Shown here one piece after another: positions 1 through 64,000 of a stretch of 64,000 nucleotides of DNA. The stretch spans positions 1-64,000 of the forward strand of contig CACJCK010000001.1 in the NCBI GenBank assembly GCA_902591865.1, read 5' to 3'. The translations under genes and the position numbers were made by a program. The stretch comes from an uncultured Prochlorococcus sp. (GTDB lineage Bacteria > Cyanobacteriota > Cyanobacteriia > PCC-6307 > Cyanobiaceae). The notes under the pieces are model-generated. The model saw nothing but the letters and a program-made list of their open reading frames with translations, searched no databases and was not told where the DNA came from. Position 1 is the first letter of the stretch. Each line of letters starts with the position of its first letter.

Positions 1-118
1 AGATCTTAAAGAAGAATTTAAAGCAAAATATGATCAAATTAATAAACAAGCAAAAGAAGATTATTTATCAGAACAAAAAGAAATGCAGAAAATATATCGA
101 AAGAAAAAATGCGATTAA
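1..118 (+). CDS. C-terminal end of a truncated Lys/Glu-rich protein
   Basis: An open frame enters from the left window edge and ends at TAA 116-118, leaving 38 visible residues. They are almost all charged (Lys, Glu, Gln, Asp) and look like the helical tail of a larger protein. The beginning lies outside the window, so no function can be given. Confidence 0.5.
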   Translation, partial: DLKEEFKAKYDQINKQAKEDYLSEQKEMQKIYRKKKCD

Positions 119-136
119 GTCACTTATGGTTTTTAA

Positions 137-178
137 ATGAAACGCTTACTACTTGCACCGCTAATAGTTAATAATTAA
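137..178 (+). pseudogene. Signal-peptide relic (MKRLLLAPL start)
   Basis: ATG at 137 opens a 13-codon frame reading MKRLLLAPLIVNN before a stop. This is the start of a typical secretion signal with no mature protein behind it. Nearly the same nucleotides recur at 1036-1058 and, more diverged, on the minus strand near 4903-4935 and at the start of the secreted gene at 4036-4347. I infer the remains of a duplicated gene family rather than a functional peptide. Confidence 0.45.
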
Positions 179-228
179 CAGCCAATTTAGAAAGAATCGT
201 ATACCATTTGTAAAAATCAAAATCTTTA

Positions 229-594
229 ATGCAAAAAACTATTTTAATTGGTTTAATTGCTGGCATTGCAGGGCTTGCAATTGGTTATAAAGTTCCAAAA
301 GACAAGAATGTTGGTTATGTAATGATTTCTGGCAGGGTTACAAATCCAGAACAAGCAGGTAAATACTTTTCAAAAGTAAATGATGTCGTTGTTAAAGGTT
401 GCGGAGCAAAGACATTATCAGTTGATTTCGAGACTGATGTTAGAGAGGGATATGACGGTCCTTTCTCTGTACTTTCACAATTCCCTAGTAAACAAGCAGC
501 AATTGATTGTTATGAAGGACCATATCAAGAATTAATTCCATTAAGAAAAGGAGCTTTAGATATGAATTTTCGAATAATTGAAAGAAATAGATAA
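229..594 (+). CDS. DUF1330-like protein with N-terminal membrane helix
   Basis: 121 residues. Residues 3-20 form a glycine-rich hydrophobic helix, either an uncleaved anchor or a signal. The rest resembles the DUF1330 alpha/beta fold (dimeric ferredoxin-like family): a YVMISGRV strand, NPEQAGKYF, a central Gly-rich stretch, and the FPSKQAAIDCYEGPYQELI signature near residues 85-102. The family's role is unknown. It is a monocistronic gene between a signal-peptide relic and a terminator-like repeat. The domain call rests on motif resemblance only. Confidence 0.7.
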   Translation: MQKTILIGLIAGIAGLAIGYKVPKDKNVGYVMISGRVTNPEQAGKYFSKVNDVVVKGCGAKTLSVDFETDVREGYDGPFSVLSQFPSKQAAIDCYEGPYQELIPLRKGALDMNFRIIERNR

Positions 595-668
595 AAAAAG
601 AGGAGTAGGCTGCACCAAAGCCCCTAAAATAACCGCACTGCGTAAACATAGTATTAACTTTTGATTGA

Positions 669-708
669 TTGACCGTCGTTATAAAATAAGGAGCAATAAG
701 CTCCTTTT
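669..708 (+). repeat. 40-bp intergenic element, copy A, containing a hairpin
   Basis: First of three copies of an element with consensus TTGACAGTCGA-CTAAAATAAGGGGCAATT-TCTCCTTTT. Here the second half forms a stem AAGGAGC (688-694), loop AATAA, GCTCCTT (700-706), followed by T residues. It could terminate the DUF1330 gene upstream. Copy B is at 1071-1110 and copy C is inverted at 4628-4667; each matches copy B at about 34 of 40 positions. Confidence 0.7.
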
Positions 709-809
709 GTTATTCCAAGTCAGAAGTTAATTTAAATTTAAAATATAAACTTTCTTTAAATAATTCTTAAATCTGATGTGAGATTTTTAAGAAAATTAAA
801 TTAGTTTTC

Positions 810-1031
810 TTGAAATTATTCTCTGCTTATTTGATCTTAATGATTAGTATTTACATCACTGGATGTTATTCAAAAATTAATACTTGTTCTGAATGGAAAT
901 TAGGCAATATTTCTTATAAATTAGCATCAAATAAATTAGGTTTAAAAAATGGGGTAGATGAATATGGTTTAGATGGTGTTCAATATCTTAATGTATCAAA
1001 ATTTTGTGGTGGCTTAGATTTTTCAAAATAA
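810..1031 (+). CDS. Small putative lipoprotein
   Basis: 73 residues from a TTG start, the only plausible start in frame. The N-terminus (MKLFSAYLILMISIYITGC) has a basic residue, a hydrophobic core and a lipobox-like ITGC, so Cys19 is the expected lipidated residue. The mature part is about 55 residues with two more cysteines and no domain I recognise. It is probably attached to a membrane facing the periplasm or lumen. The gene lies between copies A and B of the 40-bp element. Confidence 0.55.
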   Translation: MKLFSAYLILMISIYITGCYSKINTCSEWKLGNISYKLASNKLGLKNGVDEYGLDGVQYLNVSKFCGGLDFSK

Positions 1032-1035
1032 ACCA

Positions 1036-1058
1036 AATGCTTACTACTTGCACCGCTA
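1036..1058 (+). pseudogene. Second signal-peptide relic
   Basis: TGCTTACTACTTGCACCGCTA repeats, with one changed base at the left end, the sequence encoding KRLLLAPL in the relic at 137-178. Here the in-frame ATG is missing and the frame closes within two codons. It lies directly before copy B of the 40-bp element. Confidence 0.4.
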
Positions 1059-1070
1059 TATTAAATACTT

Positions 1071-1110
1071 TTGACAGTCGATCTAAAATAAGGGGCAATT
1101 ATCTCCTTTT
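1071..1110 (+). repeat. 40-bp intergenic element, copy B
   Basis: Begins TTGACAGTCGATCTAAAATA and ends TCTCCTTTT. It matches copy A (669-708) at about 34 of 40 positions and inverted copy C (4628-4667) at about 34 of 40. The hairpin half is imperfect here. It could carry promoter (TTGACA with an A/T-rich block) or terminator function; the sequence does not settle which. Confidence 0.7.
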
Positions 1111-1174
1111 AATTAGCTATCTTTAAAAAGATATTCGAAATTTTAAAAGCAAATAAAAAAATATTTCTATAAAG

Positions 1175-1852
1175 ATGGAATTACCAGAAGCAATTCTTTT
1201 TGATTTAGATGGGGTATTACTAGATACAGAACCATTACTAGCTAATGCCTGGTATGAAACCGCAAAAGAATATAATTACTATTTATCAAACGATAAATTA
1301 CTAGAATTAAAAGGAAGAAGAAGAATAGATTGCGCAAAAATAGTTTTCAAATGGATAAATGAAGAAATCACAATAGAAGAATTACTCATTACTCAAAAGT
1401 TAAAAGTAGATAAAGTACTTACTAAAGCAAAACCTTTTAAAGGAGCAATAGAATTAATCAAATTTTGTATAAATACAAAATTACCTATTGCACTAGTAAC
1501 AAGTAGTAGTAGTGAAAGTTTTAAAATAAAAAGCTCTGCAAATCCCTGGTTAAATTTATTCAATACAAAGGTTCTTGGAGATGATAAATTCATTTCTGAT
1601 GGCAAGCCTTCGCCTGATCCTTATTTGAGAGCATTAAAAATATTGGATGTAGATCCAAGGAAATCATGGGTTATAGAAGACTCATATGCAGGATCTATCT
1701 CAGGACTTAAAGCGGAATGTAATTTAATGTTTTTTTCAAAAGATATTGAAATACTAAATAAATTAATAAATGAATTTAACCAAGAAAAGATTCAAAAAAT
1801 TAATGATTTATCAGAAATTATTTATTATTTAAAGTTATATAAAGGATTTTAA
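1175..1852 (+). CDS. HAD-superfamily hydrolase (beta-phosphoglucomutase-like subfamily)
   Basis: 225 residues with the HAD motifs in order. Motif I is FDLDGVLLDTE at 9-19 (nucleophile Asp10, acid/base Asp12). Motif II is VTSSSS near 110. The motif III lysine lies in DGKPSPDPYLRAL near 147-159. Motif IV is VIEDSYAGSISGL near 171. The cap between motifs I and II is alpha-helical, as in phosphoglycolate phosphatases and beta-phosphoglucomutases. A small phosphorylated metabolite is the likely substrate, but it cannot be named. Cytoplasmic, with no obvious operon partner. Confidence 0.85.
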   Translation: MELPEAILFDLDGVLLDTEPLLANAWYETAKEYNYYLSNDKLLELKGRRRIDCAKIVFKWINEEITIEELLITQKLKVDKVLTKAKPFKGAIELIKFCINTKLPIALVTSSSSESFKIKSSANPWLNLFNTKVLGDDKFISDGKPSPDPYLRALKILDVDPRKSWVIEDSYAGSISGLKAECNLMFFSKDIEILNKLINEFNQEKIQKINDLSEIIYYLKLYKGF

Positions 1853-1853
1853 A

Positions 1854-1937
1854 TCAATCTAATAAATTTGCTAATTCTTCTAATATTTTTTCCTTAGGTA
1901 ATTCTTCCAACAAGACAAATAAATGAAACGCTTGATA
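1854..1937 (-). pseudogene. Possible C-terminal protein fragment without a start
   Basis: On the minus strand a frame open from an upstream TAA reads a helical, Leu/Glu-rich tail (LLEELPKEKILEELANLLD) ending in TGA at 1856-1854. The composition looks protein-coding, but there is no ATG; only TTG codons could start it. It is either a remnant or a very short unrecognised gene. Confidence 0.25.
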
Positions 1938-1962
1938 TTAACTCGACCCAAAGACTAAATTA

Positions 1963-2082
1963 ATGGAATTTTTAAAGGAGCTTTGGCAGAATCATTATGA
2001 CCCATACCATGCAATTCTTGGTATAAGTGGAGTAATAGAATTGTTGGTAATTTATAATCAATTACTCAATAAATATCATTAA
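1963..2082 (+). CDS. Small hypothetical protein, 39 aa
   Basis: ATG at 1963 to TAA at 2080. The N-terminal half is aromatic and polar (MEFLKELWQNHYDPYH); the middle (AILGISGVIELLVIYNQLL) could be a short membrane helix. TTTAAAGGAG inside the gene is not a ribosome site for it, and no good Shine-Dalgarno precedes the ATG. Unrecognised. Confidence 0.4.
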   Translation: MEFLKELWQNHYDPYHAILGISGVIELLVIYNQLLNKYH

Positions 2083-2099
2083 TCACAAACCATCGTGGA

Positions 2100-2252
2100 T
2101 TAAGCAGCATCAGATATATTGTTATTCGTATCTTCAATCTTTTCAATCTCTTTAATCATTTCCTCTATCCATAAAGTATTATCTTCTGATCTCTTTTTAA
2201 AATAAGAAATCTTAAGTTGATTGATTTCTAATGTCTCATAATCTCCACTCAT
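2100..2252 (-). CDS. Small hypothetical protein, 50 aa, charged helix
   Basis: Starts at ATG 2252 and ends at TAA 2100. It is a soluble, strongly charged sequence (Glu/Lys/Asp) with a heptad-like stretch TLWIEEMIKEIEKIED, so a coiled coil is likely. The style resembles the 46-aa protein at 32527-32667, but I see no clear homology. Function unknown. Confidence 0.5.
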   Translation of the reverse strand: MSGDYETLEINQLKISYFKKRSEDNTLWIEEMIKEIEKIEDTNNNISDAA

Positions 2253-2409
2253 AAAATTTTCCTAAATTTATAACCATTTAAATTTTAGTTAGTTTATTTA
2301 TTAGTTTTACTAAGGGGAAAATAAGAAAAAATTAATTTATGGTTAATATGAACTAAGACAAATTAAATATTATTTATAAAAATATCGGAAACACTTAATT
2401 TACCTAATG

Positions 2410-2643
2410 CTACCCACCAGTACAGAAACGAACCGCATCAGCTGTTGGCGAACCAGTCGCTTTCATTTCTTCAACACATTCATTAAAGAACTTTGATTCT
2501 TTTTTTAATGAGCAAAAGCTTAGTGCAATAGCTACTAAGGCAACAGCTGATACAACTGCTGATCCTAGTTGTATCACTCCGTAAGCAAGCATAGCTTTAT
2601 TCTTTTTAAAATCTTTTTTTGTATCTTTCTTTTTATCAGACAT
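2410..2643 (-). CDS. Small single-helix membrane protein with Cys-containing tail
   Basis: 77 residues: a very basic start (SDKKKDTKKDFKKNK), a membrane helix at about 20-42 (VIQLGSAVVSAVALVAIALSF), then a tail with three cysteines ending RFCTGG. Two of the cysteines may pair outside the membrane. The basic N-terminus predicts a cytoplasmic start. The family is not recognised. Confidence 0.6.
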   Translation of the reverse strand: MSDKKKDTKKDFKKNKAMLAYGVIQLGSAVVSAVALVAIALSFCSLKKESKFFNECVEEMKATGSPTADAVRFCTGG

Positions 2644-2940
2644 TTTTTTTTACATTCTTGGCTTATTATATTCAACTAAATAACTAGACTCCAGATAAAG
2701 AAAAGGTAAGTTATAAAATTAAATGTTAAATGTATATTGTTATTCCCATAACCAAATTCTGAAGAGGAAAAGCTCAAACTAAAAAGTAGAAAAAGTGATG
2801 AGAAAATTAATTAAAAATTTATTTGAAATTAATTATTTTGTGATTGGTTTTTGAAAATAATTTAATTTCTTAAAGATAACGTTTTCTTAAATTATTTTTA
2901 AATTTCATATGACATAGATATAGATAATTGAATAATCTTA

Positions 2941-3342
2941 ATGCATATTGATGATGCAGTGTTTTTAGAGGATTTGTGCCCTAAGCTCAAATTAAGATTT
3001 TGGCGAAAGTCTATTCATACATTTACGAGCAAAAGATGCATATATTGCGGAAAACCTTCAGAATCTATTGATCATATATTGCCACGAAGTAAAGGAGGTT
3101 TAAACTTAACAGAAAATTGTGTTCCAGCTTGTCTTTCATGCAATGGAGACAAATCAGATGAGAATGTTTTTGATTGGTATAGAAAGAAAAAATTTTATGA
3201 TCCTAGAAGAGCTATGGCTATTAGAGCATGGTTAGATGGAGACTTAATATTATCTATAAGATTATTACAATGGGCTAATCAAGAAATTAAGGAAAATAAA
3301 GCAAATTTTGAACAAGAAGAATCAAATCTAGAAGCTGCTTAA
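2941..3342 (+). CDS. HNH endonuclease family protein
   Basis: 133 residues. A zinc-ribbon HNH core begins with CIYCGK at 34-39, continues with IDHILPRSKGG at 44-54 (the His-containing metal-binding element), then ENC and CLSCNGDKSD near 65-75, giving the CxxC...CxxC pair plus the N and H of the motif. A helical C-terminal part follows (YDPRRAMAIRAWLDGD). HNH proteins of this size cut or nick DNA, either in mobile elements or in housekeeping roles. No intron, intein or terminase gene is near, so its role is open. Confidence 0.85.
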   Translation: MHIDDAVFLEDLCPKLKLRFWRKSIHTFTSKRCIYCGKPSESIDHILPRSKGGLNLTENCVPACLSCNGDKSDENVFDWYRKKKFYDPRRAMAIRAWLDGDLILSIRLLQWANQEIKENKANFEQEESNLEAA

Positions 3343-3360
3343 CTATCAAAGATAATTAAG

Positions 3361-3483
3361 TTAATGGAATATATTAAATATAAATAAGAGAAAAACAGAA
3401 AAAACTTTTTCAGGAAAGCTTTGTAGTTTTTGACTAGAATAATCCATTACTTCTGCTATTTCCAAATCAGAGAGATAAAACAA
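3361..3483 (-). CDS. Possible 40-aa protein, TTG start
   Basis: A frame from TTG 3483 to TAA 3361 encodes an acidic front (YLSDLEIAEVMDYSSQ) followed by a hydrophobic tail rich in Phe/Leu. It lies in the gap between the HNH gene and the YFAEPN gene. The start is weak and the frame could be a remnant. Confidence 0.25.
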   Translation of the reverse strand: MFYLSDLEIAEVMDYSSQKLQSFPEKVFSVFLLFIFNIFH

Positions 3484-3512
3484 TAAAGGAATGCATTAAC
3501 TCTGCAAGGAAA

Positions 3513-3713
3513 TTAGAAAAAAGAAAAAATCATCATTTGTTTATATTTTGAGGAACTAATAACTAAATTTAAACTTGATATATTATGGAATTTTTTATGC
3601 GTAAAATTACAAAATTCATTTTCATCTGAATAGTTAATTAAATCAACTGCATTAATATTTGAATCAAACCACAGGTCATATTCTATATAATTTGGCTCTG
3701 CAAAATAAGTCAT
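3513..3713 (-). CDS. YFAEPN-family small protein, copy 1
   Basis: 66 residues beginning MTYFAEPNYIEYDLWFDSN. It is a clear paralogue of the plus-strand protein at 14889-15071: both share YFAEPN-IEYD-WFD-NI-VDL-NYSDE-EF, H-KFH and the NL-I-SS ending. It is acidic and aromatic with no membrane segment. A DUF3764 gene lies on the same strand upstream (4340-4624), and the second copy also has a DUF3764 neighbour, so the two families seem to have been duplicated together. Function unknown. The last 10 residues differ from copy 2. Confidence 0.65.
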   Translation of the reverse strand: MTYFAEPNYIEYDLWFDSNINAVDLINYSDENEFCNFTHKKFHNISSLNLVISSSKYKQMMIFSFF

Positions 3714-4035
3714 ACCAAATTTATTTCAAAAAGAAAAAGCTTCTCTATTTCGTGTGAGGAGAATATAGAAGCGACCTAAGCTTAAAAGATTTAATGAACT
3801 CTTCTTTAAGAATTAAATAAGATACGAATAAGAAAAAATAAAATATTATTTTAATTTAAAAATATGATTAGTTTACTTGCTGCATACTATAAAAAACTGC
3901 ATCCAAGACCACTGCTTTGCTTTAGAAGAATTAAATGCATTATTAGAATCACATTTTAAAGTTATAAGCAAGTTATGAATTGTTTAAAAGAAAAAAAAAG
4001 AAACAAAAAGAAAGGAATTTTTGCGCTGCTGAAAA
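3714..4035. other. Gene-poor gap with an imperfect hairpin
   Basis: About 320 bases with no convincing gene. Arms GCTTCTCTATT (3739-3749) and AATATAGAAGC (3762-3772) pair with one mismatch and sit just upstream of the minus-strand YFAEPN gene, so they may lie in its leader or promoter. A 31-codon plus-strand frame at 3864 (MISLLAAYYKKLHPRP) has no support. Confidence 0.4.
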
Positions 4036-4347
4036 TTACACGTTTACAGTTATGGATGGTTTAGATGAGGCTACAAAACTAAGAAGAGCAATTAAAACAT
4101 TTTCTGCAATTTTTAAAGCCTCAGCCGGCTCTTTATCCTTGTTTATTCCAAATACCAAGGTACAGGCACCAACACCCAATGCTCTTGCAATACAATCATC
4201 ATTTCCAATTTCATCACAGGGTAATCTAAAAGACTCTTCAATCTTTTTCAGATCATAACCATTCTCATCTTCTGGAAAGCCAGCTTGAGCGTTAAAAGGA
4301 AATAAAAATAATATTGCAGCAAGAAGTAGGCGTTTAAAATTATTCAG
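4036..4347 (-). CDS. Small secreted protein with lost or non-standard start codon
   Basis: An intact minus-strand frame runs from CTG 4347 to TAA 4036 (103 codons) and has no ATG, GTG or TTG at its front. The N-terminus NNFKRLLLAAILFLFPFNAQAG is a textbook signal peptide with cleavage after AQA. The mature part has three cysteines (PCDEIGNDDCIARALGVGAC), suggesting a periplasmic fold. The codons for FKRLLL align with ATGAAACGCTTACTACTT of the relic at 137, so the ancestral ATG appears to have become TTT. Translation, if any, would start at CTG, overlapping the stop of the DUF3764 gene. Confidence 0.5.
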   Translation of the reverse strand: MNNFKRLLLAAILFLFPFNAQAGFPEDENGYDLKKIEESFRLPCDEIGNDDCIARALGVGACTLVFGINKDKEPAEALKIAENVLIALLSFVASSKPSITVNV

Positions 4348-4624
4348 AAATCCAGCGGTTAATTATTGTTCCTTCATAAATATGACCAGATGCTTCAACT
4401 ATTGGTTTAGTTTCTGGATTAACAAAGATGTCGTAACAAGTATTTACTGGTCCTTGAAACATAACAGTTGCTCTTTGGGGGTCTCCCAATGATTTGCCAA
4501 TATAAAAAGTTTTTACTCCCATCTCTTTAAACATGGCCTGTTGTTCAGGAGCATTCATATGAGCCTCATATTCCTCAAAAGTATTGCTTAATTTGAAATC
4601 TAAAACAGTTGTTTCAATTGACAT
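4340..4624 (-). CDS. DUF3764 family protein, copy 1
   Basis: 94 residues matching the DUF3764 pattern known from marine picocyanobacteria: an N-terminal TTVLDFKLSNTFEEYEAHM strand-helix, a central IGKSLGDPQRATVMFQG, and the tail SGHIYEGTIINRWISE. It is small, soluble and alpha/beta, possibly in the dimeric ferredoxin-like class; function unknown. The paralogue at 14464-14748 shares the framework but differs in the central surface. The inverted 40-bp element (4628-4667) forms its promoter region, with TTGACA at its far end. Its 3' end overlaps the next secreted reading frame. Confidence 0.8.
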   Translation of the reverse strand: MSIETTVLDFKLSNTFEEYEAHMNAPEQQAMFKEMGVKTFYIGKSLGDPQRATVMFQGPVNTCYDIFVNPETKPIVEASGHIYEGTIINRWISE

Positions 4625-4627
4625 AAA

Positions 4628-4667
4628 AAAAGGAGCGAATTACCCTTTATTCTAGTTCGACTGTCAA
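4628..4667 (-). repeat. 40-bp intergenic element, copy C (inverted)
   Basis: Read on the minus strand it begins TTGACAGTCGAACTAGAATA and ends CGCTCCTTTT, four bases before the ATG of DUF3764 copy 1. This position suggests that the element can act as promoter and leader DNA here, unlike copy A, where it looks like a terminator. Confidence 0.65.
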
Positions 4668-4756
4668 TTTAAAAAATCACCTTTAGGTGTTGAAAAACAA
4701 ACTTAGTATTTTCTTAAAATCTTAAAAATCTAGTATTGAGATATAAGTTAAAAAAA

Positions 4757-4897
4757 ATGGAATTAGTCCAAAAAGAAGAGACTTCATTAGGTTTGGAATC
4801 ATTCGATGTTTTAGGGTTTAATTCCCAAGAGCAACTTGAATTAGAAATTTCAAAACTAATTAAAATTAGACCTGAATTAGAAACTAGTAGGGAGTAA
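4757..4897 (+). CDS. Small acidic hypothetical protein, 46 aa
   Basis: ATG 4757 to TAA 4897. Acidic, helical composition (FNSQEQLELEISKLIKIRPELET), plausible as a soluble coiled-coil peptide. A minus-strand frame covers the same bases (it starts MKRLLHEPL at 4929); only one of the two is likely real, and the plus-strand composition looks more natural. Confidence 0.35.
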   Translation: MELVQKEETSLGLESFDVLGFNSQEQLELEISKLIKIRPELETSRE

Positions 4898-4902
4898 ATT
4901 GA

Positions 4903-4935
4903 TAGCGGTTCATGAAGTAAACGTTTCATTTAATA
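4903..4935 (-). pseudogene. Third signal-peptide relic
   Basis: On the minus strand, TAAATGAAACGTTTACTTCA and then TGAACCGCTA is a diverged copy of the ATGAAACGCTTACTACTTGCACC relic at 137-165. The frame runs on as MKRLLHEPLSIY but then becomes low-complexity sequence antisense to another frame, so I treat it as a relic. Confidence 0.3.
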
Positions 4936-5000
4936 TTCTCTATCCTTTAATTATTAGTTTTGATTTAATTCTTCCAAGTCACTTCTCGATACCCATTAAA

Positions 5001-5032
5001 AAAGTCAGCCAGTATTCCTACTAGCTGACTTT
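5001..5032 (-). terminator. Terminator hairpin after the minus-strand hli pair
   Basis: AAAGTCAGC (5001-5009) pairs perfectly with GCTGACTTT (5024-5032) around a 14-base loop. It stands 24 bases beyond the stop of the 35-aa gene that follows hli, as expected for an intrinsic terminator of that two-gene unit, though the following T-run is short. Confidence 0.6.
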
Positions 5033-5055
5033 CATGACGATATACGTTTTGAAAA

Positions 5056-5163
5056 CTATACGAATGTATTTGTTGTTGTGATACTTAAAACAACTGCAAC
5101 AAAGAATATGTAAGGAACCACCTTAAGGGGTACATATCCCTGTCTTTTAGATATAAAATCCAT
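5056..5163 (-). CDS. MDFISK-family 35-aa membrane peptide, copy 1
   Basis: Encodes MDFISKRQGYVPLKVVPYIF and a hydrophobic continuation ending TTNTFV: a short polar front followed by one membrane helix. It starts directly after the hli stop codon (TAA then ATG), so the two are almost certainly co-transcribed and translationally coupled. A close paralogue lies at 29046-29156 before a carotenoid-type oxidoreductase gene. A small thylakoid partner of Hli or photosystem proteins is a reasonable guess, nothing more. Confidence 0.7.
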   Translation of the reverse strand: MDFISKRQGYVPLKVVPYIFFVAVVLSITTTNTFV

Positions 5164-5298
5164 TTATACAAACCCAGGAATAATTTGTCCTGTTGTTAGA
5201 TATGCGCCAATAAGGGCAATAAAGCCGATCATTGCAAATCTACCATTGAGCTTCTCAGCTACAATTTTTTCCTTCTCAACTGTTTTTGTTTCGTTCAT
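5164..5298 (-). CDS. hli: High-light-inducible protein (Hli), 44 aa
   Basis: Single-helix chlorophyll-binding-type protein. The Hli/ELIP motif EKLNGRFAMIGF at 15-26 contains the chlorophyll-ligand pattern ExxNxR, followed by the rest of the helix and the tail TTGQIIPGFV. That tail marks the multicopy Prochlorococcus Hli class also found in cyanophages (established knowledge). Such proteins sit in thylakoid membranes and help dissipate excess energy. First gene of a two-gene minus-strand unit. Confidence 0.92.
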   Translation of the reverse strand: MNETKTVEKEKIVAEKLNGRFAMIGFIALIGAYLTTGQIIPGFV

Positions 5299-5424
5299 TT
5301 GCTTAGTTGGTTGTTTGGCTAAGACGCTTCCAAATGCAATCTTTAAATAAATCTAATGATTGCAAATTATAAGTGTGAGTATAATTACTTACTCTCATAC
5401 CCCCTATAAGCTGAACTTATTAAG

Positions 5425-5574
5425 CTATCTTCCCACCTTTGCATATTCGAGATTAAAAAAATATTTTTCACCATCATCGTTGCTGTCATCGTCGTCATCA
5501 TTGAAAGAGGCAATCAAGACATAAATACCTCCCAACCCAAGGGTCATCGATAAGTAGAGAATAGGATCAGTCAT
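5425..5574 (-). CDS. Small membrane protein with acidic Asp-rich tail, 49 aa
   Basis: Starts MTDPILYLSMTLGLGGIYVL, a single membrane helix, followed by an acidic run (NDDDDDSNDDGE) and a short KYFFNLEYAKVGR end. The architecture suggests a thylakoid or plasma-membrane anchor exposing a strongly negative loop. It is transcribed away from the plus-strand hli genes that begin 218 bases upstream. Not recognised as a named photosystem subunit. Confidence 0.6.
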   Translation of the reverse strand: MTDPILYLSMTLGLGGIYVLIASFNDDDDDSNDDGEKYFFNLEYAKVGR

Positions 5575-5791
5575 TATTTAATTTTGATCAATCAAAAACA
5601 AATCCGGGGGAGCTTTTTCATATCTCTATGATCTTTTAATTATTAGCTTCAAATTTAAAAATTAATTACTTACTGTTACGTATCTGTATCATAATTGCCT
5701 TATTAGTGCCGAATTACACATATTTTTAACCTTTTTCTTTACATTAGTTAATATAAATGTTATGTTTATTAACAATTAAATTATTTAACTA

Positions 5792-6001
5792 ATGACTAAT
5801 TCTTCATACATAACTACAGAATCAGGCGGAAGGCAAAATATTTTCCCAACTGAGCCTCGTCCTTATGTTGATCAATCTGTTTCTTACGATGGATATCCTC
5901 AAAACGCAGAAAAAGTTAATGGTCGTTGGGCAATGATTGGTTTAGTTGCACTTTTGGGAGCTTATGTAACTACAGGTCAAATAATTCCAGGTATTTTTTA
6001 A
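5792..6001 (+). CDS. hli: High-light-inducible protein (Hli), 69 aa
   Basis: A polar, proline-containing N-terminal extension of about 37 residues precedes the Hli core EKVNGRWAMIGLVALLGAY and the tail TTGQIIPGIF. Glu/Asn/Arg of the chlorophyll-binding motif are present. Expected in thylakoids under high light or other stress. The TAA stop shares its last A with the ATG of the next hli gene, indicating a translationally coupled operon with the genes at 6001, 6262 and perhaps 6499. The 220-bp upstream region is A/T-rich, with a TTTACATTAGTTAA-like direct repeat that loosely resembles a cyanobacterial high-light element. Confidence 0.93.
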   Translation: MTNSSYITTESGGRQNIFPTEPRPYVDQSVSYDGYPQNAEKVNGRWAMIGLVALLGAYVTTGQIIPGIF

Positions 6002-6261
6002 TGTCTCCTCTTTCAGGCTTTTTAGCTGTAATTGTATTCTTCACAGCTATCCTCGTTGCTTATCTAACCAAGCAATTTCAAAACGAAAATTTAAACTATC
6101 TAATTTCAAATCCAATGACAAATTCAAACCCTAAAGTAAAAACAATCGAAAAAGAAAAAGTTGTTGCAGAAACTCTCAATGGCAGATTCGCAATGCTTGG
6201 ATTAATTGCTGCTGTCGGAGCTTACTTAACAACAGGCCAAATAATACCAGGTTTTGTATAA
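6001..6261 (+). CDS. hli: Two-segment Hli protein with an extra N-terminal membrane helix
   Basis: From the ATG at 6001 the protein is 86 residues. Residues 2-23 (SPLSGFLAVIVFFTAILVAYLT) form a membrane helix. A polar linker follows, then a standard Hli core EKVVAETLNGRFAMLGLIAA with the tail TTGQIIPGFV. The start at 6001 overlaps the previous stop by one base, which supports it. A shorter 48-aa Hli could start at an internal ATG (6115), so the extra helix may be an optional domain or a fused small gene. Confidence 0.85.
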   Translation: MSPLSGFLAVIVFFTAILVAYLTKQFQNENLNYLISNPMTNSNPKVKTIEKEKVVAETLNGRFAMLGLIAAVGAYLTTGQIIPGFV

Positions 6262-6489
6262 ATGCTTTTACTTTCTGTACCATTCTACGATTTTCCATCT
6301 TCGCCCATACTAATAATTGGCGCGATAGGGATTGTTGTAGCACTGGCTGTATTTTTTCTAGCTTACAAAAAGTACTTTAATTCTCCATTTAACAAAGAAC
6401 TTCAATTAAAGAAAAAAGCTCTATTGAAGGAGAAAACAGAACTAAACAAAAAACTTGAGAAAATAGAGCAAGATTTAAAAAATTTATAG
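6262..6489 (+). CDS. Membrane helix plus coiled-coil protein, 75 aa
   Basis: ATG directly follows the hli stop. A hydrophobic helix at about 15-37 (PILIIGAIGIVVALAVFFLAY) is followed by a Lys/Glu heptad-rich stretch from residue 48 to the end, a likely coiled coil. Third gene of the hli operon; possibly an assembly or anchoring partner for Hli proteins, inferred only from position. Confidence 0.7.
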   Translation: MLLLSVPFYDFPSSPILIIGAIGIVVALAVFFLAYKKYFNSPFNKELQLKKKALLKEKTELNKKLEKIEQDLKNL

Positions 6490-6498
6490 TAAAAACCA

Positions 6499-6588
6499 AT
6501 GAATATAGACATTTTCTTAATCTCTTTCTTTACTTATCTCTTAGTACCAGTAGTAATGATCGCTAAGGGGAAAAAAGCAACTAACTAA
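6499..6588 (+). CDS. Very small membrane peptide, 29 aa
   Basis: MNIDIFLISFFTYLLVPVVM followed by IAKGKKATN: one membrane helix with a basic KGK tail. It starts 9 bases after the preceding stop, so it may be the last gene of the hli operon. A peptide of the same design (28 aa, ending LMILKGKN) is encoded at 13103-13189. Confidence 0.5.
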   Translation: MNIDIFLISFFTYLLVPVVMIAKGKKATN

Positions 6589-6684
6589 GAAAGATTTAGA
6601 CTCCCAAAAATAAGAATTTAAACTCTATTCAATACTTATAAAGTCGTTATAGAGTTTTTATAAAAGTTTAAGGAGGGTAATCTT

Positions 6685-6843
6685 ATGACCAACCTCGCTA
6701 TCGAGCTACTGGTCTTGACTGTAGTTTTAGTAAATTTTGGAGCAATCCTTACGGCTAATATCTATTTAAAATCAGTAAAGGAATTTAAACGGAATAGATT
6801 ATTTTGCAGTAAGTCTTTCAGCAATCCCTATTGCATTATCTGA
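6685..6843 (+). CDS. Small membrane protein, 52 aa, strong ribosome site
   Basis: The ATG is preceded by AGGAGGG at 6671-6677, an unusually strong Shine-Dalgarno for this A/T-rich genome. The first 27 residues form a hydrophobic helix (AIELLVLTVVLVNFGAILTANIY), then comes a basic stretch (KSVKEFKRNR) and a tail with two Cys. A palindrome GAGCAAAA-T-TTTTGCTC at 6842-6858 begins at the stop codon and could act as terminator. Function unknown. Confidence 0.5.
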   Translation: MTNLAIELLVLTVVLVNFGAILTANIYLKSVKEFKRNRLFCSKSFSNPYCII

Positions 6844-6864
6844 GCAAAATTTTTGCTCCTAATT

Positions 6865-6950
6865 TAATAGGTCTTTAGCGATCGACATAAAACGAGAATT
6901 TGCTAATCCTTGGCAACTTCGGAGGAGTGGGTCGCTTTTCATTTTGTAAA
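6865..6950 (+). ncRNA. Candidate small RNA with CUUCGGAGGAGUGGG motif
   Basis: The stretch from AATAGGTCTTTAGCGATCGA to GTCGCTTTTCATTTTG has conspicuously higher G+C than its surroundings and contains CTTGGCAACTTCGGAGGAG followed by TGGGTCGCTTTT. GCGA near 6879 can pair with TCGC near 6932, closing a stem before a T-rich end. The GGAGGAGUGGG core reminds me of the Yfr2-type RNAs described in marine cyanobacteria, but I cannot confirm family membership. Strand and ends are approximate. Confidence 0.4.
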
Positions 6951-6973
6951 AATTTGATAATAATAATTAAAGT

Positions 6974-7660
6974 TTAAGCAACCCTAAATTCCCGTTTCAT
7001 ATTCATTTCAGGCAGGTCATTCATTGAGTCTCTCCATTCTTGGGCCCACTCACTTTGACTATGTTTATAAATTCTAATTAGTTCATCTACAGAGGAATCA
7101 TGATAATCAACTCTCAGATCTAAAAGAGGAAAGCCTAGTTCTCCACTAACTTTTAGAGCGCTTGAAGTTGAACGGACGCTTCGTTTATCTCCACCTACAC
7201 TTTCTCCTGCATTAAGAGCATCAAGTAGTCTTTTCCCTAATTTAATATTTGGATCACTTTGTTTGAAAACATCAGCCATCACCTCAAGAACTTCAATATT
7301 CTCTAAAAAATTGCCAGCTACAGAAAAGTTTTCTCCACTAATATGTCCGCTTGTCTGAAAACATTCTTGACCTGTCCAGCATGCGCTTCTCCCATACTTA
7401 TCAATTAAGTGTACCTGTCTTTTTTCCCTTCCAAAATCTTCTTTAATTAAATCTTCCAAAACAATTTTCGAATCAGAGCAAGATTGGAGTGACTCAAGAC
7501 TTCTTATTCCTAAATAAGGATTAGTTTGCCCTTGAGTTGCAACAGCACCAACCTGTGATCTAACGAATGAAACTGTTGAACCAACAGCTATATGGCAAGA
7601 AGAAACTGCAACACCAAATCTATTTTTTAAAGGATCAAAACCAATAATTGAAAATGTCAT
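6974..7660 (-). CDS. DUF1028 protein (Ntn-hydrolase-like)
   Basis: 228 residues covering the DUF1028 domain: the start TFSIIGFDPLKNRFGVAVSS, then AVGSTVSFVRSQVGAVATQGQTNP at about 26-49, and the later GNFLENIEVLEVM and SLRV-like segments. Structures in this family resemble Ntn hydrolases with Thr2 as the N-terminal nucleophile after Met removal. Members often lie in purine, pyrimidine or hydantoin degradation clusters, but no reaction is established. Its ATG directly follows the stop of the M20 carbamoylase (no gap), so the two are coupled. Likely last gene of the minus-strand cassette. Confidence 0.85.
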   Translation of the reverse strand: MTFSIIGFDPLKNRFGVAVSSCHIAVGSTVSFVRSQVGAVATQGQTNPYLGIRSLESLQSCSDSKIVLEDLIKEDFGREKRQVHLIDKYGRSACWTGQECFQTSGHISGENFSVAGNFLENIEVLEVMADVFKQSDPNIKLGKRLLDALNAGESVGGDKRSVRSTSSALKVSGELGFPLLDLRVDYHDSSVDELIRIYKHSQSEWAQEWRDSMNDLPEMNMKREFRVA

Positions 7661-8938
7661 TTATATCATTAGAGGCTTGTCTAAAAAATTCTTATCGATG
7701 GAAAATATTGTATTTAATAAAACCTCAATACCATTAGCACATTGATCAAGAGAAGTATATTCCTTATAGGAATGACTCAGACCATTTCTGCTCGGGACAA
7801 AGATCATAACCATAGGACAGATCCTTCCTATTTCTTGTGAGTCATGACTTGCTTTGCTTGGTAAGATTCCAGTTTTAAATCCCAACTTTTCTGATTCATG
7901 AAATGAAGAGCTCACTAATTTAGGACATGACTTAGTGGGGATCACTTCAAATTGAGGTTCTATCTGTACTACGCATCCAGTACCTTCTTGAATTTCTGAG
8001 CATAGATTCTCAATTCTTAAGCTCATTTTTCCAATCACATTTTCATCCAGATCTCTCATATCAATTGTGAATACCGCCTCTCCAGGAATAACATTTGCCG
8101 CGTTGGGATGTAATTTCAATTTACCAACAGTTGCGACTGCACTTTCAGAAGTAGTTTTAGCTATCTGTTCAATACCAACAATAATTTTAGAGGCGGCCAA
8201 AAGTGCGTCATTTCTATTTGACATCGGGGTAGTCCCTGCATGATTTGCCTGACCTTTAACCCTAACGGTTATTCTTTTTTGACCTACTATTCCATTAACA
8301 ATTCCGATATCCAAACCACCATCTTCAAGGACCTTTCCCTGTTCAACATGTAATTCAAGAAAAGCGAATATATCTTTTTTACTTCTTGCCGCACTTTTAA
8401 TCTCAAGCCAATTTCCACCAATCCGAGAAAGATTATCAATTATTGAGCAAGAATTACTTGTAACAAAATCCTCTTCTTTAACAGATAAATTACCTGTAAA
8501 GCCTTTACAACCAATCATTGTCGATTCTTCATCAGCAAAGACAATTATTTCAAATGGTCTATTTAATTTAATGTCATTTTCCTGAAGAAAAAAAGCAATT
8601 TCAATTCCTGCAATCACTCCTAAAGTTCCGTCATACTTACCTCCCTTTGGAACAGTGTCGAGATGAGATCCGGTAACAATGGGAGGTAGATTATTATCAT
8701 ACCCATCTAATCTTGCAATAATATTTCCTGCAGTATCAATTCTTATTTTCAAACCTAATTCCTTAAGGGTTTTCATAAAAAAATTTCTTGCATATATATC
8801 TTCATCAGAAAAACCTCTTCTTGAAACAGAACCCTTCTCAGAAGCTCCGATTGAAGAAAAAGAATTTATCAAGTCTTGGATTCTCTCCCTATTTATTACC
8901 TGTGACTCTAGGATGTTTAACCCCGCGCTATAACTCAT
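7661..8938 (-). CDS. M20-family N-carbamoyl amino-acid hydrolase (carbamoylase / allantoate amidohydrolase type)
   Basis: 425 residues with the zinc motifs of the hydantoinase/carbamoylase subfamily. GSHLDTVPKGGKYDGTLGV at about 91-109 supplies His and the bridging Asp, ADEESTMIGCKGFTG near 136-150 the catalytic and ligand Glu, ELHVEQG near 195 a His, and SRNGLSHSYKEYT near 390 the last His. The dimerisation insert contains the typical GQKRITVRVKGQANHAGTTPM. The family removes a carbamoyl or ureido group from N-carbamoyl amino acids, beta-ureidopropionate or allantoate. The exact substrate cannot be told. It follows the asparagine-synthetase-like gene by 93 bases. Confidence 0.9.
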   Translation of the reverse strand: MSYSAGLNILESQVINRERIQDLINSFSSIGASEKGSVSRRGFSDEDIYARNFFMKTLKELGLKIRIDTAGNIIARLDGYDNNLPPIVTGSHLDTVPKGGKYDGTLGVIAGIEIAFFLQENDIKLNRPFEIIVFADEESTMIGCKGFTGNLSVKEEDFVTSNSCSIIDNLSRIGGNWLEIKSAARSKKDIFAFLELHVEQGKVLEDGGLDIGIVNGIVGQKRITVRVKGQANHAGTTPMSNRNDALLAASKIIVGIEQIAKTTSESAVATVGKLKLHPNAANVIPGEAVFTIDMRDLDENVIGKMSLRIENLCSEIQEGTGCVVQIEPQFEVIPTKSCPKLVSSSFHESEKLGFKTGILPSKASHDSQEIGRICPMVMIFVPSRNGLSHSYKEYTSLDQCANGIEVLLNTIFSIDKNFLDKPLMI

Positions 8939-9031
8939 ACTTCAATTACTTAAACCTACTTAAGGTCTCTTATTTTTAAAATAAAACCTGTATTGGTTTA
9001 CACCTTTTCAGAAATTAATTTAAAAACGAAT

Positions 9032-11044
9032 TCAAACTTTCCAACCCAAATTATCAGCCATCTTTTGAGCCTTATCTGGGATATCCTCAATTATAAAAAT
9101 CTTATATAAGATCTGAACGCTTAAAAGATGATTGATTATTGCATCCAGCTGTACTTTTTCTGAGGCATCAAGCTCTGAACTAAAAAATTTATTCAGCAAA
9201 TTATTTACTTCTGTTTCATCCAAGATTCCAAATTCTCTAATCCTCTCAGGACTTAAGAATTCATTAACTATTTCCTGCATAGAACTTAAATTATCTTTAT
9301 CTGCATGGGAAGGGGGAGCCATGAAAGGAAATTTTTCACGTTTATATAATGATTCAGACAGCAATCCTGACATGGCTTCTCTTAAAACATACTTCTCGAC
9401 ATTGTCTTTAATCCTTAATTCAGGGGGGACAGCAACGGCAGCTTCAGCTAGGTGATGATCTAAAAATGCAGGCCTGGCTTCCATTGAATTTGACATATCC
9501 ACTCTATCTCCACCCCATGTGAGAATTTGGCCCTCAAGCATAGTCTTCATCCAAACATACTGAGCCTGATCAATTGCGTATCTATCTTCCAACTGTTTAA
9601 TATCAAGTTCTCCAAAAATTGCTGCCCCGGGGTCATAATCTTCCGTTATCTCTTTATATTTACTTGAGACTAGACTTTTTGCATAAGTTTCACATGCAAG
9701 CCAAGGTTGAAGGCAACTTGGCGTAAATCCTAAATATTCCTTGAAAGATTGATTACTAATCTCTTCATTAGCTAGCATCGCGCCCTTGAAAATATCATTT
9801 GAATTTTCCAGATTTTCTTTGAGATTCTCAGATTCTGAATTAGAAATTCCCACCCCATAGGTATACATATCTTTTCTAAAAGCGGGATAGCCACCAAACA
9901 ATTCATCTGAACCCTCTCCTGTCATAACAACCTTATAATCGAGCTCATTCACTCTTTTACTCATAAGGTATTTGGCAATTGCGAGGGTGTTATAAATAGA
10001 TCTTTCAGTAAACCATAGAACCTTTTCAAAATTCCCATACAGATCATCTCCATTTATTTTTAAAATCTCATGATCTGCATTTGTGGCGACAGCCATCTCT
10101 TTTGCTATCGAAGTTTCATCATATCTTTCATCACTGAAACCAATCGTGAATGCCTTTACTGATTTTTGACTTATGGCAGAAGCCAATCCCAAAATTGAGC
10201 AACTATCAATTCCGCCGGACAAATAACAGCCGACAGGAACATCAGCGACCATTCTTAGTTCAACTGCTCTCAATAATTCTTTTCTAATATTTTCAATAAA
10301 ATATTTTTCACTTTTATCTCTTTCATAAGTATTTTTTTTAGGGAAATTTATATCCCAGAATTTTTCCTCTGTTATCTCAAATTTATTATTTACTCTTTTG
10401 AACTTGAGGATATATCCGGGCTTAACTTGTTTAACACCTGCGAATGCTGTGGAGCCAGGTACCATTACCTGCATCAGTTGATGAACCAGTCCTTCACCCG
10501 TAAATTTCCTTTCAACTGATGGATGGGCAAATAATACTTTTAATTCCGAGCCAAATATTATGGAATCATCGGTCTCAATCCAGTATTGAGGTTTAATCCC
10601 AAAACGATCTCTTACAAGAAAAAGACAATCCTGTTCTGCATCAAACAATGAAAAGGCGAATTCTCCTCGCAGATAAGATAATGATTCATCAATGCCATAT
10701 TTCTCATAAAGCCTAAGCAATATTTCCGAATCACTTTTTGAAGAAAAGCGTACGCCCTGGGCAACAAGATCAGCCCTGATTCTCTGAAAGTCATAAAATT
10801 CACCATTATGCGCCATCAGAATATGATTTTCGGCACCTCCGACAAAAGGCTGTCTGGCTCGATTTTCATTTAAATCTATTATTGATAATCTCGCATGACA
10901 GAATCCTACAGAAGCATCATCTGATAATTTATATCCGAAACCGTCCGGTCCACGATGGCTTTGAATAGCCGCCATATTCACAAGAATCTGAGGCTCAACA
11001 GATTTATCTTTTGATTTATTAAAAACCCCGCCTATTCCACACAT
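9032..11044 (-). CDS. asnB: Glutamine-dependent asparagine-synthetase-like amidotransferase
   Basis: 670 residues, longer than E. coli AsnB (about 554). MCGIGGVF supplies the class II glutaminase nucleophile Cys2, with SHRGPDGFGY, AHNGEFYDF and a SDSEILLRLYEKYG block following, so ammonia is drawn from glutamine. The synthetase half has the ATP-pyrophosphatase loop GCYLSGGIDSCSI near 260 and GEGSDELFGGYPAF near 360. Such enzymes adenylate a carboxylate and amidate it. Substrates include aspartate and, in natural-product clusters, other acids. The stop of the transcarbamoylase-like gene lies only 4 bases upstream. A substrate other than aspartate is inferred from context alone. Confidence 0.9.
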   Translation of the reverse strand: MCGIGGVFNKSKDKSVEPQILVNMAAIQSHRGPDGFGYKLSDDASVGFCHARLSIIDLNENRARQPFVGGAENHILMAHNGEFYDFQRIRADLVAQGVRFSSKSDSEILLRLYEKYGIDESLSYLRGEFAFSLFDAEQDCLFLVRDRFGIKPQYWIETDDSIIFGSELKVLFAHPSVERKFTGEGLVHQLMQVMVPGSTAFAGVKQVKPGYILKFKRVNNKFEITEEKFWDINFPKKNTYERDKSEKYFIENIRKELLRAVELRMVADVPVGCYLSGGIDSCSILGLASAISQKSVKAFTIGFSDERYDETSIAKEMAVATNADHEILKINGDDLYGNFEKVLWFTERSIYNTLAIAKYLMSKRVNELDYKVVMTGEGSDELFGGYPAFRKDMYTYGVGISNSESENLKENLENSNDIFKGAMLANEEISNQSFKEYLGFTPSCLQPWLACETYAKSLVSSKYKEITEDYDPGAAIFGELDIKQLEDRYAIDQAQYVWMKTMLEGQILTWGGDRVDMSNSMEARPAFLDHHLAEAAVAVPPELRIKDNVEKYVLREAMSGLLSESLYKREKFPFMAPPSHADKDNLSSMQEIVNEFLSPERIREFGILDETEVNNLLNKFFSSELDASEKVQLDAIINHLLSVQILYKIFIIEDIPDKAQKMADNLGWKV

Positions 11045-11048
11045 CTAT

Positions 11049-12161
11049 TTAAACGACATCCATCACTCTTGTTGTTCTATCCATCAGACAGGTAAGTAAT
11101 GCCATTCTTACAAACACCGCTCCTCTTGACTGAGCAAAATACCAATTTTTTGCGGTCTGATCCAGTGATGTTGACAATTCAGGGCCACGAGCAAGTGGAT
11201 GCAAAATTATGGAATCTTTTTTAAATGGCAACTCACTGTGCAATTTAAATGAACTTCCATGAACCTCATAATTTTCTCCCACCCATGCAATTGCATTTAT
11301 ATAGGTAACGTCCAGGGAAGGCAATATTTTTTGCATATCAGTCTCCAGCTCAATCTTTAGATCAGATTCAATAAGTTGTTCCAGCTGGCCTTCATCAAAT
11401 AGATCACTCTTATCAATGGATTTATCATCGTAAATTACGATAATTTTTTTTATCAAATATGAAAACTTGCAGAATAATTTCAGAAGAGATCTGACTGTTC
11501 TCATACGTGATGGAACTCCGATGATACCAATCGTTATTTTTTCACTATCATCAATTGATTTGTTAACCAGATGCGGTCTCCATTTAAAAATCGTATAAAG
11601 ATCAGCCATCGCCTGAGTGGGATGTTCATCGATTCCGTTACCGGCATTGATTATTGGAATTCTCAATGATTTTGTCATTTCAAAGATCGCCTCATTGTCA
11701 CTTTCTCTGAGGACAACGCAGTCACCGTAATTATTAAACATATGAGCAATATCCAGATGGGATTCTCCCTTGGCAATTCCAGTGGAACTTTTATCGGTGA
11801 TATTTATTGAATCGCCACCCAGCCTGTGCCATGCGCTGTCAAACGATAACCTTGTTCTGGTGCTTGGTTCATAGAAGGCATTTATGAGTATCTTTCCCTT
11901 GAGGGGACTGTTATGGGAAATATATCTGTTTGGATTACTTTCAAATTTTGCCGCCAGCCTGAAAAGTTGTAGAAGACAATCTTTACTAAACGGGTCTATG
12001 GAAATTACGTGCCTGTCCAATAACTCATATAGAAATTCCGCTCTTTCCTTTATTTCAGATAATAGATTCTGAGGATGAGTGGAGCCGTAAATATCAGGTC
12101 CTATTCTTGAAAAAGAAAATGATTTTTCCTTATGTAAGGTTTTTACTATATGTGATCCCAA
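11049..12161 (-). CDS. Aspartate/ornithine-carbamoyltransferase-family enzyme with altered acceptor site
   Basis: 370 residues; E. coli PyrB has about 310. The carbamoyl-phosphate site is intact: FYEPSTRTRLSFDSAWHRLGG (the STRT loop), the TGIAKGES lysine loop, CVVLRES (Arg105 of PyrB), NGIDEHPTQAMADLYTI (His134, Gln137) and GVPSRMRTVRSL (Arg167). The later element that reads MTRVQ in E. coli PyrB (Arg229 and Gln231, which hold aspartate) is INAIA here, and HPLPR is HPLAR. It should therefore carbamoylate an amine other than aspartate. An N-terminal extension of about 50 residues is extra. Same-strand cassette with the asnB-like, M20 and DUF1028 genes. Confidence 0.88.
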   Translation of the reverse strand: MGSHIVKTLHKEKSFSFSRIGPDIYGSTHPQNLLSEIKERAEFLYELLDRHVISIDPFSKDCLLQLFRLAAKFESNPNRYISHNSPLKGKILINAFYEPSTRTRLSFDSAWHRLGGDSINITDKSSTGIAKGESHLDIAHMFNNYGDCVVLRESDNEAIFEMTKSLRIPIINAGNGIDEHPTQAMADLYTIFKWRPHLVNKSIDDSEKITIGIIGVPSRMRTVRSLLKLFCKFSYLIKKIIVIYDDKSIDKSDLFDEGQLEQLIESDLKIELETDMQKILPSLDVTYINAIAWVGENYEVHGSSFKLHSELPFKKDSIILHPLARGPELSTSLDQTAKNWYFAQSRGAVFVRMALLTCLMDRTTRVMDVV

Positions 12162-12316
12162 AATATTAAAGTTCCAAAATTTGTACTGATAACTACATTT
12201 TTATAAACAAAAATCAATAAATACAAGTAATTTCAAAGAAAAATATCAGAAAAAGTCCAATGATTATATGTTTCTGTATAAAAGTAATACAGGAAATTAT
12301 TAATTCAGCTCAGAAT

Positions 12317-12529
12317 TTAACAGCATGAACAATCGCCTTCAGATTCAGGATGAGAAGATTCAATAGCATCTGCGATATCTCTGAGCATGTCAGCCACATA
12401 CCCCGGAGGACATTGAAACTTAGCTATATATTCGACACTCTTCTTTGCCATTTCTGTATATGCGGGAAGGATCAGATCATCAATCTGATTCTGAGTCGGT
12501 TTCCATCTCGCCTCGCAACTGTCGGTCAT
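12317..12529 (-). CDS. Small cassette protein with Cys-rich C-terminus, 70 aa
   Basis: A soluble sequence with a helical middle (QIDDLILPAYTEMAKKSVEYI), FQCPPGYVADMLRDIADAIES, and a short tail ending GDCSCC. Six cysteines-or-pairs stand out: Cys5, one in FQCPP and three in the last four residues plus one before them in the tail region. It is the first gene of the minus-strand cassette, 155 bases ahead of the transcarbamoylase-like gene, and visibly richer in G+C than flanking DNA. It could be a metal-binding accessory or a peptide substrate; nothing in the sequence decides. Unrecognised family. Confidence 0.6.
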   Translation of the reverse strand: MTDSCEARWKPTQNQIDDLILPAYTEMAKKSVEYIAKFQCPPGYVADMLRDIADAIESSHPESEGDCSCC

Positions 12530-12754
12530 TGATAAGCTTAAAATTTCTTCAATATAGTTTGAACTCCAGCTGATATCAACATCAAAAGATACAGGTTTAT
12601 AAAATCATGATTTAAGTGGACTAAAGATAAGTTACAGCACTCCCTAGAAATAATTTGACAGCCATAGACAGGCAGTCTAAATTTATTCTGCACACTTCAG
12701 AATCATTGTGCTGCAGGCAATCATGAATGGTCCAACCCGGCCCACTTTAAAATT

Positions 12755-12826
12755 GCCCTTGTAACTCAGCGGTAGAGCACTCCCTTGGTAAGGGAGAAGT
12801 CTAGAGTTCAAGTCCCGACGAGGGCA
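12755..12826 (+). tRNA. trnT-GGT: tRNA-Thr (anticodon GGT)
   Basis: 72 bases: acceptor GCCCTTG paired with CGAGGGC (one T-G wobble), D-arm CTC-AGCGGTA-GAG, anticodon arm CTCCC-TTGGTAA-GGGAG, T-loop TTCAAGT, discriminator A. The T-stem TAGAG versus CCCGA has two mispairs (A-C and A-G), unusual for a functional tRNA. CCA is not encoded. It lies just to the right of the carbamoyl cassette, on the opposite strand. Confidence 0.85.
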
Positions 12827-12914
12827 CTTGAGCATTTTATTAATATAATTGAGATCTCATAGATCAGCATTTAAAATAGATTTCGAATATATTTAACATA
12901 ATTTGTCTTTAGTA

Positions 12915-13106
12915 ATGGCACTATCGTCATACCGGATGCACAAAATATATATTGCAGCAACCATGAATTATGGTCTTGGTTCTGATGATCCAGATGAGTT
13001 GGCCTACTACAACAAAATCAGAAAAGAGATGGATGATATGAAAAAACAACCAATTAAAAAAGGGGTTTCCCTCAATTGGGATACTCCCGAAAAAATGGAT
13101 AAATGA
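12915..13106 (+). CDS. Small hypothetical protein, 63 aa
   Basis: I place the start at ATG 12915 rather than the in-frame TTG at 12903. The N-terminus (MALSSYRMHKIYIAATMNYG) is mildly hydrophobic; the rest is charged (DDPDELAYYNKIRKEMDDMKK). The stop codon overlaps the ATG of the next 28-aa peptide (ATGA), so the two are co-translated. Unrecognised. Confidence 0.5.
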   Translation: MALSSYRMHKIYIAATMNYGLGSDDPDELAYYNKIRKEMDDMKKQPIKKGVSLNWDTPEKMDK

Positions 13107-13189
13107 ACCTAAATACTTTTTTATTAATTTATGGGAGTTTGATGCTTATTGGCCTACCTTTTTTGATGATTCTTAAAGGCAAAAATTGA
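13103..13189 (+). CDS. Very small membrane peptide, 28 aa
   Basis: MNLNTFLLIYGSLMLIGLPF then LMILKGKN: a single membrane helix with a KGK tail. Its ATG overlaps the previous stop (ATGA), strong evidence that it is translated. The design matches the 29-aa peptide at 6499-6588 (MN-x3-FLI ... P ... MI-x-KGK), suggesting a small family. Confidence 0.55.
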   Translation: MNLNTFLLIYGSLMLIGLPFLMILKGKN

Positions 13190-13332
13190 TTAAAAGTTTT
13201 TTACATTTTACCCATATTTAAATTCAACTGTTGATCCTTTATCCGTATATTGGAGTACCTCAAACCGTACATATTTATTACTCGAATGGCCTCTCTTACT
13301 AGTTAGAACGTAGGTGTAGTCGTCATGAGCAA

Positions 13333-13470
13333 ATGTCTACCAAATCCAAACTAAAAGAAGATTATAAATCTGAGATTGAAGAAAGATCAGAAGAAGAACT
13401 TCTTGAGGAAGAAATCAGGAATCAGCAAACATTGGATAGCTTTGTTGAATCTGATAAAAACTGGAGCTGA
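13333..13470 (+). CDS. Small charged hypothetical protein, 45 aa
   Basis: ATG 13333 to TGA 13470. Almost entirely helix-forming and acidic (KEDYKSEIEERSEEELLEEE), ending VESDKNWS. Probably a soluble coiled-coil peptide. It precedes the 63-aa gene at 13499 on the same strand. Confidence 0.45.
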   Translation: MSTKSKLKEDYKSEIEERSEEELLEEEIRNQQTLDSFVESDKNWS

Positions 13471-13498
13471 TTAAATTTTATTTATTTTGGAGAAAGTT

Positions 13499-13690
13499 AT
13501 GAATTTAAAAAGATCACCATTCTCAATTCTGGACAAAGAAAAAAGAGAAATAGACTATATCAAAGGAGTTTACAAGAGAAAAATTCAAGCTGAAATTGAA
13601 TCTTATAAAGATCCCGAAGACGAAGATGAAGATATGAGAGATACAATCCAAGCTCAAGATGTATTGATGCTTGATAGGACCTCAATTTAG
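13499..13690 (+). CDS. Small acidic hypothetical protein, 63 aa
   Basis: ATG 13499 is chosen over TTG 13487 because GGAG at 13490 then forms the ribosome site. Sequence: MNLKRSPFSILDKEKREIDY, a basic middle (KGVYKRKIQAEIE), then an acidic cluster (DPEDEDEDMRD). It is convergent with, and ends one base before, the next minus-strand gene. Unrecognised. Confidence 0.55.
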   Translation: MNLKRSPFSILDKEKREIDYIKGVYKRKIQAEIESYKDPEDEDEDMRDTIQAQDVLMLDRTSI

Positions 13691-13987
13691 TTATTTTTTT
13701 TTCTTCTTCTTATCTTTCTTTTTCTTCTTTACCTTTTCATAAACCTCATCGGCCTTCTGTTCAATACTATCCAGCTTATTTGAGATTTCTTTTATAGCTT
13801 CTGCTTTTCCTTCTTTAACTACAGTATCTTTTACCTCAATAATTTTAACTTTCTCTCCTTTAAGTACAGTACCTTTTGTCTCTTCAGTTTTAATTCCAAA
13901 CTTACCTTTAATAAAATTGACTATAAAAATAAGAACAGGTACATGAGCTAAACCGCCTATTACTATTCTTGTTTCTGAATAAGCCAT
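13691..13987 (-). CDS. Membrane-anchored Lys-rich-tail protein, 98 aa
   Basis: A hydrophobic helix at about 7-26 (RIVIGGLAHVPVLIFIVNFI) is followed by a soluble stretch predicted to be a coiled coil (EISNKLDSIEQKADEVYEK) and a C-terminal run of 16 residues that are nearly all lysine. The tail could bind nucleic acid or acidic lipids. It is not a recognised family, and homopolymer lysine tails are prone to length change. Confidence 0.6.
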   Translation of the reverse strand: MAYSETRIVIGGLAHVPVLIFIVNFIKGKFGIKTEETKGTVLKGEKVKIIEVKDTVVKEGKAEAIKEISNKLDSIEQKADEVYEKVKKKKKDKKKKKK

Positions 13988-14128
13988 TTAATAGTTAAAA
14001 GTTCTAAGATATTTAAACATAAATTTAATTTCTAAATTCGTTTTATTAAGCCAATAAATATTAGTAATCATTTTTTGATTCGTAGATCAAAAATCTTGCT
14101 ATTAATTAAGTAGAGACTTTTTTATTAA

Positions 14129-14218
14129 ATGCCATTAGACGTATTTCTAATGAACATGTGTGTTGTAGTTATAGCATTGCTTATCAGAAGAGAAATCAAA
14201 CTTAAGAAGGCGAGATAA
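14129..14218 (+). CDS. Very small membrane peptide, 29 aa
   Basis: MPLDVFLMNMCVVVIALLIR followed by REIKLKKAR: a single membrane helix with a basic cytoplasmic end. It is followed after three bases by the 39-aa membrane peptide, so the two form a small operon. Unrecognised. Confidence 0.45.
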   Translation: MPLDVFLMNMCVVVIALLIRREIKLKKAR

Positions 14219-14221
14219 ATT

Positions 14222-14341
14222 ATGAAAACACAAATTTTAAAAGTGGATTACATTCCAAATATCCATGCTATTACTATTTTACTAATGCTTCTTCTATGTC
14301 TATGGTTACCTCTAGCACTTAGATTCTTATTAATAATTTAG
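14222..14341 (+). CDS. Very small membrane peptide, 39 aa
   Basis: ATG three bases after the preceding stop. About 18 polar residues (MKTQILKVDYIPNIHAIT) lead into a Leu-rich helix (ILLMLLLCLWLPLALRFLLII). Pairs with the 29-aa peptide just upstream. Role unknown. Confidence 0.45.
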   Translation: MKTQILKVDYIPNIHAITILLMLLLCLWLPLALRFLLII

Positions 14342-14463
14342 TCGAACTAATTAGTTAATACTCTTATCTTTAAACTCTGGTATAACCTAATTTTGTTGTA
14401 AAAATTTTATGAGTAACTCCTGTTACGCATTATTTGCATAGGTTTAAATAGTTAGTGTTTCGA

Positions 14464-14748
14464 CTACTCAGAAACCCAACTTGTAATTTTCGTTGTGCTA
14501 TAGATATGCCCTCCAGATTCTATATTCTTGATGGTTTCTGGATCTGAAAAAACATGCTTAGCCACACCTTCTTCAGCTTGATGAATAACAATCACTTCTT
14601 TTGGATCAATTAAACTTTTACCACGATATAAAGGAGTAAGGCCTACCGTTTGATGAAATGCATCTATCTCTGGACTATCAAACATTTTTACCCACTCCTC
14701 AAATGTATTTGAAAGTTTAAATGTGAAAACAGTAGTTTCAAGAGACAT
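14464..14748 (-). CDS. DUF3764 family protein, copy 2
   Basis: 94 residues: TTVFTFKLSNTFEEWVKMF at the start, LYRGKSLIDPKEVIVIHQAEEG in the middle and SGGHIYSTTKITSWVSE at the end, the full DUF3764 pattern. It aligns over its whole length with copy 1 (4340-4624) and is closer to what I remember as the common family form. It is divergent from the second YFAEPN gene, whose start lies 140 bases away, so one intergenic region could drive both. Function unknown. Confidence 0.82.
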   Translation of the reverse strand: MSLETTVFTFKLSNTFEEWVKMFDSPEIDAFHQTVGLTPLYRGKSLIDPKEVIVIHQAEEGVAKHVFSDPETIKNIESGGHIYSTTKITSWVSE

Positions 14749-14888
14749 TAATTTATAGATAATTCTCCTATCTTTTTAGCAACTAATCTTGATAAACAAG
14801 TTAAAAATATGGATTATCTAAAAATTAAGAAAGTTAATTTGGTATCACATGTACCGTTTATATGTTTTTTGAAAGCTATTAATTGGAT

Positions 14889-15071
14889 ATGAGTTATTTT
14901 GCTGAACCAAACCATATTGAATATGATGCATGGTTCGATGAAAACATCGACCCAGTGGATCTTGTAAATTACTCAGATGAAAAAGAGTTCAGTGATTCGG
15001 TACACTTTAAGTTCCATATGATGTCCACTAGAAATTTAACAATTGGTTCTTCTGATAATTTTCACTGGTAA
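14889..15071 (+). CDS. YFAEPN-family small protein, copy 2
   Basis: Start taken at ATG 14889 (a TTG two codons earlier is possible); 60 residues beginning MSYFAEPNHIEYDAWFDENI. Paralogue of 3513-3713, with the VDLVNYSDEKEF block and a KFH-NL-I-SS ending conserved. Acidic and soluble. As with copy 1, a DUF3764 gene is its neighbour. Confidence 0.65.
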   Translation: MSYFAEPNHIEYDAWFDENIDPVDLVNYSDEKEFSDSVHFKFHMMSTRNLTIGSSDNFHW

Positions 15072-15107
15072 ATAAAAGATTTTTCACTCCATAGATATTT
15101 ATGAATC

Positions 15108-15485
15108 TTACGCAGAATATGTTCCATCACTTTCTCTTCTTGCCTTAGCTAATACAATTTCATCTACAACTTTTTCAATCATGTAAGCACTTTTTTTACC
15201 AAAACATTTTTCTTTTTTAATACTCTCAAAATCATTTGGGATTAAATCATTATGTTCACAACAGTCGCATTTAATATCAATTTTCTTACCTCTGAAAACC
15301 TCTAAAGCTCTAGAAAAAATCCATTGCTGAACTGAAATACTTTCCCAACTATCAAAATTCGACCATTCATCAAAATCCCTATTAAGGATGCCTTTTAATC
15401 CATCAGCCTGATTTACATATACTAAGTATGAATCTTTTCTTGGTTCATCATTAATACCAATTGTTTTGACATAATTTTGATTCAT
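15108..15485 (-). CDS. Hypothetical protein with CDCC cluster, 125 aa
   Basis: Soluble alpha/beta-looking sequence. Trp-rich middle (FDEWSNFDSWESISVQQWIF), then KIDIKCDCCEHND at about 70-82, a Cys/His cluster that could hold a metal, then a helical C-terminus (SAYMIEKVVDEIVLAKARRESDG). No recognised family. It stands alone on the minus strand between the YFAEPN gene and the DUF985 gene. Confidence 0.6.
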   Translation of the reverse strand: MNQNYVKTIGINDEPRKDSYLVYVNQADGLKGILNRDFDEWSNFDSWESISVQQWIFSRALEVFRGKKIDIKCDCCEHNDLIPNDFESIKKEKCFGKKSAYMIEKVVDEIVLAKARRESDGTYSA

Positions 15486-15555
15486 TAAATATAGATTGAT
15501 TGAGTAACCTTATAAATCTAGAGGATAATTTCAAAAATATAAACAAAAAAATGTC

Positions 15556-16023
15556 TCAAATAAGATCATTAATTGCTTTATCCAATCTAGAAGTATGATT
15601 TGTATTTCTGAGTAATTCAAAATCCTTAAAATCAAAGCCCGGGCCAACACAACAACACACTAAAGTAAATTCGCCTGTACTTTTTGCAGCTTGCCAATAT
15701 CCAGATGGGATCATTTCTACTGGATTATTGGAATCTAAAATTAAATTTCTTATTAACTTATTATCATTATCTAGGCACCATAAATTCAGAGGATCGCCCC
15801 TTAAATAAATCCAAATTTCATCAGCATTTTTTACTCTGTGCCAAGCACTTTTTTCATCTCTCTCCAAAAGATAATAAATTCCCGTAATAAAGTTTCTACT
15901 TTTGCCATCTTCCCTTATTAGAGAATTCTCACTCCTTACAATCTCTCTAAACCATCCACCCTCAGGATGAGGAGATAAATTGAATTGTTTAATTATTTCT
16001 ATGATTTTTTTATTAGGATTCAC
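15556..16023 (-). CDS. Cupin-fold DUF985 protein
   Basis: 155 residues with the family signature PHPEGGWFREIVRSE at 17-31, ITGIYYLLERDEKSAWHRVKNADEIWIYLRGDPLNLW at about 46-82 (cupin motif 1 with His), and MIPSGYWQAAKSTGEFTLVCCCVGPGFDFKDFEL at the end (motif 2). This is a small cytosolic cupin; related proteins are suspected sugar-nucleotide epimerase relatives, but no activity is proven. Standalone gene. Confidence 0.82.
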   Translation of the reverse strand: MNPNKKIIEIIKQFNLSPHPEGGWFREIVRSENSLIREDGKSRNFITGIYYLLERDEKSAWHRVKNADEIWIYLRGDPLNLWCLDNDNKLIRNLILDSNNPVEMIPSGYWQAAKSTGEFTLVCCCVGPGFDFKDFELLRNTNHTSRLDKAINDLI

Positions 16024-16105
16024 ATCACCAAAATATCTTTTAAATTTCTCTTATACTTAAAAGCTAACTGAAAATAAATCAAAATAAAATATATTTTCTA
16101 AAAAA

Positions 16106-16249
16106 TTAAGCGCAAATAACTGACAAATCTACAAAATTTTTATTTTCATCTGCCAGTTCCGAAATGATTCTATTGAGCCATTCAGAGGTAGTTTCACAAT
16201 AGCCTACATTTAAAATAGTTTTTTGATTTGCTTTTTCTTCTTTTTTCAT
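16106..16249 (-). CDS. Small hypothetical protein, 47 aa
   Basis: ATG 16249 to TAA 16106. Basic start (MKKEEKANQKTILNVGYCET), then TSEWLNRIISELADENKNF and a hydrophobic end. Balanced codon and amino-acid use suggest a real gene. Unrecognised. Confidence 0.5.
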   Translation of the reverse strand: MKKEEKANQKTILNVGYCETTSEWLNRIISELADENKNFVDLSVICA

Positions 16250-16431
16250 AGTTAGAGTATTTTTATATAAATTAGTCTTTAATTAAATCTATGTGAATAA
16301 GTCTTAATTACTATCTATTTTAAAAAGTTGTATTTAATACATATTTAAGAACTACTAGTAAACAAATAAAATTAAATCGTTGACAAGAAAATGTATACAA
16401 GTAAGAGTAGAAAAAATTTATTATTTAACCT

Positions 16432-16617
16432 ATGAATAACATCAAGATTGAGGAATTGATGAAAGTAAGGTTCGATGGTATTGCTAATAGAATTGGGCAA
16501 TTAAGCAAAAGGGAAAGTGAGTCTTTATTACTTGAGCATCTTGAGTGGTTAGAGGGAGGATGGGAGACAGAAGAAATCTTATTTTTAAAAAAGCCCTATA
16601 GAAAATGGTGGTTCTAA
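16432..16617 (+). CDS. Conserved-looking small protein, 61 aa
   Basis: ATG 16432. Helical, amphipathic sequence with a Trp/Glu-rich end (LLEHLEWLEGGWETEEILFL then KKPYRKWWF). TTGACA with a TATACA-like box at 16380-16398 could be its promoter. Soluble, unknown function. Ends 18 bases before the convergent thiD gene. Confidence 0.6.
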   Translation: MNNIKIEELMKVRFDGIANRIGQLSKRESESLLLEHLEWLEGGWETEEILFLKKPYRKWWF

Positions 16618-16635
16618 CTCCACTTTTATAAATAA

Positions 16636-17415
16636 TTAATGATGACCTAAGGGACCAGGACCAGATCCTATTTTGTAAGAATTTTCTAAAGATTTCTCAA
16701 CAAATAATTTCGCTTTTTGTATGGAATCAATCAGATCAAAACCGAGAGCCTTGTAACCACAGATAGCAGCACTCAAAGTACAGCCGCAACCATGGGTATT
16801 TTCTGTATTTATAAAATTATTACAGAGCCAATCTTTTCTACCATTGATGTCAAGGAAAAAATCCCTCCCTTTCATATCTATTAAACCTCCACCTTTTATA
16901 AGTACCGCTTTAGCTCCAAGACCAATAATATTTCTTGCGGAATTTTCGATATCTTCTTCACTCTTTATTTCTAAACCAGAAAGTAGATTTGCTTCATAAA
17001 TATTTGGAGTTACCAAATCTGCAATTGGTAATAAAAGTTTTTTATAAGCATTAATCGCAGAATCTTCAAGTAATTTAGAACCAGTTCTCGTAACCATTAC
17101 TGGGTCAATAATTTTGGTTATTGTATAATTATTTAATTTTGAAGCAGTATCATTAATTATTCTTTCATTTAATAACATTCCAGTTTTTAAGGCATCAATA
17201 CCAAAATCAGCGAATAAAGTATCTAACTGACTTAATAAAGTATTCTTCTCTACTGGTTCAACGCATGTAACCTCTAAACTGTTTTGTGCAGTGATACATG
17301 TAATAACAGAACATCCATGTACTTTAAGGGCCATAAAAGTTCTCAAATCAGCCTGTATGCCTGCTCCACCCCCGGAGTCACTACCCCCTATTGAAAGTGC
17401 AATTTTTGAATACAT
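16636..17415 (-). CDS. thiD: Hydroxymethylpyrimidine / phosphomethylpyrimidine kinase
   Basis: 259 residues, the usual ThiD length. Ribokinase-fold motifs: [17 protein letters not shown] at 8-24 (substrate Gly-rich loop), DALKTGMLL at about 74, [14 protein letters not shown] near 107-120, [13 protein letters not shown], a KGGG turn and the anion hole [11 protein letters not shown] near 209 (the family usually has HGTGCT, so one residue differs). It phosphorylates HMP and HMP-P for thiamine synthesis. tenA follows upstream on the same strand, with a 49-bp gap. Confidence 0.93.
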
Positions 17416-17464
17416 GATTTATTAATTCGTCTTTGAAAGTACTATAAATTAATTCTAATTAAAA

Positions 17465-18088
17465 TTAGAAGTCTGAATATGCATTAAAAAAATCCAACTC
17501 TAATTCCATTGCTGTTTTGTATAAATATTTTGCTTGATTAATATCATATGTTTCGTTATTGGTCTCAATAAGATTTTCGAGTGAATTTGCTAAATTTTCA
17601 AAGCTCTCATCAGAGTAAGTAATTATCCATTCTTTATATTTAATGTCAAAATCCTCCTTATACAAACTTTTTCCTATCCAAGAATAAAGTCGCATACATG
17701 GAGTCATTGCAAACATTATTTCAATGGAGCTAAGTCTCTTGGAAGTATCATCAAGGAAATCTGTATAATTTTTTGTAGCTTTTTTTATATAGTTATTAGA
17801 CAAATTAATATCCCATTCTTTTGCATAAGTTTCATGAAGTATTAACTCCTCTGAAACGCCCATTAAAAGTTCACTCAACTTTCTTATTGAGTACTTATCT
17901 TTTGATTTAGAAACTGCAAGACCATATGCCTTAGCAAAAGTCTCTAAAAAGAAATAATCTTGAGCTAAATACTCTTGAAATATTTTTTTAGGGAGGCTTC
18001 CATTCTTTAACCCTTGAACAAATTTTGTATTTAAACTTAGTAAAGCGATCTCATAATTATCCTCCCAAAGTTTTTTTGTTATTTTCAT
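17465..18088 (-). CDS. tenA: TenA-type aminopyrimidine hydrolase / thiaminase II
   Basis: 207 residues, all-helical TenA fold. Asp44 in LAQDYFFLETFAKAY, the HET segment near 85 and Cys131 in FAMTPCMRLYSWIG match the active-site positions known for TenA (Asp44 and Cys135 in Bacillus). The enzyme salvages pyrimidine from degraded thiamine. With thiD directly downstream, the pair would recycle aminopyrimidine to HMP-PP. Divergent from the photolyase-family gene across 85 bases. Confidence 0.92.
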   Translation of the reverse strand: MKITKKLWEDNYEIALLSLNTKFVQGLKNGSLPKKIFQEYLAQDYFFLETFAKAYGLAVSKSKDKYSIRKLSELLMGVSEELILHETYAKEWDINLSNNYIKKATKNYTDFLDDTSKRLSSIEIMFAMTPCMRLYSWIGKSLYKEDFDIKYKEWIITYSDESFENLANSLENLIETNNETYDINQAKYLYKTAMELELDFFNAYSDF

Positions 18089-18173
18089 TTTTTGATTTTT
18101 AGTTATTCTAAAATTTTTTATATTTTTTACTTACAAACTTAATCTTAGTTTTCTAGGATTAAAACAAAAAATA

Positions 18174-19670
18174 ATGAAAGAAATAAATATCTTATGGTTT
18201 AAGAAAGATTTAAGAATTTTTGATAACGAAGCTCTCTGTGAGGCTATAAAAGATAATGATATTTTACCTATTTATATTATTGAGTTAGATATTTGGAGCC
18301 AAAATACTCATTCAGATAGACAATGGCAATTTTGCAAAGAAAGTTTAATAGATTTAAGAAATGCACTTACTGAGATTGGACAACCATTAATTATTAGGAC
18401 TGGCAATGTTATTAATATTTTTGATGAAATTAGTACAAAATTTAAAATCAAAGGTATATATAGCCATCAAGAAACCGGAGATTGGCTTACTTATAAAAGA
18501 GATCAAAAAGTAAGAGAATGGGCTTTAAGCAAAAATATTATTTGGAAGGAATTTCTACAATTTTCAGTTTTTAGAGGAAATTTAGATAGGAATAATTGGT
18601 CTAAAAAGTGGCAAGAAAATTCCGAAAAAAAATTACTTAAAGCTCCATTAAGAATTAATTCTATTAACTTTAATATTGGAGAAATACCCTCAGACGAAAT
18701 TTTTACCTATAAAAAAGAAACTTGTCCAGGAAGAATGCAAGGTGGAAGAAAGAAAGGTTTAGAGAGAATGCAATACTTCTTTAGTAATAAATTAGATTCT
18801 TATTCAAAAGATATATCTAGCCCAGAAAAATCATTTGATAGTTGTACAAGACTATCCCCATACATTTGTTGGGGATGCATTTCATTAAAAGAAATTTTTC
18901 AAAAGGCAAATATATCAAAAAACAACAATTCCAGGATGTTAAAAAGCAGATTAACTTGGCATTGTCATTTTATTCAGAAACTTGAAAGTGAACCAGAACT
19001 AGAGTTTAGGGAATACCATCCTTTTTTTAAAAATATTAGAGAAAAAAATAATGAATTACTTTATTCATGGAGTGCAGGTAATACAGGCTTTCCTTTCATA
19101 GATGCATGTATGCGTTCATTAAATTTCAATGGATGGATTAACTTCAGGATGAGAGCGATGTTAATGTCTTTTGCTAGCTATAATTTATGGCTACCCTGGC
19201 AAGATTCAGGTTCTGAATTAGCAAATAAATTTATAGATTATGAGCCTGGAATACATTGGAACCAATGCCAAATGCAATCTGGAACTACTTCTATAAATAC
19301 CAATAGAATTTATAATCCTATTAAGCAGGGAAAAGATCATGATCCTCAAGGAAAATTTATAAAAAAATGGATACCAGAATTAAAGGATGTATCACTTAAT
19401 TTCATTCATGAACCATGGCTATTATCTAGATTTAATCAAGAAGAATATGAAAAAATTAATTACATAAGACCAATAATTGACATCCCAAATAGCACTAAAA
19501 CTGCAAAGAAGAAAATCCAGGAAATCACTAAAAAGGATGGATATTGGGATATCTCAAAAGAAATTTATTTAAAGCATGGCTCTAGAAAAAGGCTTAGAAA
19601 AAATATAAATAATAAAAAAACTGTTTCTAATGCAAAAGAAAAACAATACAAACTTAAATTAGATTTCTAA
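18174..19670 (+). CDS. phrB: Photolyase / cryptochrome family flavoprotein
   Basis: 498 residues. N-terminal alpha/beta antenna domain (NILWFKKDLRIFDNEAL at 4-20), then the FAD-binding helical domain: GRMQGGRKKGLERMQYF near 189, TRLSPYICWGCIS near 223, SRLTWHCHFIQKLE near 258, WSAGNTGFPFIDACMRSLNFNGWINFRMR near 300-328 and PGIHWNQCQMQSG near 363. These fit FAD-dependent DNA photolyases and their relatives. The C-terminus is Lys-rich. Photolyase is the default reading, but a photoreceptor role cannot be excluded. The in-frame ATG is clear. Confidence 0.87.
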   Translation: MKEINILWFKKDLRIFDNEALCEAIKDNDILPIYIIELDIWSQNTHSDRQWQFCKESLIDLRNALTEIGQPLIIRTGNVINIFDEISTKFKIKGIYSHQETGDWLTYKRDQKVREWALSKNIIWKEFLQFSVFRGNLDRNNWSKKWQENSEKKLLKAPLRINSINFNIGEIPSDEIFTYKKETCPGRMQGGRKKGLERMQYFFSNKLDSYSKDISSPEKSFDSCTRLSPYICWGCISLKEIFQKANISKNNNSRMLKSRLTWHCHFIQKLESEPELEFREYHPFFKNIREKNNELLYSWSAGNTGFPFIDACMRSLNFNGWINFRMRAMLMSFASYNLWLPWQDSGSELANKFIDYEPGIHWNQCQMQSGTTSINTNRIYNPIKQGKDHDPQGKFIKKWIPELKDVSLNFIHEPWLLSRFNQEEYEKINYIRPIIDIPNSTKTAKKKIQEITKKDGYWDISKEIYLKHGSRKRLRKNINNKKTVSNAKEKQYKLKLDF

Positions 19671-19797
19671 ATTTTATTGTCAGAAATTTCAAGATTCCTT
19701 TTAGCGCTTAGGAAAGTTTTTTAAATTTTGAAATTAAATATATAAATCCACGATGAACTAATGCAAGCTTTAATGTATTTATTAGATTTTATTAATT

Positions 19798-19971
19798 ATG
19801 TCTGAAAGATTTGAATGGGACGATACCAATAGTTCAGGTATATGGTGGAGTACTAATGTAAGTATTAGAGACGAGTGCATTTTGCTCAAAGAAGATACTA
19901 AATGCGAAGATTCAGATATCGTCGAACTTCTTAGGAGTATTGCACAAAATATTGAAGATAATGGTCTTTGA
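19798..19971 (+). CDS. Small acidic hypothetical protein, 57 aa
   Basis: ATG 19798 to TGA 19971. MSERFEWDDTNSSGIWWSTN, then VSIRDECILLKEDTKCEDSD and a helical tail DIVELLRSIAQNIEDNGL. Good coding composition. Convergent with the iminopeptidase gene, 23 bases away. Unrecognised. Confidence 0.55.
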   Translation: MSERFEWDDTNSSGIWWSTNVSIRDECILLKEDTKCEDSDIVELLRSIAQNIEDNGL

Positions 19972-19994
19972 TTTTTAAAGAAATATTCTCTCTT

Positions 19995-20945
19995 TTAGAG
20001 ATTTTGAATTCCTTTTACAGCTTTTATTAATTCTTTAGTAATGCCCTTTTCACTCATTGAATGACCAGCATCATTAACAATAATTAATTCAGAATTCTTT
20101 AATTTCTTATTTAGATCCCAAGCGCTCCTAACAGGACAAACAACGTCATACCTACCTTGAATTATTTTTGTTGGAATCGATTCTATTGTTTTTATATTTT
20201 TCAAAATAAAATCATCTTCTAGGAAAATATTATTAATAAAATAATGACATTCGATCCTTGCAAAGGCATCAGAAAAAGAATTAACTTCAGACTTATCAAA
20301 ATCAAATTTTTTATTTATTAAATGACTTGTAGAGAGTTCCCATTTTGTCCAAGCTGCTGCTGCTTTTGATCTAAGATTTGCATCTGATGATGTTAGATAT
20401 TTATAAAAAGAACTTATTAAATCATTTCTTTCTTCTTTTGGTATTACAGAAATATATTCTTCAAATTCATCTGGGAATATCTCACTTGCACCATATTGAT
20501 AGAACCACAATAATTCAAACTTTCTACATAAAAATATTCCTCGCAAAGTTAAGCTGATAACTCTTGAGGGATTTTTAATCGCATATATAAGTGAAAGTGT
20601 TGAGCCCCAAGATCCACCAAACAAATGCCAAGTATCTATTTTTAAAAGAATCCTTAATTTCTCAATATCATCAATTAAATGATTGGTCGTATTTTCTTTT
20701 AATTCGGAGAAGGGAGTTGAAGAACCGCAACCTCTTTGGTCAAATTGAATAATATCGAATTTATCTGGGTCAAAGTATCTTCTATATCTTGGTTGACTTC
20801 CTCCTCCTGGACCTCCATGAATAACAAGAATTTTTTTGCCATTTGGATTACCAGATCTTTCCCAATAAATAGTATGAATATCACTTACTTGTAAAAAACC
20901 CTTTTCACGTACTGCAATTTTTGGAAACAAGACTTGATTTTTCAT
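19995..20945 (-). CDS. pip: Proline iminopeptidase (alpha/beta hydrolase)
   Basis: 316 residues, typical for the family. Oxyanion motif VIHGGPGGGSQPRYRRYFDPD at about 41-61, FDQRGCGSS near 68, nucleophile elbow GGSWGSTLSL near 108, acid in GRYDVVCPVRSAW near 266 and His in NDAGHSMSE near 294. It removes N-terminal proline from peptides and supports peptide turnover in the cytoplasm. Monocistronic. Confidence 0.92.
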   Translation of the reverse strand: MKNQVLFPKIAVREKGFLQVSDIHTIYWERSGNPNGKKILVIHGGPGGGSQPRYRRYFDPDKFDIIQFDQRGCGSSTPFSELKENTTNHLIDDIEKLRILLKIDTWHLFGGSWGSTLSLIYAIKNPSRVISLTLRGIFLCRKFELLWFYQYGASEIFPDEFEEYISVIPKEERNDLISSFYKYLTSSDANLRSKAAAAWTKWELSTSHLINKKFDFDKSEVNSFSDAFARIECHYFINNIFLEDDFILKNIKTIESIPTKIIQGRYDVVCPVRSAWDLNKKLKNSELIIVNDAGHSMSEKGITKELIKAVKGIQNL

Positions 20946-21020
20946 TTTGAAATATTTTTAATCACCTTATTAATCCATATTATCCAAAAAGAAGTCTAAT
21001 TTAGAAGAAATTTGTTAAAC

Positions 21021-21050
21021 AAAAAAAGGACTGCTTGTACAGTCCTTTTT
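21021..21050 (-). terminator. Strong hairpin ending a minus-strand non-coding transcript
   Basis: AAAAAGGACTG and CAGTCCTTTTT pair perfectly around the short loop CTTGTA, with T-runs on both strands. The pip gene starts 76 bases to the left and runs away, so this hairpin cannot end pip. On the minus strand it would end a transcript arriving from 21.4 kb, where no protein gene lies. Confidence 0.75.
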
Positions 21051-21340
21051 AATATTTGATTTCCTTCTTACAGGATATAAAATTACATATTTTAAAGTCT
21101 ATTTACTCATAAACCTAGAATACGTGAATTCGGGGATTTCTCTCGATAATTTCAGTCCCTATTGTCGCTAGTAATTATAAAGCGAAGTCTTATCAGACTA
21201 ATTGATTGAACTTTAATTTTCGAATAATCCCATTCTCAGGAATACGCTTCCTATATTTTGGAATTTGCTAAATTTCAGGCGGACTATCAATCATTTAGAT
21301 TGCCTCCGAACTCAACATTTATAAATTACTCCTTTTTATA
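21051..21340 (-). ncRNA. Candidate structured non-coding RNA (6S-like?)
   Basis: About 290 bases without a coding frame but with many short helices on the minus strand: AGGAA-GCGTA-TTCCT, AGTCT-GATA-AGACT, CGCT...AGCG, GCAATC-TAAAT-GATTG, and a longer pairing of GGGATT with AATCCC that folds the middle into a long interrupted hairpin. It ends in the strong terminator at 21021-21050. An extended hairpin of roughly 200 bases is the shape of 6S RNA, which marine Prochlorococcus has, but I cannot confirm the family. No tmRNA tag frame and no RNase P core (GAGGAAAGUC) is visible. The 5' end is unknown. Confidence 0.5.
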
Positions 21341-21454
21341 TTTTCAGTAAATCCGTAAATATGCTGATTTACTTTTTTCTTAATTTGTAAGATGATTTTA
21401 ATGATCCTTTGTTTTTTTAGATAAATATAAAAATTAAAGTCTATAATCCCTTAT

Positions 21455-21637
21455 TTATTCAGATTCATAGAGCAAAATAGATTCAATTATTCTTTTATCA
21501 CTATCAGAAAGTTTATAATCTTCTAATTTCCACTGAACAAATTTTACACACTCATCAAAAGAAGGATTCTTATCCCGGCACTTACGCCACTCTCTAATCC
21601 AATCTGCCAAGGCAAAAGTTATTTTTGTAGTAAGCAT
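21455..21637 (-). CDS. Small hypothetical protein, 60 aa
   Basis: ATG 21637 (a TTG lies three codons earlier). MLTTKITFALADWIREWRKC then RDKNPSFDECVKFVQWKLED and a helical end. Two Cys and several Trp; soluble. The start follows the stop of the 46-aa gene by two bases, so the two are an operon. Unrecognised. Confidence 0.55.
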   Translation of the reverse strand: MLTTKITFALADWIREWRKCRDKNPSFDECVKFVQWKLEDYKLSDSDKRIIESILLYESE

Positions 21638-21639
21638 AT

Positions 21640-21780
21640 TTACCAATCAGGGTAATTAAAATCTCCTCCAATAGGTTCTTCATAAAATTCCCCTTCTTTT
21701 ATACCTTTATCATATTTTTCAATTATCTTTTTATAAGAAGCTATTGAGGGAATTAAATCTCCTAAATAAATGGGTTCCAT
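21640..21780 (-). CDS. Small hypothetical protein, 46 aa
   Basis: ATG 21780 to TAA 21640. MEPIYLGDLIPSIASYKKII then EKYDKGIKEGEFYEEPIGGD and FNYPDW. Soluble, aromatic, proline-containing. Tightly linked to the 60-aa gene downstream. Confidence 0.55.
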   Translation of the reverse strand: MEPIYLGDLIPSIASYKKIIEKYDKGIKEGEFYEEPIGGDFNYPDW

Positions 21781-21854
21781 TGTAATTGTTATAATGATTA
21801 TAATTATTTATTATTTTATATAAGAATTTAATAAAAAGATTATTAATATGCATT

Positions 21855-21950
21855 ATGGATTTCATCAAAAAGAACAAGATCTTAACACTAATGGCTTTAA
21901 TTGCAGTTTTATCATTTGCATTAGAAAAAGTAGGCATAATACACCCTTAA
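21855..21950 (+). CDS. Very small membrane peptide, 31 aa
   Basis: MDFIKKNKILTLMALIAVLS followed by FALEKVGIIHP. A basic front and one hydrophobic helix, so membrane anchored or a signal-like peptide. The MDFI start recalls the 35-aa MDFISK peptides, but the rest differs. Confidence 0.45.
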   Translation: MDFIKKNKILTLMALIAVLSFALEKVGIIHP

Positions 21951-21978
21951 ATTAATTAAGTTTATTTTTAAATACTTC

Positions 21979-22068
21979 CTAATGAAATAAGTAAACCGAT
22001 ACTATTACTGCAAAAATAAGCAATGGAGATAATAATGTAAAAATTAAAGTTGAAAGATTAATCAGCAT
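21979..22068 (-). CDS. Very small membrane peptide, 29 aa
   Basis: Minus-strand MLINLSTLIFTLLSPLLIFA followed by VIVSVYLFH, one hydrophobic helix. It is convergent with the 31-aa peptide. Evidence is limited to an intact ATG-to-TAG frame of membrane-peptide type. Confidence 0.35.
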   Translation of the reverse strand: MLINLSTLIFTLLSPLLIFAVIVSVYLFH

Positions 22069-22157
22069 AAATTTTAAATAAATACACAAATTTAATAAAC
22101 ATCACTTTTAAGCATTTGCAATAAGTAAAATTTAAATTATTACGATATAAAAAAAAT

Positions 22158-22355
22158 TTGAATAAAGAAAGATATAAAGAAGAATATGAAGAGGGCTCAG
22201 ACTTACTATGGCCTAGTGATAAAGAAGATAAAATAACTCGGCAATTTTATAAAGATTTATCTAATCTTACAAAAAACATAAATTATAGTAAAAAGAAAAA
22301 TCTAAAACTTTTTGAACAAGTAGTTAGAATAATAAAAGGCAAAGGCTGGGGTTAA
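22158..22355 (+). CDS. Small charged protein, 65 aa
   Basis: Begins at TTG 22158 (no ATG in frame before the conserved-looking front): MNKERYKEEYEEGSDLLWPS then DKEDKITRQFYKDLSNLTKN. Soluble, highly charged. Ends 17 bases before the CPBP protease gene on the same strand, so probably co-transcribed. Unrecognised. Confidence 0.5.
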   Translation: MNKERYKEEYEEGSDLLWPSDKEDKITRQFYKDLSNLTKNINYSKKKNLKLFEQVVRIIKGKGWG

Positions 22356-22372
22356 TTAATATTCAAAGTAAA

Positions 22373-23233
22373 ATGAAAAATTTAATGATACTAATTAGAA
22401 GTTTTTTTCTTTTAAGACCAAGATTTTTATCCACTATATTTTTTATTCCTATTCTTTATGGCATTGGCTGGGCTTTATCTCAGCCACTTTTAATGTTTAA
22501 TTTTGAAAAAGAAAATTTATCCTTAATTGGTACTATTATTACTTTCTTACTTTTTGTCTTTTTACTTCCATATTGGTTTTTTATCAAACAAAACGAATCA
22601 AGTACTTGGATACTTCTTGGGATAACAAAAGACAAATTCTTAAAAAACTTTTTCAATTTTTCTCAAGGTATTTTATTTGCTTTAGTTTTAATAATTCTAA
22701 TTCTGGTACCACTATTGCAAAAAAATTATATTTCTTGGATAGGTGAATTCTCGCCAATAATATTGTTAAATTCTATTGTACTGGGATTAGGTGTTGGATT
22801 TGCAGAAGAAATAATTTTTAGAGGCTGGTTACTAGAAGAATTAAAATTTGAATATGGCACAAAAATTTCAATAGCTTTACAAGCTATAATTTTTAGCTTC
22901 GTTCATAATTTATCAAATGAGATCTTTTGGAACATAATAGGATTACGTTTGGGATTTATTTTACTTGGGATATTTCTATCATTAGTAAAAATTAGAGATA
23001 AAGGTTCTTTATGGAATTGCATAGGAATTCATGGAGGACTTGTGGGTATTTGGTTTTTATTAAATAACGGATTAATAGAATTCAAAGAAAATACACCTTC
23101 TTTTTTAGCAGGGCCTTTTACACAAAATGTTCCAAACCCAATCGGAAGCTTTAGTGCAATTTTAATTTTACTTTTGTTATGTATTTTTTACACATTAAAA
23201 TTAAAAAAGATTTTTACTAGACGCTTAAATTAG
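22373..23233 (+). CDS. CPBP family intramembrane metalloprotease (CAAX/Abi type)
   Basis: 286 residues with about seven to eight membrane helices. The catalytic EE-R motif is AEEIIFRGWLLEEL at about 143-156, the first His in FSFVHNLSNEIFW near 182, and a later IGIHGGLVGIWF near 220 gives the second His. The family includes prenyl-CAAX proteases and bacteriocin-immunity-type proteins. In cyanobacteria its substrates are unknown. Inner or thylakoid membrane. The internal ATG start is clear. Confidence 0.88.
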   Translation: MKNLMILIRSFFLLRPRFLSTIFFIPILYGIGWALSQPLLMFNFEKENLSLIGTIITFLLFVFLLPYWFFIKQNESSTWILLGITKDKFLKNFFNFSQGILFALVLIILILVPLLQKNYISWIGEFSPIILLNSIVLGLGVGFAEEIIFRGWLLEELKFEYGTKISIALQAIIFSFVHNLSNEIFWNIIGLRLGFILLGIFLSLVKIRDKGSLWNCIGIHGGLVGIWFLLNNGLIEFKENTPSFLAGPFTQNVPNPIGSFSAILILLLLCIFYTLKLKKIFTRRLN

Positions 23234-23295
23234 ATATAAATACCGATTGATTTTTGATTAGTAATTGTCAGATTAAAATAAAGCTTAATACTCAT

Positions 23296-23460
23296 ATGAA
23301 CTTTGAGGCAGGAATAAGATTTATTGTGTTTTTAATAATTTTTGGAGTTACAAACTATCTAATGATGTTGAAAAGATATGAAAACGACATCAAAAAAAAG
23401 AGAAATTTACAACGGGGAAAAATTTCCAGGCTATACCCTAAAGGTTCATTTATTTTCTGA
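23296..23460 (+). CDS. Small single-helix membrane protein, 54 aa
   Basis: Start at ATG 23296 rather than TTG 23254. MNFEAGIRFIVFLIIFGVTN carries a membrane helix, followed by a strongly basic tail (LKRYENDIKKKRNLQRGKIS). Orientation by the positive-inside rule: tail in the cytoplasm. Unrecognised. Confidence 0.5.
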   Translation: MNFEAGIRFIVFLIIFGVTNYLMMLKRYENDIKKKRNLQRGKISRLYPKGSFIF

Positions 23461-23487
23461 AATTAAAAAAGTTTTTGTAGAGTTTAC

Positions 23488-23735
23488 TCACCATTTTTTA
23501 TTAGTTTTTTGCCAACCTTCACTTAACAATTCTTGCCACAATAATCTTGCTTCTTCCATAAAGATTTTTTTCTAGTTTTCATTAATGGAGGATTTTCTCC
23601 ATGAATTCCCATAATAATTCCTTCTTCAATAAACATATAATCAACAGATTTATCAGAATGATCTTTATCTTTGTAGAAACGCATCACCCCTACAAAATTT
23701 GAGTCAATTAACCAGAAATCATTAGTTGAATTCAA
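23488..23735 (-). pseudogene. DUF1651 protein gene broken by a frameshift
   Basis: The front (TTG start at 23735) reads NDFWLIDSNFVGVMRFYKD ... NPPLMKTRKK, the first two thirds of the DUF1651 family. In frame it then ends early (stop at 23523). One added base in the run of seven A (T7 at 23565-23571 on the plus strand) would restore FMEEARLLWQELLSEGWQKT and then NKKW up to TGA 23488, the expected family ending. So a 1-base deletion in a homopolymer has split the gene. A sequencing error or programmed slippage could give the same picture. Confidence 0.72.
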
Positions 23736-23861
23736 TAAACCAAAATGAAATAAAATTAATAATATGCTTTCATTACAATTTACGAGGGAAATATTTATTA
23801 GGTTTATTCATATTTGATATATTTTTTCTTTTTGTCTACTTTTTTTCAATTCGCCACGTTT

Positions 23862-24236
23862 TTACTTAACCTCAACTCTTTTCTTTTGTGATGCTTTAGT
23901 AGGTTTTGTAGATTTTCTTAATTTAAATGGTTTATTTAAAGCATTTTTTATGATTGAACTAAATTTCATTAAAGCTAGCTGCCTATTTAATAATTGATTT
24001 CTGTGTTCTTGAACCGCTAAACATAAGCTATTTTTCACTAATTTGTTTTTCAAGTTTATCTTAAGAATTTCTTTCTGATAATCATTTAATACTTTGGAAT
24101 CTTCTAAATTAAAAATAATCTCTACTCTGCTTTCAATTTTATTTACATTTTGTCCTACTGGACCAGAGGATCTGGAAAATCGCCATTTAATTTCATTGGA
24201 TGGGATTACTAATGTTTTAGTAATTTTTAAATCCAT
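23862..24236 (-). CDS. arfB: ArfB/YaeJ-like peptide-chain release factor with altered GGQ
   Basis: 124 residues, the size of ArfB. FSRSSGPVGQNVNKIESRVEI at 20-40 corresponds to the RSSGPGGQNVNK signature, but Val27 replaces the first Gly of GGQ. The Lys/Arg-rich C-terminal tail (FKLRKSTKPTKASQKKRVEVK) that inserts in the empty mRNA channel is present. The family frees ribosomes stalled without a stop codon by peptidyl-tRNA hydrolysis. With VGQ, activity would be expected to drop, so the gene may be impaired or specialised. Confidence 0.85.
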   Translation of the reverse strand: MDLKITKTLVIPSNEIKWRFSRSSGPVGQNVNKIESRVEIIFNLEDSKVLNDYQKEILKINLKNKLVKNSLCLAVQEHRNQLLNRQLALMKFSSIIKNALNKPFKLRKSTKPTKASQKKRVEVK

Positions 24237-24294
24237 TTTTAGTTCTTTTTAATTTAGATTTTTAGAATCATCTCCTTAATACTTTAAAACATAC

Positions 24295-24440
24295 CTTAAA
24301 ATTCGATCGGTATATACTGGGCGGTTAAGTTAGGTAAACCGAAATTCGGTGTATTTGCCGTATCAATATCTTCGGTATTTATCCTTTCATATTTCAAAGA
24401 ATTATCAGATATTAAATTTGTACTAATTCAAAGGTCACTT
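24295..24440 (+). promoter_or_regulatory. Long leader with repeated CGGTAT-type motifs
   Basis: The 145 bases ahead of the 78-aa gene hold CGGTATATAC, CGGTGTATTTG, CCGTATCAATA and CGGTATTTATCC in quick succession, plus the short hairpin CCGAAATTCGG. The stretch is richer in G+C than its surroundings. It may be a structured 5' leader or a cluster of binding sites. Confidence 0.35.
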
Positions 24441-24677
24441 ATGTATTCAATGTTTGATCTTCTTTTTGAAACTCCTGCATATCGCCCAGTATATGTTATT
24501 TCCGATAGTGAAATGAAGGAGTTAAAGAAAAACCAACATCAAGAAGAGCTTGATGAAATTACAAAACAAAAAGTAAGACTTGAAGATGCTTTTAAAGCTC
24601 AACTAAAACATCTTGAAGAGAGAGAAAAAGAAGTAAAAAAAGAACTTAAAGTACTCTCAGCATCAAAAGATAAATAA
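24441..24677 (+). CDS. Small coiled-coil protein, 78 aa
   Basis: The N-terminus MYSMFDLLFETPAYRPVYVI is ordered and Tyr/Pro-containing. Residues 25-75 form a nearly continuous charged heptad helix (KELKKNQHQEELDEITKQK...). Soluble, probably oligomeric. Its own terminator (24706-24732) and long leader suggest a separate, highly regulated transcript. Family unknown to me. Confidence 0.65.
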   Translation: MYSMFDLLFETPAYRPVYVISDSEMKELKKNQHQEELDEITKQKVRLEDAFKAQLKHLEEREKEVKKELKVLSASKDK

Positions 24678-24705
24678 TTTATTTTTAGAGAAATTACTTT
24701 TTTTC

Positions 24706-24732
24706 AAAGACGGTTTTTAACCGTCTTTTTTA
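24706..24732 (+). terminator. Intrinsic terminator
   Basis: AAAGACGG (24706-24713), loop TTTTTAA, CCGTCTTT (24721-24728) and a T-run. It stands 29 bases after the stop of the 78-aa coiled-coil gene. Confidence 0.85.
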
Positions 24733-24797
24733 ATTCTTCTAGTTTTAAGGTATCTATTAAATCCACAGATTTTAAAAATATTTTCCATAATTAAAAA

Positions 24798-24902
24798 ATG
24801 AATAAAAATAAAGAAAAAATAAGAATGTTCCTACCCTTCAGCTGGGTAATTTGTGCAGCAATATCTTTTGCTTATATAAACTCACATTTAATAAATACCT
24901 AA
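24798..24902 (+). CDS. Very small membrane peptide, 34 aa
   Basis: MNKNKEKIRMFLPFSWVICA then AISFAYINSHLINT: basic front, one membrane helix. It ends 5 bases before the next gene, a likely operon partner. Confidence 0.5.
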   Translation: MNKNKEKIRMFLPFSWVICAAISFAYINSHLINT

Positions 24903-24907
24903 TATAG

Positions 24908-25264
24908 ATGTCTTATCCCTCAAGAGATGAAATACTTGCATCTTCAAAAGGGTGGGTAGCATCTTTTTTAAATTTTCTTCCTGGTTTAGGGTCGGGTTAC
25001 TTATATCAAAGAAGATGGAAACCCTATTTTTTTACCATCACTGCTGGTACTGCATGGTTCGCTTTAGGGTTTTTTTTACAAGGAGATTCAGAACCTTCTC
25101 AAAGTGAACAAATAATTGGAATTTTTGGTCTTTTTTTTATATCAATAGTTACAGTTATAGAAGCCAACTTAGCTTACAAAAAAGCAACTAATAAAAAAAG
25201 AGCTGAAAAAGAAAAAATAATTTCCTCTAAAAAAAAGGGTGGTTTAAATAATTCACTAAATTAG
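24908..25264 (+). CDS. Two-to-three-helix membrane protein, 118 aa
   Basis: Front SYPSRDEILASSKGWVASFL, then FLPGLGSGYLYQRRWKPYFF at about 23-42, which recalls TM2-type proteins (short Gly-rich turn between helices). Helices at about 45-60 and 70-92 follow, then a Lys-rich tail. Membrane protein of unknown role, conserved in style with cyanobacterial proteins. Confidence 0.65.
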   Translation: MSYPSRDEILASSKGWVASFLNFLPGLGSGYLYQRRWKPYFFTITAGTAWFALGFFLQGDSEPSQSEQIIGIFGLFFISIVTVIEANLAYKKATNKKRAEKEKIISSKKKGGLNNSLN

Positions 25265-25353
25265 ATCTAAAAAAATATTTGATTAGTTCTCAGTTTCTTA
25301 ATTTAAATAAATAATTACCATAAATGATTTTTAAGATAATTAAAAATTTATTT

Positions 25354-25650
25354 TTAGTTATAAAAAAATAAAATTTCCTTTTCTTTAAGCCCTTCCCATC
25401 CCGAGTCTATTAATAATTGATTCAATGTTTCTTTATCAAAATGCTTAGAACCAGTTTTGACGCATCTATTTCTCATTGATTTTTTAACACCACTCCTTTG
25501 TCTTTTATTCTCCTCATCCATAATTCTATTGTATAGATCTAGCATTTTTTGAGGGATTGGAGTACCGTCAAGATCTACTCCATTTTCAATAGCAAGATCA
25601 ACAGCCTGCATTCCCATTTTCTTCATATATTTAAAAAAAGCTGAAACCAT
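25354..25650 (-). CDS. Hypothetical protein, 98 aa
   Basis: Soluble, basic: MVSAFFKYMKKMGMQAVDLA, a hairpin-like GVDLDGTPIPQKMLDLYNRI, then KRQRSGVKKSMRNRCVKTGS and a helical end. ATG 25650 is well placed. No family recognised. It lies downstream of bcp on the same strand with a 43-bp gap. Confidence 0.55.
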   Translation of the reverse strand: MVSAFFKYMKKMGMQAVDLAIENGVDLDGTPIPQKMLDLYNRIMDEENKRQRSGVKKSMRNRCVKTGSKHFDKETLNQLLIDSGWEGLKEKEILFFYN

Positions 25651-25693
25651 AATAAAACAAAAGTTATTAATCTAAAATTCTTTGAATAATAAT

Positions 25694-26143
25694 TTATTGA
25701 TTTTGAATTTCCTTAAGTACTCTAATAGCCTCTTTAATGTGTTCAGGACCATTCAATAAATCTCTAAAAATATGCCTAACTGTCCCTTTGCGATCAATAA
25801 CGTAAGTTACCCTACCATCCATAAAACCTAGTACTTTAGGAACTTTAAAAGTTTTCCTAAGAGAGTCATTTGTGTCGCAAAGTAGTGGATATTGTAATTT
25901 GTTTTTATTAGCAAATGCCAAATGACTTGAGGTACTTCCATTACTTACTCCCCAAACTTGCGCACCTAATACTTTAAATAAGTCATATTTATCTCTAAAC
26001 CCACAAACTTCTATAGTGCAACCAGGAGTATCGTCTTTTGGATAAAAAAACAAAACAAGAGGACTTTTTAATCCCTTATTTGATCTTTTAATTCCATTTT
26101 GATCCAGTAAAGAAAATTCTGGAATTTTATCTCCAATCAGCAC
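25694..26143 (-). CDS. bcp: Peroxiredoxin, Bcp/PrxQ type
   Basis: 149 residues with the thioredoxin-fold PrxQ signature FYPKDDTPGCTIEVCGFRD at about 33-51. The peroxidatic Cys42 and resolving Cys47 are five residues apart, as in alpha-type PrxQ. Arg in GRVTYVIDRKGTVRHIF fits the active site. It reduces peroxides using thioredoxin and protects photosynthesis in the cytoplasm or near thylakoids. Confidence 0.93.
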   Translation of the reverse strand: MLIGDKIPEFSLLDQNGIKRSNKGLKSPLVLFFYPKDDTPGCTIEVCGFRDKYDLFKVLGAQVWGVSNGSTSSHLAFANKNKLQYPLLCDTNDSLRKTFKVPKVLGFMDGRVTYVIDRKGTVRHIFRDLLNGPEHIKEAIRVLKEIQNQ

Positions 26144-26291
26144 AACAGCTCTTATAAAGTTACATATTAGAGGTTAATATTTTTTTTGTGGCCCCCAAAG
26201 TAAATAACTAATATTAAAGTCAGTTTTTTTGTTTTAAAAGATACTAAAAAATTATTGAAATAGACTAGGTTGGATTTATTAATTCAATATT

Positions 26292-26417
26292 ATGGAATTA
26301 ATAATTTATATTGTTTTATTTATCATTCTTTTTTTGGGAGTTATTTTTAATTTAAAAATAACTAATTTTCAAAAGGTTAAAGAAATACGAAACAAAGCTA
26401 AAGATTATTCAAAATAG
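26292..26417 (+). CDS. Very small membrane peptide, 41 aa
   Basis: MELIIYIVLFIILFLGVIFN, one membrane helix, then a charged tail (FQKVKEIRNKAKDYSK). Intact ATG-to-TAG frame between two genes of the opposite strand. Confidence 0.5.
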   Translation: MELIIYIVLFIILFLGVIFNLKITNFQKVKEIRNKAKDYSK

Positions 26418-26442
26418 ATTAATTAAAAATATATAACTAAGT

Positions 26443-26682
26443 TTAAAATTCAATTTTTTCATTTGGAGTAAATACTGAGCAATATTTTTTTACTAGGTCC
26501 TTTGGCTGATTGCTTGAAGAATTCGTTAATTTTAATTTTAGTTTTTCGATAGCCTCATTAGCATTAATCTCACCGAGTCGATATCTAGCACACGTATCCA
26601 ATACTTTAAACATTTTTGTGGTAACGGCTTCAGCTGGATAAATTAGAAGAAATAGGTAAAAAACAACAAATAAGTACTTCAT
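26443..26682 (-). CDS. Small secreted protein, 79 aa
   Basis: Signal peptide MKYLFVVFYLFLLIYPAEA with cleavage after AEA. The mature part has VLDTCARYRLGEINANEAIE and a second Cys near the end (KKYCSVF), probably forming a disulfide. Periplasmic. The DTCxxYRxGEI style recurs in small secreted proteins of this genus, from memory. Function unknown. Confidence 0.65.
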   Translation of the reverse strand: MKYLFVVFYLFLLIYPAEAVTTKMFKVLDTCARYRLGEINANEAIEKLKLKLTNSSSNQPKDLVKKYCSVFTPNEKIEF

Positions 26683-26838
26683 TTTTTTAAGATAGTAGAT
26701 ACTTAGAGAATAGTTTCAATAATTTAGAAAAAGATTAAAATTTAATAGGAAAATCTAATTTGAGTTGTATCTAGGATTTCTATAAAATAATAATAAAAGA
26801 AATTAAGATAAAATAAGTGATAGTAATAAATCATCTCG

Positions 26839-26982
26839 ATGAAAATGAGAAAATTAATTGATAAACATAAAACTCTTATAAATTGGTACCAAAAAAAATT
26901 CAAATTGAGTGATTATCAATTACTTTGGTTAGTTTTCTTCAAAGGAGTATTAATTACAATAATATTTTTCAAAATTTTTTAA
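26839..26982 (+). CDS. Small membrane protein, 47 aa
   Basis: Basic, Trp/Tyr-containing front (KHKTLINWYQKKFKLSDYQL), then a membrane helix LLWLVFFKGVLITIIFF. ATG 26839 is preferred over the internal Met3. Likely a single-pass protein with its front in the cytoplasm; conserved style but no named family. Confidence 0.6.
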   Translation: MKMRKLIDKHKTLINWYQKKFKLSDYQLLWLVFFKGVLITIIFFKIF

Positions 26983-27072
26983 TATTAATAAAGCTATTCC
27001 AAAAATGAAATTCCCGCATGATTTGACTATATTTAATAATAGATTTCCTAATTATTTAAATAGTTATCAGCT

Positions 27073-27363
27073 ATGAATATTTTTGGTGTAGGTTTGCCTG
27101 AAGTTACTGTAATACTTATCTTAGCTCTTTTAATTTTTGGTCCAAAAAAGCTTCCAGAATTAGGAAAACAGCTTGGCAAAACTTTGAAAAGTCTTAAAAA
27201 AGCGTCGAATGAATTTCAAAACGAAATCGATCAAGTTATGAACGAAGAAGATAAAGATGAATCTCCTAAATCTATAGAAAGCAATCAAACCAATGAAATT
27301 AATCAAGAAAAAATAGATTCAGAAAACAATAATTTTTCAAATAAAGAGAACAGCAACAACTAA
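27073..27363 (+). CDS. tatA: Twin-arginine translocation protein TatA/E
   Basis: 96 residues. N-terminal helix FGVGLPEVTVILILALLIFG, the FGPKKLPELGKQLGKTLKSL hinge and amphipathic helix, then an acidic low-complexity tail. TatA proteins form the channel for folded twin-arginine substrates in thylakoid and plasma membranes. Five bases separate it from the next gene on the same strand. Confidence 0.93.
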   Translation: MNIFGVGLPEVTVILILALLIFGPKKLPELGKQLGKTLKSLKKASNEFQNEIDQVMNEEDKDESPKSIESNQTNEINQEKIDSENNNFSNKENSNN

Positions 27364-27367
27364 TATC

Positions 27368-27760
27368 TTGGATAGGCCCATAACCCCAATAGACGAATTT
27401 GAAAGAGCATTAAATAAAGCAGCTCTTACTAAAGAAGAATATGAATTGATAGACTACATCCGCTATACGAGTGTTTTTACACAGCCTAGTCTTATTAAAG
27501 ATTTAAAAAGGCCATCAAAGCCTCCTATTTTGTCAGTTCTATGTCAAATTTGCAGAAAAATTGGTTCGGAGATGCCAGATCATTTTAAAAAAGTAATTGA
27601 GTGGTCAATTTTAATAAATGATCACGATACAAAATGGGATGCCCATTTAATTTGTGCAGAAGCAATGAATATAGACAATATCCCATTAAGTCCTATTCAT
27701 GGAACAACTTTATTTGATGTTCTCGTTGTACATAAAGAATTATTTCTTGGCTTTGATTAA
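27368..27760 (+). CDS. Conserved cyanobacterial-type protein, 130 aa
   Basis: TTG start at 27368 (no ATG near). Soluble, helical: PITPIDEFERALNKAALTKE, then SVLCQICRKIGSEMPDHFKK with two Cys, then WDAHLICAEAMNIDNIPLSP and a hydrophobic end. Operon with tatA. Function unknown. The even composition suggests a conserved core gene. Confidence 0.65.
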   Translation: MDRPITPIDEFERALNKAALTKEEYELIDYIRYTSVFTQPSLIKDLKRPSKPPILSVLCQICRKIGSEMPDHFKKVIEWSILINDHDTKWDAHLICAEAMNIDNIPLSPIHGTTLFDVLVVHKELFLGFD

Positions 27761-27766
27761 ACTAAA

Positions 27767-28084
27767 TTAATCATCTAAAGACACAGAATCAGTATCTACA
27801 ACTTGCGAATCATCATACTTATTTATTTTATTTTCAATCCAATTATTTATATAACTAACTAAAGGCAATGAACCTCTAAAAATAAAAATAGAGGTAGGCA
27901 AAGCGCTTACTAAACCGACTAAAGGACTTTTAAAAAGTAATCTTCCGGCTTTAATGTTAAATAAAATAATAAGCGCTGAGGGAACTATAACTTTAACTAC
28001 TGTTTTGACAGCCTCAAGCCAACCAACACGATATGTCCACCATATTAAAACTATGCTAACTATGTAGAGGAATAAGTAAGTCAT
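27767..28084 (-). CDS. Membrane protein, 105 aa, three helices
   Basis: Hydrophobic segments at about 2-16, 28-43 and 50-72 (YLFLYIVSIVLIWWTYRVGW..., VKVIVPSALIILFNI, PLVGLVSALPTSIFIFRG), then an acidic tail (YDDSQVVDTDSVSLDD). Convergent with the gene at 27368, 6 bases apart. Family not recognised. Confidence 0.6.
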   Translation of the reverse strand: MTYLFLYIVSIVLIWWTYRVGWLEAVKTVVKVIVPSALIILFNIKAGRLLFKSPLVGLVSALPTSIFIFRGSLPLVSYINNWIENKINKYDDSQVVDTDSVSLDD

Positions 28085-28170
28085 AAAGATAGTATAATGA
28101 TTATCTATTTATCTTGTTCTTACTAAGAAAAAGATTTTGTAAATTTTTTAACATCAATCAAATTCTAGTA

Positions 28171-28386
28171 ATGAGTTTTTCTGAAATAAGAAAATTTTTA
28201 ATTAAGATGCAATCTGATGAAGACTTAAAAGAGCAAGTTACTACATCTTCCACAGCGGATGATGTGGCCCTAATAGGTCAAAGCTTGGGTTATGACTTTT
28301 CAGGAGATGATCTCTTAAGATTTAATGGACAAAAAGTTGATAAAGTTACCGTTAGAAAAGTAGACCATCCAGGAGAATACCACTAA
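28171..28386 (+). CDS. Nif11-domain protein, 71 aa
   Basis: I take ATG 28171. An upstream TTG at 28114 would add 19 unconserved residues. MSFSEIRKFLIKMQSDEDLK at the start and ADDVALIGQSLGYDFSGDDL in the middle match the Nif11 pattern (helix, then a VxxIAxxxGYxFxxxEL element). Nif11 domains occur both in nitrogen-fixing cyanobacteria and as leader peptides of prochlorosin-type lanthipeptides. This one has no Gly-Gly site and no Cys core, so it is probably a free-standing domain. Confidence 0.78.
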   Translation: MSFSEIRKFLIKMQSDEDLKEQVTTSSTADDVALIGQSLGYDFSGDDLLRFNGQKVDKVTVRKVDHPGEYH

Positions 28387-28387
28387 A

Positions 28388-28897
28388 TTAAGACTTAACC
28401 CATATTGCAAGCCCTCCGCCCCTGCCTCGAGCACATAACCAATCATCCTTAGTGCTAATTCCTACAAGTGAGAAAAAAGGCATTTTTTTATCTTCTGGTT
28501 TTTTTAATTCCTTATTAAATATTGAAAGACTACTAATACTAATTTTCAATTCTTCAAAATAAAAAGCCAATAAAGGTCTAATCCCTTTTAATTCTGCGCT
28601 ACCTATAAAAGTAATACTTAATAATCCGAAATTTATTGAATTTTTTATTTCATAATTTATTTGATCCTCTTTATTTTTACTTTTTAATTCGAGTCTTGCC
28701 GACAATACTTGGAGAATCGAACTGGTTATATTTTTGATTTCATCTGACTCCTTTCCCCACACATACTTAAACTTCCATATTCCTAACAATTCCTCGTATA
28801 AAATTCCGCTACCATTTTTTTGAGAATTTTTTTCTAATAGTTTTATCTCATTAATATTAGGAAAGTGTTTCATAATAGATCTTAATCTAATAATCAA
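28388..28897 (-). CDS. Conserved hypothetical protein, 169 aa (possibly fibrillin-like)
   Basis: A soluble beta-rich sequence. LYEELLGIWKFKYVWGKESD near 33-52 looks like the opening of a lipocalin/PAP-fibrillin-type barrel, and the end DDWLCARGRGGGLAIWVKS is distinctive and basic. I do not recognise a named family with confidence. Convergent with the Nif11 gene, one base apart. Confidence 0.55.
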   Translation of the reverse strand: MIIRLRSIMKHFPNINEIKLLEKNSQKNGSGILYEELLGIWKFKYVWGKESDEIKNITSSILQVLSARLELKSKNKEDQINYEIKNSINFGLLSITFIGSAELKGIRPLLAFYFEELKISISSLSIFNKELKKPEDKKMPFFSLVGISTKDDWLCARGRGGGLAIWVKS

Positions 28898-29045
28898 ATA
28901 CTAAGATAACTTCATAAAAAATGTTCTTAGTCAAAAAAGCTCTACAAAAAGATTTCTTTGTTTCAATATATTTCCAAAAAAAAAATTTTTAGCACACATA
29001 AGGAACAAAATCTCGTTATTATGTTTACATAAAGTAACTAAATTA

Positions 29046-29156
29046 ATGGATTTTATTTCTAAAAGTCAAGGATACATACCTCTAAAAGCTGTCCCTTACA
29101 TATTCTTTCTTGCTGTTGTTCTAAGTATTACTACTTCAGTTAATACTTTTGTATAA
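29046..29156 (+). CDS. MDFISK-family 36-aa membrane peptide, copy 2
   Basis: MDFISKSQGYIPLKAVPYIF followed by a hydrophobic end (FLAVVLSITT then SVNTFV). It differs from copy 1 (5056-5163) at only a few positions, so the two are clear paralogues. Copy 1 follows an hli gene; copy 2 precedes a CrtH-like gene by 37 bases. A light-related membrane role is plausible. Confidence 0.7.
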   Translation: MDFISKSQGYIPLKAVPYIFFLAVVLSITTSVNTFV

Positions 29157-29193
29157 AACTAATTAGTTTAAGAGAAGAGTATAAAAATACTTA

Positions 29194-30723
29194 ATGGACA
29201 GGTACGATGTAATTATAATAGGCAGTGGAATAGGTGGATTATGTTGTGGATCTATCCTTGCTTTATCAGGCAAAAAAGTACTTATATGTGAAGCACATTC
29301 TCAACCTGGAGGTGTTGCTCATAGTTTCAAAAGAAAAGGTTACACTTTCGAATCGGGGCCTTCATTATGGAGTGGAATAGGTAAATGGCCGACAACTAAT
29401 CCCCTAGGGCAAATTCTTAAATTACTTGATGAAGAAGTCGAACTATTTCAATACAAAGGTTGGCAAGTAATTGTCCCAGAAGGCAATTTTAATCTTGATG
29501 TGGGGGAAGAACCTTTTAAACAAACAATTAAAACTTTAAGAGGTGAGAAATCTGTTAAAGAATGGGAATCATTTATTTCCGGAATAAAACCTCTTAGCAA
29601 ATTTATAAATGAAATACCTTTACTCTCATTTTCTCCCGAATCAATAAATTTCTTAGATCTAATAAATTTAACCTCAAAATTTTTGCCTAATATCAAGCAA
29701 ATACCAAAAATTAATAAAGGTTTTGGAAATTTAGTAAATAATCATCTAGAGGATCCTTTTCTAAGAAATTGGGTTGATTTATTGAGTTTTTTGATAAGTG
29801 GTATGTCAATGCATGATACAAATACAGCTGCGATGGCTACTTTATTTAACGAATGGTTTGAACCAAATTCATATCTTGAATACCCTAAAGGAGGTAGTGA
29901 ATCTATCATAAAAGCCTTAATTAATGGATTTAAAAAAAATGGAGGAGAATTAATTCTCTCTTCAAGAGTAAAGACAATTAACTTCAATAAAAATTTTGCG
30001 ACAGGTATAACTCTTAATAATGGTTTTAGGTATAGTTGTGAATCTGTTGTGTCTAATACTGATGTTTGGAATTTAAAAAAGTTAATTCCAAATGAAATTA
30101 CAAAAAAATGGAATACAAAAGTTTTGAACCCTAATAAATGTGATTCTTTCCTTCATATACATCTAGGTTTTGATGCTGATGGTCTTGAAGATTTGCCAAT
30201 ACATGCGATACATGTGGATGAGTGGGAAAAAGGTATAACCGCAGAAAGAAATATAGCTGTATTTTCAATCCCATCTGTTTTAGATAAAAATATGGCCCCT
30301 CAAGGGAAACATGTTCTTCATGGATATACTCCCGCGAATGAACCTTGGGAAATTTGGGATAAATTAAATCCAAAGGAAGTAGCATATAGAAATTTGAAAG
30401 AGGAAAGATGTTCAATATTCCTTAGCGCAGTTCGAAAATTCATCCCTGACATAGATGAGAGGATTGATTTAAAGATGCTAGGAACCCCAATTACTCATAA
30501 AAAATTCACCAATACCCATTGTGGTAGTTACGGCCCTGCATTATCTGCAGCAAAAGGTCTTTTCCCAGGCTGCAAAACTCCAGTGAAAAATTTATTTACT
30601 TGCGGTGCTAGTACATTTCCAGGTATTGGAATTCCTGCTGTTTCAGCAAGTGGTGCTTACGCAGCTGAAAAAATTATTGGTAAAAAAGAATTTAAAACTC
30701 TTCTTAAGAAAATAAATTTATGA
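29194..30723 (+). CDS. CrtH-like FAD-dependent carotenoid isomerase / oxidoreductase
   Basis: 509 residues. Rossmann motif YDVIIIGSGIGGLCCGSILA at 4-23 and EAHSQPGGVAHSFKRKGYTF at about 34-53, as in the CrtI/CrtH/RetSat superfamily. The C-terminal NLFTCGASTFPGIGIPAVSASGAYAAEKI closes the FAD site. Candidate functions are prolycopene isomerase or a related carotenoid/retinol reductase. It is not certain this is the main CrtH. Preceded by the MDFISK peptide gene on the same strand. Confidence 0.8.
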   Translation: MDRYDVIIIGSGIGGLCCGSILALSGKKVLICEAHSQPGGVAHSFKRKGYTFESGPSLWSGIGKWPTTNPLGQILKLLDEEVELFQYKGWQVIVPEGNFNLDVGEEPFKQTIKTLRGEKSVKEWESFISGIKPLSKFINEIPLLSFSPESINFLDLINLTSKFLPNIKQIPKINKGFGNLVNNHLEDPFLRNWVDLLSFLISGMSMHDTNTAAMATLFNEWFEPNSYLEYPKGGSESIIKALINGFKKNGGELILSSRVKTINFNKNFATGITLNNGFRYSCESVVSNTDVWNLKKLIPNEITKKWNTKVLNPNKCDSFLHIHLGFDADGLEDLPIHAIHVDEWEKGITAERNIAVFSIPSVLDKNMAPQGKHVLHGYTPANEPWEIWDKLNPKEVAYRNLKEERCSIFLSAVRKFIPDIDERIDLKMLGTPITHKKFTNTHCGSYGPALSAAKGLFPGCKTPVKNLFTCGASTFPGIGIPAVSASGAYAAEKIIGKKEFKTLLKKINL

Positions 30724-30840
30724 ATAAGTTCTTTTTTTATAACTCTACAAATACTTAGTTAAGAAATAAGAATAAAAAAAGCAAAAACGTTCAATAATGA
30801 TAATCTTTATCTGAACATAAACTTAACTTATAGCTCTTAT

Positions 30841-31044
30841 ATGTTTTTCTTATCAATTCCTCAAGCCTGGCATTTAGTTGGCACTTGGTCAGAACAACTT
30901 CCAAGCGAGTCAAATCTTATAGGAATGGGCCAAACAGAATTAATGATGACTTTACATTCAATATTCGTTCCTCTCTTACTTGTAATTTCATATTACCTAT
31001 TTAATAGACTCAATAAAAACGAATCAAAGAAAATTAAAGGATGA
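30841..31044 (+). CDS. Small membrane protein, 67 aa
   Basis: MFFLSIPQAWHLVGTWSEQL, then a membrane helix near 40-58 (LHSIFVPLLLVISYYLF) and a short basic tail (NRLNKNESKKIKG). Convergent with the next gene, 12 bases apart. Unrecognised. Confidence 0.5.
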   Translation: MFFLSIPQAWHLVGTWSEQLPSESNLIGMGQTELMMTLHSIFVPLLLVISYYLFNRLNKNESKKIKG

Positions 31045-31055
31045 TCGTTTAAGGT

Positions 31056-31346
31056 TTATTTAGCTGAACTTCTTCTAACTACTTTTCTGCCAGTAGAAGT
31101 ATCAACTCCGCTTGAATCTTTAGTTTGTGAATTAGTTTCAACATTATCCACATCACTTTTATCCATTTCTGCGCAAACACCTACTACCATGGCAGCTTGC
31201 ATTTGATCTGGCAAATCTCCAATAGTTAATAAGGCCTTTAAAACTAATTGAAGTCGAGTTTGCCGATCTATTTCAGGTCTTAGTTTTTTTACCGTATTCC
31301 AAAGTTCTTGGGTAACTTCTTTTAAAAGTTCTCGATCTACAGCCAA
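31056..31346 (-). CDS. Conserved picocyanobacterial protein, 96 aa (TIGR03894-like)
   Basis: Helical, acidic front VDRELLKEVTQELWNTVKKL, then RPEIDRQTRLQLVLKALLTI and DLPDQMQAAMVVGVCAEMDK, followed by a low-complexity Ser/Thr-rich end (GVDTSTGRKVVRRSSAK). I recall this front as a short conserved family limited to marine cyanobacteria (P. marinus-type). Function unknown. Confidence 0.65.
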   Translation of the reverse strand: MAVDRELLKEVTQELWNTVKKLRPEIDRQTRLQLVLKALLTIGDLPDQMQAAMVVGVCAEMDKSDVDNVETNSQTKDSSGVDTSTGRKVVRRSSAK

Positions 31347-31436
31347 ATTAAATCCTTCTTGTATTTCTACTAATCTAACAAAAAATTGGATCTCGTAAAA
31401 TAATATTCAATAAAAAGATTGTTAGTTAATATTTCT

Positions 31437-31637
31437 CTATCCGAATACAAGTTTCATTTGTTGAGGCAAATCATTCTTCTCTTGCAAAAGGTCATCATTT
31501 TCAATCTTTTTTAGAGTAAAAGTCCTATAAAATCTTTTTTGAATCTTGATTGGAGTATTGTCAAACTTTGCATTTTTGCTTATTAGAGAATTCCACTCTT
31601 TTGAATTAAAAGGGGCATAAGGTGAAGATGAAATCAC
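31437..31637 (-). CDS. Small hypothetical protein, 66 aa
   Basis: MISSSPYAPFNSKEWNSLIS, a basic middle (IKIQKRFYRTFTLKKIENDD) and LLQEKNDLPQQMKLVFG. Soluble. A perfect inverted repeat stands 22-41 bases before its start (31659-31678), suggesting operator control. Confidence 0.55.
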   Translation of the reverse strand: MISSSPYAPFNSKEWNSLISKNAKFDNTPIKIQKRFYRTFTLKKIENDDLLQEKNDLPQQMKLVFG

Positions 31638-31658
31638 TTTCCTATCTTAATAATACAT

Positions 31659-31678
31659 ATGTACTAAGATTAGTACAT
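31659..31678 (-). promoter_or_regulatory. Perfect inverted repeat ATGTACTAA-GA-TTAGTACAT
   Basis: Two 9-base arms separated by two bases, upstream of the 66-aa gene. Next to it ACATATGTAC forms a second overlapping palindrome. The cyanobacterial LexA box is described as RGTACNNNDGTWCB; the site resembles it loosely (TAGTACATATGTATTA read on the minus strand). Similar TAGTACATAT sequences occur at 34695-34714 and before psbM. Confidence 0.5.
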
Positions 31679-31943
31679 TTTTACTATATTGCAACTACTG
31701 CATCCACTTGACTTAATTTCAAAGTATCCTTGTAAATCGATTGAATTTTCTTATATAATTTATAGGAATTATAAGTTTGATAAATGAATAAACGTATCAT
31801 AAATAACTTATTGATCCCTTTTTTTAGTGTCTTAAGACTTTTATTGGTTAAAAACCTTCTAAAATAGTGAATTTGTTGAAATTAACATTGACAAGATATT
31901 TTTAGTAATCATTCCTATAAGTAGAATAATAAACTGATCAAAA
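31679..31943. other. Gap without a convincing gene
   Basis: About 265 A/T-rich bases between the operator-like repeat and the 102-aa gene. A 27-codon plus-strand frame at 31784 (MNKRIINNLLIPFFSVLRLL...) has no support beyond being open. TTGACA at 31889-31894 may start transcription of the downstream gene. Confidence 0.4.
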
Positions 31944-32252
31944 ATGCTTCTTAGTAATGCAAAAAGACTAAAGATCCAAGGAATAATTAAAAGAATTGCT
32001 CAAGATAAATCAATTACCTTAGAAGAAAGGATATATGTTGAGAAATTTGCACATCATAATTCGACAATTTCTCTTTGGCTTAAAAAAGCTAACAGCTTTA
32101 GAAGAAATGGAACAAAAAATGATGGTGGGATTGATAACCTTTTACAATCATTTGGGATAGATGGACTAGATAAAGAAAATCATTTCAATCCAAATGAAGA
32201 TGATATTTCGGATTGGTTTGGCGGTGCTCCTGGTTGGCTAAGGAGAAGCTAA
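31944..32252 (+). CDS. Conserved hypothetical protein, 102 aa
   Basis: Helical first half (SNAKRLKIQGIIKRIAQDKS then ITLEERIYVEKFAHHNSTIS), a flexible linker, and a C-terminus DISDWFGGAPGWLRRS typical of a conserved family in unicellular cyanobacteria. Soluble, function unknown. Confidence 0.65.
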   Translation: MLLSNAKRLKIQGIIKRIAQDKSITLEERIYVEKFAHHNSTISLWLKKANSFRRNGTKNDGGIDNLLQSFGIDGLDKENHFNPNEDDISDWFGGAPGWLRRS

Positions 32253-32526
32253 ATTCATTAATTATTTAACTAACCCAGGCTACCTTACACATATATATAC
32301 TCAAAAAAGATATGAATATCCAAAAAAACCATGGTATAAATTTAATCGGAACTAAATATTTTTTTGAAAAGGCTTTCATATAGATTTTTCTTTTACATTA
32401 TTTCTTCCTTGCCGTTTTTGAGAATAGGTTTAATTGCTCTATTTCAAAATTAAACAATATACGAAGCCTCATAGATATTAAATCACTTTAAGTAGATAAA
32501 AGTTAATCAGCCTAAATCATCACAAT

Positions 32527-32667
32527 CTAAGCAACTTTATTTAGAGTGTTGATATTGAAATTAAGTATTTTTGCATCATCACGTTCTGAATCATTCCAAT
32601 ATTTTATAAGTCTTTCTAATTCATCAATCCTCTTTTTGGCATTTGCAATTTTTTCAGTATTTGACAT
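32527..32667 (-). CDS. Small coiled-coil protein, 46 aa
   Basis: MSNTEKIANAKKRIDELERL then IKYWNDSERDDAKILNFNIN and TLNKVA. A clear amphipathic helix at 5-25. Soluble. ATG 32667 and the TAG stop are clear. Unrecognised. About 270 bases of A/T-rich DNA on its downstream side (32253-32526) hold nothing I can name. Confidence 0.55.
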   Translation of the reverse strand: MSNTEKIANAKKRIDELERLIKYWNDSERDDAKILNFNINTLNKVA

Positions 32668-32813
32668 ATAAAATTTTTATCTATCCAATTAATGCATGAA
32701 AAAAAAATATTTCAATGGAAGTAACAATTTTTAGAACATAAATATTAATTTTTGGTTAATTACTTCAATATATTATGGACCTCAAGCGACTGAGTAATTA
32801 TACTTAAGTATAA

Positions 32814-33332
32814 ATGATATTTATGAAGAAATTTAATTCTTTTATTTTGAATAGTACTGTAAACTTCTTAGACTTAATATACTCTGGTAGATCTTTACAA
32901 AGATTCTGGGTTTTAGAAGTAATAGCTAGATCTCCTTATTTTGCATTTCTTTCAGTTCTTCATTTTAAAGAATCCCTAGGAATTAAAAATGAAAAAACAA
33001 TGATTTTAATGAAAGAACATTTTTATCAAGCTATTAACGAAACTGAACATCTTAAAGAAATGGAGAAAAGAGGAGGAGATAGGTTTTGGATTGATAGATT
33101 TTTTGCGAGACACCTTGTGCTTTTCTATTACTGGATCATGGTTTTTTATTATTTCTTCTCTCCAGCTAATGCTTATGATGTCAATATAAAAATCGAAGAA
33201 CATGCATTTGAAACTTATTCCAAATATTTAATAGATAATCCAAATGATCAAAAAATAAAAGAAATTGCTCAAGATGAATTAAATCATGTCAAAGAACTTA
33301 ACGAAGCTTTGTCAATGCTTACCACAGTTTAG
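32814..33332 (+). CDS. ptox: Plastoquinol terminal oxidase (alternative oxidase family, PTOX)
   Basis: 172 residues; a second start (ATG 32823) would drop MIF. Di-iron ligands in order: Glu35 (VLEVIARSPYFAF), Glu76 and His79 (NETEHLKEME), the Glu128/Glu129 pair (KIEEHAFETY), Glu155 and His158 (QDELNHV). This matches the PTOX/IMMUTANS subgroup rather than mitochondrial AOX. It oxidises plastoquinol with oxygen at the thylakoid membrane and gives an electron outlet under high light or low iron. Found in high-light Prochlorococcus. The last four bases overlap the convergent gene. Confidence 0.93.
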   Translation: MIFMKKFNSFILNSTVNFLDLIYSGRSLQRFWVLEVIARSPYFAFLSVLHFKESLGIKNEKTMILMKEHFYQAINETEHLKEMEKRGGDRFWIDRFFARHLVLFYYWIMVFYYFFSPANAYDVNIKIEEHAFETYSKYLIDNPNDQKIKEIAQDELNHVKELNEALSMLTTV

Positions 33333-33763
33333 ATTAGTGCTGAGAAATCTATTAGCAATATTGAGAGCATCACCGAAGAAGATATTAATCCAAGGCTAAT
33401 CATCAATGAGACATAACCTTTTTTTCTAGGCAATTTATAAAAAGATATTCCAATAATTAATATCATTATTAATGAGAAAAAAATTATAATTTTTTCATTT
33501 ACTAAATTGAGATGTATAACTAAATTTTTTTCTTCAAAAAATTTGAGAAAATCAGATAAAACTAATTCTTCTTCTATTTTCTTAAAATAGTCAAATAAGC
33601 TTATAAAGGCAGAACTTAATAAAGATAATGCAACTAGTACAGTAACTGGTTTTGTTAACCTGTTAAGCGTTCTGTTGAAACTTACCAGTAAAGAAAAAAT
33701 AAATAAAGAGGTTAACAAAGGTATTAAAGGTATAAGAGTTGCTGAATTTATGAAATTTCCCAC
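33329..33763 (-). CDS. Four-helix membrane protein, 144 aa
   Basis: Hydrophobic helices at about 5-25, 38-55, 87-107 and 118-140, with a charged loop (KKIEEELVLSDFLKFFEEKN) between the second and third. Convergent with and slightly overlapping the PTOX gene. It could be a small transporter or assembly factor, but no family is recognised. Confidence 0.6.
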   Translation of the reverse strand: MGNFINSATLIPLIPLLTSLFIFSLLVSFNRTLNRLTKPVTVLVALSLLSSAFISLFDYFKKIEEELVLSDFLKFFEEKNLVIHLNLVNEKIIIFFSLIMILIIGISFYKLPRKKGYVSLMISLGLISSSVMLSILLIDFSALI

Positions 33764-33910
33764 GAAAATAATATGTATCTAACTTAAAATTTTATATTAT
33801 TTTCGATGCGTTATTTTATTAAATAAGATTTTTTAAATCTTCAATGTAATTAGTACCTATTGCATTCTGTGTAAATTGATACCAAAATTAAATTAGAATT
33901 TAAAAATAAA

Positions 33911-34012
33911 ATGTTAGCCATTTCTGAAATTATTATCGCAAGTGCTATTTTCCTAGGAATTGTATATTGGGAAGTTAAATTCCTATATACCAAAACTACT
34001 GTAGCGAAATAA
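33911..34012 (+). CDS. Very small membrane peptide, 33 aa
   Basis: MLAISEIIIASAIFLGIVYW then EVKFLYTKTTVAK. One helix with a short basic tail. Intact ATG-to-TAA frame. Confidence 0.45.
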   Translation: MLAISEIIIASAIFLGIVYWEVKFLYTKTTVAK

Positions 34013-34126
34013 CATCTCTCAAAAAAGGAAAATTAAAAACATAAAAAATTTAAATAAAATTTAAGAATTTAAGTTGACAAAAAAAGCTCTAAATATGAGA
34101 GAATAAACACAAATATTTTCCTAATA

Positions 34127-34264
34127 ATGAGCGAAGTCCAAAATCCTAATACAAACTCAACTCAGCAGCAACAACAGCAACAGCAGCAATCTTATTCAGA
34201 CAGCAAAATTAATTCTGCTGAGAGCGAGAGACTTTATATTGAGATGAAAGAAGCTTGGCTTTAA
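34127..34264 (+). CDS. Small polyglutamine-containing protein, 45 aa
   Basis: ATG 34127. NPNTNSTQQQQQQQQQSYSD holds nine consecutive Gln (CAG/CAA mixed), then KINSAESERLYIEMKEAWL, a helical end. It is preceded by TTGACAAAAAAAGC at 34074, a promoter candidate, and a good leader. The mixed codons argue against simple replication slippage. Soluble, unknown role. Confidence 0.6.
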   Translation: MSEVQNPNTNSTQQQQQQQQQSYSDSKINSAESERLYIEMKEAWL

Positions 34265-34383
34265 ATTTAATCCTTATTTGTAATAATATTCCTATAAATT
34301 TTTAAAATTTTTTTTAATTTTGAAGTAATCAATACTTTTTTATTTTCTACACCCTTTAAATTTTGTTTAATCGCAAGAGTAAT

Positions 34384-34518
34384 TTGTTTAGAAAACTTAA
34401 GCAGTTAGAGAAAATTAACGGAAGACTAGCAATGGGTGGGTTAATATATTTAGTTTTTACGAAATTAGTTTCCAACCGTGCCGACATATTAGACCAGCTT
34501 AAATCTTATTTGATTTAA
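34384..34518 (+). CDS. Diverged Hli/ELIP-like protein, 44 aa
   Basis: Starts at TTG 34384 (another TTG lies seven codons earlier). LEKINGRLAMGGLIYLVFTK contains the ExxNGRxAMxG chlorophyll-binding motif, followed by a polar tail instead of TGQIIPG. A single-helix stress protein of the thylakoid is likely. The start is uncertain. Confidence 0.6.
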   Translation: MFRKLKQLEKINGRLAMGGLIYLVFTKLVSNRADILDQLKSYLI

Positions 34519-34535
34519 GAAATATATTGGAAGTA

Positions 34536-34628
34536 TTATCCAGGAATATTTCTTTCTATATAAGCATCAGTTAAAGCTAAAATTAACCCCAATAATGTTG
34601 AAAATATAGCAATTTCAGTTGATTCCAT
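34536..34628 (-). CDS. Very small membrane peptide, 30 aa
   Basis: MESTEIAIFSTLLGLILALT then DAYIERNIPG. An acidic front and one helix, in the size range of small photosystem or cytochrome b6f subunits, but it matches none I know (not PetN, PetM, PetL or Psb30). Confidence 0.5.
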   Translation of the reverse strand: MESTEIAIFSTLLGLILALTDAYIERNIPG

Positions 34629-34694
34629 TTTATTTTTGAATTACCCCTAGTTTGCTAAATAACTCAAAGTTCGGCAACAAAACTAATAACCTAC

Positions 34695-34714
34695 TATAGT
34701 ACATATATACTATA
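34695..34714 (+). promoter_or_regulatory. Perfect palindrome TATAGTA-CATATA-TACTATA
   Basis: Two 7-base arms around CATATA, 12 bases before the GTG of the DUF3104 gene. It may combine a -10 box (TATACT) with an operator. The core TAGTACATAT is shared with the repeat at 31659-31678 and the psbM upstream region. It is LexA-box-like but not an exact match. Confidence 0.55.
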
Positions 34715-34725
34715 AGCTATTTATT

Positions 34726-34974
34726 GTGAGCTCATCAACTCCTGAGTTTCTTTTCGTTAGGCCTGGCGATTATGTCGCAATTAAAAAAGAAAATTGCGAA
34801 AATACTAATGAAAAGAATAAAAATTATTGGGTCGGTCAAGTTATCGACTGTATTGGAGGAGCTAGAAATCCAAATTCATGGACCTTGTTTCAAGTTGCCA
34901 ATATTGATAATGGAGAGTTCACTATAATCAACGCGGATATTGTAGAAAAAATTTTGAAACCCTCTGAAAGTTAA
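34726..34974 (+). CDS. DUF3104 protein, 82 aa
   Basis: GTG start at 34726. FLFVRPGDYVAIKKENCENT at 9-28 and YWVGQVIDCIGGARNPNSWTLFQVANIDNGEFTIINADIVEKI match the DUF3104 family of marine cyanobacteria, an SH3-like beta barrel. Function unknown; some members are stress or phage linked by position. It is controlled by the palindrome just upstream, to judge by position. Confidence 0.8.
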   Translation: MSSSTPEFLFVRPGDYVAIKKENCENTNEKNKNYWVGQVIDCIGGARNPNSWTLFQVANIDNGEFTIINADIVEKILKPSES

Positions 34975-35044
34975 GCTTATGGATAATCAACCAAACTTCC
35001 GAATCATTACAAAACAAGTGGCAAAGTGCTTGCTTTAAAGGGAA

Positions 35045-35935
35045 TCACCCTAGTTCCAAGCAGGCAAGTCCGTATACTTGATTCATTGGGCAGGGAGGTT
35101 GAATGCCTTTATACATTCTGTAAGTTTTTGATATTTCCCCAAATCCCAAACTTGATAAAAGATAATTTGCATAACGATTCAGATTAGAGCAATCCAATAA
35201 GATTTGAGCATCTAAATCACCAACTAACTCCCTTATTAATAATTCAGCAAGTGGTGGAGTATCCGCTAAAAGGGGGCCGATTCTCCAGCCTTGCTCATTA
35301 TCCTCCAATACACAAGGTCTTATCCTGCCAAATCCATGGCACATCCCATTATTATCGACAATTGCACTGACATTACCATGAGAATTTTTCAACCAGTCAT
35401 TTAGAAAATGTGGTCTGGGACTAGGTTCTCTTTGATCATCATAAATTAAGACTGCTTCAGAGGAAATTTTATTACCCGGAACAACTTTAAAAGAATAAAA
35501 TTGATCTTTATAGAAATTTCTCAATGGCAAATTTTGAGAACCATTTAATTTCCATCGATTTGTAATGGAAGATTTTCTAAACCCCCACTTTGCGTAATCA
35601 TTCAATCTATCTGGGGCAGCCTCAAGACCAATACAATCAACATTTTTCAAATATTCGAGGGCATGTCTCCATAATCTCACTCCATATCCATTATTTCGGA
35701 ATTCTTTTTTAACGATAAATAAACCTATAAAACCATACGAGGAATTATATTTTATACACGCAATAGAGCCTATAGGATTATTGTCTAGACAAGCTACCCA
35801 TACCCCTTGCTTATCTGTATTTCTATAAATTGATACATCATCCATTCCTGGAGAAAATCCTTCTAACCTTGCCCAGTTTGTGACTTCAGGTATTTCATTT
35901 ATATATATCAATCTAATTGAAAAATTTTCACTCAT
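35045..35935 (-). CDS. GNAT acetyltransferase with a second C-terminal domain
   Basis: 296 residues. The N-terminal GNAT domain (3-135) has the acetyl-CoA loop VKKEFRNNGYGVRLWRHALEYL near 75-96 and LEAAPDRLNDYAKWGF near 103-118. The C-terminal half (about 150-290) repeats a GNAT-like fold, with FGRIRPC and GPLLADTPPLAELLIRELVG. This is the YitH-like two-domain architecture. Cytoplasmic; the acceptor amine is unknown. Ends about 66 bases from the DUF3104 gene, convergent. Confidence 0.8.
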   Translation of the reverse strand: MSENFSIRLIYINEIPEVTNWARLEGFSPGMDDVSIYRNTDKQGVWVACLDNNPIGSIACIKYNSSYGFIGLFIVKKEFRNNGYGVRLWRHALEYLKNVDCIGLEAAPDRLNDYAKWGFRKSSITNRWKLNGSQNLPLRNFYKDQFYSFKVVPGNKISSEAVLIYDDQREPSPRPHFLNDWLKNSHGNVSAIVDNNGMCHGFGRIRPCVLEDNEQGWRIGPLLADTPPLAELLIRELVGDLDAQILLDCSNLNRYANYLLSSLGFGEISKTYRMYKGIQPPCPMNQVYGLACLELG

Positions 35936-36091
35936 AGAAATATACTAACCAAAAAAAATTTTAATTTTTAAAGTCAATATTAATAAATTTGATTATTTCT
36001 TATAAATCATTCGCTTTGATTTAATTGGATATAAACCTTAGATATTTACAATTTATCCTCTGATATATTTAATACTATTCAAAGGTAAAAA

Positions 36092-37483
36092 ATGAAAATT
36101 TCTGATAAATTTCATTTAGAAGACATTTATAAATTAAAAAATACAGTTCTCACTGGTAAAACTGAAGATATAAAATGGCGGATCAACCATATCAATATAG
36201 TTTCTAAACTTTTGGATGAAAATAAAAAAGAGATAATTAAATCACTTTTTATTGATCTCGGTAAATCTGAGATTGAAGGGCTTTCAGAAATCCTTTTAGT
36301 GAAAGAAGAAATTTCACTCATAAAAAAGAAACTCAATTATTGGATGCGACCAAAAAAGATTAATACACCTTTTTATCTATTTCCATCATCCTCCCAAGTT
36401 ATTTTTGAACCTCTTGGGTGTGTCTTAATTCTAGGTCCTTATAATTATCCATTACTTTATGTTTTAAAGCCATTGGTAAATATTTTCTCAGCAGGAAATA
36501 CTGCAGTTATAAAACCATCAGAGAAATGTCCTGCGACCTCAAAACTTATTAAAAAGCTTACTTCCAAATATTTCCATAAAGATGTACTAATGACAGTAGA
36601 GGGAGATAATCAACAATCCATAAAATTAATTGAACAAAATTTTGACCACATTTTTTTTACAGGAAGTACTGAAACTGGAAAATCTATAATGAAATCAGCT
36701 TCAAAAAACTTAACTCCATTAACTCTTGAGTTAAGCGGAACAAATCCTGTAATTGTTTTCAAGAATGCAAATTTAGAAGTTGCTGCAAAAAGAATTGTTT
36801 GGGGCAAATTTTTTAATTCTGGTCAATCCTGCATGGCTCCGAATCATATCTTTGTAGATAAAGAAATTGAAAATATTTTTATAGAAAAATTAAAGAAATA
36901 CATAGTAAGTTTTTACGGAGAAAATCCAATTATTTCTGAAAACTTATCAAAATTAGAGAAAAAACAATTTACAGCAACTGTAGAAATTCTCAAACAATAT
37001 AAAAAAGAAAAAAGAATTTTATTTGGGGGGACTTTTAGTAAAAAAAAGTCCAAAATATCTCCTACAATCTTGGGAACTAAATTAAACGAAACAGATATTT
37101 TGCAGAAAGAACTATTCAGTTCACTGCTTCCAGTAATTGGGATCAAAGATAAGGAATCAGCTTTAAAACAGATTAGTAAAACATCAAAACCCTTAGCAAT
37201 TTATTTATTTGGAGGCAATAAAAAAATCCATAATCATATTTCAAAAGTAACCAGCTCAGGAACAATTTGTATAAATGATGTGATGTTACCAGTCCTTATT
37301 CCAAATTTACCGTTTGGCGGCGTTGGGCAAAGTGGTATTGGTAAATTTCATGGTGAAGAGGGGTTTCGCAATTTTTCAAATCAAAAATCTATTACTTTTA
37401 AAGGTTTTTTATTTGATTTAAATCTGCGGTATCCTCCCTACGAAAGTGTGAAGAAATTTTTAAAGTTTATTTTTCAGGTTTAA
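36092..37483 (+). CDS. Aldehyde dehydrogenase (fatty-aldehyde / class 3 type)
   Basis: 463 residues, the size of class 3 ALDHs. GPYNYP at 115-120 (Asn118), KPSEK at 141-145, the nucleotide loop FFTGSTETGKSIM near 188, general base Glu213 in LELSG, nucleophile Cys247 in NSGQSCMAPNH, and the PFGGVGQSGIGKFHGEEGFRNFS end are all present. The C-terminus is hydrophobic, suggesting membrane association. In cyanobacteria such enzymes oxidise fatty aldehydes to acids and recycle lipid-derived chains. Confidence 0.9.
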   Translation: MKISDKFHLEDIYKLKNTVLTGKTEDIKWRINHINIVSKLLDENKKEIIKSLFIDLGKSEIEGLSEILLVKEEISLIKKKLNYWMRPKKINTPFYLFPSSSQVIFEPLGCVLILGPYNYPLLYVLKPLVNIFSAGNTAVIKPSEKCPATSKLIKKLTSKYFHKDVLMTVEGDNQQSIKLIEQNFDHIFFTGSTETGKSIMKSASKNLTPLTLELSGTNPVIVFKNANLEVAAKRIVWGKFFNSGQSCMAPNHIFVDKEIENIFIEKLKKYIVSFYGENPIISENLSKLEKKQFTATVEILKQYKKEKRILFGGTFSKKKSKISPTILGTKLNETDILQKELFSSLLPVIGIKDKESALKQISKTSKPLAIYLFGGNKKIHNHISKVTSSGTICINDVMLPVLIPNLPFGGVGQSGIGKFHGEEGFRNFSNQKSITFKGFLFDLNLRYPPYESVKKFLKFIFQV

Positions 37484-37555
37484 ATTACTTAAATTGTTTT
37501 CAAAAACCTAGCGATCTTAAATTTAAAGACTATCTTTAAATAAATAGTGAGTTTT

Positions 37556-38317
37556 ATGAAATTTGCATTTTTAGTAATTGCCATATTAATTAATCTTTTT
37601 AATCACTCATTGATAAAATCAGAAGAAAAAATATTTTCACCAACAAATAAAGTTGAGAATATTACTAAAAAAGAATCAATTACTGAAGAAAAAACTGAAG
37701 TAAAAAAAATTCATATTGTAAAAAGTGGAGATACAATATCAAGTATTTCAAAATTCTATTCGATAAATAAAGATTTAATTATCAAATTGAATAACTTAAA
37801 AGATGAAAATTATATCTTCGTTGGCCAAAATCTTATGATTTCTGAATCTAATAAAAATCTTACAAAACAATCTGATTTAATAAATAATTATCATATTGTT
37901 CAAACTGGTGAAAATCTTACTGAAATATCAAACAAACATAATTTAAAAGTAATCGATCTAATTGAGATCAATAATCTCAATAATCCTGAGTCAATAAAAG
38001 TTGGTCAAAAGCTCTTAATAAGAAAAAAGAACACAATTAATTCAGAAAATTATGAAACAATTGAAAATAAAAAAAATAATGACTTACTTGAGTTAGATAA
38101 AAAAATTTATGGTCCTATAATTATCCAAAGTAAATCATATAAAGATATTAAAGGTAGAAAAGTTTTAAACGTTCTAAATCAAGAAAATAAAAAACTTATT
38201 CTTTCAATCAATTGTGATACTTATGAATTAGATGTAAGAATACCTGGTAGGAAATGGATGGGAAGTAAGCCTGCTAAAGAAGAATTCGAAAATAATTTAA
38301 TAAATGATTTTTGTTAA
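37556..38317 (+). CDS. Secreted LysM-domain protein
   Basis: Start at ATG 37556 (GTG at 37547 adds three residues). 253 residues: a signal peptide or anchor KFAFLVIAILINLFNHSLIK, a charged linker, LysM 1 (IHIVKSGDTISSISKFYSIN, about 51-94), LysM 2 (YHIVQTGENLTEISNKHNLK, about 113-157), a spacer, and a C-terminal region of about 80 residues with WMGSKPAKEEFEN. LysM repeats bind peptidoglycan, so it likely sits in the periplasm or at the cell wall. Precedes psaE by 80 bases. Confidence 0.85.
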   Translation: MKFAFLVIAILINLFNHSLIKSEEKIFSPTNKVENITKKESITEEKTEVKKIHIVKSGDTISSISKFYSINKDLIIKLNNLKDENYIFVGQNLMISESNKNLTKQSDLINNYHIVQTGENLTEISNKHNLKVIDLIEINNLNNPESIKVGQKLLIRKKNTINSENYETIENKKNNDLLELDKKIYGPIIIQSKSYKDIKGRKVLNVLNQENKKLILSINCDTYELDVRIPGRKWMGSKPAKEEFENNLINDFC

Positions 38318-38397
38318 AACTTTTAATTAATATGTGTGAATAATTTGTCTAAGAATATTAATGATGAGTTATTCTACAAAAAGTTAAATTAATAGTA

Positions 38398-38607
38398 ATG
38401 GCAATTTCAAGAGGAGATCTCGTAAGAGTAAAAAGACCAGAATCATATTGGTACAATGAAATAGGTAAAGTTGCTTCAGTTGATACCTCAGGTATTAAAT
38501 ATAACTGTGTAGTCAGATTCGATAAAGTAAATTATGCTGGGATAAGCGGTACTGATGGTGGAGCAAATACAAATAATTTCGCTGAAAGTGAATTAGAGAA
38601 AGCTTAA
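38398..38607 (+). CDS. psaE: Photosystem I subunit IV
   Basis: 69 residues: [40 protein letters not shown] and the basic-acidic end [11 protein letters not shown], the SH3-like PsaE fold. It sits on the stromal (cytoplasmic) face of photosystem I and helps dock ferredoxin and ferredoxin-NADP reductase. Followed after 4 bases by mutM. Confidence 0.97.
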
Positions 38608-38611
38608 ATAA

Positions 38612-39490
38612 TTGCCTGAATTACCTGAAGTAGAGACTGTTCGCAGAGGTTTAGAGCAAAAACTTAATAACTTTATTATTAAAAAAGTAGAAGTCTGTAG
38701 GGATTCAACAATTGCATTCCCATCAAATAAAGAAGAATTCATTAAAGGACTTATTAACTCACTTATTTATAAATGGGATAGAAGAGGAAAATATTTAATA
38801 GCTCAATTAAAAGAAGTTCAAAATGAGAATACTCAATTTTCTATAGAAAATTCACAAAATAAAGGATTTCTTGTAATTCATTTAAGAATGACTGGATATT
38901 TCAAATTTATTGAAAAATCAACTCATCCTTGTAAACATACTAGAATTAGATTTTTTGATAAAAATAATAATGAGCTTAGGTACGTTGACGTAAGAAGTTT
39001 TGGTCAAATGTGGTGGATTAATGAAGGCCTATCGCTTAACAAAATAATTAAAGGATTAGGTTCACTAGGACCAGAACCATTTTCTAATGACTTTGATGCA
39101 AATTATCTTAAAAAAGTTATTTCAAAAAAAACAAAATCTATAAAAGCTATCTTATTAGATCAAACAATAGTGGCAGGTATAGGTAATATTTATGCTGATG
39201 AAAGTTTATATTCTGCTGGCATTTCGCCTTTTAGGGAAGCTCGAACAATAAAGAAGAATGAATTAATCAAGCTTAAAGAATCAATTGTAACTGTATTAAA
39301 AAAAAGTATTGGTTCTGGGGGGACGACATTTAGCGATTTTAGGGACTTGGAAGGAGAGAATGGGAATTTTGGTTTACAGACAAATGTTTATAGGAGAACT
39401 GGAAAAGAATGCCACAAATGTGGAAATATTATTGAAAGACAAAAAATTACTGGAAGAAGTACCCATTGGTGTCCTAAATGCCAAAAATAA
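38612..39490 (+). CDS. mutM: Formamidopyrimidine-DNA glycosylase
   Basis: 292 residues from a TTG start at 38612, required because Pro2 of [13 protein letters not shown] is the catalytic nucleophile after Met removal. Other marks: HLRMTGYF near 90, [21 protein letters not shown] near 186-206, and the zinc finger [11 protein letters not shown]...HWCPKC at the end. It removes 8-oxoguanine and starts base-excision repair. Close coupling to psaE (4 bases) suggests co-transcription. Confidence 0.96.
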
Positions 39491-39523
39491 AAAAGGGCTT
39501 ACTCAAGAAGAGTAAACCCTTTT
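39491..39523. terminator. Bidirectional terminator between mutM and the rRNA operon
   Basis: Arms AAAAGGGCTTACTC (39491-39504) and GAGTAAACCCTTTT (39510-39523) pair over 14 bases with one mismatch, loop AAGAA. It can end mutM on the plus strand and the rRNA operon on the minus strand. Confidence 0.85.
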
Positions 39524-39534
39524 AAATATTTTTA

Positions 39535-39651
39535 CCTGGCATTGAGCTATTTTCTCAAGGGGCTACCCCCTAAATATTTTCGCCGCTGATGCGTTTCACA
39601 GCCGAGTTCGAGATGGATCGGAGTGGTTCCACACCGCCATGAACACCAGGA
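39535..39651 (-). rRNA. rrf: 5S ribosomal RNA
   Basis: About 117 bases on the minus strand. The 5' TCCTGGTGTTCATGGCGGTG and 3' CAATGCCAGG ends pair; CCACTCCGATCCATCTCGAACTCGG in between is the conserved loop region. Last gene of the operon. Confidence 0.95.
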
Positions 39652-39713
39652 TAGGATGAACCTTGAGAACTGCATAGAAAATTATATATTAAAAACAATA
39701 AATTAAGTTTATT

Positions 39714-42589
<2,876 letters not shown>

Positions 42590-42844
42590 ATAACTTCAAA
42601 ATTGAAGCATCAGCTTAATAGAATTGTTATTAATGCATTCGCAAAAATAATAAATCTGCATCATTAAAGATGCTTATTGTCTTTAAAAATAATCTATGCA
42701 GTTGTCAAGGTTCTCTGAAAACAATGAAATTAATTCAATGAGTCCAGCATCTTAATAATTACATTAGGAAGCTAGATTCGTTCAGAATTGGATCACAACT
42801 CAAAACATTTCCTTTCTACAGATTATGTAAGAGGTGGTAATCAG

Positions 42845-42917
42845 TGGAGGTAAGCGGACTCGAACCGCTGACATCCTGCTTGCAAAGCAGGCGCTCTACC
42901 AACTGAGCTATACCCCC
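42845..42917 (-). tRNA. trnA-TGC: tRNA-Ala (anticodon TGC)
   Basis: 73 bases: GGGGGTA acceptor pairs with TACCTCC (with a G-T), CTGCTTTGCAAGCAG anticodon arm with TGC, T-arm with GGTTCGAGTCC. In the 16S-23S spacer, as in most bacteria. Confidence 0.97.
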
Positions 42918-42929
42918 AACATAGAGATA

Positions 42930-43003
<74 letters not shown>

Positions 43004-43125
43004 AGGAAAAATAATGGGTGTGACCTAGAAAAACTTAGGAAGTGAAATTCTTAATAAATTAAGAACATGAGATACCGATCGACCTAAGGTGACAAAATAA
43101 TATTAAACATTTTGTTGTCTCCCTG

Positions 43126-44610
<1,485 letters not shown>

Positions 44611-45211
44611 GTTCAAATCCTTTTGTAGATAAATCTACTCAAATTGAATTGCTTTATCCAAATAAAAACTTCAGTAGTTGAATTTAGTTTTAGCCTCCTT
44701 AAATTTTAAGGATTACATTGAGTGCACATTAAAATATTTCTAAAGTGACTTTCCAAGATCTCAGATCCGTTTGCATCAAAGCTGTAAGTTAGCAATTGAT
44801 GACAATTTTATATATTCTTGACGGGACCTCACACCTTTATTGCATGTACATCTTGGAATAACCAAAAAAAAATTAGTTATTCTAGACGCAATAAAAGCAT
44901 CAGTTCCTAAGTTTTTAAATTTTCTAGGTGCAGAGTTAAACAATAAGTGAGTAACTCATTTTGAAGGGAAAACCCTTCTTCTGGTTGAAAATGATGATCG
45001 AAATCAAATCTCCAAAAAATTCATTGATTAACCAAAAATTAGATTTAAGGTGATTCTTTGAATAATGCAAAAAGTATATTTTTGCCCAGAAGAAAATACT
45101 AAACCATCCGACTGTAATTGTGCAACCTTTTATACAAAAATTTTTTATTAATTTTTTATTTGTTCAAAATCTCATTAAACAACTAGGCTTAAATAAAGGG
45201 ATATAAATGAA
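44611..45211. promoter_or_regulatory. rRNA operon leader and promoter region
   Basis: 600 bases between 16S (minus) and the invertase gene (plus). The half next to 16S should carry the rRNA promoter and processing stem; the exact boxes cannot be fixed by eye. A perfect small hairpin GAAGGG-AAAA-CCCTTC lies at 44963-44978. A 28-codon frame at 45065 is not supported. Confidence 0.55.
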
Positions 45212-46651
45212 ATGGCAGAAAGATTTAGTCAAAAAAATTTAAGAGTAAGACCAAGTTCCGATGAGGAAAAAATTGTAACAAATGCAAAAAAACACTTTGA
45301 AAAGACTTTGGTTGAAATATCAGGCGAGTTAGTGGGAAGCGTTGCTGCACTAGAACACCCAACCAAAAATAAAAAATTAAATTATGGAGAAATATTTTTA
45401 AGAGACAATGTTCCTGTAATGATTTACCTCATTACCCAAAAACGTTACGAAATTGTCAAAAAGTTCCTAAGCGTATGCCTTGAGTTACAAAGCTCGAATT
45501 ACCAAACACGTGGCGTATTTCCTACTAGTTTCGTTGAAGAAAATGGAAAGCTCATTGGAGACTATGGTCAGAGATCAATAGGGAGGATTACTTCAGCTGA
45601 TGCAAGTTTATGGTGGCCCATTTTATGTTGGTATTATGTTAATAAAAGCGGTGATTATGCCTTCGGAAAAAGTCAAAGCGTTCAAAGAGGTATTCAACTT
45701 CTACTAGATCTAGTTCTTCATCCAACATTTGAAGGAACTCCAGTACTTTTTGTTCCGGATTGCGCATTTATGATTGATAGACCTATGGATGTATGGGGAG
45801 CTCCTCTAGAAGTTGAAGTTTTACTTCATGGATGTTTAAAAAGTTGTATAAATTTAATGGAATTAAGTAGAGCAGATCATGTTAGTAGACTTCTAGACCA
45901 AAGACTTATTCTTACAAATCAATGGGTTAAAGATTTAGGAAGTTTTCTTTTAAAACATTATTGGGTTACCAGCCAAACAATGCAAATACTAAGAAGAAGG
46001 CCAACTGAGCAGTATGGTGATGACCAACACTTCAATGAATTTAATGTTCAACCTCAAGTAGTTCCCTCATGGCTACAAGATTGGTTAGAAAATAGAGGAG
46101 GGTACTTAATAGGAAATATTAGGACGGGAAGGCCTGATTTTCGATTTTATAGTTTAGGGAATTCTTTAGCATGTATGTTCGGAGTACTTCCTCCCGAAGA
46201 ACAAAGAGCTTTATTTAGATTAGTTTTACATAACAGGCAGCATTTGATGGCTCAAATGCCGATGAGAATTTGTCATCCTCATATGGATGTCGAGGAATGG
46301 CAAAATAAAACTGGATCTGATCCAAAGAATTGGCCTTGGAGTTACCATAACGGAGGTCATTGGCCAAGTTTACTTTGGTTTTTTGGTACAGCAGTACTAC
46401 TGCATCAAAAGAATTATGGTTCTGACGATGTTATTCTCATGGAAGAAATGAAATCTTTAATAGAGGAATCATATTGGTCTCAACTTAATCAATTGCCTAA
46501 GCAAGAATGGGCTGAATATTTTGATGGACCAACAGGTACTTGGGTAGGTCAACAATCAAGAACGTATCAAACTTGGACAATAGTTGGGTTTTTATTAATG
46601 AATCATTTCTTAAGAAATGAGTATAACGATTTAGATATGTTTAAGATTTAG
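45212..46651 (+). CDS. Neutral/alkaline invertase (GH100)
   Basis: 479 residues, typical for cyanobacterial and plant alkaline/neutral invertases. EIFLRDNVPVMIYLIT near 66-81 contains the catalytic Asp. ITSADASLWWPILCWYYV near 129-146, PDCAFMIDRPMDVWGAPLEVEVL near 190, and HNGGHWPSLLWFFGTAVLLH near 380 follow. It splits sucrose into glucose and fructose in the cytoplasm, so it adjusts sucrose, a compatible solute and carbon store here. Convergent with petD, two bases apart. Confidence 0.93.
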   Translation: MAERFSQKNLRVRPSSDEEKIVTNAKKHFEKTLVEISGELVGSVAALEHPTKNKKLNYGEIFLRDNVPVMIYLITQKRYEIVKKFLSVCLELQSSNYQTRGVFPTSFVEENGKLIGDYGQRSIGRITSADASLWWPILCWYYVNKSGDYAFGKSQSVQRGIQLLLDLVLHPTFEGTPVLFVPDCAFMIDRPMDVWGAPLEVEVLLHGCLKSCINLMELSRADHVSRLLDQRLILTNQWVKDLGSFLLKHYWVTSQTMQILRRRPTEQYGDDQHFNEFNVQPQVVPSWLQDWLENRGGYLIGNIRTGRPDFRFYSLGNSLACMFGVLPPEEQRALFRLVLHNRQHLMAQMPMRICHPHMDVEEWQNKTGSDPKNWPWSYHNGGHWPSLLWFFGTAVLLHQKNYGSDDVILMEEMKSLIEESYWSQLNQLPKQEWAEYFDGPTGTWVGQQSRTYQTWTIVGFLLMNHFLRNEYNDLDMFKI

Positions 46652-46653
46652 GA

Positions 46654-47136
46654 TTAAAATAATCCTAGGGAAAGTGATTTATCGATTGGCAAGCATGCTC
46701 CAATGCCGAGATATATTGTTAGAAAAGTTCCGAATAAGAAAACTGACATTGCTATTGGTCTTCTAAATGGGTTTGAAAATTTATTAACATTTTCAATAAA
46801 GGGTAAAATCATTAATCCGAGTGGGATTAATGTTTGAAGTGCAATACCTAAAAGTTTATTAGGAACAACCCTAAGTATTTGAAAAACTGGATAGAGGTAC
46901 CATTCAGGAAGTATTTCAAGGGGAGTTGCAAATGGATTAGCTTTGTCCCCTAACATTGCAGGATCAAGAACTGCTAATCCAACTACACATGCAATAGTAC
47001 CTAAGATAACTACCGGGAAAATATATAGTAAATCATTTGGCCAAGCTGGTTCACCATAATAATTATGGCCCATGCCTTTAGCTAACTTTGCTCTCAATTT
47101 TGGATCAGATAGATCTGGTTTTTTTAAAGTAGACAT
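46654..47136 (-). CDS. petD: Cytochrome b6f complex subunit IV
   Basis: 160 residues, the standard length. [20 protein letters not shown] at the start, then [20 protein letters not shown] (the quinol-site PEWY motif, near 77) and three membrane helices. Together with PetB it forms the quinol oxidation core in the thylakoid. Downstream partner of petB (33-bp gap). Confidence 0.97.
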
Positions 47137-47169
47137 ATGGAGAACTGATAATGGTATAAGTATAAGAGT

Positions 47170-47826
47170 TTATAAAGGACCTGAAATACCCTGTTTACGA
47201 ATCATTAAAAAGTGCATCAACATGAAAACGGCTAATGACCATGGCAGCACGAAAGTATGAAGACTGTAAAATCTAGTTAAAGTTGATTGTCCAACACTTT
47301 CTCCACCTCTAAGTAATTCAACCATAAAGTCACCAATTACTGGTATTGCAGCAGGAACACCTGAAACAATTTTCACGGCCCAATAACCAACTTGATCCCA
47401 AGGTAGAGAGTATCCTGTCACTCCAAAAGCAACAGTTATGACTGCCATAACAACACCTGTAACCCATGTTAATTCTCTTGGCCTTTTAAAACCTCCGGTA
47501 AGATAAACCCTGAAAACATGAAGGATTAACATCAATACCATCATTGATGCACTCCATCTATGCACAGATCTTATTAACCATCCAAAACTTACATCGGTCA
47601 TTAAATAACTGACTGAACTATAAGCCTGTGTAACTGTTGGCTTATAGTAAAAAGTCATTGCAAAACCTGTTGCAAATTGAATTAAGAAGCATACTAAAGT
47701 TATACCTCCTAAACAATAAAAAATATTTACGTGAGGGGGTACGTACTTGGAAGTTACGTCGTCAGTTATGTCTTGTATTTCAAGCCTTTCTTGAAACCAG
47801 TCATAAACAGATGAAGAATTCGCCAT
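47170..47826 (-). CDS. petB: Cytochrome b6
   Basis: Start set at ATG 47826, giving the standard 218 residues ([20 protein letters not shown]). Four membrane helices, heme-ligating His pairs in [21 protein letters not shown] and [19 protein letters not shown], and the Cys for heme cn in NIFYCLGG. Core of the b6f complex. An upstream extension would overlap ctpA and has no support. Confidence 0.97.
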
Positions 47827-47897
47827 CCAAAAAAAAATTAGCTTTGATAATAAGAGCTTACTTAAAATTCTTATACTTGGTGTTATCACTTAACCCA

Positions 47898-49184
47898 ATG
47901 AATTCATCTTTTAACAAACTTTTAACATTCAAAATATTGATCATTGTATTAATGGTCAGTGTTTTTTCTACAAATTCTTTATTCATTGAAAGAGTGGATG
48001 CTCTCAGTGATAGCAGGCAATTAGTACTTGACGCCTGGACCTTAGTAAACGAAGGTTTTTATGATCCAGAAAAGTTTGATGAAATCCAATGGAAAAGAAT
48101 TAGACAAAAAACATTACAGAAACAAATTGAAACAAGTGAAGAGGCTTATTCCGCAATTGAAGACATGTTAAGAAATTTAGACGATCCCTACACGAGGGTT
48201 TTACGCCCAAAAGATTATGAACTACTGAAAACAAGTAATTTTGGTAGTGAAATTAATGGTGTTGGACTTCAATTAGGTGAAGATGATGACAATAAAGTTA
48301 AAGTTATCTCTACTCTTGGGGGTTCGCCAGCTGAAGAAGCTGGAATAGTAAGCGGGGACGTGATAGAGAGAGTGGACGGAATCTCATCAGAAAAATTAGG
48401 GCTTGCAAGTACTGCCTCTAAGTTAAGAGGTGAATCAGGGACAAAAGTTTTAGTTGAAGTATCATCGGAATCAGGAGAATTAAGGGAAGTCGATCTGGAG
48501 AGGAGATCGGTAGATCTTAGACCAGTTAGAACAAAAAGATTAAGAGAAGACTCTCACACAATAGGATATTTAAGGATAACTCAATTCAGCGAAAGCGTAC
48601 CCAAAAAAGTTGAAGAGGCACTTCAAGAGTTAAAAGAGAAAGAGGTTGAGGGTTTGATCTTAGATCTTAGAAATAATTCAGGGGGACTAGTGAGCTCAGG
48701 TATAGCAGTTGCAAACTCATTACTGAGTGAGAAACCTGTGGTCGAGACAAAAGATAGAAATGGAATCAAAGATGCAATTATTTCTCAAAAAGAGACATCT
48801 TTTGATGGACCAATGGTGACCTTAGTAAACAAAGGTACTGCAAGTGCCAGTGAAATACTTGCTGGTTCTTTACAAGATAATGGAAGATCAATTCTCATGG
48901 GAGAACAAACTTATGGGAAAGGTTTAATTCAATCCCTAAAAAGTTTGGGAGAAGATAGTGGTATTGCCATAACAGTGGCTAGTTACTTAACCCCCAAAGG
49001 TAATAATATTCAAGGCCAAGGTATGACTCCTGACAAATTACTTGATCTCCCGGATGCAAGTAATTATGGAAGTACTAATGATAAATGGGTGAGGAACGCA
49101 GAATTATTTCTGGGGTCGCTTCTAGAAAAAGAAGAAGTTTCAGTTCAAACTATTGAATTAAACAATGAAGAAATTAAATCTTGA
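47898..49184 (+). CDS. ctpA: Carboxyl-terminal processing protease
   Basis: Start set at ATG 47898 (428 residues), not the long upstream frame antisense to petB. N-terminal signal (NKLLTFKILIIVLMVSVFST), PDZ domain (GVGLQLGEDDDNKVKVISTL and GGSPAEEAGIVSGDVIERVDG), and protease S41 with Ser in GTASASEILAG and Lys in GEQTYGKGLIQS. In cyanobacteria CtpA trims the C-terminus of the D1 protein in the lumen, required for the manganese cluster. Divergent from petB across 71 bases. Confidence 0.94.
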   Translation: MNSSFNKLLTFKILIIVLMVSVFSTNSLFIERVDALSDSRQLVLDAWTLVNEGFYDPEKFDEIQWKRIRQKTLQKQIETSEEAYSAIEDMLRNLDDPYTRVLRPKDYELLKTSNFGSEINGVGLQLGEDDDNKVKVISTLGGSPAEEAGIVSGDVIERVDGISSEKLGLASTASKLRGESGTKVLVEVSSESGELREVDLERRSVDLRPVRTKRLREDSHTIGYLRITQFSESVPKKVEEALQELKEKEVEGLILDLRNNSGGLVSSGIAVANSLLSEKPVVETKDRNGIKDAIISQKETSFDGPMVTLVNKGTASASEILAGSLQDNGRSILMGEQTYGKGLIQSLKSLGEDSGIAITVASYLTPKGNNIQGQGMTPDKLLDLPDASNYGSTNDKWVRNAELFLGSLLEKEEVSVQTIELNNEEIKS

Positions 49185-49221
49185 AATAACTAAAGATTGA
49201 AAATAAAAAAGACTTAATAAT

Positions 49222-50478
49222 ATGAGTATTAAAAGAATTTTTCATGACCCAATTCATAAAGAAATAGTATTTGATGCAGGAAAGCCAGAAGAATTAATGA
49301 TTATGGAATTAATTGATACAGTTGCTTTTCAAAGACTTAGAAGAATAAAACAATTAGGTGCGGCATCGTTACTTTTTCATGGTGCAGAATCGAGTAGGTT
49401 TACTCACTCAATTGGTGTTTTTTGCATAGCTAGAAAAATTTATAACAGATTAATTGAAAGTAAATCTTCATTTTGTGAAAATAAATTTGTTCTTTATGGA
49501 GCAGCTCTACTACATGATTTAGGTCATGGACCTCTAAGCCATACCAGTGAAAAAATATTCAAACATGACCACGAACAATGGTCTGAAAACTTAGTTACAA
49601 ATTATTCTCCAATAAATTCAATCCTCAAAAAGTATGACAAAGAATTGCCGAGAAAAATTGGTGAACTATTTCAATCCAAACAACTATTTTCAAAACCTTT
49701 GAAAACATTGATAAGTAGTGAGATAGATTGCGATCGTCTCGATTATCTTTTACGCGATAGTTACAACACAGGAACAAATTATGGCTTAGTAGATCTAGAG
49801 AGAATAATTTCAGCTCTTACCTTTTCACCTGATGGGAATATCGGAATTAAACCAAAAGGAGTAATCGCTATTGAGCATTTCCTTGTACTAAGAAGCTTTA
49901 TGTATAGAACAATCTATAATCACAGGATAAACGAAATATCAACATGGATTCTGGAAAAAATATTACAAACAATAAAACATAATGATGAAACGAAAATTTG
50001 GTTAGATAATTCTCTATATAAATGGATTTTTTCACCTTCAGAGGTTGATTTTGATGATTTCATCAAAAATGATGATGTAACTTTTCTTTATCATTTGATT
50101 AGATGGAAAGATGAATCGTTTGAGCCACTTTCTACGCTATGCAAAATGTTTATTGACAGAGATTTATTAAAGGCATCAGACATAAGTTTTTTAAATAAAA
50201 TAAATAGATTAAAAATCCTTGCATTTGCCACAAAATTATGTGAAAAAAATGGTTTTAATCCAGAAATATTTTGCGGAATTAAGGAAAGGTCTTTTAAAGG
50301 TTTTGAATCTAACAATTCACTAAAAATATGGGACGGCACTTATCAAATCTCATTAGAAAATAGTTCTGCATTAATAAAAACATTAATGAGATCTGAGGAA
50401 AGCTCTTTTATTATTTATCCAAGTATCATCAAAGATGAAATTAAAAATGAAATTTCATTAACAAAAAAGAATTTCTAG
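49222..50478 (+). CDS. HD-domain phosphohydrolase (dNTPase-like)
   Basis: 418 residues. Metal site: FTHSIGVFCIAR near 53, then HDLGHGPLSHTSEK near 94-107, and Asp in SSEIDCDRLDYLLRDS near 168-183, followed by YNTGTNYGLVDLERII. This is the SAMHD1/dGTPase-related bacterial group. Substrate may be dNTPs; not certain. It sits 10 bases before minC, so it is probably co-transcribed with the min genes. Confidence 0.85.
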   Translation: MSIKRIFHDPIHKEIVFDAGKPEELMIMELIDTVAFQRLRRIKQLGAASLLFHGAESSRFTHSIGVFCIARKIYNRLIESKSSFCENKFVLYGAALLHDLGHGPLSHTSEKIFKHDHEQWSENLVTNYSPINSILKKYDKELPRKIGELFQSKQLFSKPLKTLISSEIDCDRLDYLLRDSYNTGTNYGLVDLERIISALTFSPDGNIGIKPKGVIAIEHFLVLRSFMYRTIYNHRINEISTWILEKILQTIKHNDETKIWLDNSLYKWIFSPSEVDFDDFIKNDDVTFLYHLIRWKDESFEPLSTLCKMFIDRDLLKASDISFLNKINRLKILAFATKLCEKNGFNPEIFCGIKERSFKGFESNNSLKIWDGTYQISLENSSALIKTLMRSEESSFIIYPSIIKDEIKNEISLTKKNF

Positions 50479-50487
50479 ATTAAAGCA

Positions 50488-51150
50488 ATGGAAATCGTTT
50501 TAAAAAACACTAAATGTAAACATTTAGAAATTTTTTCTTTGTTAGATTTGGACCATATCAATGAAACTTTCAAAAGATTTTCTTCCATCAAGGGACCTCT
50601 AGAAGCCACAATTTTCGCAGTCAATGAGTCAATAAGTTCTCGACAATTGTTAAAATTAAAGAATTATTTTGACAAAATTAATATTAGTTCATTAAGCATT
50701 TATTCAAATAATAGAGATACAGTGTTAAGTGGGAAGTTTTTAAAAATAAATTCTGCTTTTATTAATGAGCAAGAGATTAAAAATAAGTTATTATTATTCC
50801 ATTCAAAAAATAAAGACGATATTCTTCACTATGGAACACTGCGATCGGGCGAAAGAATATCTTCAAATGGAAACCTATGCATTATTGGAGATGTTAATCC
50901 AGGAGCAATAGTTTCCGCTAAGAAAAATATTTACGTTTGGGGCAAATTACTTGGGATCGCATTCGCAGGGAAAAGTGGAAATAAAAATGCCTCTATTGCA
51001 TCACTTTATCTAAACCCATTACAGTTAAGAATTGCAGATGTTATAGCTATTGGTCCAAAGGATAAGCCCAAAAATAATTATCCAGAAATTGCAGTAATAG
51101 ATAAACAAACTATAATCATCAAACCACACATAATCGAAAATAAAAATTAA
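50488..51150 (+). CDS. minC: Septum-site determining protein MinC
   Basis: 220 residues. The C-terminal beta-helix domain shows HYGTLRSGERISSNGNLCIIGDVNPGAIVSAKKNIYVWGKLLGIAFAGKSGNKNA, the MinC_C signature. The N-terminal domain is diverged. It inhibits FtsZ ring assembly at the poles with MinD. Confidence 0.94.
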   Translation: MEIVLKNTKCKHLEIFSLLDLDHINETFKRFSSIKGPLEATIFAVNESISSRQLLKLKNYFDKINISSLSIYSNNRDTVLSGKFLKINSAFINEQEIKNKLLLFHSKNKDDILHYGTLRSGERISSNGNLCIIGDVNPGAIVSAKKNIYVWGKLLGIAFAGKSGNKNASIASLYLNPLQLRIADVIAIGPKDKPKNNYPEIAVIDKQTIIIKPHIIENKN

Positions 51151-51262
51151 TCAATCATTTGCAATAAATTAGTTAAAACTATTTAAAATTTAAGAATTAC
51201 TTAATCTTTAAAATATTTAACTTTCTGTAAGTGGTCTTATTATTTGGAAAATCTTTAAAATT

Positions 51263-52078
51263 TTGGGGAAGAATACTCGCACAATATTAATTTGCTCAGG
51301 TAAAGGAGGTGTTGGTAAAACAACTCTAACTGCAAACCTAGGCATAGCTCTTGCTAACAGCGGAGCAACAACTGCTGTTTTAGATGCTGATTTTGGCTTA
51401 AGAAATTTAGACCTTCTTCTGGGATTAGAAAATCGCATCATTTATACTGCTCAAGATGTTCTAGACAAGAATTGTCGTCTTGACCAAGCATTGGTTAGAC
51501 ATAAAAAGGAACCTAATCTTGCACTTCTACCTGCTGGAGATCCAAGGATGTTGGATTGGATGAAGCCCGAAGATATGAAAAAAATTAGTGAGCTACTTAG
51601 TGAGAAATTTGATTTCGTCTTAATTGATTGTCCTGCTGGTGTAGAAGATGGCTTTAAAAATGCTCTTGCAGCATGCAGAGAAGCTATTGTTGTTACTAAC
51701 CCAGAATTGTCCGCAGTGAGGGATGCCGATAGAGTAATAGGGATTCTTAATACTTCTGATATTGATCCTATCCAACTTGTAATCAATAGAGTTCGCCCTA
51801 ACATGATGGCTAGTCAAGAAATGTTATCCATCGAAGATGTTCAAGGCATCCTTTCTTTGCCTCTGTTAGGTATTGTTTTAGAAGATGAACAGGTAATAAT
51901 AAGTACAAATAGAGGAGAGCCACTGACACTTTCAGATGGTAGATCTCCTGCAAAAAAATGTTATTTGAATGTTTCTCAAAGACTTACAAATAAAAATGTC
52001 CCAATTATCGATCCCAAGAAAGAAGGCAAAAGCCTCAAAGATAAATTCATGAGATTAATGCAAACAAAAGTTTTTTAA
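51263..52078 (+). CDS. minD: Septum-site determining ATPase MinD
   Basis: 271 residues from TTG 51263. Deviant Walker [21 protein letters not shown] at 14-33, [20 protein letters not shown] near 45-64 and [13 protein letters not shown] near 118. The C-terminal amphipathic end ([13 protein letters not shown]) can bind membrane. Recruits MinC to the membrane. ATP binding is intact. Confidence 0.96.
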
Positions 52079-52079
52079 A

Positions 52080-52415
52080 ATGATGACTCTCAGAGATCTT
52101 ATAAATAAATTACTAGGCAGAGAAACGTCTAGTGCGAATACAGCTAGAGAAAGGTTACAACTGGTACTTGCTCATGACAGAGTTGATATGAGTTCCTTAA
52201 CAACTGATCTTTTAGATAAAATGAGAAAAGAGATTCTTGATGTTGTTGCTAAATATGTTGAAATTGATTTTGAAGAGGTGGCAGTAAGTTTAGAGACTGA
52301 GGATAGAATGACTGCATTAGTTGCCAATTTACCAATAAAAAGAACTATTTCAGGAGAAATAAAATTCAAAAAAACTGATAAAACTGATTTAGCTAATAAA
52401 GATATCAAAAAGTAA
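52080..52415 (+). CDS. minE: Septum-site topological factor MinE
   Basis: 111 residues, ATG one base after the minD stop. [20 protein letters not shown] is the anti-MinCD region, [20 protein letters not shown] the beta-strand/helix core, then [20 protein letters not shown]. It drives pole-to-pole MinD cycling, so the three min genes form one operon. Confidence 0.96.
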
Positions 52416-52480
52416 TAAATTTAAAAAAAGCTAAAAAAATACTGATAATTTACCCTCCCTAATTGTAGGATATATAGATT

Positions 52481-52552
52481 GCCGGCTTAGCTCAGCGGTA
52501 GAGCAGCGCTTTTGTAAAGCGAAGGTCATCAGTTCAAATCTGTTAGCCGGCA
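52481..52552 (+). tRNA. trnT-TGT: tRNA-Thr (anticodon TGT)
   Basis: 72 bases: GCCGGCT paired with AGCCGGC, anticodon arm GCGCTTTTGTAAAGCG with TGT, T-arm ATCAGTTCAAATCTGTT, discriminator A. All stems pair, unlike the tRNA-Thr(GGT) at 12755. Confidence 0.96.
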
Positions 52553-52560
52553 TTTTGAAT

Positions 52561-52728
52561 TTAATTTTGTTCAATATTATTTGCAGAAAATAAAAAGATT
52601 AAACTTATTAGAGCAATGATAGAAAAAAATCTTATTTCAAAAAGGTACTCTAAAAAAGATGCAACGGGTTCAAATATCCAATAAGTAAAAAATTGAATTA
52701 ATAAAACAATAAATAATAATAAAAACAT
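52561..52728 (-). CDS. Small membrane protein, 55 aa, overlapping the Sua5 stop
   Basis: MFLLLFIVLLIQFFTYWIFE, then PVASFLEYLFEIRFFSIIAL and a short polar end. Two hydrophobic helices. Its ATG overlaps the TAA of the upstream gene by one base (TAATG), which supports it. Unrecognised. Confidence 0.6.
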   Translation of the reverse strand: MFLLLFIVLLIQFFTYWIFEPVASFLEYLFEIRFFSIIALISLIFLFSANNIEQN

Positions 52729-53309
52729 TAATACAATTCCCTAACTAATACTTCTCCTTTTCTAATCAACCTCCAATCTCCGCTTTTCTTCCAAAATATA
52801 ATAGTGCTTGCTTTTCCACTACTTTTTTCCCAGGGTATAGGGCTTAAAATTTTTACAGAAGGGAAATCTAGAGCAATACCTTCAACTGTAATTGATCCTT
52901 TAAAACCTGAAATATTTGCACTTGAAGTTAACAATGGTCCTGTTTCTCTCATGAGAGATTGAGCCATATATGAATTTGGAATCCTTAATCCAAGAGTAAG
53001 ATCATTGCTTGTGAGGATTGGATTCTGCTTTTCTGAAGCAGGAATAACCATTGTCAGAGCTCCAGGCCAATATTTTGAAGCTATATTTTCGTAATCTTCT
53101 TTAGCTGATTCATGAACATAATCAATTAATTGTTTATGTTCTGATCCCATAAGAATTAAGGGTTTATCTCTATCTCTTTTTTTAAAATCATAAATTATGT
53201 TTGAAAATTTCGGCAGGCATCCAATCGCAGGTAATGTGTCAGTTGGGAAAATTATAGGTAAACCACTTTTAAGAGTCTTCAAGGCGGATTTACAGTCTAT
53301 TAAATTCAT
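52728..53309 (-). CDS. Sua5/YciO/YrdC family protein (threonylcarbamoyl-AMP synthase type)
   Basis: 193 residues. PIIFPTDTLPAIGCLPKFSN near 18-37, KKRDRDKPLILMGSE near 44 and LTLGLRIPNS near 124-133, with the end TIIFWKKSGDWRLIRKGEVL, fit the YrdC domain. These make threonylcarbamoyl-AMP for the t6A modification of tRNA at position 37. This protein is of the shorter YrdC type. Followed upstream by prmC with a 23-bp gap. Confidence 0.85.
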   Translation of the reverse strand: MNLIDCKSALKTLKSGLPIIFPTDTLPAIGCLPKFSNIIYDFKKRDRDKPLILMGSEHKQLIDYVHESAKEDYENIASKYWPGALTMVIPASEKQNPILTSNDLTLGLRIPNSYMAQSLMRETGPLLTSSANISGFKGSITVEGIALDFPSVKILSPIPWEKSSGKASTIIFWKKSGDWRLIRKGEVLVRELY

Positions 53310-53332
53310 TTAAATTATGAACCTGTATTAAT

Positions 53333-54202
53333 TCATTTATATCTTCCAATGGTAAACCTTCCAATACCTGAAAGATCTTTCACAATTTCTATTGATGTAA
53401 ATTCATTTTTAATAAGTAGTTTTTTTACTTTTTCGCCTTGATCAAAATGATTCTCTAATATTATCCAGCCTTTCTTTTTTAAAAATAATGGTGCTTTTTG
53501 TATTATTTCTCTAAGATGTTTTAAACCATCTTCGCCGCCTAATAGAGCAACTTTAGGTTCGAAATTTTTAACTTCTTTTGGTAATTTTTCATAAGTATCT
53601 TTTGGAATATATGGCGGATTTGAAATTGCGAGGTCTAATTTTCCCTTGAAACTTTCAAGAGGTGACCACCAATTTCCACAATAAAATTTCAAATTTGACT
53701 GTTTTGAAGAATTAATAAAATTATTAGTTGCTACTTCTAGTGAATCTTGATCTACATCACTTGCTACTCCTTCACTAAAGGGATAAGCCAATGCCAAGGC
53801 GATACTTATAGCTCCTGATCCAGTACCTAATTCAGCAAAAAATAATTTCTCTGACTTATTTCGAAATATATTGAAGACAATATCTATTATTAGCTCTGTC
53901 TCAGCTCTGGGAATAAGCACTTTGTTTGTGACTTTTAATTTTAAGTCTCTCCAAAAAGTTATTCCACAAAGGTATTGAATTGGGCAAGATTTAAATAAGT
54001 GTTGATCCCATAGAGATTCCAAAAATTCTAGGTTTTCTTTTAAATGTAAAATTCCGCCAGGATTAATGGTTATTAAATTTATCTCACTATTAGATATACC
54101 ACCTACACAGTCAAGTAAAACAGCAAAAGTTTGTTGATTTCCTCCTTTAGAAAGTTGCTTTTTTTTCCAAAATAAAAATTCTTCTCCTGAAATACTAAGC
54201 AT
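53333..54202 (-). CDS. prmC: Release-factor glutamine N5-methyltransferase
   Basis: 289 residues. N-terminal helical domain, then the methyltransferase domain: LIPRAETELIIDIVFNIF near 96, FAELGTGSGAISIALALAYP near 123-142, and the NPPY motif in DLAISNPPYIPKDTYEKLPKE near 187. It methylates Gln in the GGQ motif of RF1 and RF2. Coexists in the window with the VGQ ArfB-like protein. Confidence 0.93.
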   Translation of the reverse strand: MLSISGEEFLFWKKKQLSKGGNQQTFAVLLDCVGGISNSEINLITINPGGILHLKENLEFLESLWDQHLFKSCPIQYLCGITFWRDLKLKVTNKVLIPRAETELIIDIVFNIFRNKSEKLFFAELGTGSGAISIALALAYPFSEGVASDVDQDSLEVATNNFINSSKQSNLKFYCGNWWSPLESFKGKLDLAISNPPYIPKDTYEKLPKEVKNFEPKVALLGGEDGLKHLREIIQKAPLFLKKKGWIILENHFDQGEKVKKLLIKNEFTSIEIVKDLSGIGRFTIGRYK

Positions 54203-54213
54203 TTATAGAAGCA

Positions 54214-54366
54214 TCAGCGTTTTGGACCAAGCCTACCTTTACTTGAGTCAGAGTAGAAGCTGGATTTTTCACCGTCTTGGGTAGAGATAAATAAACCTAT
54301 GAGGAATATTGTTGGCACCCCTACAAATAAAAGGCTAGCTACGAATCCAAAGTTAGTTGTTTCCAT
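54214..54366 (-). CDS. psbM: Photosystem II subunit PsbM
   Basis: 50 residues: METTNFGFVASLLFVGVPTI followed by FLIGLFISTQDGEKSSFYSD. One membrane helix with the PsbM pattern (METxxxGFVASLxFVxVPTxFLIxLxxxT). Located at the photosystem II dimer interface. The polar tail of about 18 residues is longer than in most cyanobacteria. Upstream bases 54371-54400 contain TAGTACATAT-like palindromic sequence. Confidence 0.92.
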   Translation of the reverse strand: METTNFGFVASLLFVGVPTIFLIGLFISTQDGEKSSFYSDSSKGRLGPKR

Positions 54367-54468
54367 TTTTTGGCTATACTAAATATGTACTAAGACTATA
54401 GACATATAACTGGGAATAAAGTGGAAAAATAAATAAAAAATATAAACTGATTAACAGTCTTAAACAAT

Positions 54469-54831
54469 TTAACGAGGTAATTTTTTGTTTTCACTAATTT
54501 TTTTTAATTCTTCCAAATTTGATGGAGGAGATTGTGGTTTTGTTAAAATTATTGCAGAAGATTTTATTAGTGTTTGGCATGCAAGTCGCCAATTTTCTGG
54601 TCTATTTTTGAGTTTTTCTTCTTCAACAGAAGTAAGTGGACTCAAAGAATTTTTGTTTCCTCCTTCAACTGAAATAAAGCAAGTACTACATTGTCCTGCC
54701 CCTCCACAATTTCCTAAAATCCCTTTTAATCCATAAAGTTGTAAGTTTTCTTTCATTACCAATTCCCTTAAATTTTCACCAGGATTACATTGAACTTCTA
54801 AATCCTCACGGATAAATCTGATAGTTGCCAT
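54469..54831 (-). CDS. [2Fe-2S] ferredoxin-like protein
   Basis: 120 residues. Cys42, Cys48, Cys51 and Cys85 in GNCGGAGQCSTCFISVEGG and WRLACQTL hold the cluster with the C-x5-C-x2-C...C spacing of adrenodoxin-type ferredoxins. An extra 30-residue basic tail follows. Probably an electron carrier other than the main PetF. Divergent from psbB. Confidence 0.88.
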   Translation of the reverse strand: MATIRFIREDLEVQCNPGENLRELVMKENLQLYGLKGILGNCGGAGQCSTCFISVEGGNKNSLSPLTSVEEEKLKNRPENWRLACQTLIKSSAIILTKPQSPPSNLEELKKISENKKLPR

Positions 54832-55053
54832 TTTTTTAGTTATTTTTCTTATTTTGGCGTTTTACTTTGAGAATTGTGACCAAAATATTAACAATTTTTT
54901 GCTAAAAATTCCTTGTAAACTCAATCCTGTAAATCGATTTGCCCAATTTTTGCAAGAAAATAAATTTATTTACAAAAATCCCTCAAAGACTAAAAAACCC
55001 TTACTATCGTGATGTTTAGCTGTTTAATCAGCATAGTTACTAGAAATTAACCG

Positions 55054-56577
55054 ATGGGATTGCCTTGGTATCGAGTTCACACAGTAGTTATTAATGACCC
55101 AGGTCGACTACTTGCTGTGCATCTTATGCATACTGCATTATTAGCCGGCTGGGCCGGTTCTATGGCTCTTTATGAATTAGCCATTTTTGACCCTTCTGAT
55201 GCTGTTCTCAATCCAATGTGGAGACAAGGGATGTACGTTATGCCTTTCATGGCAAGACTAGGTATCACAAGTAGTTGGAACGGATGGGATATTACAGGTG
55301 CTACAGGAGTTGATCCTGGGTTCTGGAGTTTTGAAGGTGTTGCAGCAGCACACATAGTATTCAGTGGATTATTGATGTTAGCCTCTATTTGGCACTGGAC
55401 ATACTGGGATTTGGATCTATGGGAAGATTCAAGAACTGGTGAGCCAGCTCTCGATTTGCCGAGAATATTCGGAATTCACCTTCTCCTCGCAGGACTTACA
55501 TGTTTTGGTTTTGGAGCATTTCATTGTGCAAACGTGGGGATTTGGGTTTCTGATCCTTATGGCCTAAATGGTCATGTAGAGCCTGTTGCCCCTTCTTGGG
55601 GAGTGGAAGGATTTAACCCATTTAATCCTGGAGGAATTGTTGCTAATCATATTGCGGCTGGACTGATGGGTATCATTGGGGGTATTTTTCACATTACCAA
55701 TAGACCAGGAGAAAGACTTTATAGAGCTCTGAAACTTGGAAGTCTCGAAGGTGTTCTAGCTAGTGCTTTAGCTGCTGTATTATTTGTTTCCTTTGTTGTT
55801 TCAGGAACAATGTGGTATGGTTCAGCAACAACACCAGTTGAATTATTTGGTCCTACGAGATATCAATGGGATTCGGGCTATTTCAAAACTGAAATTAACA
55901 GAAGGGTACAGGCTGCTATAGACAATGGAGCCACTAAGGAAGAGGCATATGCATCGATTCCAGAGAAATTAGCCTTCTACGATTATGTTGGAAATAGTCC
56001 TGCAAAAGGGGGTTTATTCAGAGTTGGAGCTCTCGTTAATGGTGATGGTTTACCAACTGGATGGCAAGGTCATATTGCTTTTCAAGACAAAGAAGGTAAT
56101 GAATTAGAAGTTAGAAGAATACCTAATTTCTTTGAAAACTTTCCTGTCATCCTTGAAGACAAAGAAGGTAATGTAAGAGCAGATATTCCATTTAGAAGAG
56201 CTGAAGCAAAGTATTCATTTGAACAGACTGGTATTACTGCAACTATCTATGGAGGAGATCTTAATGGTCAAACATTTACTGATCCTGCAGTTGTTAAAAG
56301 ATTAGCTAGAAAGGCTCAACTTGGAGAAGCTTTCAAGTTTGACAGAGAGACATATAAATCTGACGGTGTATTCCGAAGCTCTCCAAGAGCGTGGTTTACA
56401 TATGCACATTTATGTTTCGGATTACTTTTCTTGTTCGGCCACTGGTGGCACGCTTCAAGAACTCTTTACAGAAATTCCTTTGCTGGTATTGATGCTGAGA
56501 TTGGCGACCAAGTTGAATTTGGTTTATTCAAGAAACTTGGTGACGAAACCACAAGAAGAATCCCAGGAAGGGTTTAA
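55054..56577 (+). CDS. psbB: Photosystem II CP47 chlorophyll apoprotein
   Basis: 507 residues. [20 protein letters not shown] at the start, multiple His pairs for chlorophyll ([50 protein letters not shown]), a large lumenal loop and the end [12 protein letters not shown]. Core antenna in thylakoids. A 220-bp upstream region has no gene and should carry the promoter. Followed by psbT. Confidence 0.99.
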
Positions 56578-56600
56578 ATTAAACTTTATCACTTAATATT

Positions 56601-56699
56601 ATGGAAGCTTTCGCTTACGTTCTCATTCTAACTCTCGCAGTTGTTACCTTATTCTTTGCTGTCGCCTTTAGAGACCCGCCTAAATTTGATAGAAAATGA
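56601..56699 (+). CDS. psbT: Photosystem II subunit PsbT
   Basis: 32 residues: [20 protein letters not shown] then [12 protein letters not shown]. Standard single-helix PsbT, 23 bases after psbB. It stabilises the dimer and its repair. Confidence 0.96.
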
Positions 56700-56705
56700 A
56701 CTAAG

Positions 56706-56738
56706 AAAAAAAGCCTCTTTAACAAGAGGTTTTTTTTT
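56706..56738 (+). terminator. Intrinsic terminator after psbB-psbT
   Basis: AAAAGCCTCTT, loop TAAC, AAGAGG (56724-56729) then a run of nine T. It stands seven bases after the psbT stop. Confidence 0.85.
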
Positions 56739-56798
56739 ACTTTTCATAATGTGAATATTACTCTACTATTGGGGTTGTAGTGCATCTTATTTCACCAC

Positions 56799-57278
56799 AT
56801 GCAGTGTCCAACCTGTCAAAACACAGATAGCAGAGTTTTGGAATCAAGATCTGCTGACAGTGGCAAAAGTGTTCGGAGAAGAAGAGAGTGCCTAAATTGC
56901 AGCTTCAGATTTACAACTTATGAAAGAGTGGAATCAATGCCAGTTTCAGTTTTAAAGAAAGACGGTAGCAGAGAGTTATTTGATAAAGAAAAATTATTTA
57001 CTGGTATTTCAAGAGCTTGTGAAAAGACTAACTTCAGTAGTGAAGCAATTATTAATTTCGTAGATGGAATTGAATCACAAATCGTTCAAAACTCTAATAA
57101 AGATATTAAATCTTCACAAATCGGAGAATTAATACTTAAGAATCTTAGGAAAGAAAACGAAGTTGCCTATATAAGATACGCCTCTGTTTACAGAAAATTT
57201 AATGGAGTCAAAGATTTTATTTCTACTCTTGAATCTCTAAAAGGAAGTTCAAAAAACCAATTAGCTTCAATTTCATAA
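56799..57278 (+). CDS. nrdR: Transcriptional repressor NrdR
   Basis: 159 residues. Zinc ribbon Cys3, Cys6, Cys31, Cys34 (MQCPTCQN...CLNC) and the ATP-cone domain starting [20 protein letters not shown]. It senses ATP/dATP and represses ribonucleotide reductase genes. Confidence 0.95.
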
Positions 57279-57322
57279 AATTCAGCATCTTAAAGTGTAG
57301 AATACATAACACAAATGTTTTT

Positions 57323-57373
57323 TGCTATTAGTTTGCAGGCCAATAGCATTCCTTTCTAACTACCTCAGGTAGT
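57323..57373 (+). promoter_or_regulatory. Two hairpins in the rps1 leader
   Basis: TGCTATT (57323-57329) pairs with AATAGCA (57342-57348). Just after it ACTACC-TCA-GGTAGT (57359-57373) forms a perfect short hairpin 14 bases before the ATG. They could control S1 synthesis, as S1 leaders do in other bacteria. Confidence 0.5.
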
Positions 57374-57387
57374 CTGCGATACAACAA

Positions 57388-58473
57388 ATGAACGAAAATT
57401 CTTCCCAAACCATTAATGAAGTTTCTGAAGATCAAGAAATCAAAAATTCGTCTGAGTTAGATAATGATTCAGCATCTCAAAATGAGGAAGATTTATCATT
57501 CGAGAAGAGCGATATACCCACAGCAGATTCTTCTTCTAGCAGAACAAATACGGATTTTGACAACGCAGGATTCACACAAGAAGAATTCGCATCACTTTTA
57601 GGTAAGTATGACTATAACTTCAAGCCTGGCGACCTAGTTAAAGGTACCGTTTTTGCTCTAGAGCCCAAAGGGGCCATGATAGACATAGGGGCAAAAACAG
57701 CCGCTTTTATGCCAGTTCAAGAGGTTTCAATAAATAGAGTTGAAGGACTTAATGATGTTTTACAAACCTCAGAAAGTAGAGAATTTTTCATAATGAGCGA
57801 AGAGAATGAAGATGGCCAGTTAGCCCTCTCCATTAGAAGAATTGAATATCAAAGAGCATGGGAAAGGGTTAGACAACTTCAAAAAGAAGATGCAACTATA
57901 TATTCCGAAGTTTTTGCAACAAACAGAGGCGGAGCTCTTGTCAGGGTAGAAGGCTTAAGAGGTTTTATCCCAGGCTCTCATATAAGTGCTCGAAAAATTA
58001 AAGATGACTTAGAAGGTGAATTTTTACCTTTAAAATTTCTCGAAGTTGATGAAGAGAGAAATAGATTAGTACTAAGTCATAGAAGAGCTTTGGTTGAGAA
58101 AAAAATGAACCGACTTGAGGTTGGCGAAGTTGTTGTTGGTTCTGTAAAAGGTATTAAACCTTATGGAGCCTTTATTGATATTGGTGGAGTCAGTGGTCTA
58201 TTGCACATTTCTGAGATTAGTCATGAACATATTGAGACGCCTCATAATGTTTTAAATGTGAATGACCAAATGAAGGTTATGATAATTGACCTTGATTCAG
58301 AAAGAGGACGAATTTCATTATCTACTAAAGCACTTGAACCTGAACCAGGCGATATGCTCACTGATCCCCAAAAAGTTTTTAGTAAAGCTGAAGAAATGGC
58401 TGCGAAATACAAACAAATGTTATTTGAACAAACTGACGATAACGAAGAAATCATCACAACTTCATCAGAATAG
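57388..58473 (+). CDS. rpsA: 30S ribosomal protein S1
   Basis: 361 residues, the shorter cyanobacterial S1. An acidic start of about 70 residues is followed by three S1 RNA-binding domains, near 77-150 (FKPGDLVKGTVFALEPKGAM), 165-230 (EVFATNRGGALVRVEGLRGF) and 245-315 (VVVGSVKGIKPYGAFIDIGG). It helps mRNA bind the small subunit. Confidence 0.94.
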   Translation: MNENSSQTINEVSEDQEIKNSSELDNDSASQNEEDLSFEKSDIPTADSSSSRTNTDFDNAGFTQEEFASLLGKYDYNFKPGDLVKGTVFALEPKGAMIDIGAKTAAFMPVQEVSINRVEGLNDVLQTSESREFFIMSEENEDGQLALSIRRIEYQRAWERVRQLQKEDATIYSEVFATNRGGALVRVEGLRGFIPGSHISARKIKDDLEGEFLPLKFLEVDEERNRLVLSHRRALVEKKMNRLEVGEVVVGSVKGIKPYGAFIDIGGVSGLLHISEISHEHIETPHNVLNVNDQMKVMIIDLDSERGRISLSTKALEPEPGDMLTDPQKVFSKAEEMAAKYKQMLFEQTDDNEEIITTSSE

Positions 58474-58609
58474 AATAATTCCACTTATTTAGTTCACGAA
58501 TATCGGAACTTAAGCCTCATTACTTTTTTACAAGTATTTTTTAATTTACAATAATTGATTTGTAACTATAGTCTAATTTAGGATAATATCTAATATTAAA
58601 TATATATAA

Positions 58610-59851
58610 ATGAGTGATTTCATTTTTACTTCGGAATCCGTAACTGAAGGTCATCCTGACAAAATATGTGATCAAATCAGTGACGCTGTTTTAGATGCTT
58701 TATTGACAGAAGATCCAGAAAGCAGAGTTGCATGCGAAACTGTTGTTAATACGGGTCTTTGTTTACTTACTGGAGAAATAACTTCAAAAGCAAAAGTCGA
58801 TTATATAAAACTTGTTAGAAATGTAATTAAAGAAATTGGATATGAAGGCTATAGAGCAGGTGGTTTTGACGCAAATAGTTGTGCTGTTTTAGTAGCACTT
58901 GATGAGCAATCACCAGATATTTCTCAAGGAGTAAACGAAGCAGATGATGTTAACGATGATTTGGAAGATAATACCGGAGCTGGTGACCAAGGCATAATGT
59001 TCGGCTATGCATGCGATGAGACGCCTGAATTAATGCCCTTACCAATTAGCTTGGCACATAGATTAGCCATTCAACTTGCCAAAGTGAGGCATGAAGAAGT
59101 CCTTGATTATCTACTCCCTGATGGCAAAACTCAAGTAAGCATTGATTACGAAAAAGGTTTACCAGTCTCAATTAACACGATTTTAATTTCAACTCAACAT
59201 AATCCTGAGATTGATGGAACGACAAATGAAGAAGAAATTCGTCAAAGAATAAAAGAAGATTTATGGACGCATGTTGTAATTCCTGCAACTGAAGATTTAG
59301 AAATCAAACCAAACATCAACAAGACAAGATTTCTAGTAAACCCTACAGGGAAATTTGTCGTAGGGGGTCCTCAAGGAGATGCAGGGCTAACTGGCAGGAA
59401 AATTATTGTAGATACTTATGGTGGATATGCAAGACACGGAGGAGGAGCATTTTCTGGTAAAGATCCCACGAAAGTAGATAGATCAGCCGCTTATGCAGCA
59501 CGTTATGTGGCTAAAAGCATAGTTAAAGCAAAATTGGCAAAAAAAGCAGAAGTTCAATTAAGTTATGCAATTGGAGTAGCAAAACCAATTTCCATTCTCG
59601 TGGAAACTTTTGATACGGGTGTTATTTCACAAGCTAATTTGAATGAGCTAATTAGAGAGCACTTTGATTTAAGACCCGCAGCAATAATAAAAGAATTTAA
59701 CTTAAGAAATCTACCTAAAAAAATGGGAGGTAAATTTTTTAGAAAGACTGCTTCATATGGACATTTTGGCAGAAGAGATCTTGATCTCCCTTGGGAAAAT
59801 GTAGAAGAAAAAGCAACCCAATTAGCAGAAGCTTCCAAAATCTTTTTATAA
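58610..59851 (+). CDS. metK: S-adenosylmethionine synthetase
   Basis: 413 residues. [20 protein letters not shown] near 8-27, the [16 protein letters not shown] loop near 123 and [19 protein letters not shown] near 282. It makes SAM from methionine and ATP. No SAM riboswitch is visible in the 136-bp upstream region. The next gene starts 12 bases after its stop. Confidence 0.97.
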
Positions 59852-59862
59852 AATATTTTTCT

Positions 59863-61092
59863 ATGCCTGATAATTTTTATGGAGGGTTAGATTTTGGAAC
59901 CAGTGGTGTAAGAATATCAATAATTAATCTTCATAAGAAATTAGTATATTCCAATTCAGTACCTTATTCATGCAGCTTTAAAAATCCAAATTCTTGGATC
60001 AATTCCTGTGAAAATCTCTTGGTTAATTTACCTATTGAGGTAAAAATTAATCTGTGTAAATTGGCTATCTCCGGCACCTCAGGAACTTTAACAGCATCAA
60101 ATTTGCAAGGAGAACCGATAGGAGAAGCAATACCTTATTACCAAGCATGTAATAAACATAAGATTCTTCTTGAATCACTAACTTCTGGAGAAGATCATCT
60201 GCGAACTCCATACAGTAGTCTTGCTAAAGCATTAAAACTGATAGAAAAATATGGGACCAATATACTTTTACGACATCAATCTGATTGGATCACTGGTTGG
60301 TTTTTAAAAGATTGGAGTCATGGAGAAGAAGGTAATAATGTAAAACTTGGTTGGGATCTAAAAAAAGAATCATGGCCAATTAGCTATCTCAATACTCCAT
60401 GGCAAAAATGCCTACCTCAAATAATAAAAAGTGGAAAAATTATTGGACAAGTAAATTTTGGTTTGGCAGAGAGATTTAAGTTGAATAAGAAATTAATATT
60501 AATCTCAGGCACCACTGACTCTAATGCGAGTTTAATAGCTGCAGGTTTAGGTAAAGAAGATGGTCTCACAGTGTTAGGGACAACTATTGTTGTTAAAAAA
60601 GTTATTGATAATCCTATAAAAAAACAAGGGATTACAAATCATAGAGTAAACGGCGATTGGATATGTGGAGGAGCATCAAACGCAGGATGCGGTGTCTTGT
60701 CCCAGTTCTTTTCTGATTTAGAGATAAAGGAGCTCAGTCGACAAATAAATCCATCAAAAAACACTTCTTTAAATCTTTTACCTCTTAATAGTAAAGGAGA
60801 GAGATTTCCTGTTAATAATTCTAATTTAGAGCCGATACTTGGTCCAAGGCCAGTAAGCGATTCACTGTATTTACATGCATTATTCGAGGGACTAGCTAAG
60901 ATCGAATTGAAAGGATGGGAAAAACTAGGCGAACTAACAGGTTCACTTCCAAAAAAAATTATTACTATTGGTGGAGGTTCCAAAAACCCTCAATGGAGAA
61001 AAATAAGAGAAAAAATTATCAATATACCTATAGTTTCATGTAAAAAAACTACTTCATTTGGTACTGCCTTGTTAGCGATTAACTCAAAATAA
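59863..61092 (+). CDS. FGGY-family carbohydrate kinase
   Basis: Start set at ATG 59863 (409 residues); the longer upstream frame overlaps metK. The front GGLDFGTSGVRISIINL carries the phosphate loop. ISGTTDSNASLIAAGLGKED near 215-234 holds the catalytic Asp, and TIGGGSKNPQWRKIREKI near 373 the ATP side. Resembles xylulose/ribulose kinases of the plant and cyanobacterial XK-1 group. Sugar substrate uncertain. Confidence 0.88.
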   Translation: MPDNFYGGLDFGTSGVRISIINLHKKLVYSNSVPYSCSFKNPNSWINSCENLLVNLPIEVKINLCKLAISGTSGTLTASNLQGEPIGEAIPYYQACNKHKILLESLTSGEDHLRTPYSSLAKALKLIEKYGTNILLRHQSDWITGWFLKDWSHGEEGNNVKLGWDLKKESWPISYLNTPWQKCLPQIIKSGKIIGQVNFGLAERFKLNKKLILISGTTDSNASLIAAGLGKEDGLTVLGTTIVVKKVIDNPIKKQGITNHRVNGDWICGGASNAGCGVLSQFFSDLEIKELSRQINPSKNTSLNLLPLNSKGERFPVNNSNLEPILGPRPVSDSLYLHALFEGLAKIELKGWEKLGELTGSLPKKIITIGGGSKNPQWRKIREKIINIPIVSCKKTTSFGTALLAINSK

Positions 61093-61182
61093 AACTTTTA
61101 TGGATATTTGATGAAGATATAAAATTTTTAACTAAAAAGGTTTCACAAACTACACATCTTAATTTAGAGTATATAGGTTAGA

Positions 61183-61255
61183 GCCGGGATAGCTCAGTTG
61201 GTAGAGCAGGCGACTGAAAATCGCCGTGTCCCCAGTTCAAATCTGGGTCCTGGCA
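61183..61255 (+). tRNA. trnF-GAA: tRNA-Phe (anticodon GAA)
   Basis: 73 bases: GCCGGGA with TCCTGGC (one G-T), anticodon arm GGCGACTGAAAATCGCC with GAA, T-arm CCCAGTTCAAATCTGGG. Followed by a perfect terminator. Confidence 0.97.
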
Positions 61256-61260
61256 CCTTT

Positions 61261-61286
61261 AAAACCCTGTCTTTGTACAGGGTTTT
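61261..61286 (+). terminator. Terminator after tRNA-Phe
   Basis: AAAACCCTGT, loop CTTTGT, ACAGGGTTTT: a perfect 10-base stem five bases after the tRNA. Confidence 0.85.
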
Positions 61287-61348
61287 ATATTTTCTAGCAT
61301 TTAAAAAATTAATTTTTTCTTTTATTTTAATTTAACAATTCAAAATTT

Positions 61349-61768
61349 TTAGTTTTCCACTCTGCAGACTTGACCAATAACACTCAAAATGAGTTTATCT
61401 CCATTTGGATCTTGCCAATCAGCTAAATCATTGAAATTACTATTTAATTCATCTATGGAGACATCAACGTCTCTAAATGATTTTTCAAAACAATTTATAT
61501 CCATTGTATAGAGAATATCCTTAGTAATTTCACTTTTTGTTTTAGGAATAAATTTACTCAATACTCTCACTGAACCGTCTTCATTCCTTTTAATACTTTG
61601 CCTATCCCATAACTGTTCTCCATATTCACTTTTAGGGACTCCAACCCATTCATGAGGCAAAGCATCTGATTTTTTTACTGCGATAAAAAAGAAAACGGTA
61701 ATGGAAAGTACTAAATAAATGATATTTCTAAAAAATATTGAATTAACTTTATTCTTAGAATCAATCAT
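61349..61768 (-). CDS. Secreted or anchored hypothetical protein, 139 aa
   Basis: N-terminal anchor IIYLVLSITVFFFIAVKKSD at about 16-35. The exported part has LPHEWVGVPKSEYGEQLWDR, KFIPKTKSEITKDILYTMDI, one Cys in INCFEKSF and another at VIGQVCRVEN, probably linked by a disulfide. It resembles exported proteins common in Prochlorococcus; function unknown. Confidence 0.65.
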   Translation of the reverse strand: MIDSKNKVNSIFFRNIIYLVLSITVFFFIAVKKSDALPHEWVGVPKSEYGEQLWDRQSIKRNEDGSVRVLSKFIPKTKSEITKDILYTMDINCFEKSFRDVDVSIDELNSNFNDLADWQDPNGDKLILSVIGQVCRVEN

Positions 61769-61915
61769 GACAACTTAAGTAATACAAAATTTTTAAAGAG
61801 GAAGAAATATAAGATTAAAAATTTATAAAAATATTTATTGATTAGTAATTCTATTATAGATAGAATCAAATATTAAAATTAAGAATTTACTTCCAATAAA
61901 TTTATTAGAAAAATA

Positions 61916-62551
61916 ATGAATAAAATAAAGAAATTTCTCACAGTAGTTTTTTTTATAGCAATATTTGTTTTATTAATTTATTTAATCCAAAATCATGGGA
62001 TTGAACCTCTAAGGAACAAAGTAGAAGGTATGGGGATTTGGGCTCCTATTGGAATATTCATACTTAGAGGAGTAAGTATTATTCTACCTGCCCTTCCAAG
62101 TTCAGCTTATTCTCTGCTAGCCGGTTCATTACTAGGATTTCAAAAAGGTTACATTACAATAATCTTTTCTGATATCGTTTTTTGCCAAGCTGCTTTCTTT
62201 ATTGCAAGAAATTATGGTCGAGTTCCTGTACGTAATTTAGTAGGCCCGAAAGCAATGAAAAAGATTGAAAGTTTTAATCAGAACCAACTAGAAGAAAATT
62301 TCTTTCTTATGACTGGTTTACTAATGACTGGCCTTTTTGATTTTCTAAGCTACGCAATTGGTATTGGAGGAACTCGCTGGAAAATATTTACTCCAGCATT
62401 ATTAATAAGCCTTCTAATCAGTGACTCTATACTTGTAGCAGTGGGAGCTGGAGTTAGCCAGGGAGCAGGACTATTTCTAGGAATTGCTCTATTGGGAATG
62501 TTTGCCTTAGCGACTCTTTCAGGATTAGCAAAAAATAAAATGCCTAAATAA
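61916..62551 (+). CDS. TVP38/TMEM64 (SNARE-associated, DedA-like) membrane protein
   Basis: 211 residues, five to six helices. The conserved turn is RGVSIILPALPSSAYSLLAGSLLGFQKGYI near 51-80, with FIARNYGRVPVRNLVGPKAM near 100. DedA/TVP38 relatives move lipid-linked molecules across membranes. No partner gene nearby. Confidence 0.85.
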   Translation: MNKIKKFLTVVFFIAIFVLLIYLIQNHGIEPLRNKVEGMGIWAPIGIFILRGVSIILPALPSSAYSLLAGSLLGFQKGYITIIFSDIVFCQAAFFIARNYGRVPVRNLVGPKAMKKIESFNQNQLEENFFLMTGLLMTGLFDFLSYAIGIGGTRWKIFTPALLISLLISDSILVAVGAGVSQGAGLFLGIALLGMFALATLSGLAKNKMPK

Positions 62552-62669
62552 CAAAATAATTAAAAATTCTGTTTTAAAAGGAATAGAGATATGACATTTT
62601 TGCAAACAAGAACTATATGAATAAGAATTCATGCAAGAATAGGAATCGATTAATTTTTAAAGTTCTTAG

Positions 62670-62849
62670 ATGACTCCATTTAGACCAACTTCTTATGATC
62701 GCCCTGGAGAACAAATATCAACCACACCTTCTGGATTAAAAGTAACTTCTGCAAAGAGATTAATGGTTGATTCAATGGTACGAATGATTCAAAAAGCAGA
62801 AAATCATTCTGCAGAAGATAAACTTGACGAAGAATCTGACAACTATTAA
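62670..62849 (+). CDS. Small conserved-looking protein, 59 aa
   Basis: [20 protein letters not shown] then [20 protein letters not shown] and a polar end. Soluble. Its 3' end overlaps the start of the CpeS-like gene by 26 bases in another frame, which suggests coupled translation. Confidence 0.6.
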
Positions 62850-63375
62850 TCAATTTATCAATAAAAGTATAGGAGAGTGGAAATCTATAAGAAGCACTCA
62901 TACTTTAGCTTTTCAGGAATTTGAAAACTCAACTAGTAAAATATACATAAATCATATCAGCCCGAAAAATAAAAAAGTTTTTGAAATTTTTAAAAATCAC
63001 AAACTAAGTTTTAACCTAGAGAGCATAGCCATTTCTATAAAATGGCAAGCTATTAGTGATTGGGAAGATGATGGTATGAGTGAGGGAGATGAAACAATTT
63101 TGATATTTTTACCCAAGGATGAAAATTCAGGAATTGTTTTACGAAATAAAGGTTATGCAGAATATTTTATTTCATCGTCAAATTATTTCCTTGATGAACA
63201 AAATAATTTACACATTAAAACTTTTTACAAATCAACAGTTTCTGAAGAAAGAATTTCCTTTTTATCCACTCACATAAGATCCAGATTTTCTATTATTAGA
63301 AATCTTGAAAATAATGCAGTAATACAGACTTCCCATACTTCTGAAATAAGAAATTTAGCTAGTTTAAAAGATTAA
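62824..63375 (+). CDS. cpeS: CpeS-type phycobiliprotein lyase
   Basis: 183 residues from TTG 62824 ([34 protein letters not shown]). This start motif is the CpeS/CpcS family signature, a lipocalin-like barrel that attaches bilin to Cys82 of beta subunits. Convergent with the only phycoerythrin gene here, and their ends overlap by 17 bases. Likely partner: CpeB Cys in KMSVCLRD. Confidence 0.88.
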
Positions 63376-63871
63376 TTATCCTTTCGAATTGAAACTCTGT
63401 TTCAGAAATTAAATCAGGAAGGAAACATTTGTTTCCCCGCATATTATTAACTGTAGAATTTAAATCAGAGATTGTTGCGTCTCGCATTAATTCAATAACC
63501 CTTCTTGCATTTCTTAACGGCACCCCAAGCGCAAGATAAGTGTTTTTAAGATCCTTCAAACAACTTTTTTCTAAAACTGATTGGTCATTAGAGATTAAAA
63601 GATAAGCAACAATCCTTAGGATTATTTCTCCATCTCTTAAACAAACGGACATCTTATTAGTTGTATTTAAAGATATTTTTGAATTAACTGAATCTTGATT
63701 TTCACAAATCATAGCCGTTACAGCGTCTGCTGCAATTGCATGCGAATTTTTTGTTATTGAGGTTATTGAATCTAATCTTGAGTTTGCACTATTAATAAAT
63801 TCTTTTATATTACTTAAATCATTTAATTTAATATCAGCGGACAATAGTTGATTATTCTTTGAAACTGACAT
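63359..63871 (-). CDS. cpeB: Phycoerythrin class III beta chain (degenerate)
   Basis: 170 residues. Recognisable beta-phycoerythrin core: [40 protein letters not shown] and [20 protein letters not shown]. The chromophore Cys in MSVCLRD (Cys82 equivalent) remains, but the usual second double-linked site in the first third (Cys50/61) is not visible, in line with reduced high-light phycoerythrin. No cpeA is in the window. Confidence 0.93.
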
Positions 63872-64000
63872 TCCTAAAGTAAAAAATTTAAAGTTCGAAT
63901 CTTAGAATAGTACAAAGCTAGTAAAAACAATACAATTTCAAAATTAACGCAACGCTTCTTAATTAATAACTTTATTCCAAATTGATAGTTGAAATATTTC
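63872..64000. other. Upstream region of cpeB, cut by the window edge
   Basis: About 130 A/T-rich bases that should include the cpeB promoter. No gene seen. Confidence 0.4.

Follow-up and report, generated by a model that had tools for sequence, protein, structure and literature searches.

Bacterial pseudogenes can form by short-repeat deletion and by loss of the start codon. The reading frame at positions 4036–4362 resembles such pseudogenes in its truncation at a short repeat, its lost start and a frame that would be open because the inactivation is recent. It differs from them in that one copy of the repeat sits in another decayed gene. The frame is in the window, which here means the whole 64,000 nt stretch that was analysed. 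The window makes up the first part of contig C1 of a draft Prochlorococcus genome (1.28 Mb, 57 contigs, 72% complete). The frame is very probably a truncated pseudogene, inactivated recently and carrying two lesions, derived from an unnamed gene termed X (Table 1).

Table 1. Coordinates of features at and around the frame, in window positions
Feature	Position	Strand	Remark
Flanking segment A	3447–4023		Present in many other genomes
3' tail of DUF1330 gene (relic), 64 bp	4029–4092	plus	100% identical in G217, 89–94% in L090–L094
Antisense DNA of the DUF1330 relic	4036–4081	minus	14 non-homologous residues SFVASSKPSITVNV (4080–4039) and stop (4038–4036)
Junction J2, 11 bp AGAAGAGCAAT (on plus strand)	4082–4092		Common to X and the DUF1330 3' end; BLASTN
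N-terminal part of gene X	4093–4338	minus	Cys 41, 49 and 59 kept
Signal peptide of X	~4282–4338	minus	Assigned by eye
TTT where the TTG start was lost	4336–4338	minus	One G missing relative to 12/12 aligned relatives with the same DUF3764
Open DUF3764 gene of 94 aa, the upstream partner of broken X	4340–4624	minus	PF12594, E 8.9e-33
CTG noted by the sequence-only reading	4345–4347	minus	In the DUF3764 3' end

The frame is on the minus strand and is free of stops from 4362 to 4036, stop to stop, with 108 codons. It encodes FKRLLLAAILFLFPFNAQA/G and three Cys. The sequence-only reading described it as an intact secreted frame with a signal peptide, three Cys and a near-cognate CTG, but without ATG, GTG or TTG. 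The signal peptide, the three Cys and the CTG (4347–4345, where the interval of that reading starts) are all present. Codons 1–61 contain no ATG, GTG or TTG, i.e., there is none up to the end of the signal peptide, and the lack of a start is thus true of the start region. Taken literally it does not hold, as there are TTG codons at positions 62 and 69 and the last codon is GTG; these are too far in for the signal peptide.

At E ≤ 0.01 the frame has matches in 127 of the 266 genomes that represent the genus (its own genome included), and the best non-self E value is 6.3e-50; the similarity is therefore far beyond chance. The window copy is a homologue of family X, with E 1.1e-48 and 92% identity across residues 2–87. 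Homology covers residues 2–86 of 167, the N-terminal half, and its boundary is at residues 86–87. The frame is thus not intact, since full-length relatives have 163–167 aa and a fourth Cys at position 118. The same reading had aligned the frame with a relic family, but no other match in the window is better than E 1.4. The rest of this genome's assembly has no further match to the frame at E ≤ 1 or to full-length X at E ≤ 10.

A total of 64 loci were fetched, of which 58 (L031–L088) hold X and the remaining six match the tail only. The named relatives are Prochlorococcus records; most of them are uncultured isolates and one, MIT 9302, is a cultured strain. X is full length (163–167 aa) in 48 of the 58 loci, with ATG, GTG or TTG within 6 nt of the expected place. 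The start codons of these 48 are mainly not ATG (GTG 23, ATG 13, TTG 12). Each of the 48 has exactly four Cys, and these fall throughout at the aligned positions 41, 49, 59 and 118 in L031 numbering. This first score of full length required a start codon. When the count was rerun without the start filter, an open frame of at least 150 codons was present in 50 of 58 loci. L087 is cut by a contig end; without it, a canonical start within 6 nt is present in 48 of 49 long open frames. X is broken in 9 of 57 loci, again without L087. L057 has ATA at the X start together with an internal stop; start loss thus occurs elsewhere in the family, there beside other damage. L082, the exception among the 49, has a long open X frame that is frameshifted in the signal-peptide region and lacks a canonical start at that place; it is a second start-region loss, independent of that in the window.

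X starts close to an upstream stop codon, between 4 nt before it and 5 nt after it, in 45 of the 48 full-length loci. The upstream gene is DUF3764-like, by reading, in 36 of 48. The two main DUF3764 types have Pfam E values of 1.9e-31 and 5.4e-33, another partner is a DUF3804 protein (E 2.5e-50), and two more partner types have no Pfam family above its cut-off. The partners also include small proteins with signal peptides. X has the look of a coupled gene whose upstream partner is swapped at the start codon. It is present in 35 of 400 sampled genomes of the taxonomic family, own genome included; 34 of these are within the genus, and the one match outside it is weak and C-terminal. X is almost confined to Prochlorococcus.

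Searches of X against Pfam gave DUF5751 as best match (E 0.081, below its cut-off), there was no match in NCBIfam, and the best PHROGs match (E 0.048) is not significant. A phage-borne origin of X was considered and rejected: full-length X has no match in 50,697 phage records, and in viral contigs no relative of X was confirmed. The viral contigs also hold no exact copy of the J2 junction. An AlphaFold2 model of relative L031 is weak, with a best mean pLDDT of 64 and values of 39–43 for the other four models, and is mainly helical. In this weak model the junction would fall near the end of helix 71–88, and helices 93–96, 105–130 and 141–165 would be lost. Foldseek of the model against PDB gave no match at E ≤ 0.001. 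In view of the weak model and of this search result, no claim about structure is made. Export of X is suggested by the signal peptide, which was identified by eye.

Twelve relatives, picked for having the same DUF3764 gene upstream, were aligned at the start of X. All 12 read TTTTGAAACG and the window reads TTTTAAACG, which is one G short. Residue 1 of X is TTT in the window copy and not ATG, GTG or TTG. As the relatives with the same DUF3764 all carry TTG and the G, the ancestral start of this allele is TTG. Comparison of the start with other strains, a check proposed by the sequence-only reading, thus gave TTG and a missing G where that reading had supposed an ATG changed to TTT. Its suggestion of a very recent start loss is supported in kind, with the loss of one base from a TTG start. 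In the relatives the TTG is 2 nt after the DUF3764 stop, except in L034 and L050, where the distance is 5 nt. Two codons upstream of the TTG, 10 of the 12 have a TGA that closes the X frame; L034 and L050 have TTA in place of this TGA, with an X frame that extends a few codons upstream. Upstream of the one-base deletion the frame is shifted, and it consequently runs back into DUF3764 and gains the CTG. Only because of the deletion is this CTG in the frame of X. The overlap with the DUF3764 end, also pointed out earlier, does exist; however, it results from the same deletion and is not a feature of the gene, since relatives start X 2–5 nt after the stop. The DUF3764 gene itself has 93–97% nt identity in the five fetched loci that hold that gene.

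Beyond J2 approximately 80 C-terminal codons of X are missing. The missing half is nowhere else in this genome's 72% complete assembly. The window copy is shorter than 163–167 aa and is without the fourth Cys (118), which sits in the missing half. BLASTN matches switch at this point: positions 3301–4092 are 99.5% identical to L089 and positions 4082–4677 are 94% identical to L031. The last 18 residues of the frame match other loci, L089–L094. In MIT 9302 (L093) the tail site lies antisense to a DUF1330 gene (PF07045, E 1.4e-26), at its 3' end. The 11 bp sequence occurs in the window at this one place, and the mean in shuffled sequences is 0.14. Among the matches listed, no match from another genome spans J2 (266 genomes); few candidates were scored per genome, and a spanning match would rank at the top. 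Elsewhere in the window, positions 229–594 hold a DUF1330 paralogue (PF07045, E 3.7e-13) with an N-terminal hydrophobic stretch.

A second join, J1 (approximately 4024–4028), connects segment A with the DUF1330 tail and is found, among the matches listed, in this genome and G217 only. J1 is a second rearrangement scar. As it is common to two genomes, such joins do arise naturally in the region.

The flanks are each contiguous in other genomes. The left flank (955–4092) is contiguous in G217 with 98.3% identity, X and DUF3764 (4082–4677) are contiguous in relatives with 92–95%, and DUF3764 and the right flank (4337–6494) are contiguous in G254 with 91%. Segment A and X have the order and orientation of the window in five of five fetched contigs, which were chosen because A and X are both listed on one contig, and are 2.9, 3.3, 3.6, 6.6 and 9.3 kb apart. 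This is the arrangement that a deletion would need. G123 also has A and X as in the window, about 1.2 kb apart. A partial A is about 31 kb from X and in the opposite orientation in G142, X is about 66 kb off on the other side of A in G041, and the two are far apart in G033. The window has a block to the right of DUF3764 that in G217 and G106 is inverted with respect to the DUF1330 tail. The event behind the truncation may therefore be more complex than a single deletion. No relative was found in which the DUF1330 tail and X stand in direct order, and the arrangement before the deletion is for this reason a reconstruction. To the right of DUF3764 (4600–12412), a block with genes that we take to be hli-like and a block at 6966–12412, presumably with amidohydrolase-, asnB- and pyrB-like genes, recur in G142, G254, G044 and G127, though not in one constant order. 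In G217 the DUF1330 tail is next to a gene of 495 aa, presumably for a sugar-phosphate-synthase-like protein, and this gene is not in the assembly analysed here. If it were a core gene its absence would point to a chimera, but it has a match at E ≤ 1e-80 in only one of 87 genomes that are at least 90% complete, so the absence is uninformative.

In a comparison with 14 relatives, three nonsynonymous changes (G24D, W61L and D79E) and two synonymous ones are private to the window copy, the junction codon not being counted. Of 57 scored loci, 54 have W at position 61 and 54 have D at position 79; small indels may account for two of the W61 exceptions. G24 is less fixed, with G in 52 of 57. The private changes fit relaxed constraint, with substitution counts too small for proof. 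In all, the window copy shares with family X residues 2–86, the signal peptide, Cys 41, 49 and 59 and a DUF3764 gene immediately upstream. It differs from the family by the absence of a start codon, of approximately 80 C-terminal residues and of Cys118, by the changed W61 and D79 and by the antisense tail.

Relative to intact relatives, and with the assembly trusted, the copy has two disabling lesions, the start deletion and the 3' truncation, where at least one characterizes a pseudogene. Under the proposed course of events, an accessory X of 167 aa with a signal peptide and four Cys would once have been translated from a TTG just past the DUF3764 stop. This TTG would have been lost through the one-base deletion. 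The C-terminal half would have been lost by deletion or other illegitimate recombination at the 11 bp repeat shared with the DUF1330 3' end. The frame would still be open because few mutations have accumulated since inactivation. We infer that both lesions are in the living genome, as well as their order, and that the remnant gives no useful product. The outcome that the sequence-only reading named as evidence against its proposal, an accumulation of stops in close relatives, was found in part: the family has the nine broken loci, but most of the close relatives that share the DUF3764 allele are intact.

The main rival for the 3' junction is that J2 is a chimera of whole-genome amplification or assembly, in which case the real X is perhaps full length, with or without the start lesion. 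The draft resembles a single-cell genome, as many of the relatives are by record name, and J2 is private to this genome among the matches listed. The 11 bp overlap is inside the range of 2–21 nt reported for MDA chimeras in PMC1855051, although overlaps are mainly 5–8 nt in PMC4595205. In PMC4595205 approximately 29–30% of chimeras join same-strand segments, a weaker inverted bias (about 70%) than that in PMC1855051, where 406 of 475 joins are inverted and just 11 of 475 are direct joins within 10 kb. The two flanks of J2 are in the same orientation within 10 kb in relatives, which would place a chimera here in this small direct class. In addition, no other part of the assembly contains the missing half of X, and the start lesion is about 245 bp from J2 and is left unexplained by a chimera. 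A chimera is thus considered unlikely, and natural deletion in a variable region is the most likely origin of the 3' junction. A different artefact would be a sequencing error at the start, where the real codon would be TTG as in the relatives. The single base is missing between a run of T and a run of A, as might be expected of such an error, but the 3' truncation and the private changes would remain without explanation, and this is improbable.

A further rival reading is that the frame is translated from the CTG or another non-AUG codon, coupled to termination of DUF3764, to give a truncated exported peptide. The signal peptide and frame remain open, and coupling is plausible for the family given the close spacing in 45 of 48 full-length relatives. 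However, the CTG falls outside the homologous protein, and full-length relatives use ATG, GTG or TTG (48 of 49). The copy has lost half of the protein and one of the four Cys, and near-invariant residues are changed. A non-canonical start is not conserved either, since relatives with the same DUF3764 allele have TTG. Non-AUG initiation was rejected on the basis of these TTG starts and of the position of the CTG, and is judged very improbable. Coupled non-AUG initiation of an intact secreted protein, the other option of the sequence-only reading, is not supported, as approximately 80 of 167 residues are missing and the tail is antisense DNA of another gene. Reinitiation at a non-AUG codon past the DUF3764 stop, which would yield a chimeric exported peptide with an antisense DUF1330 tail, is still less credible.

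Interpretation of the frame as a truncated pseudogene of X removes one candidate for non-AUG initiation. A very recent pseudogene can pass for an intact secreted protein when one genome alone is read. X represents a nearly genus-specific protein family for which no curated name was found; it is usually directly behind DUF3764 and is broken in several Prochlorococcus genomes.
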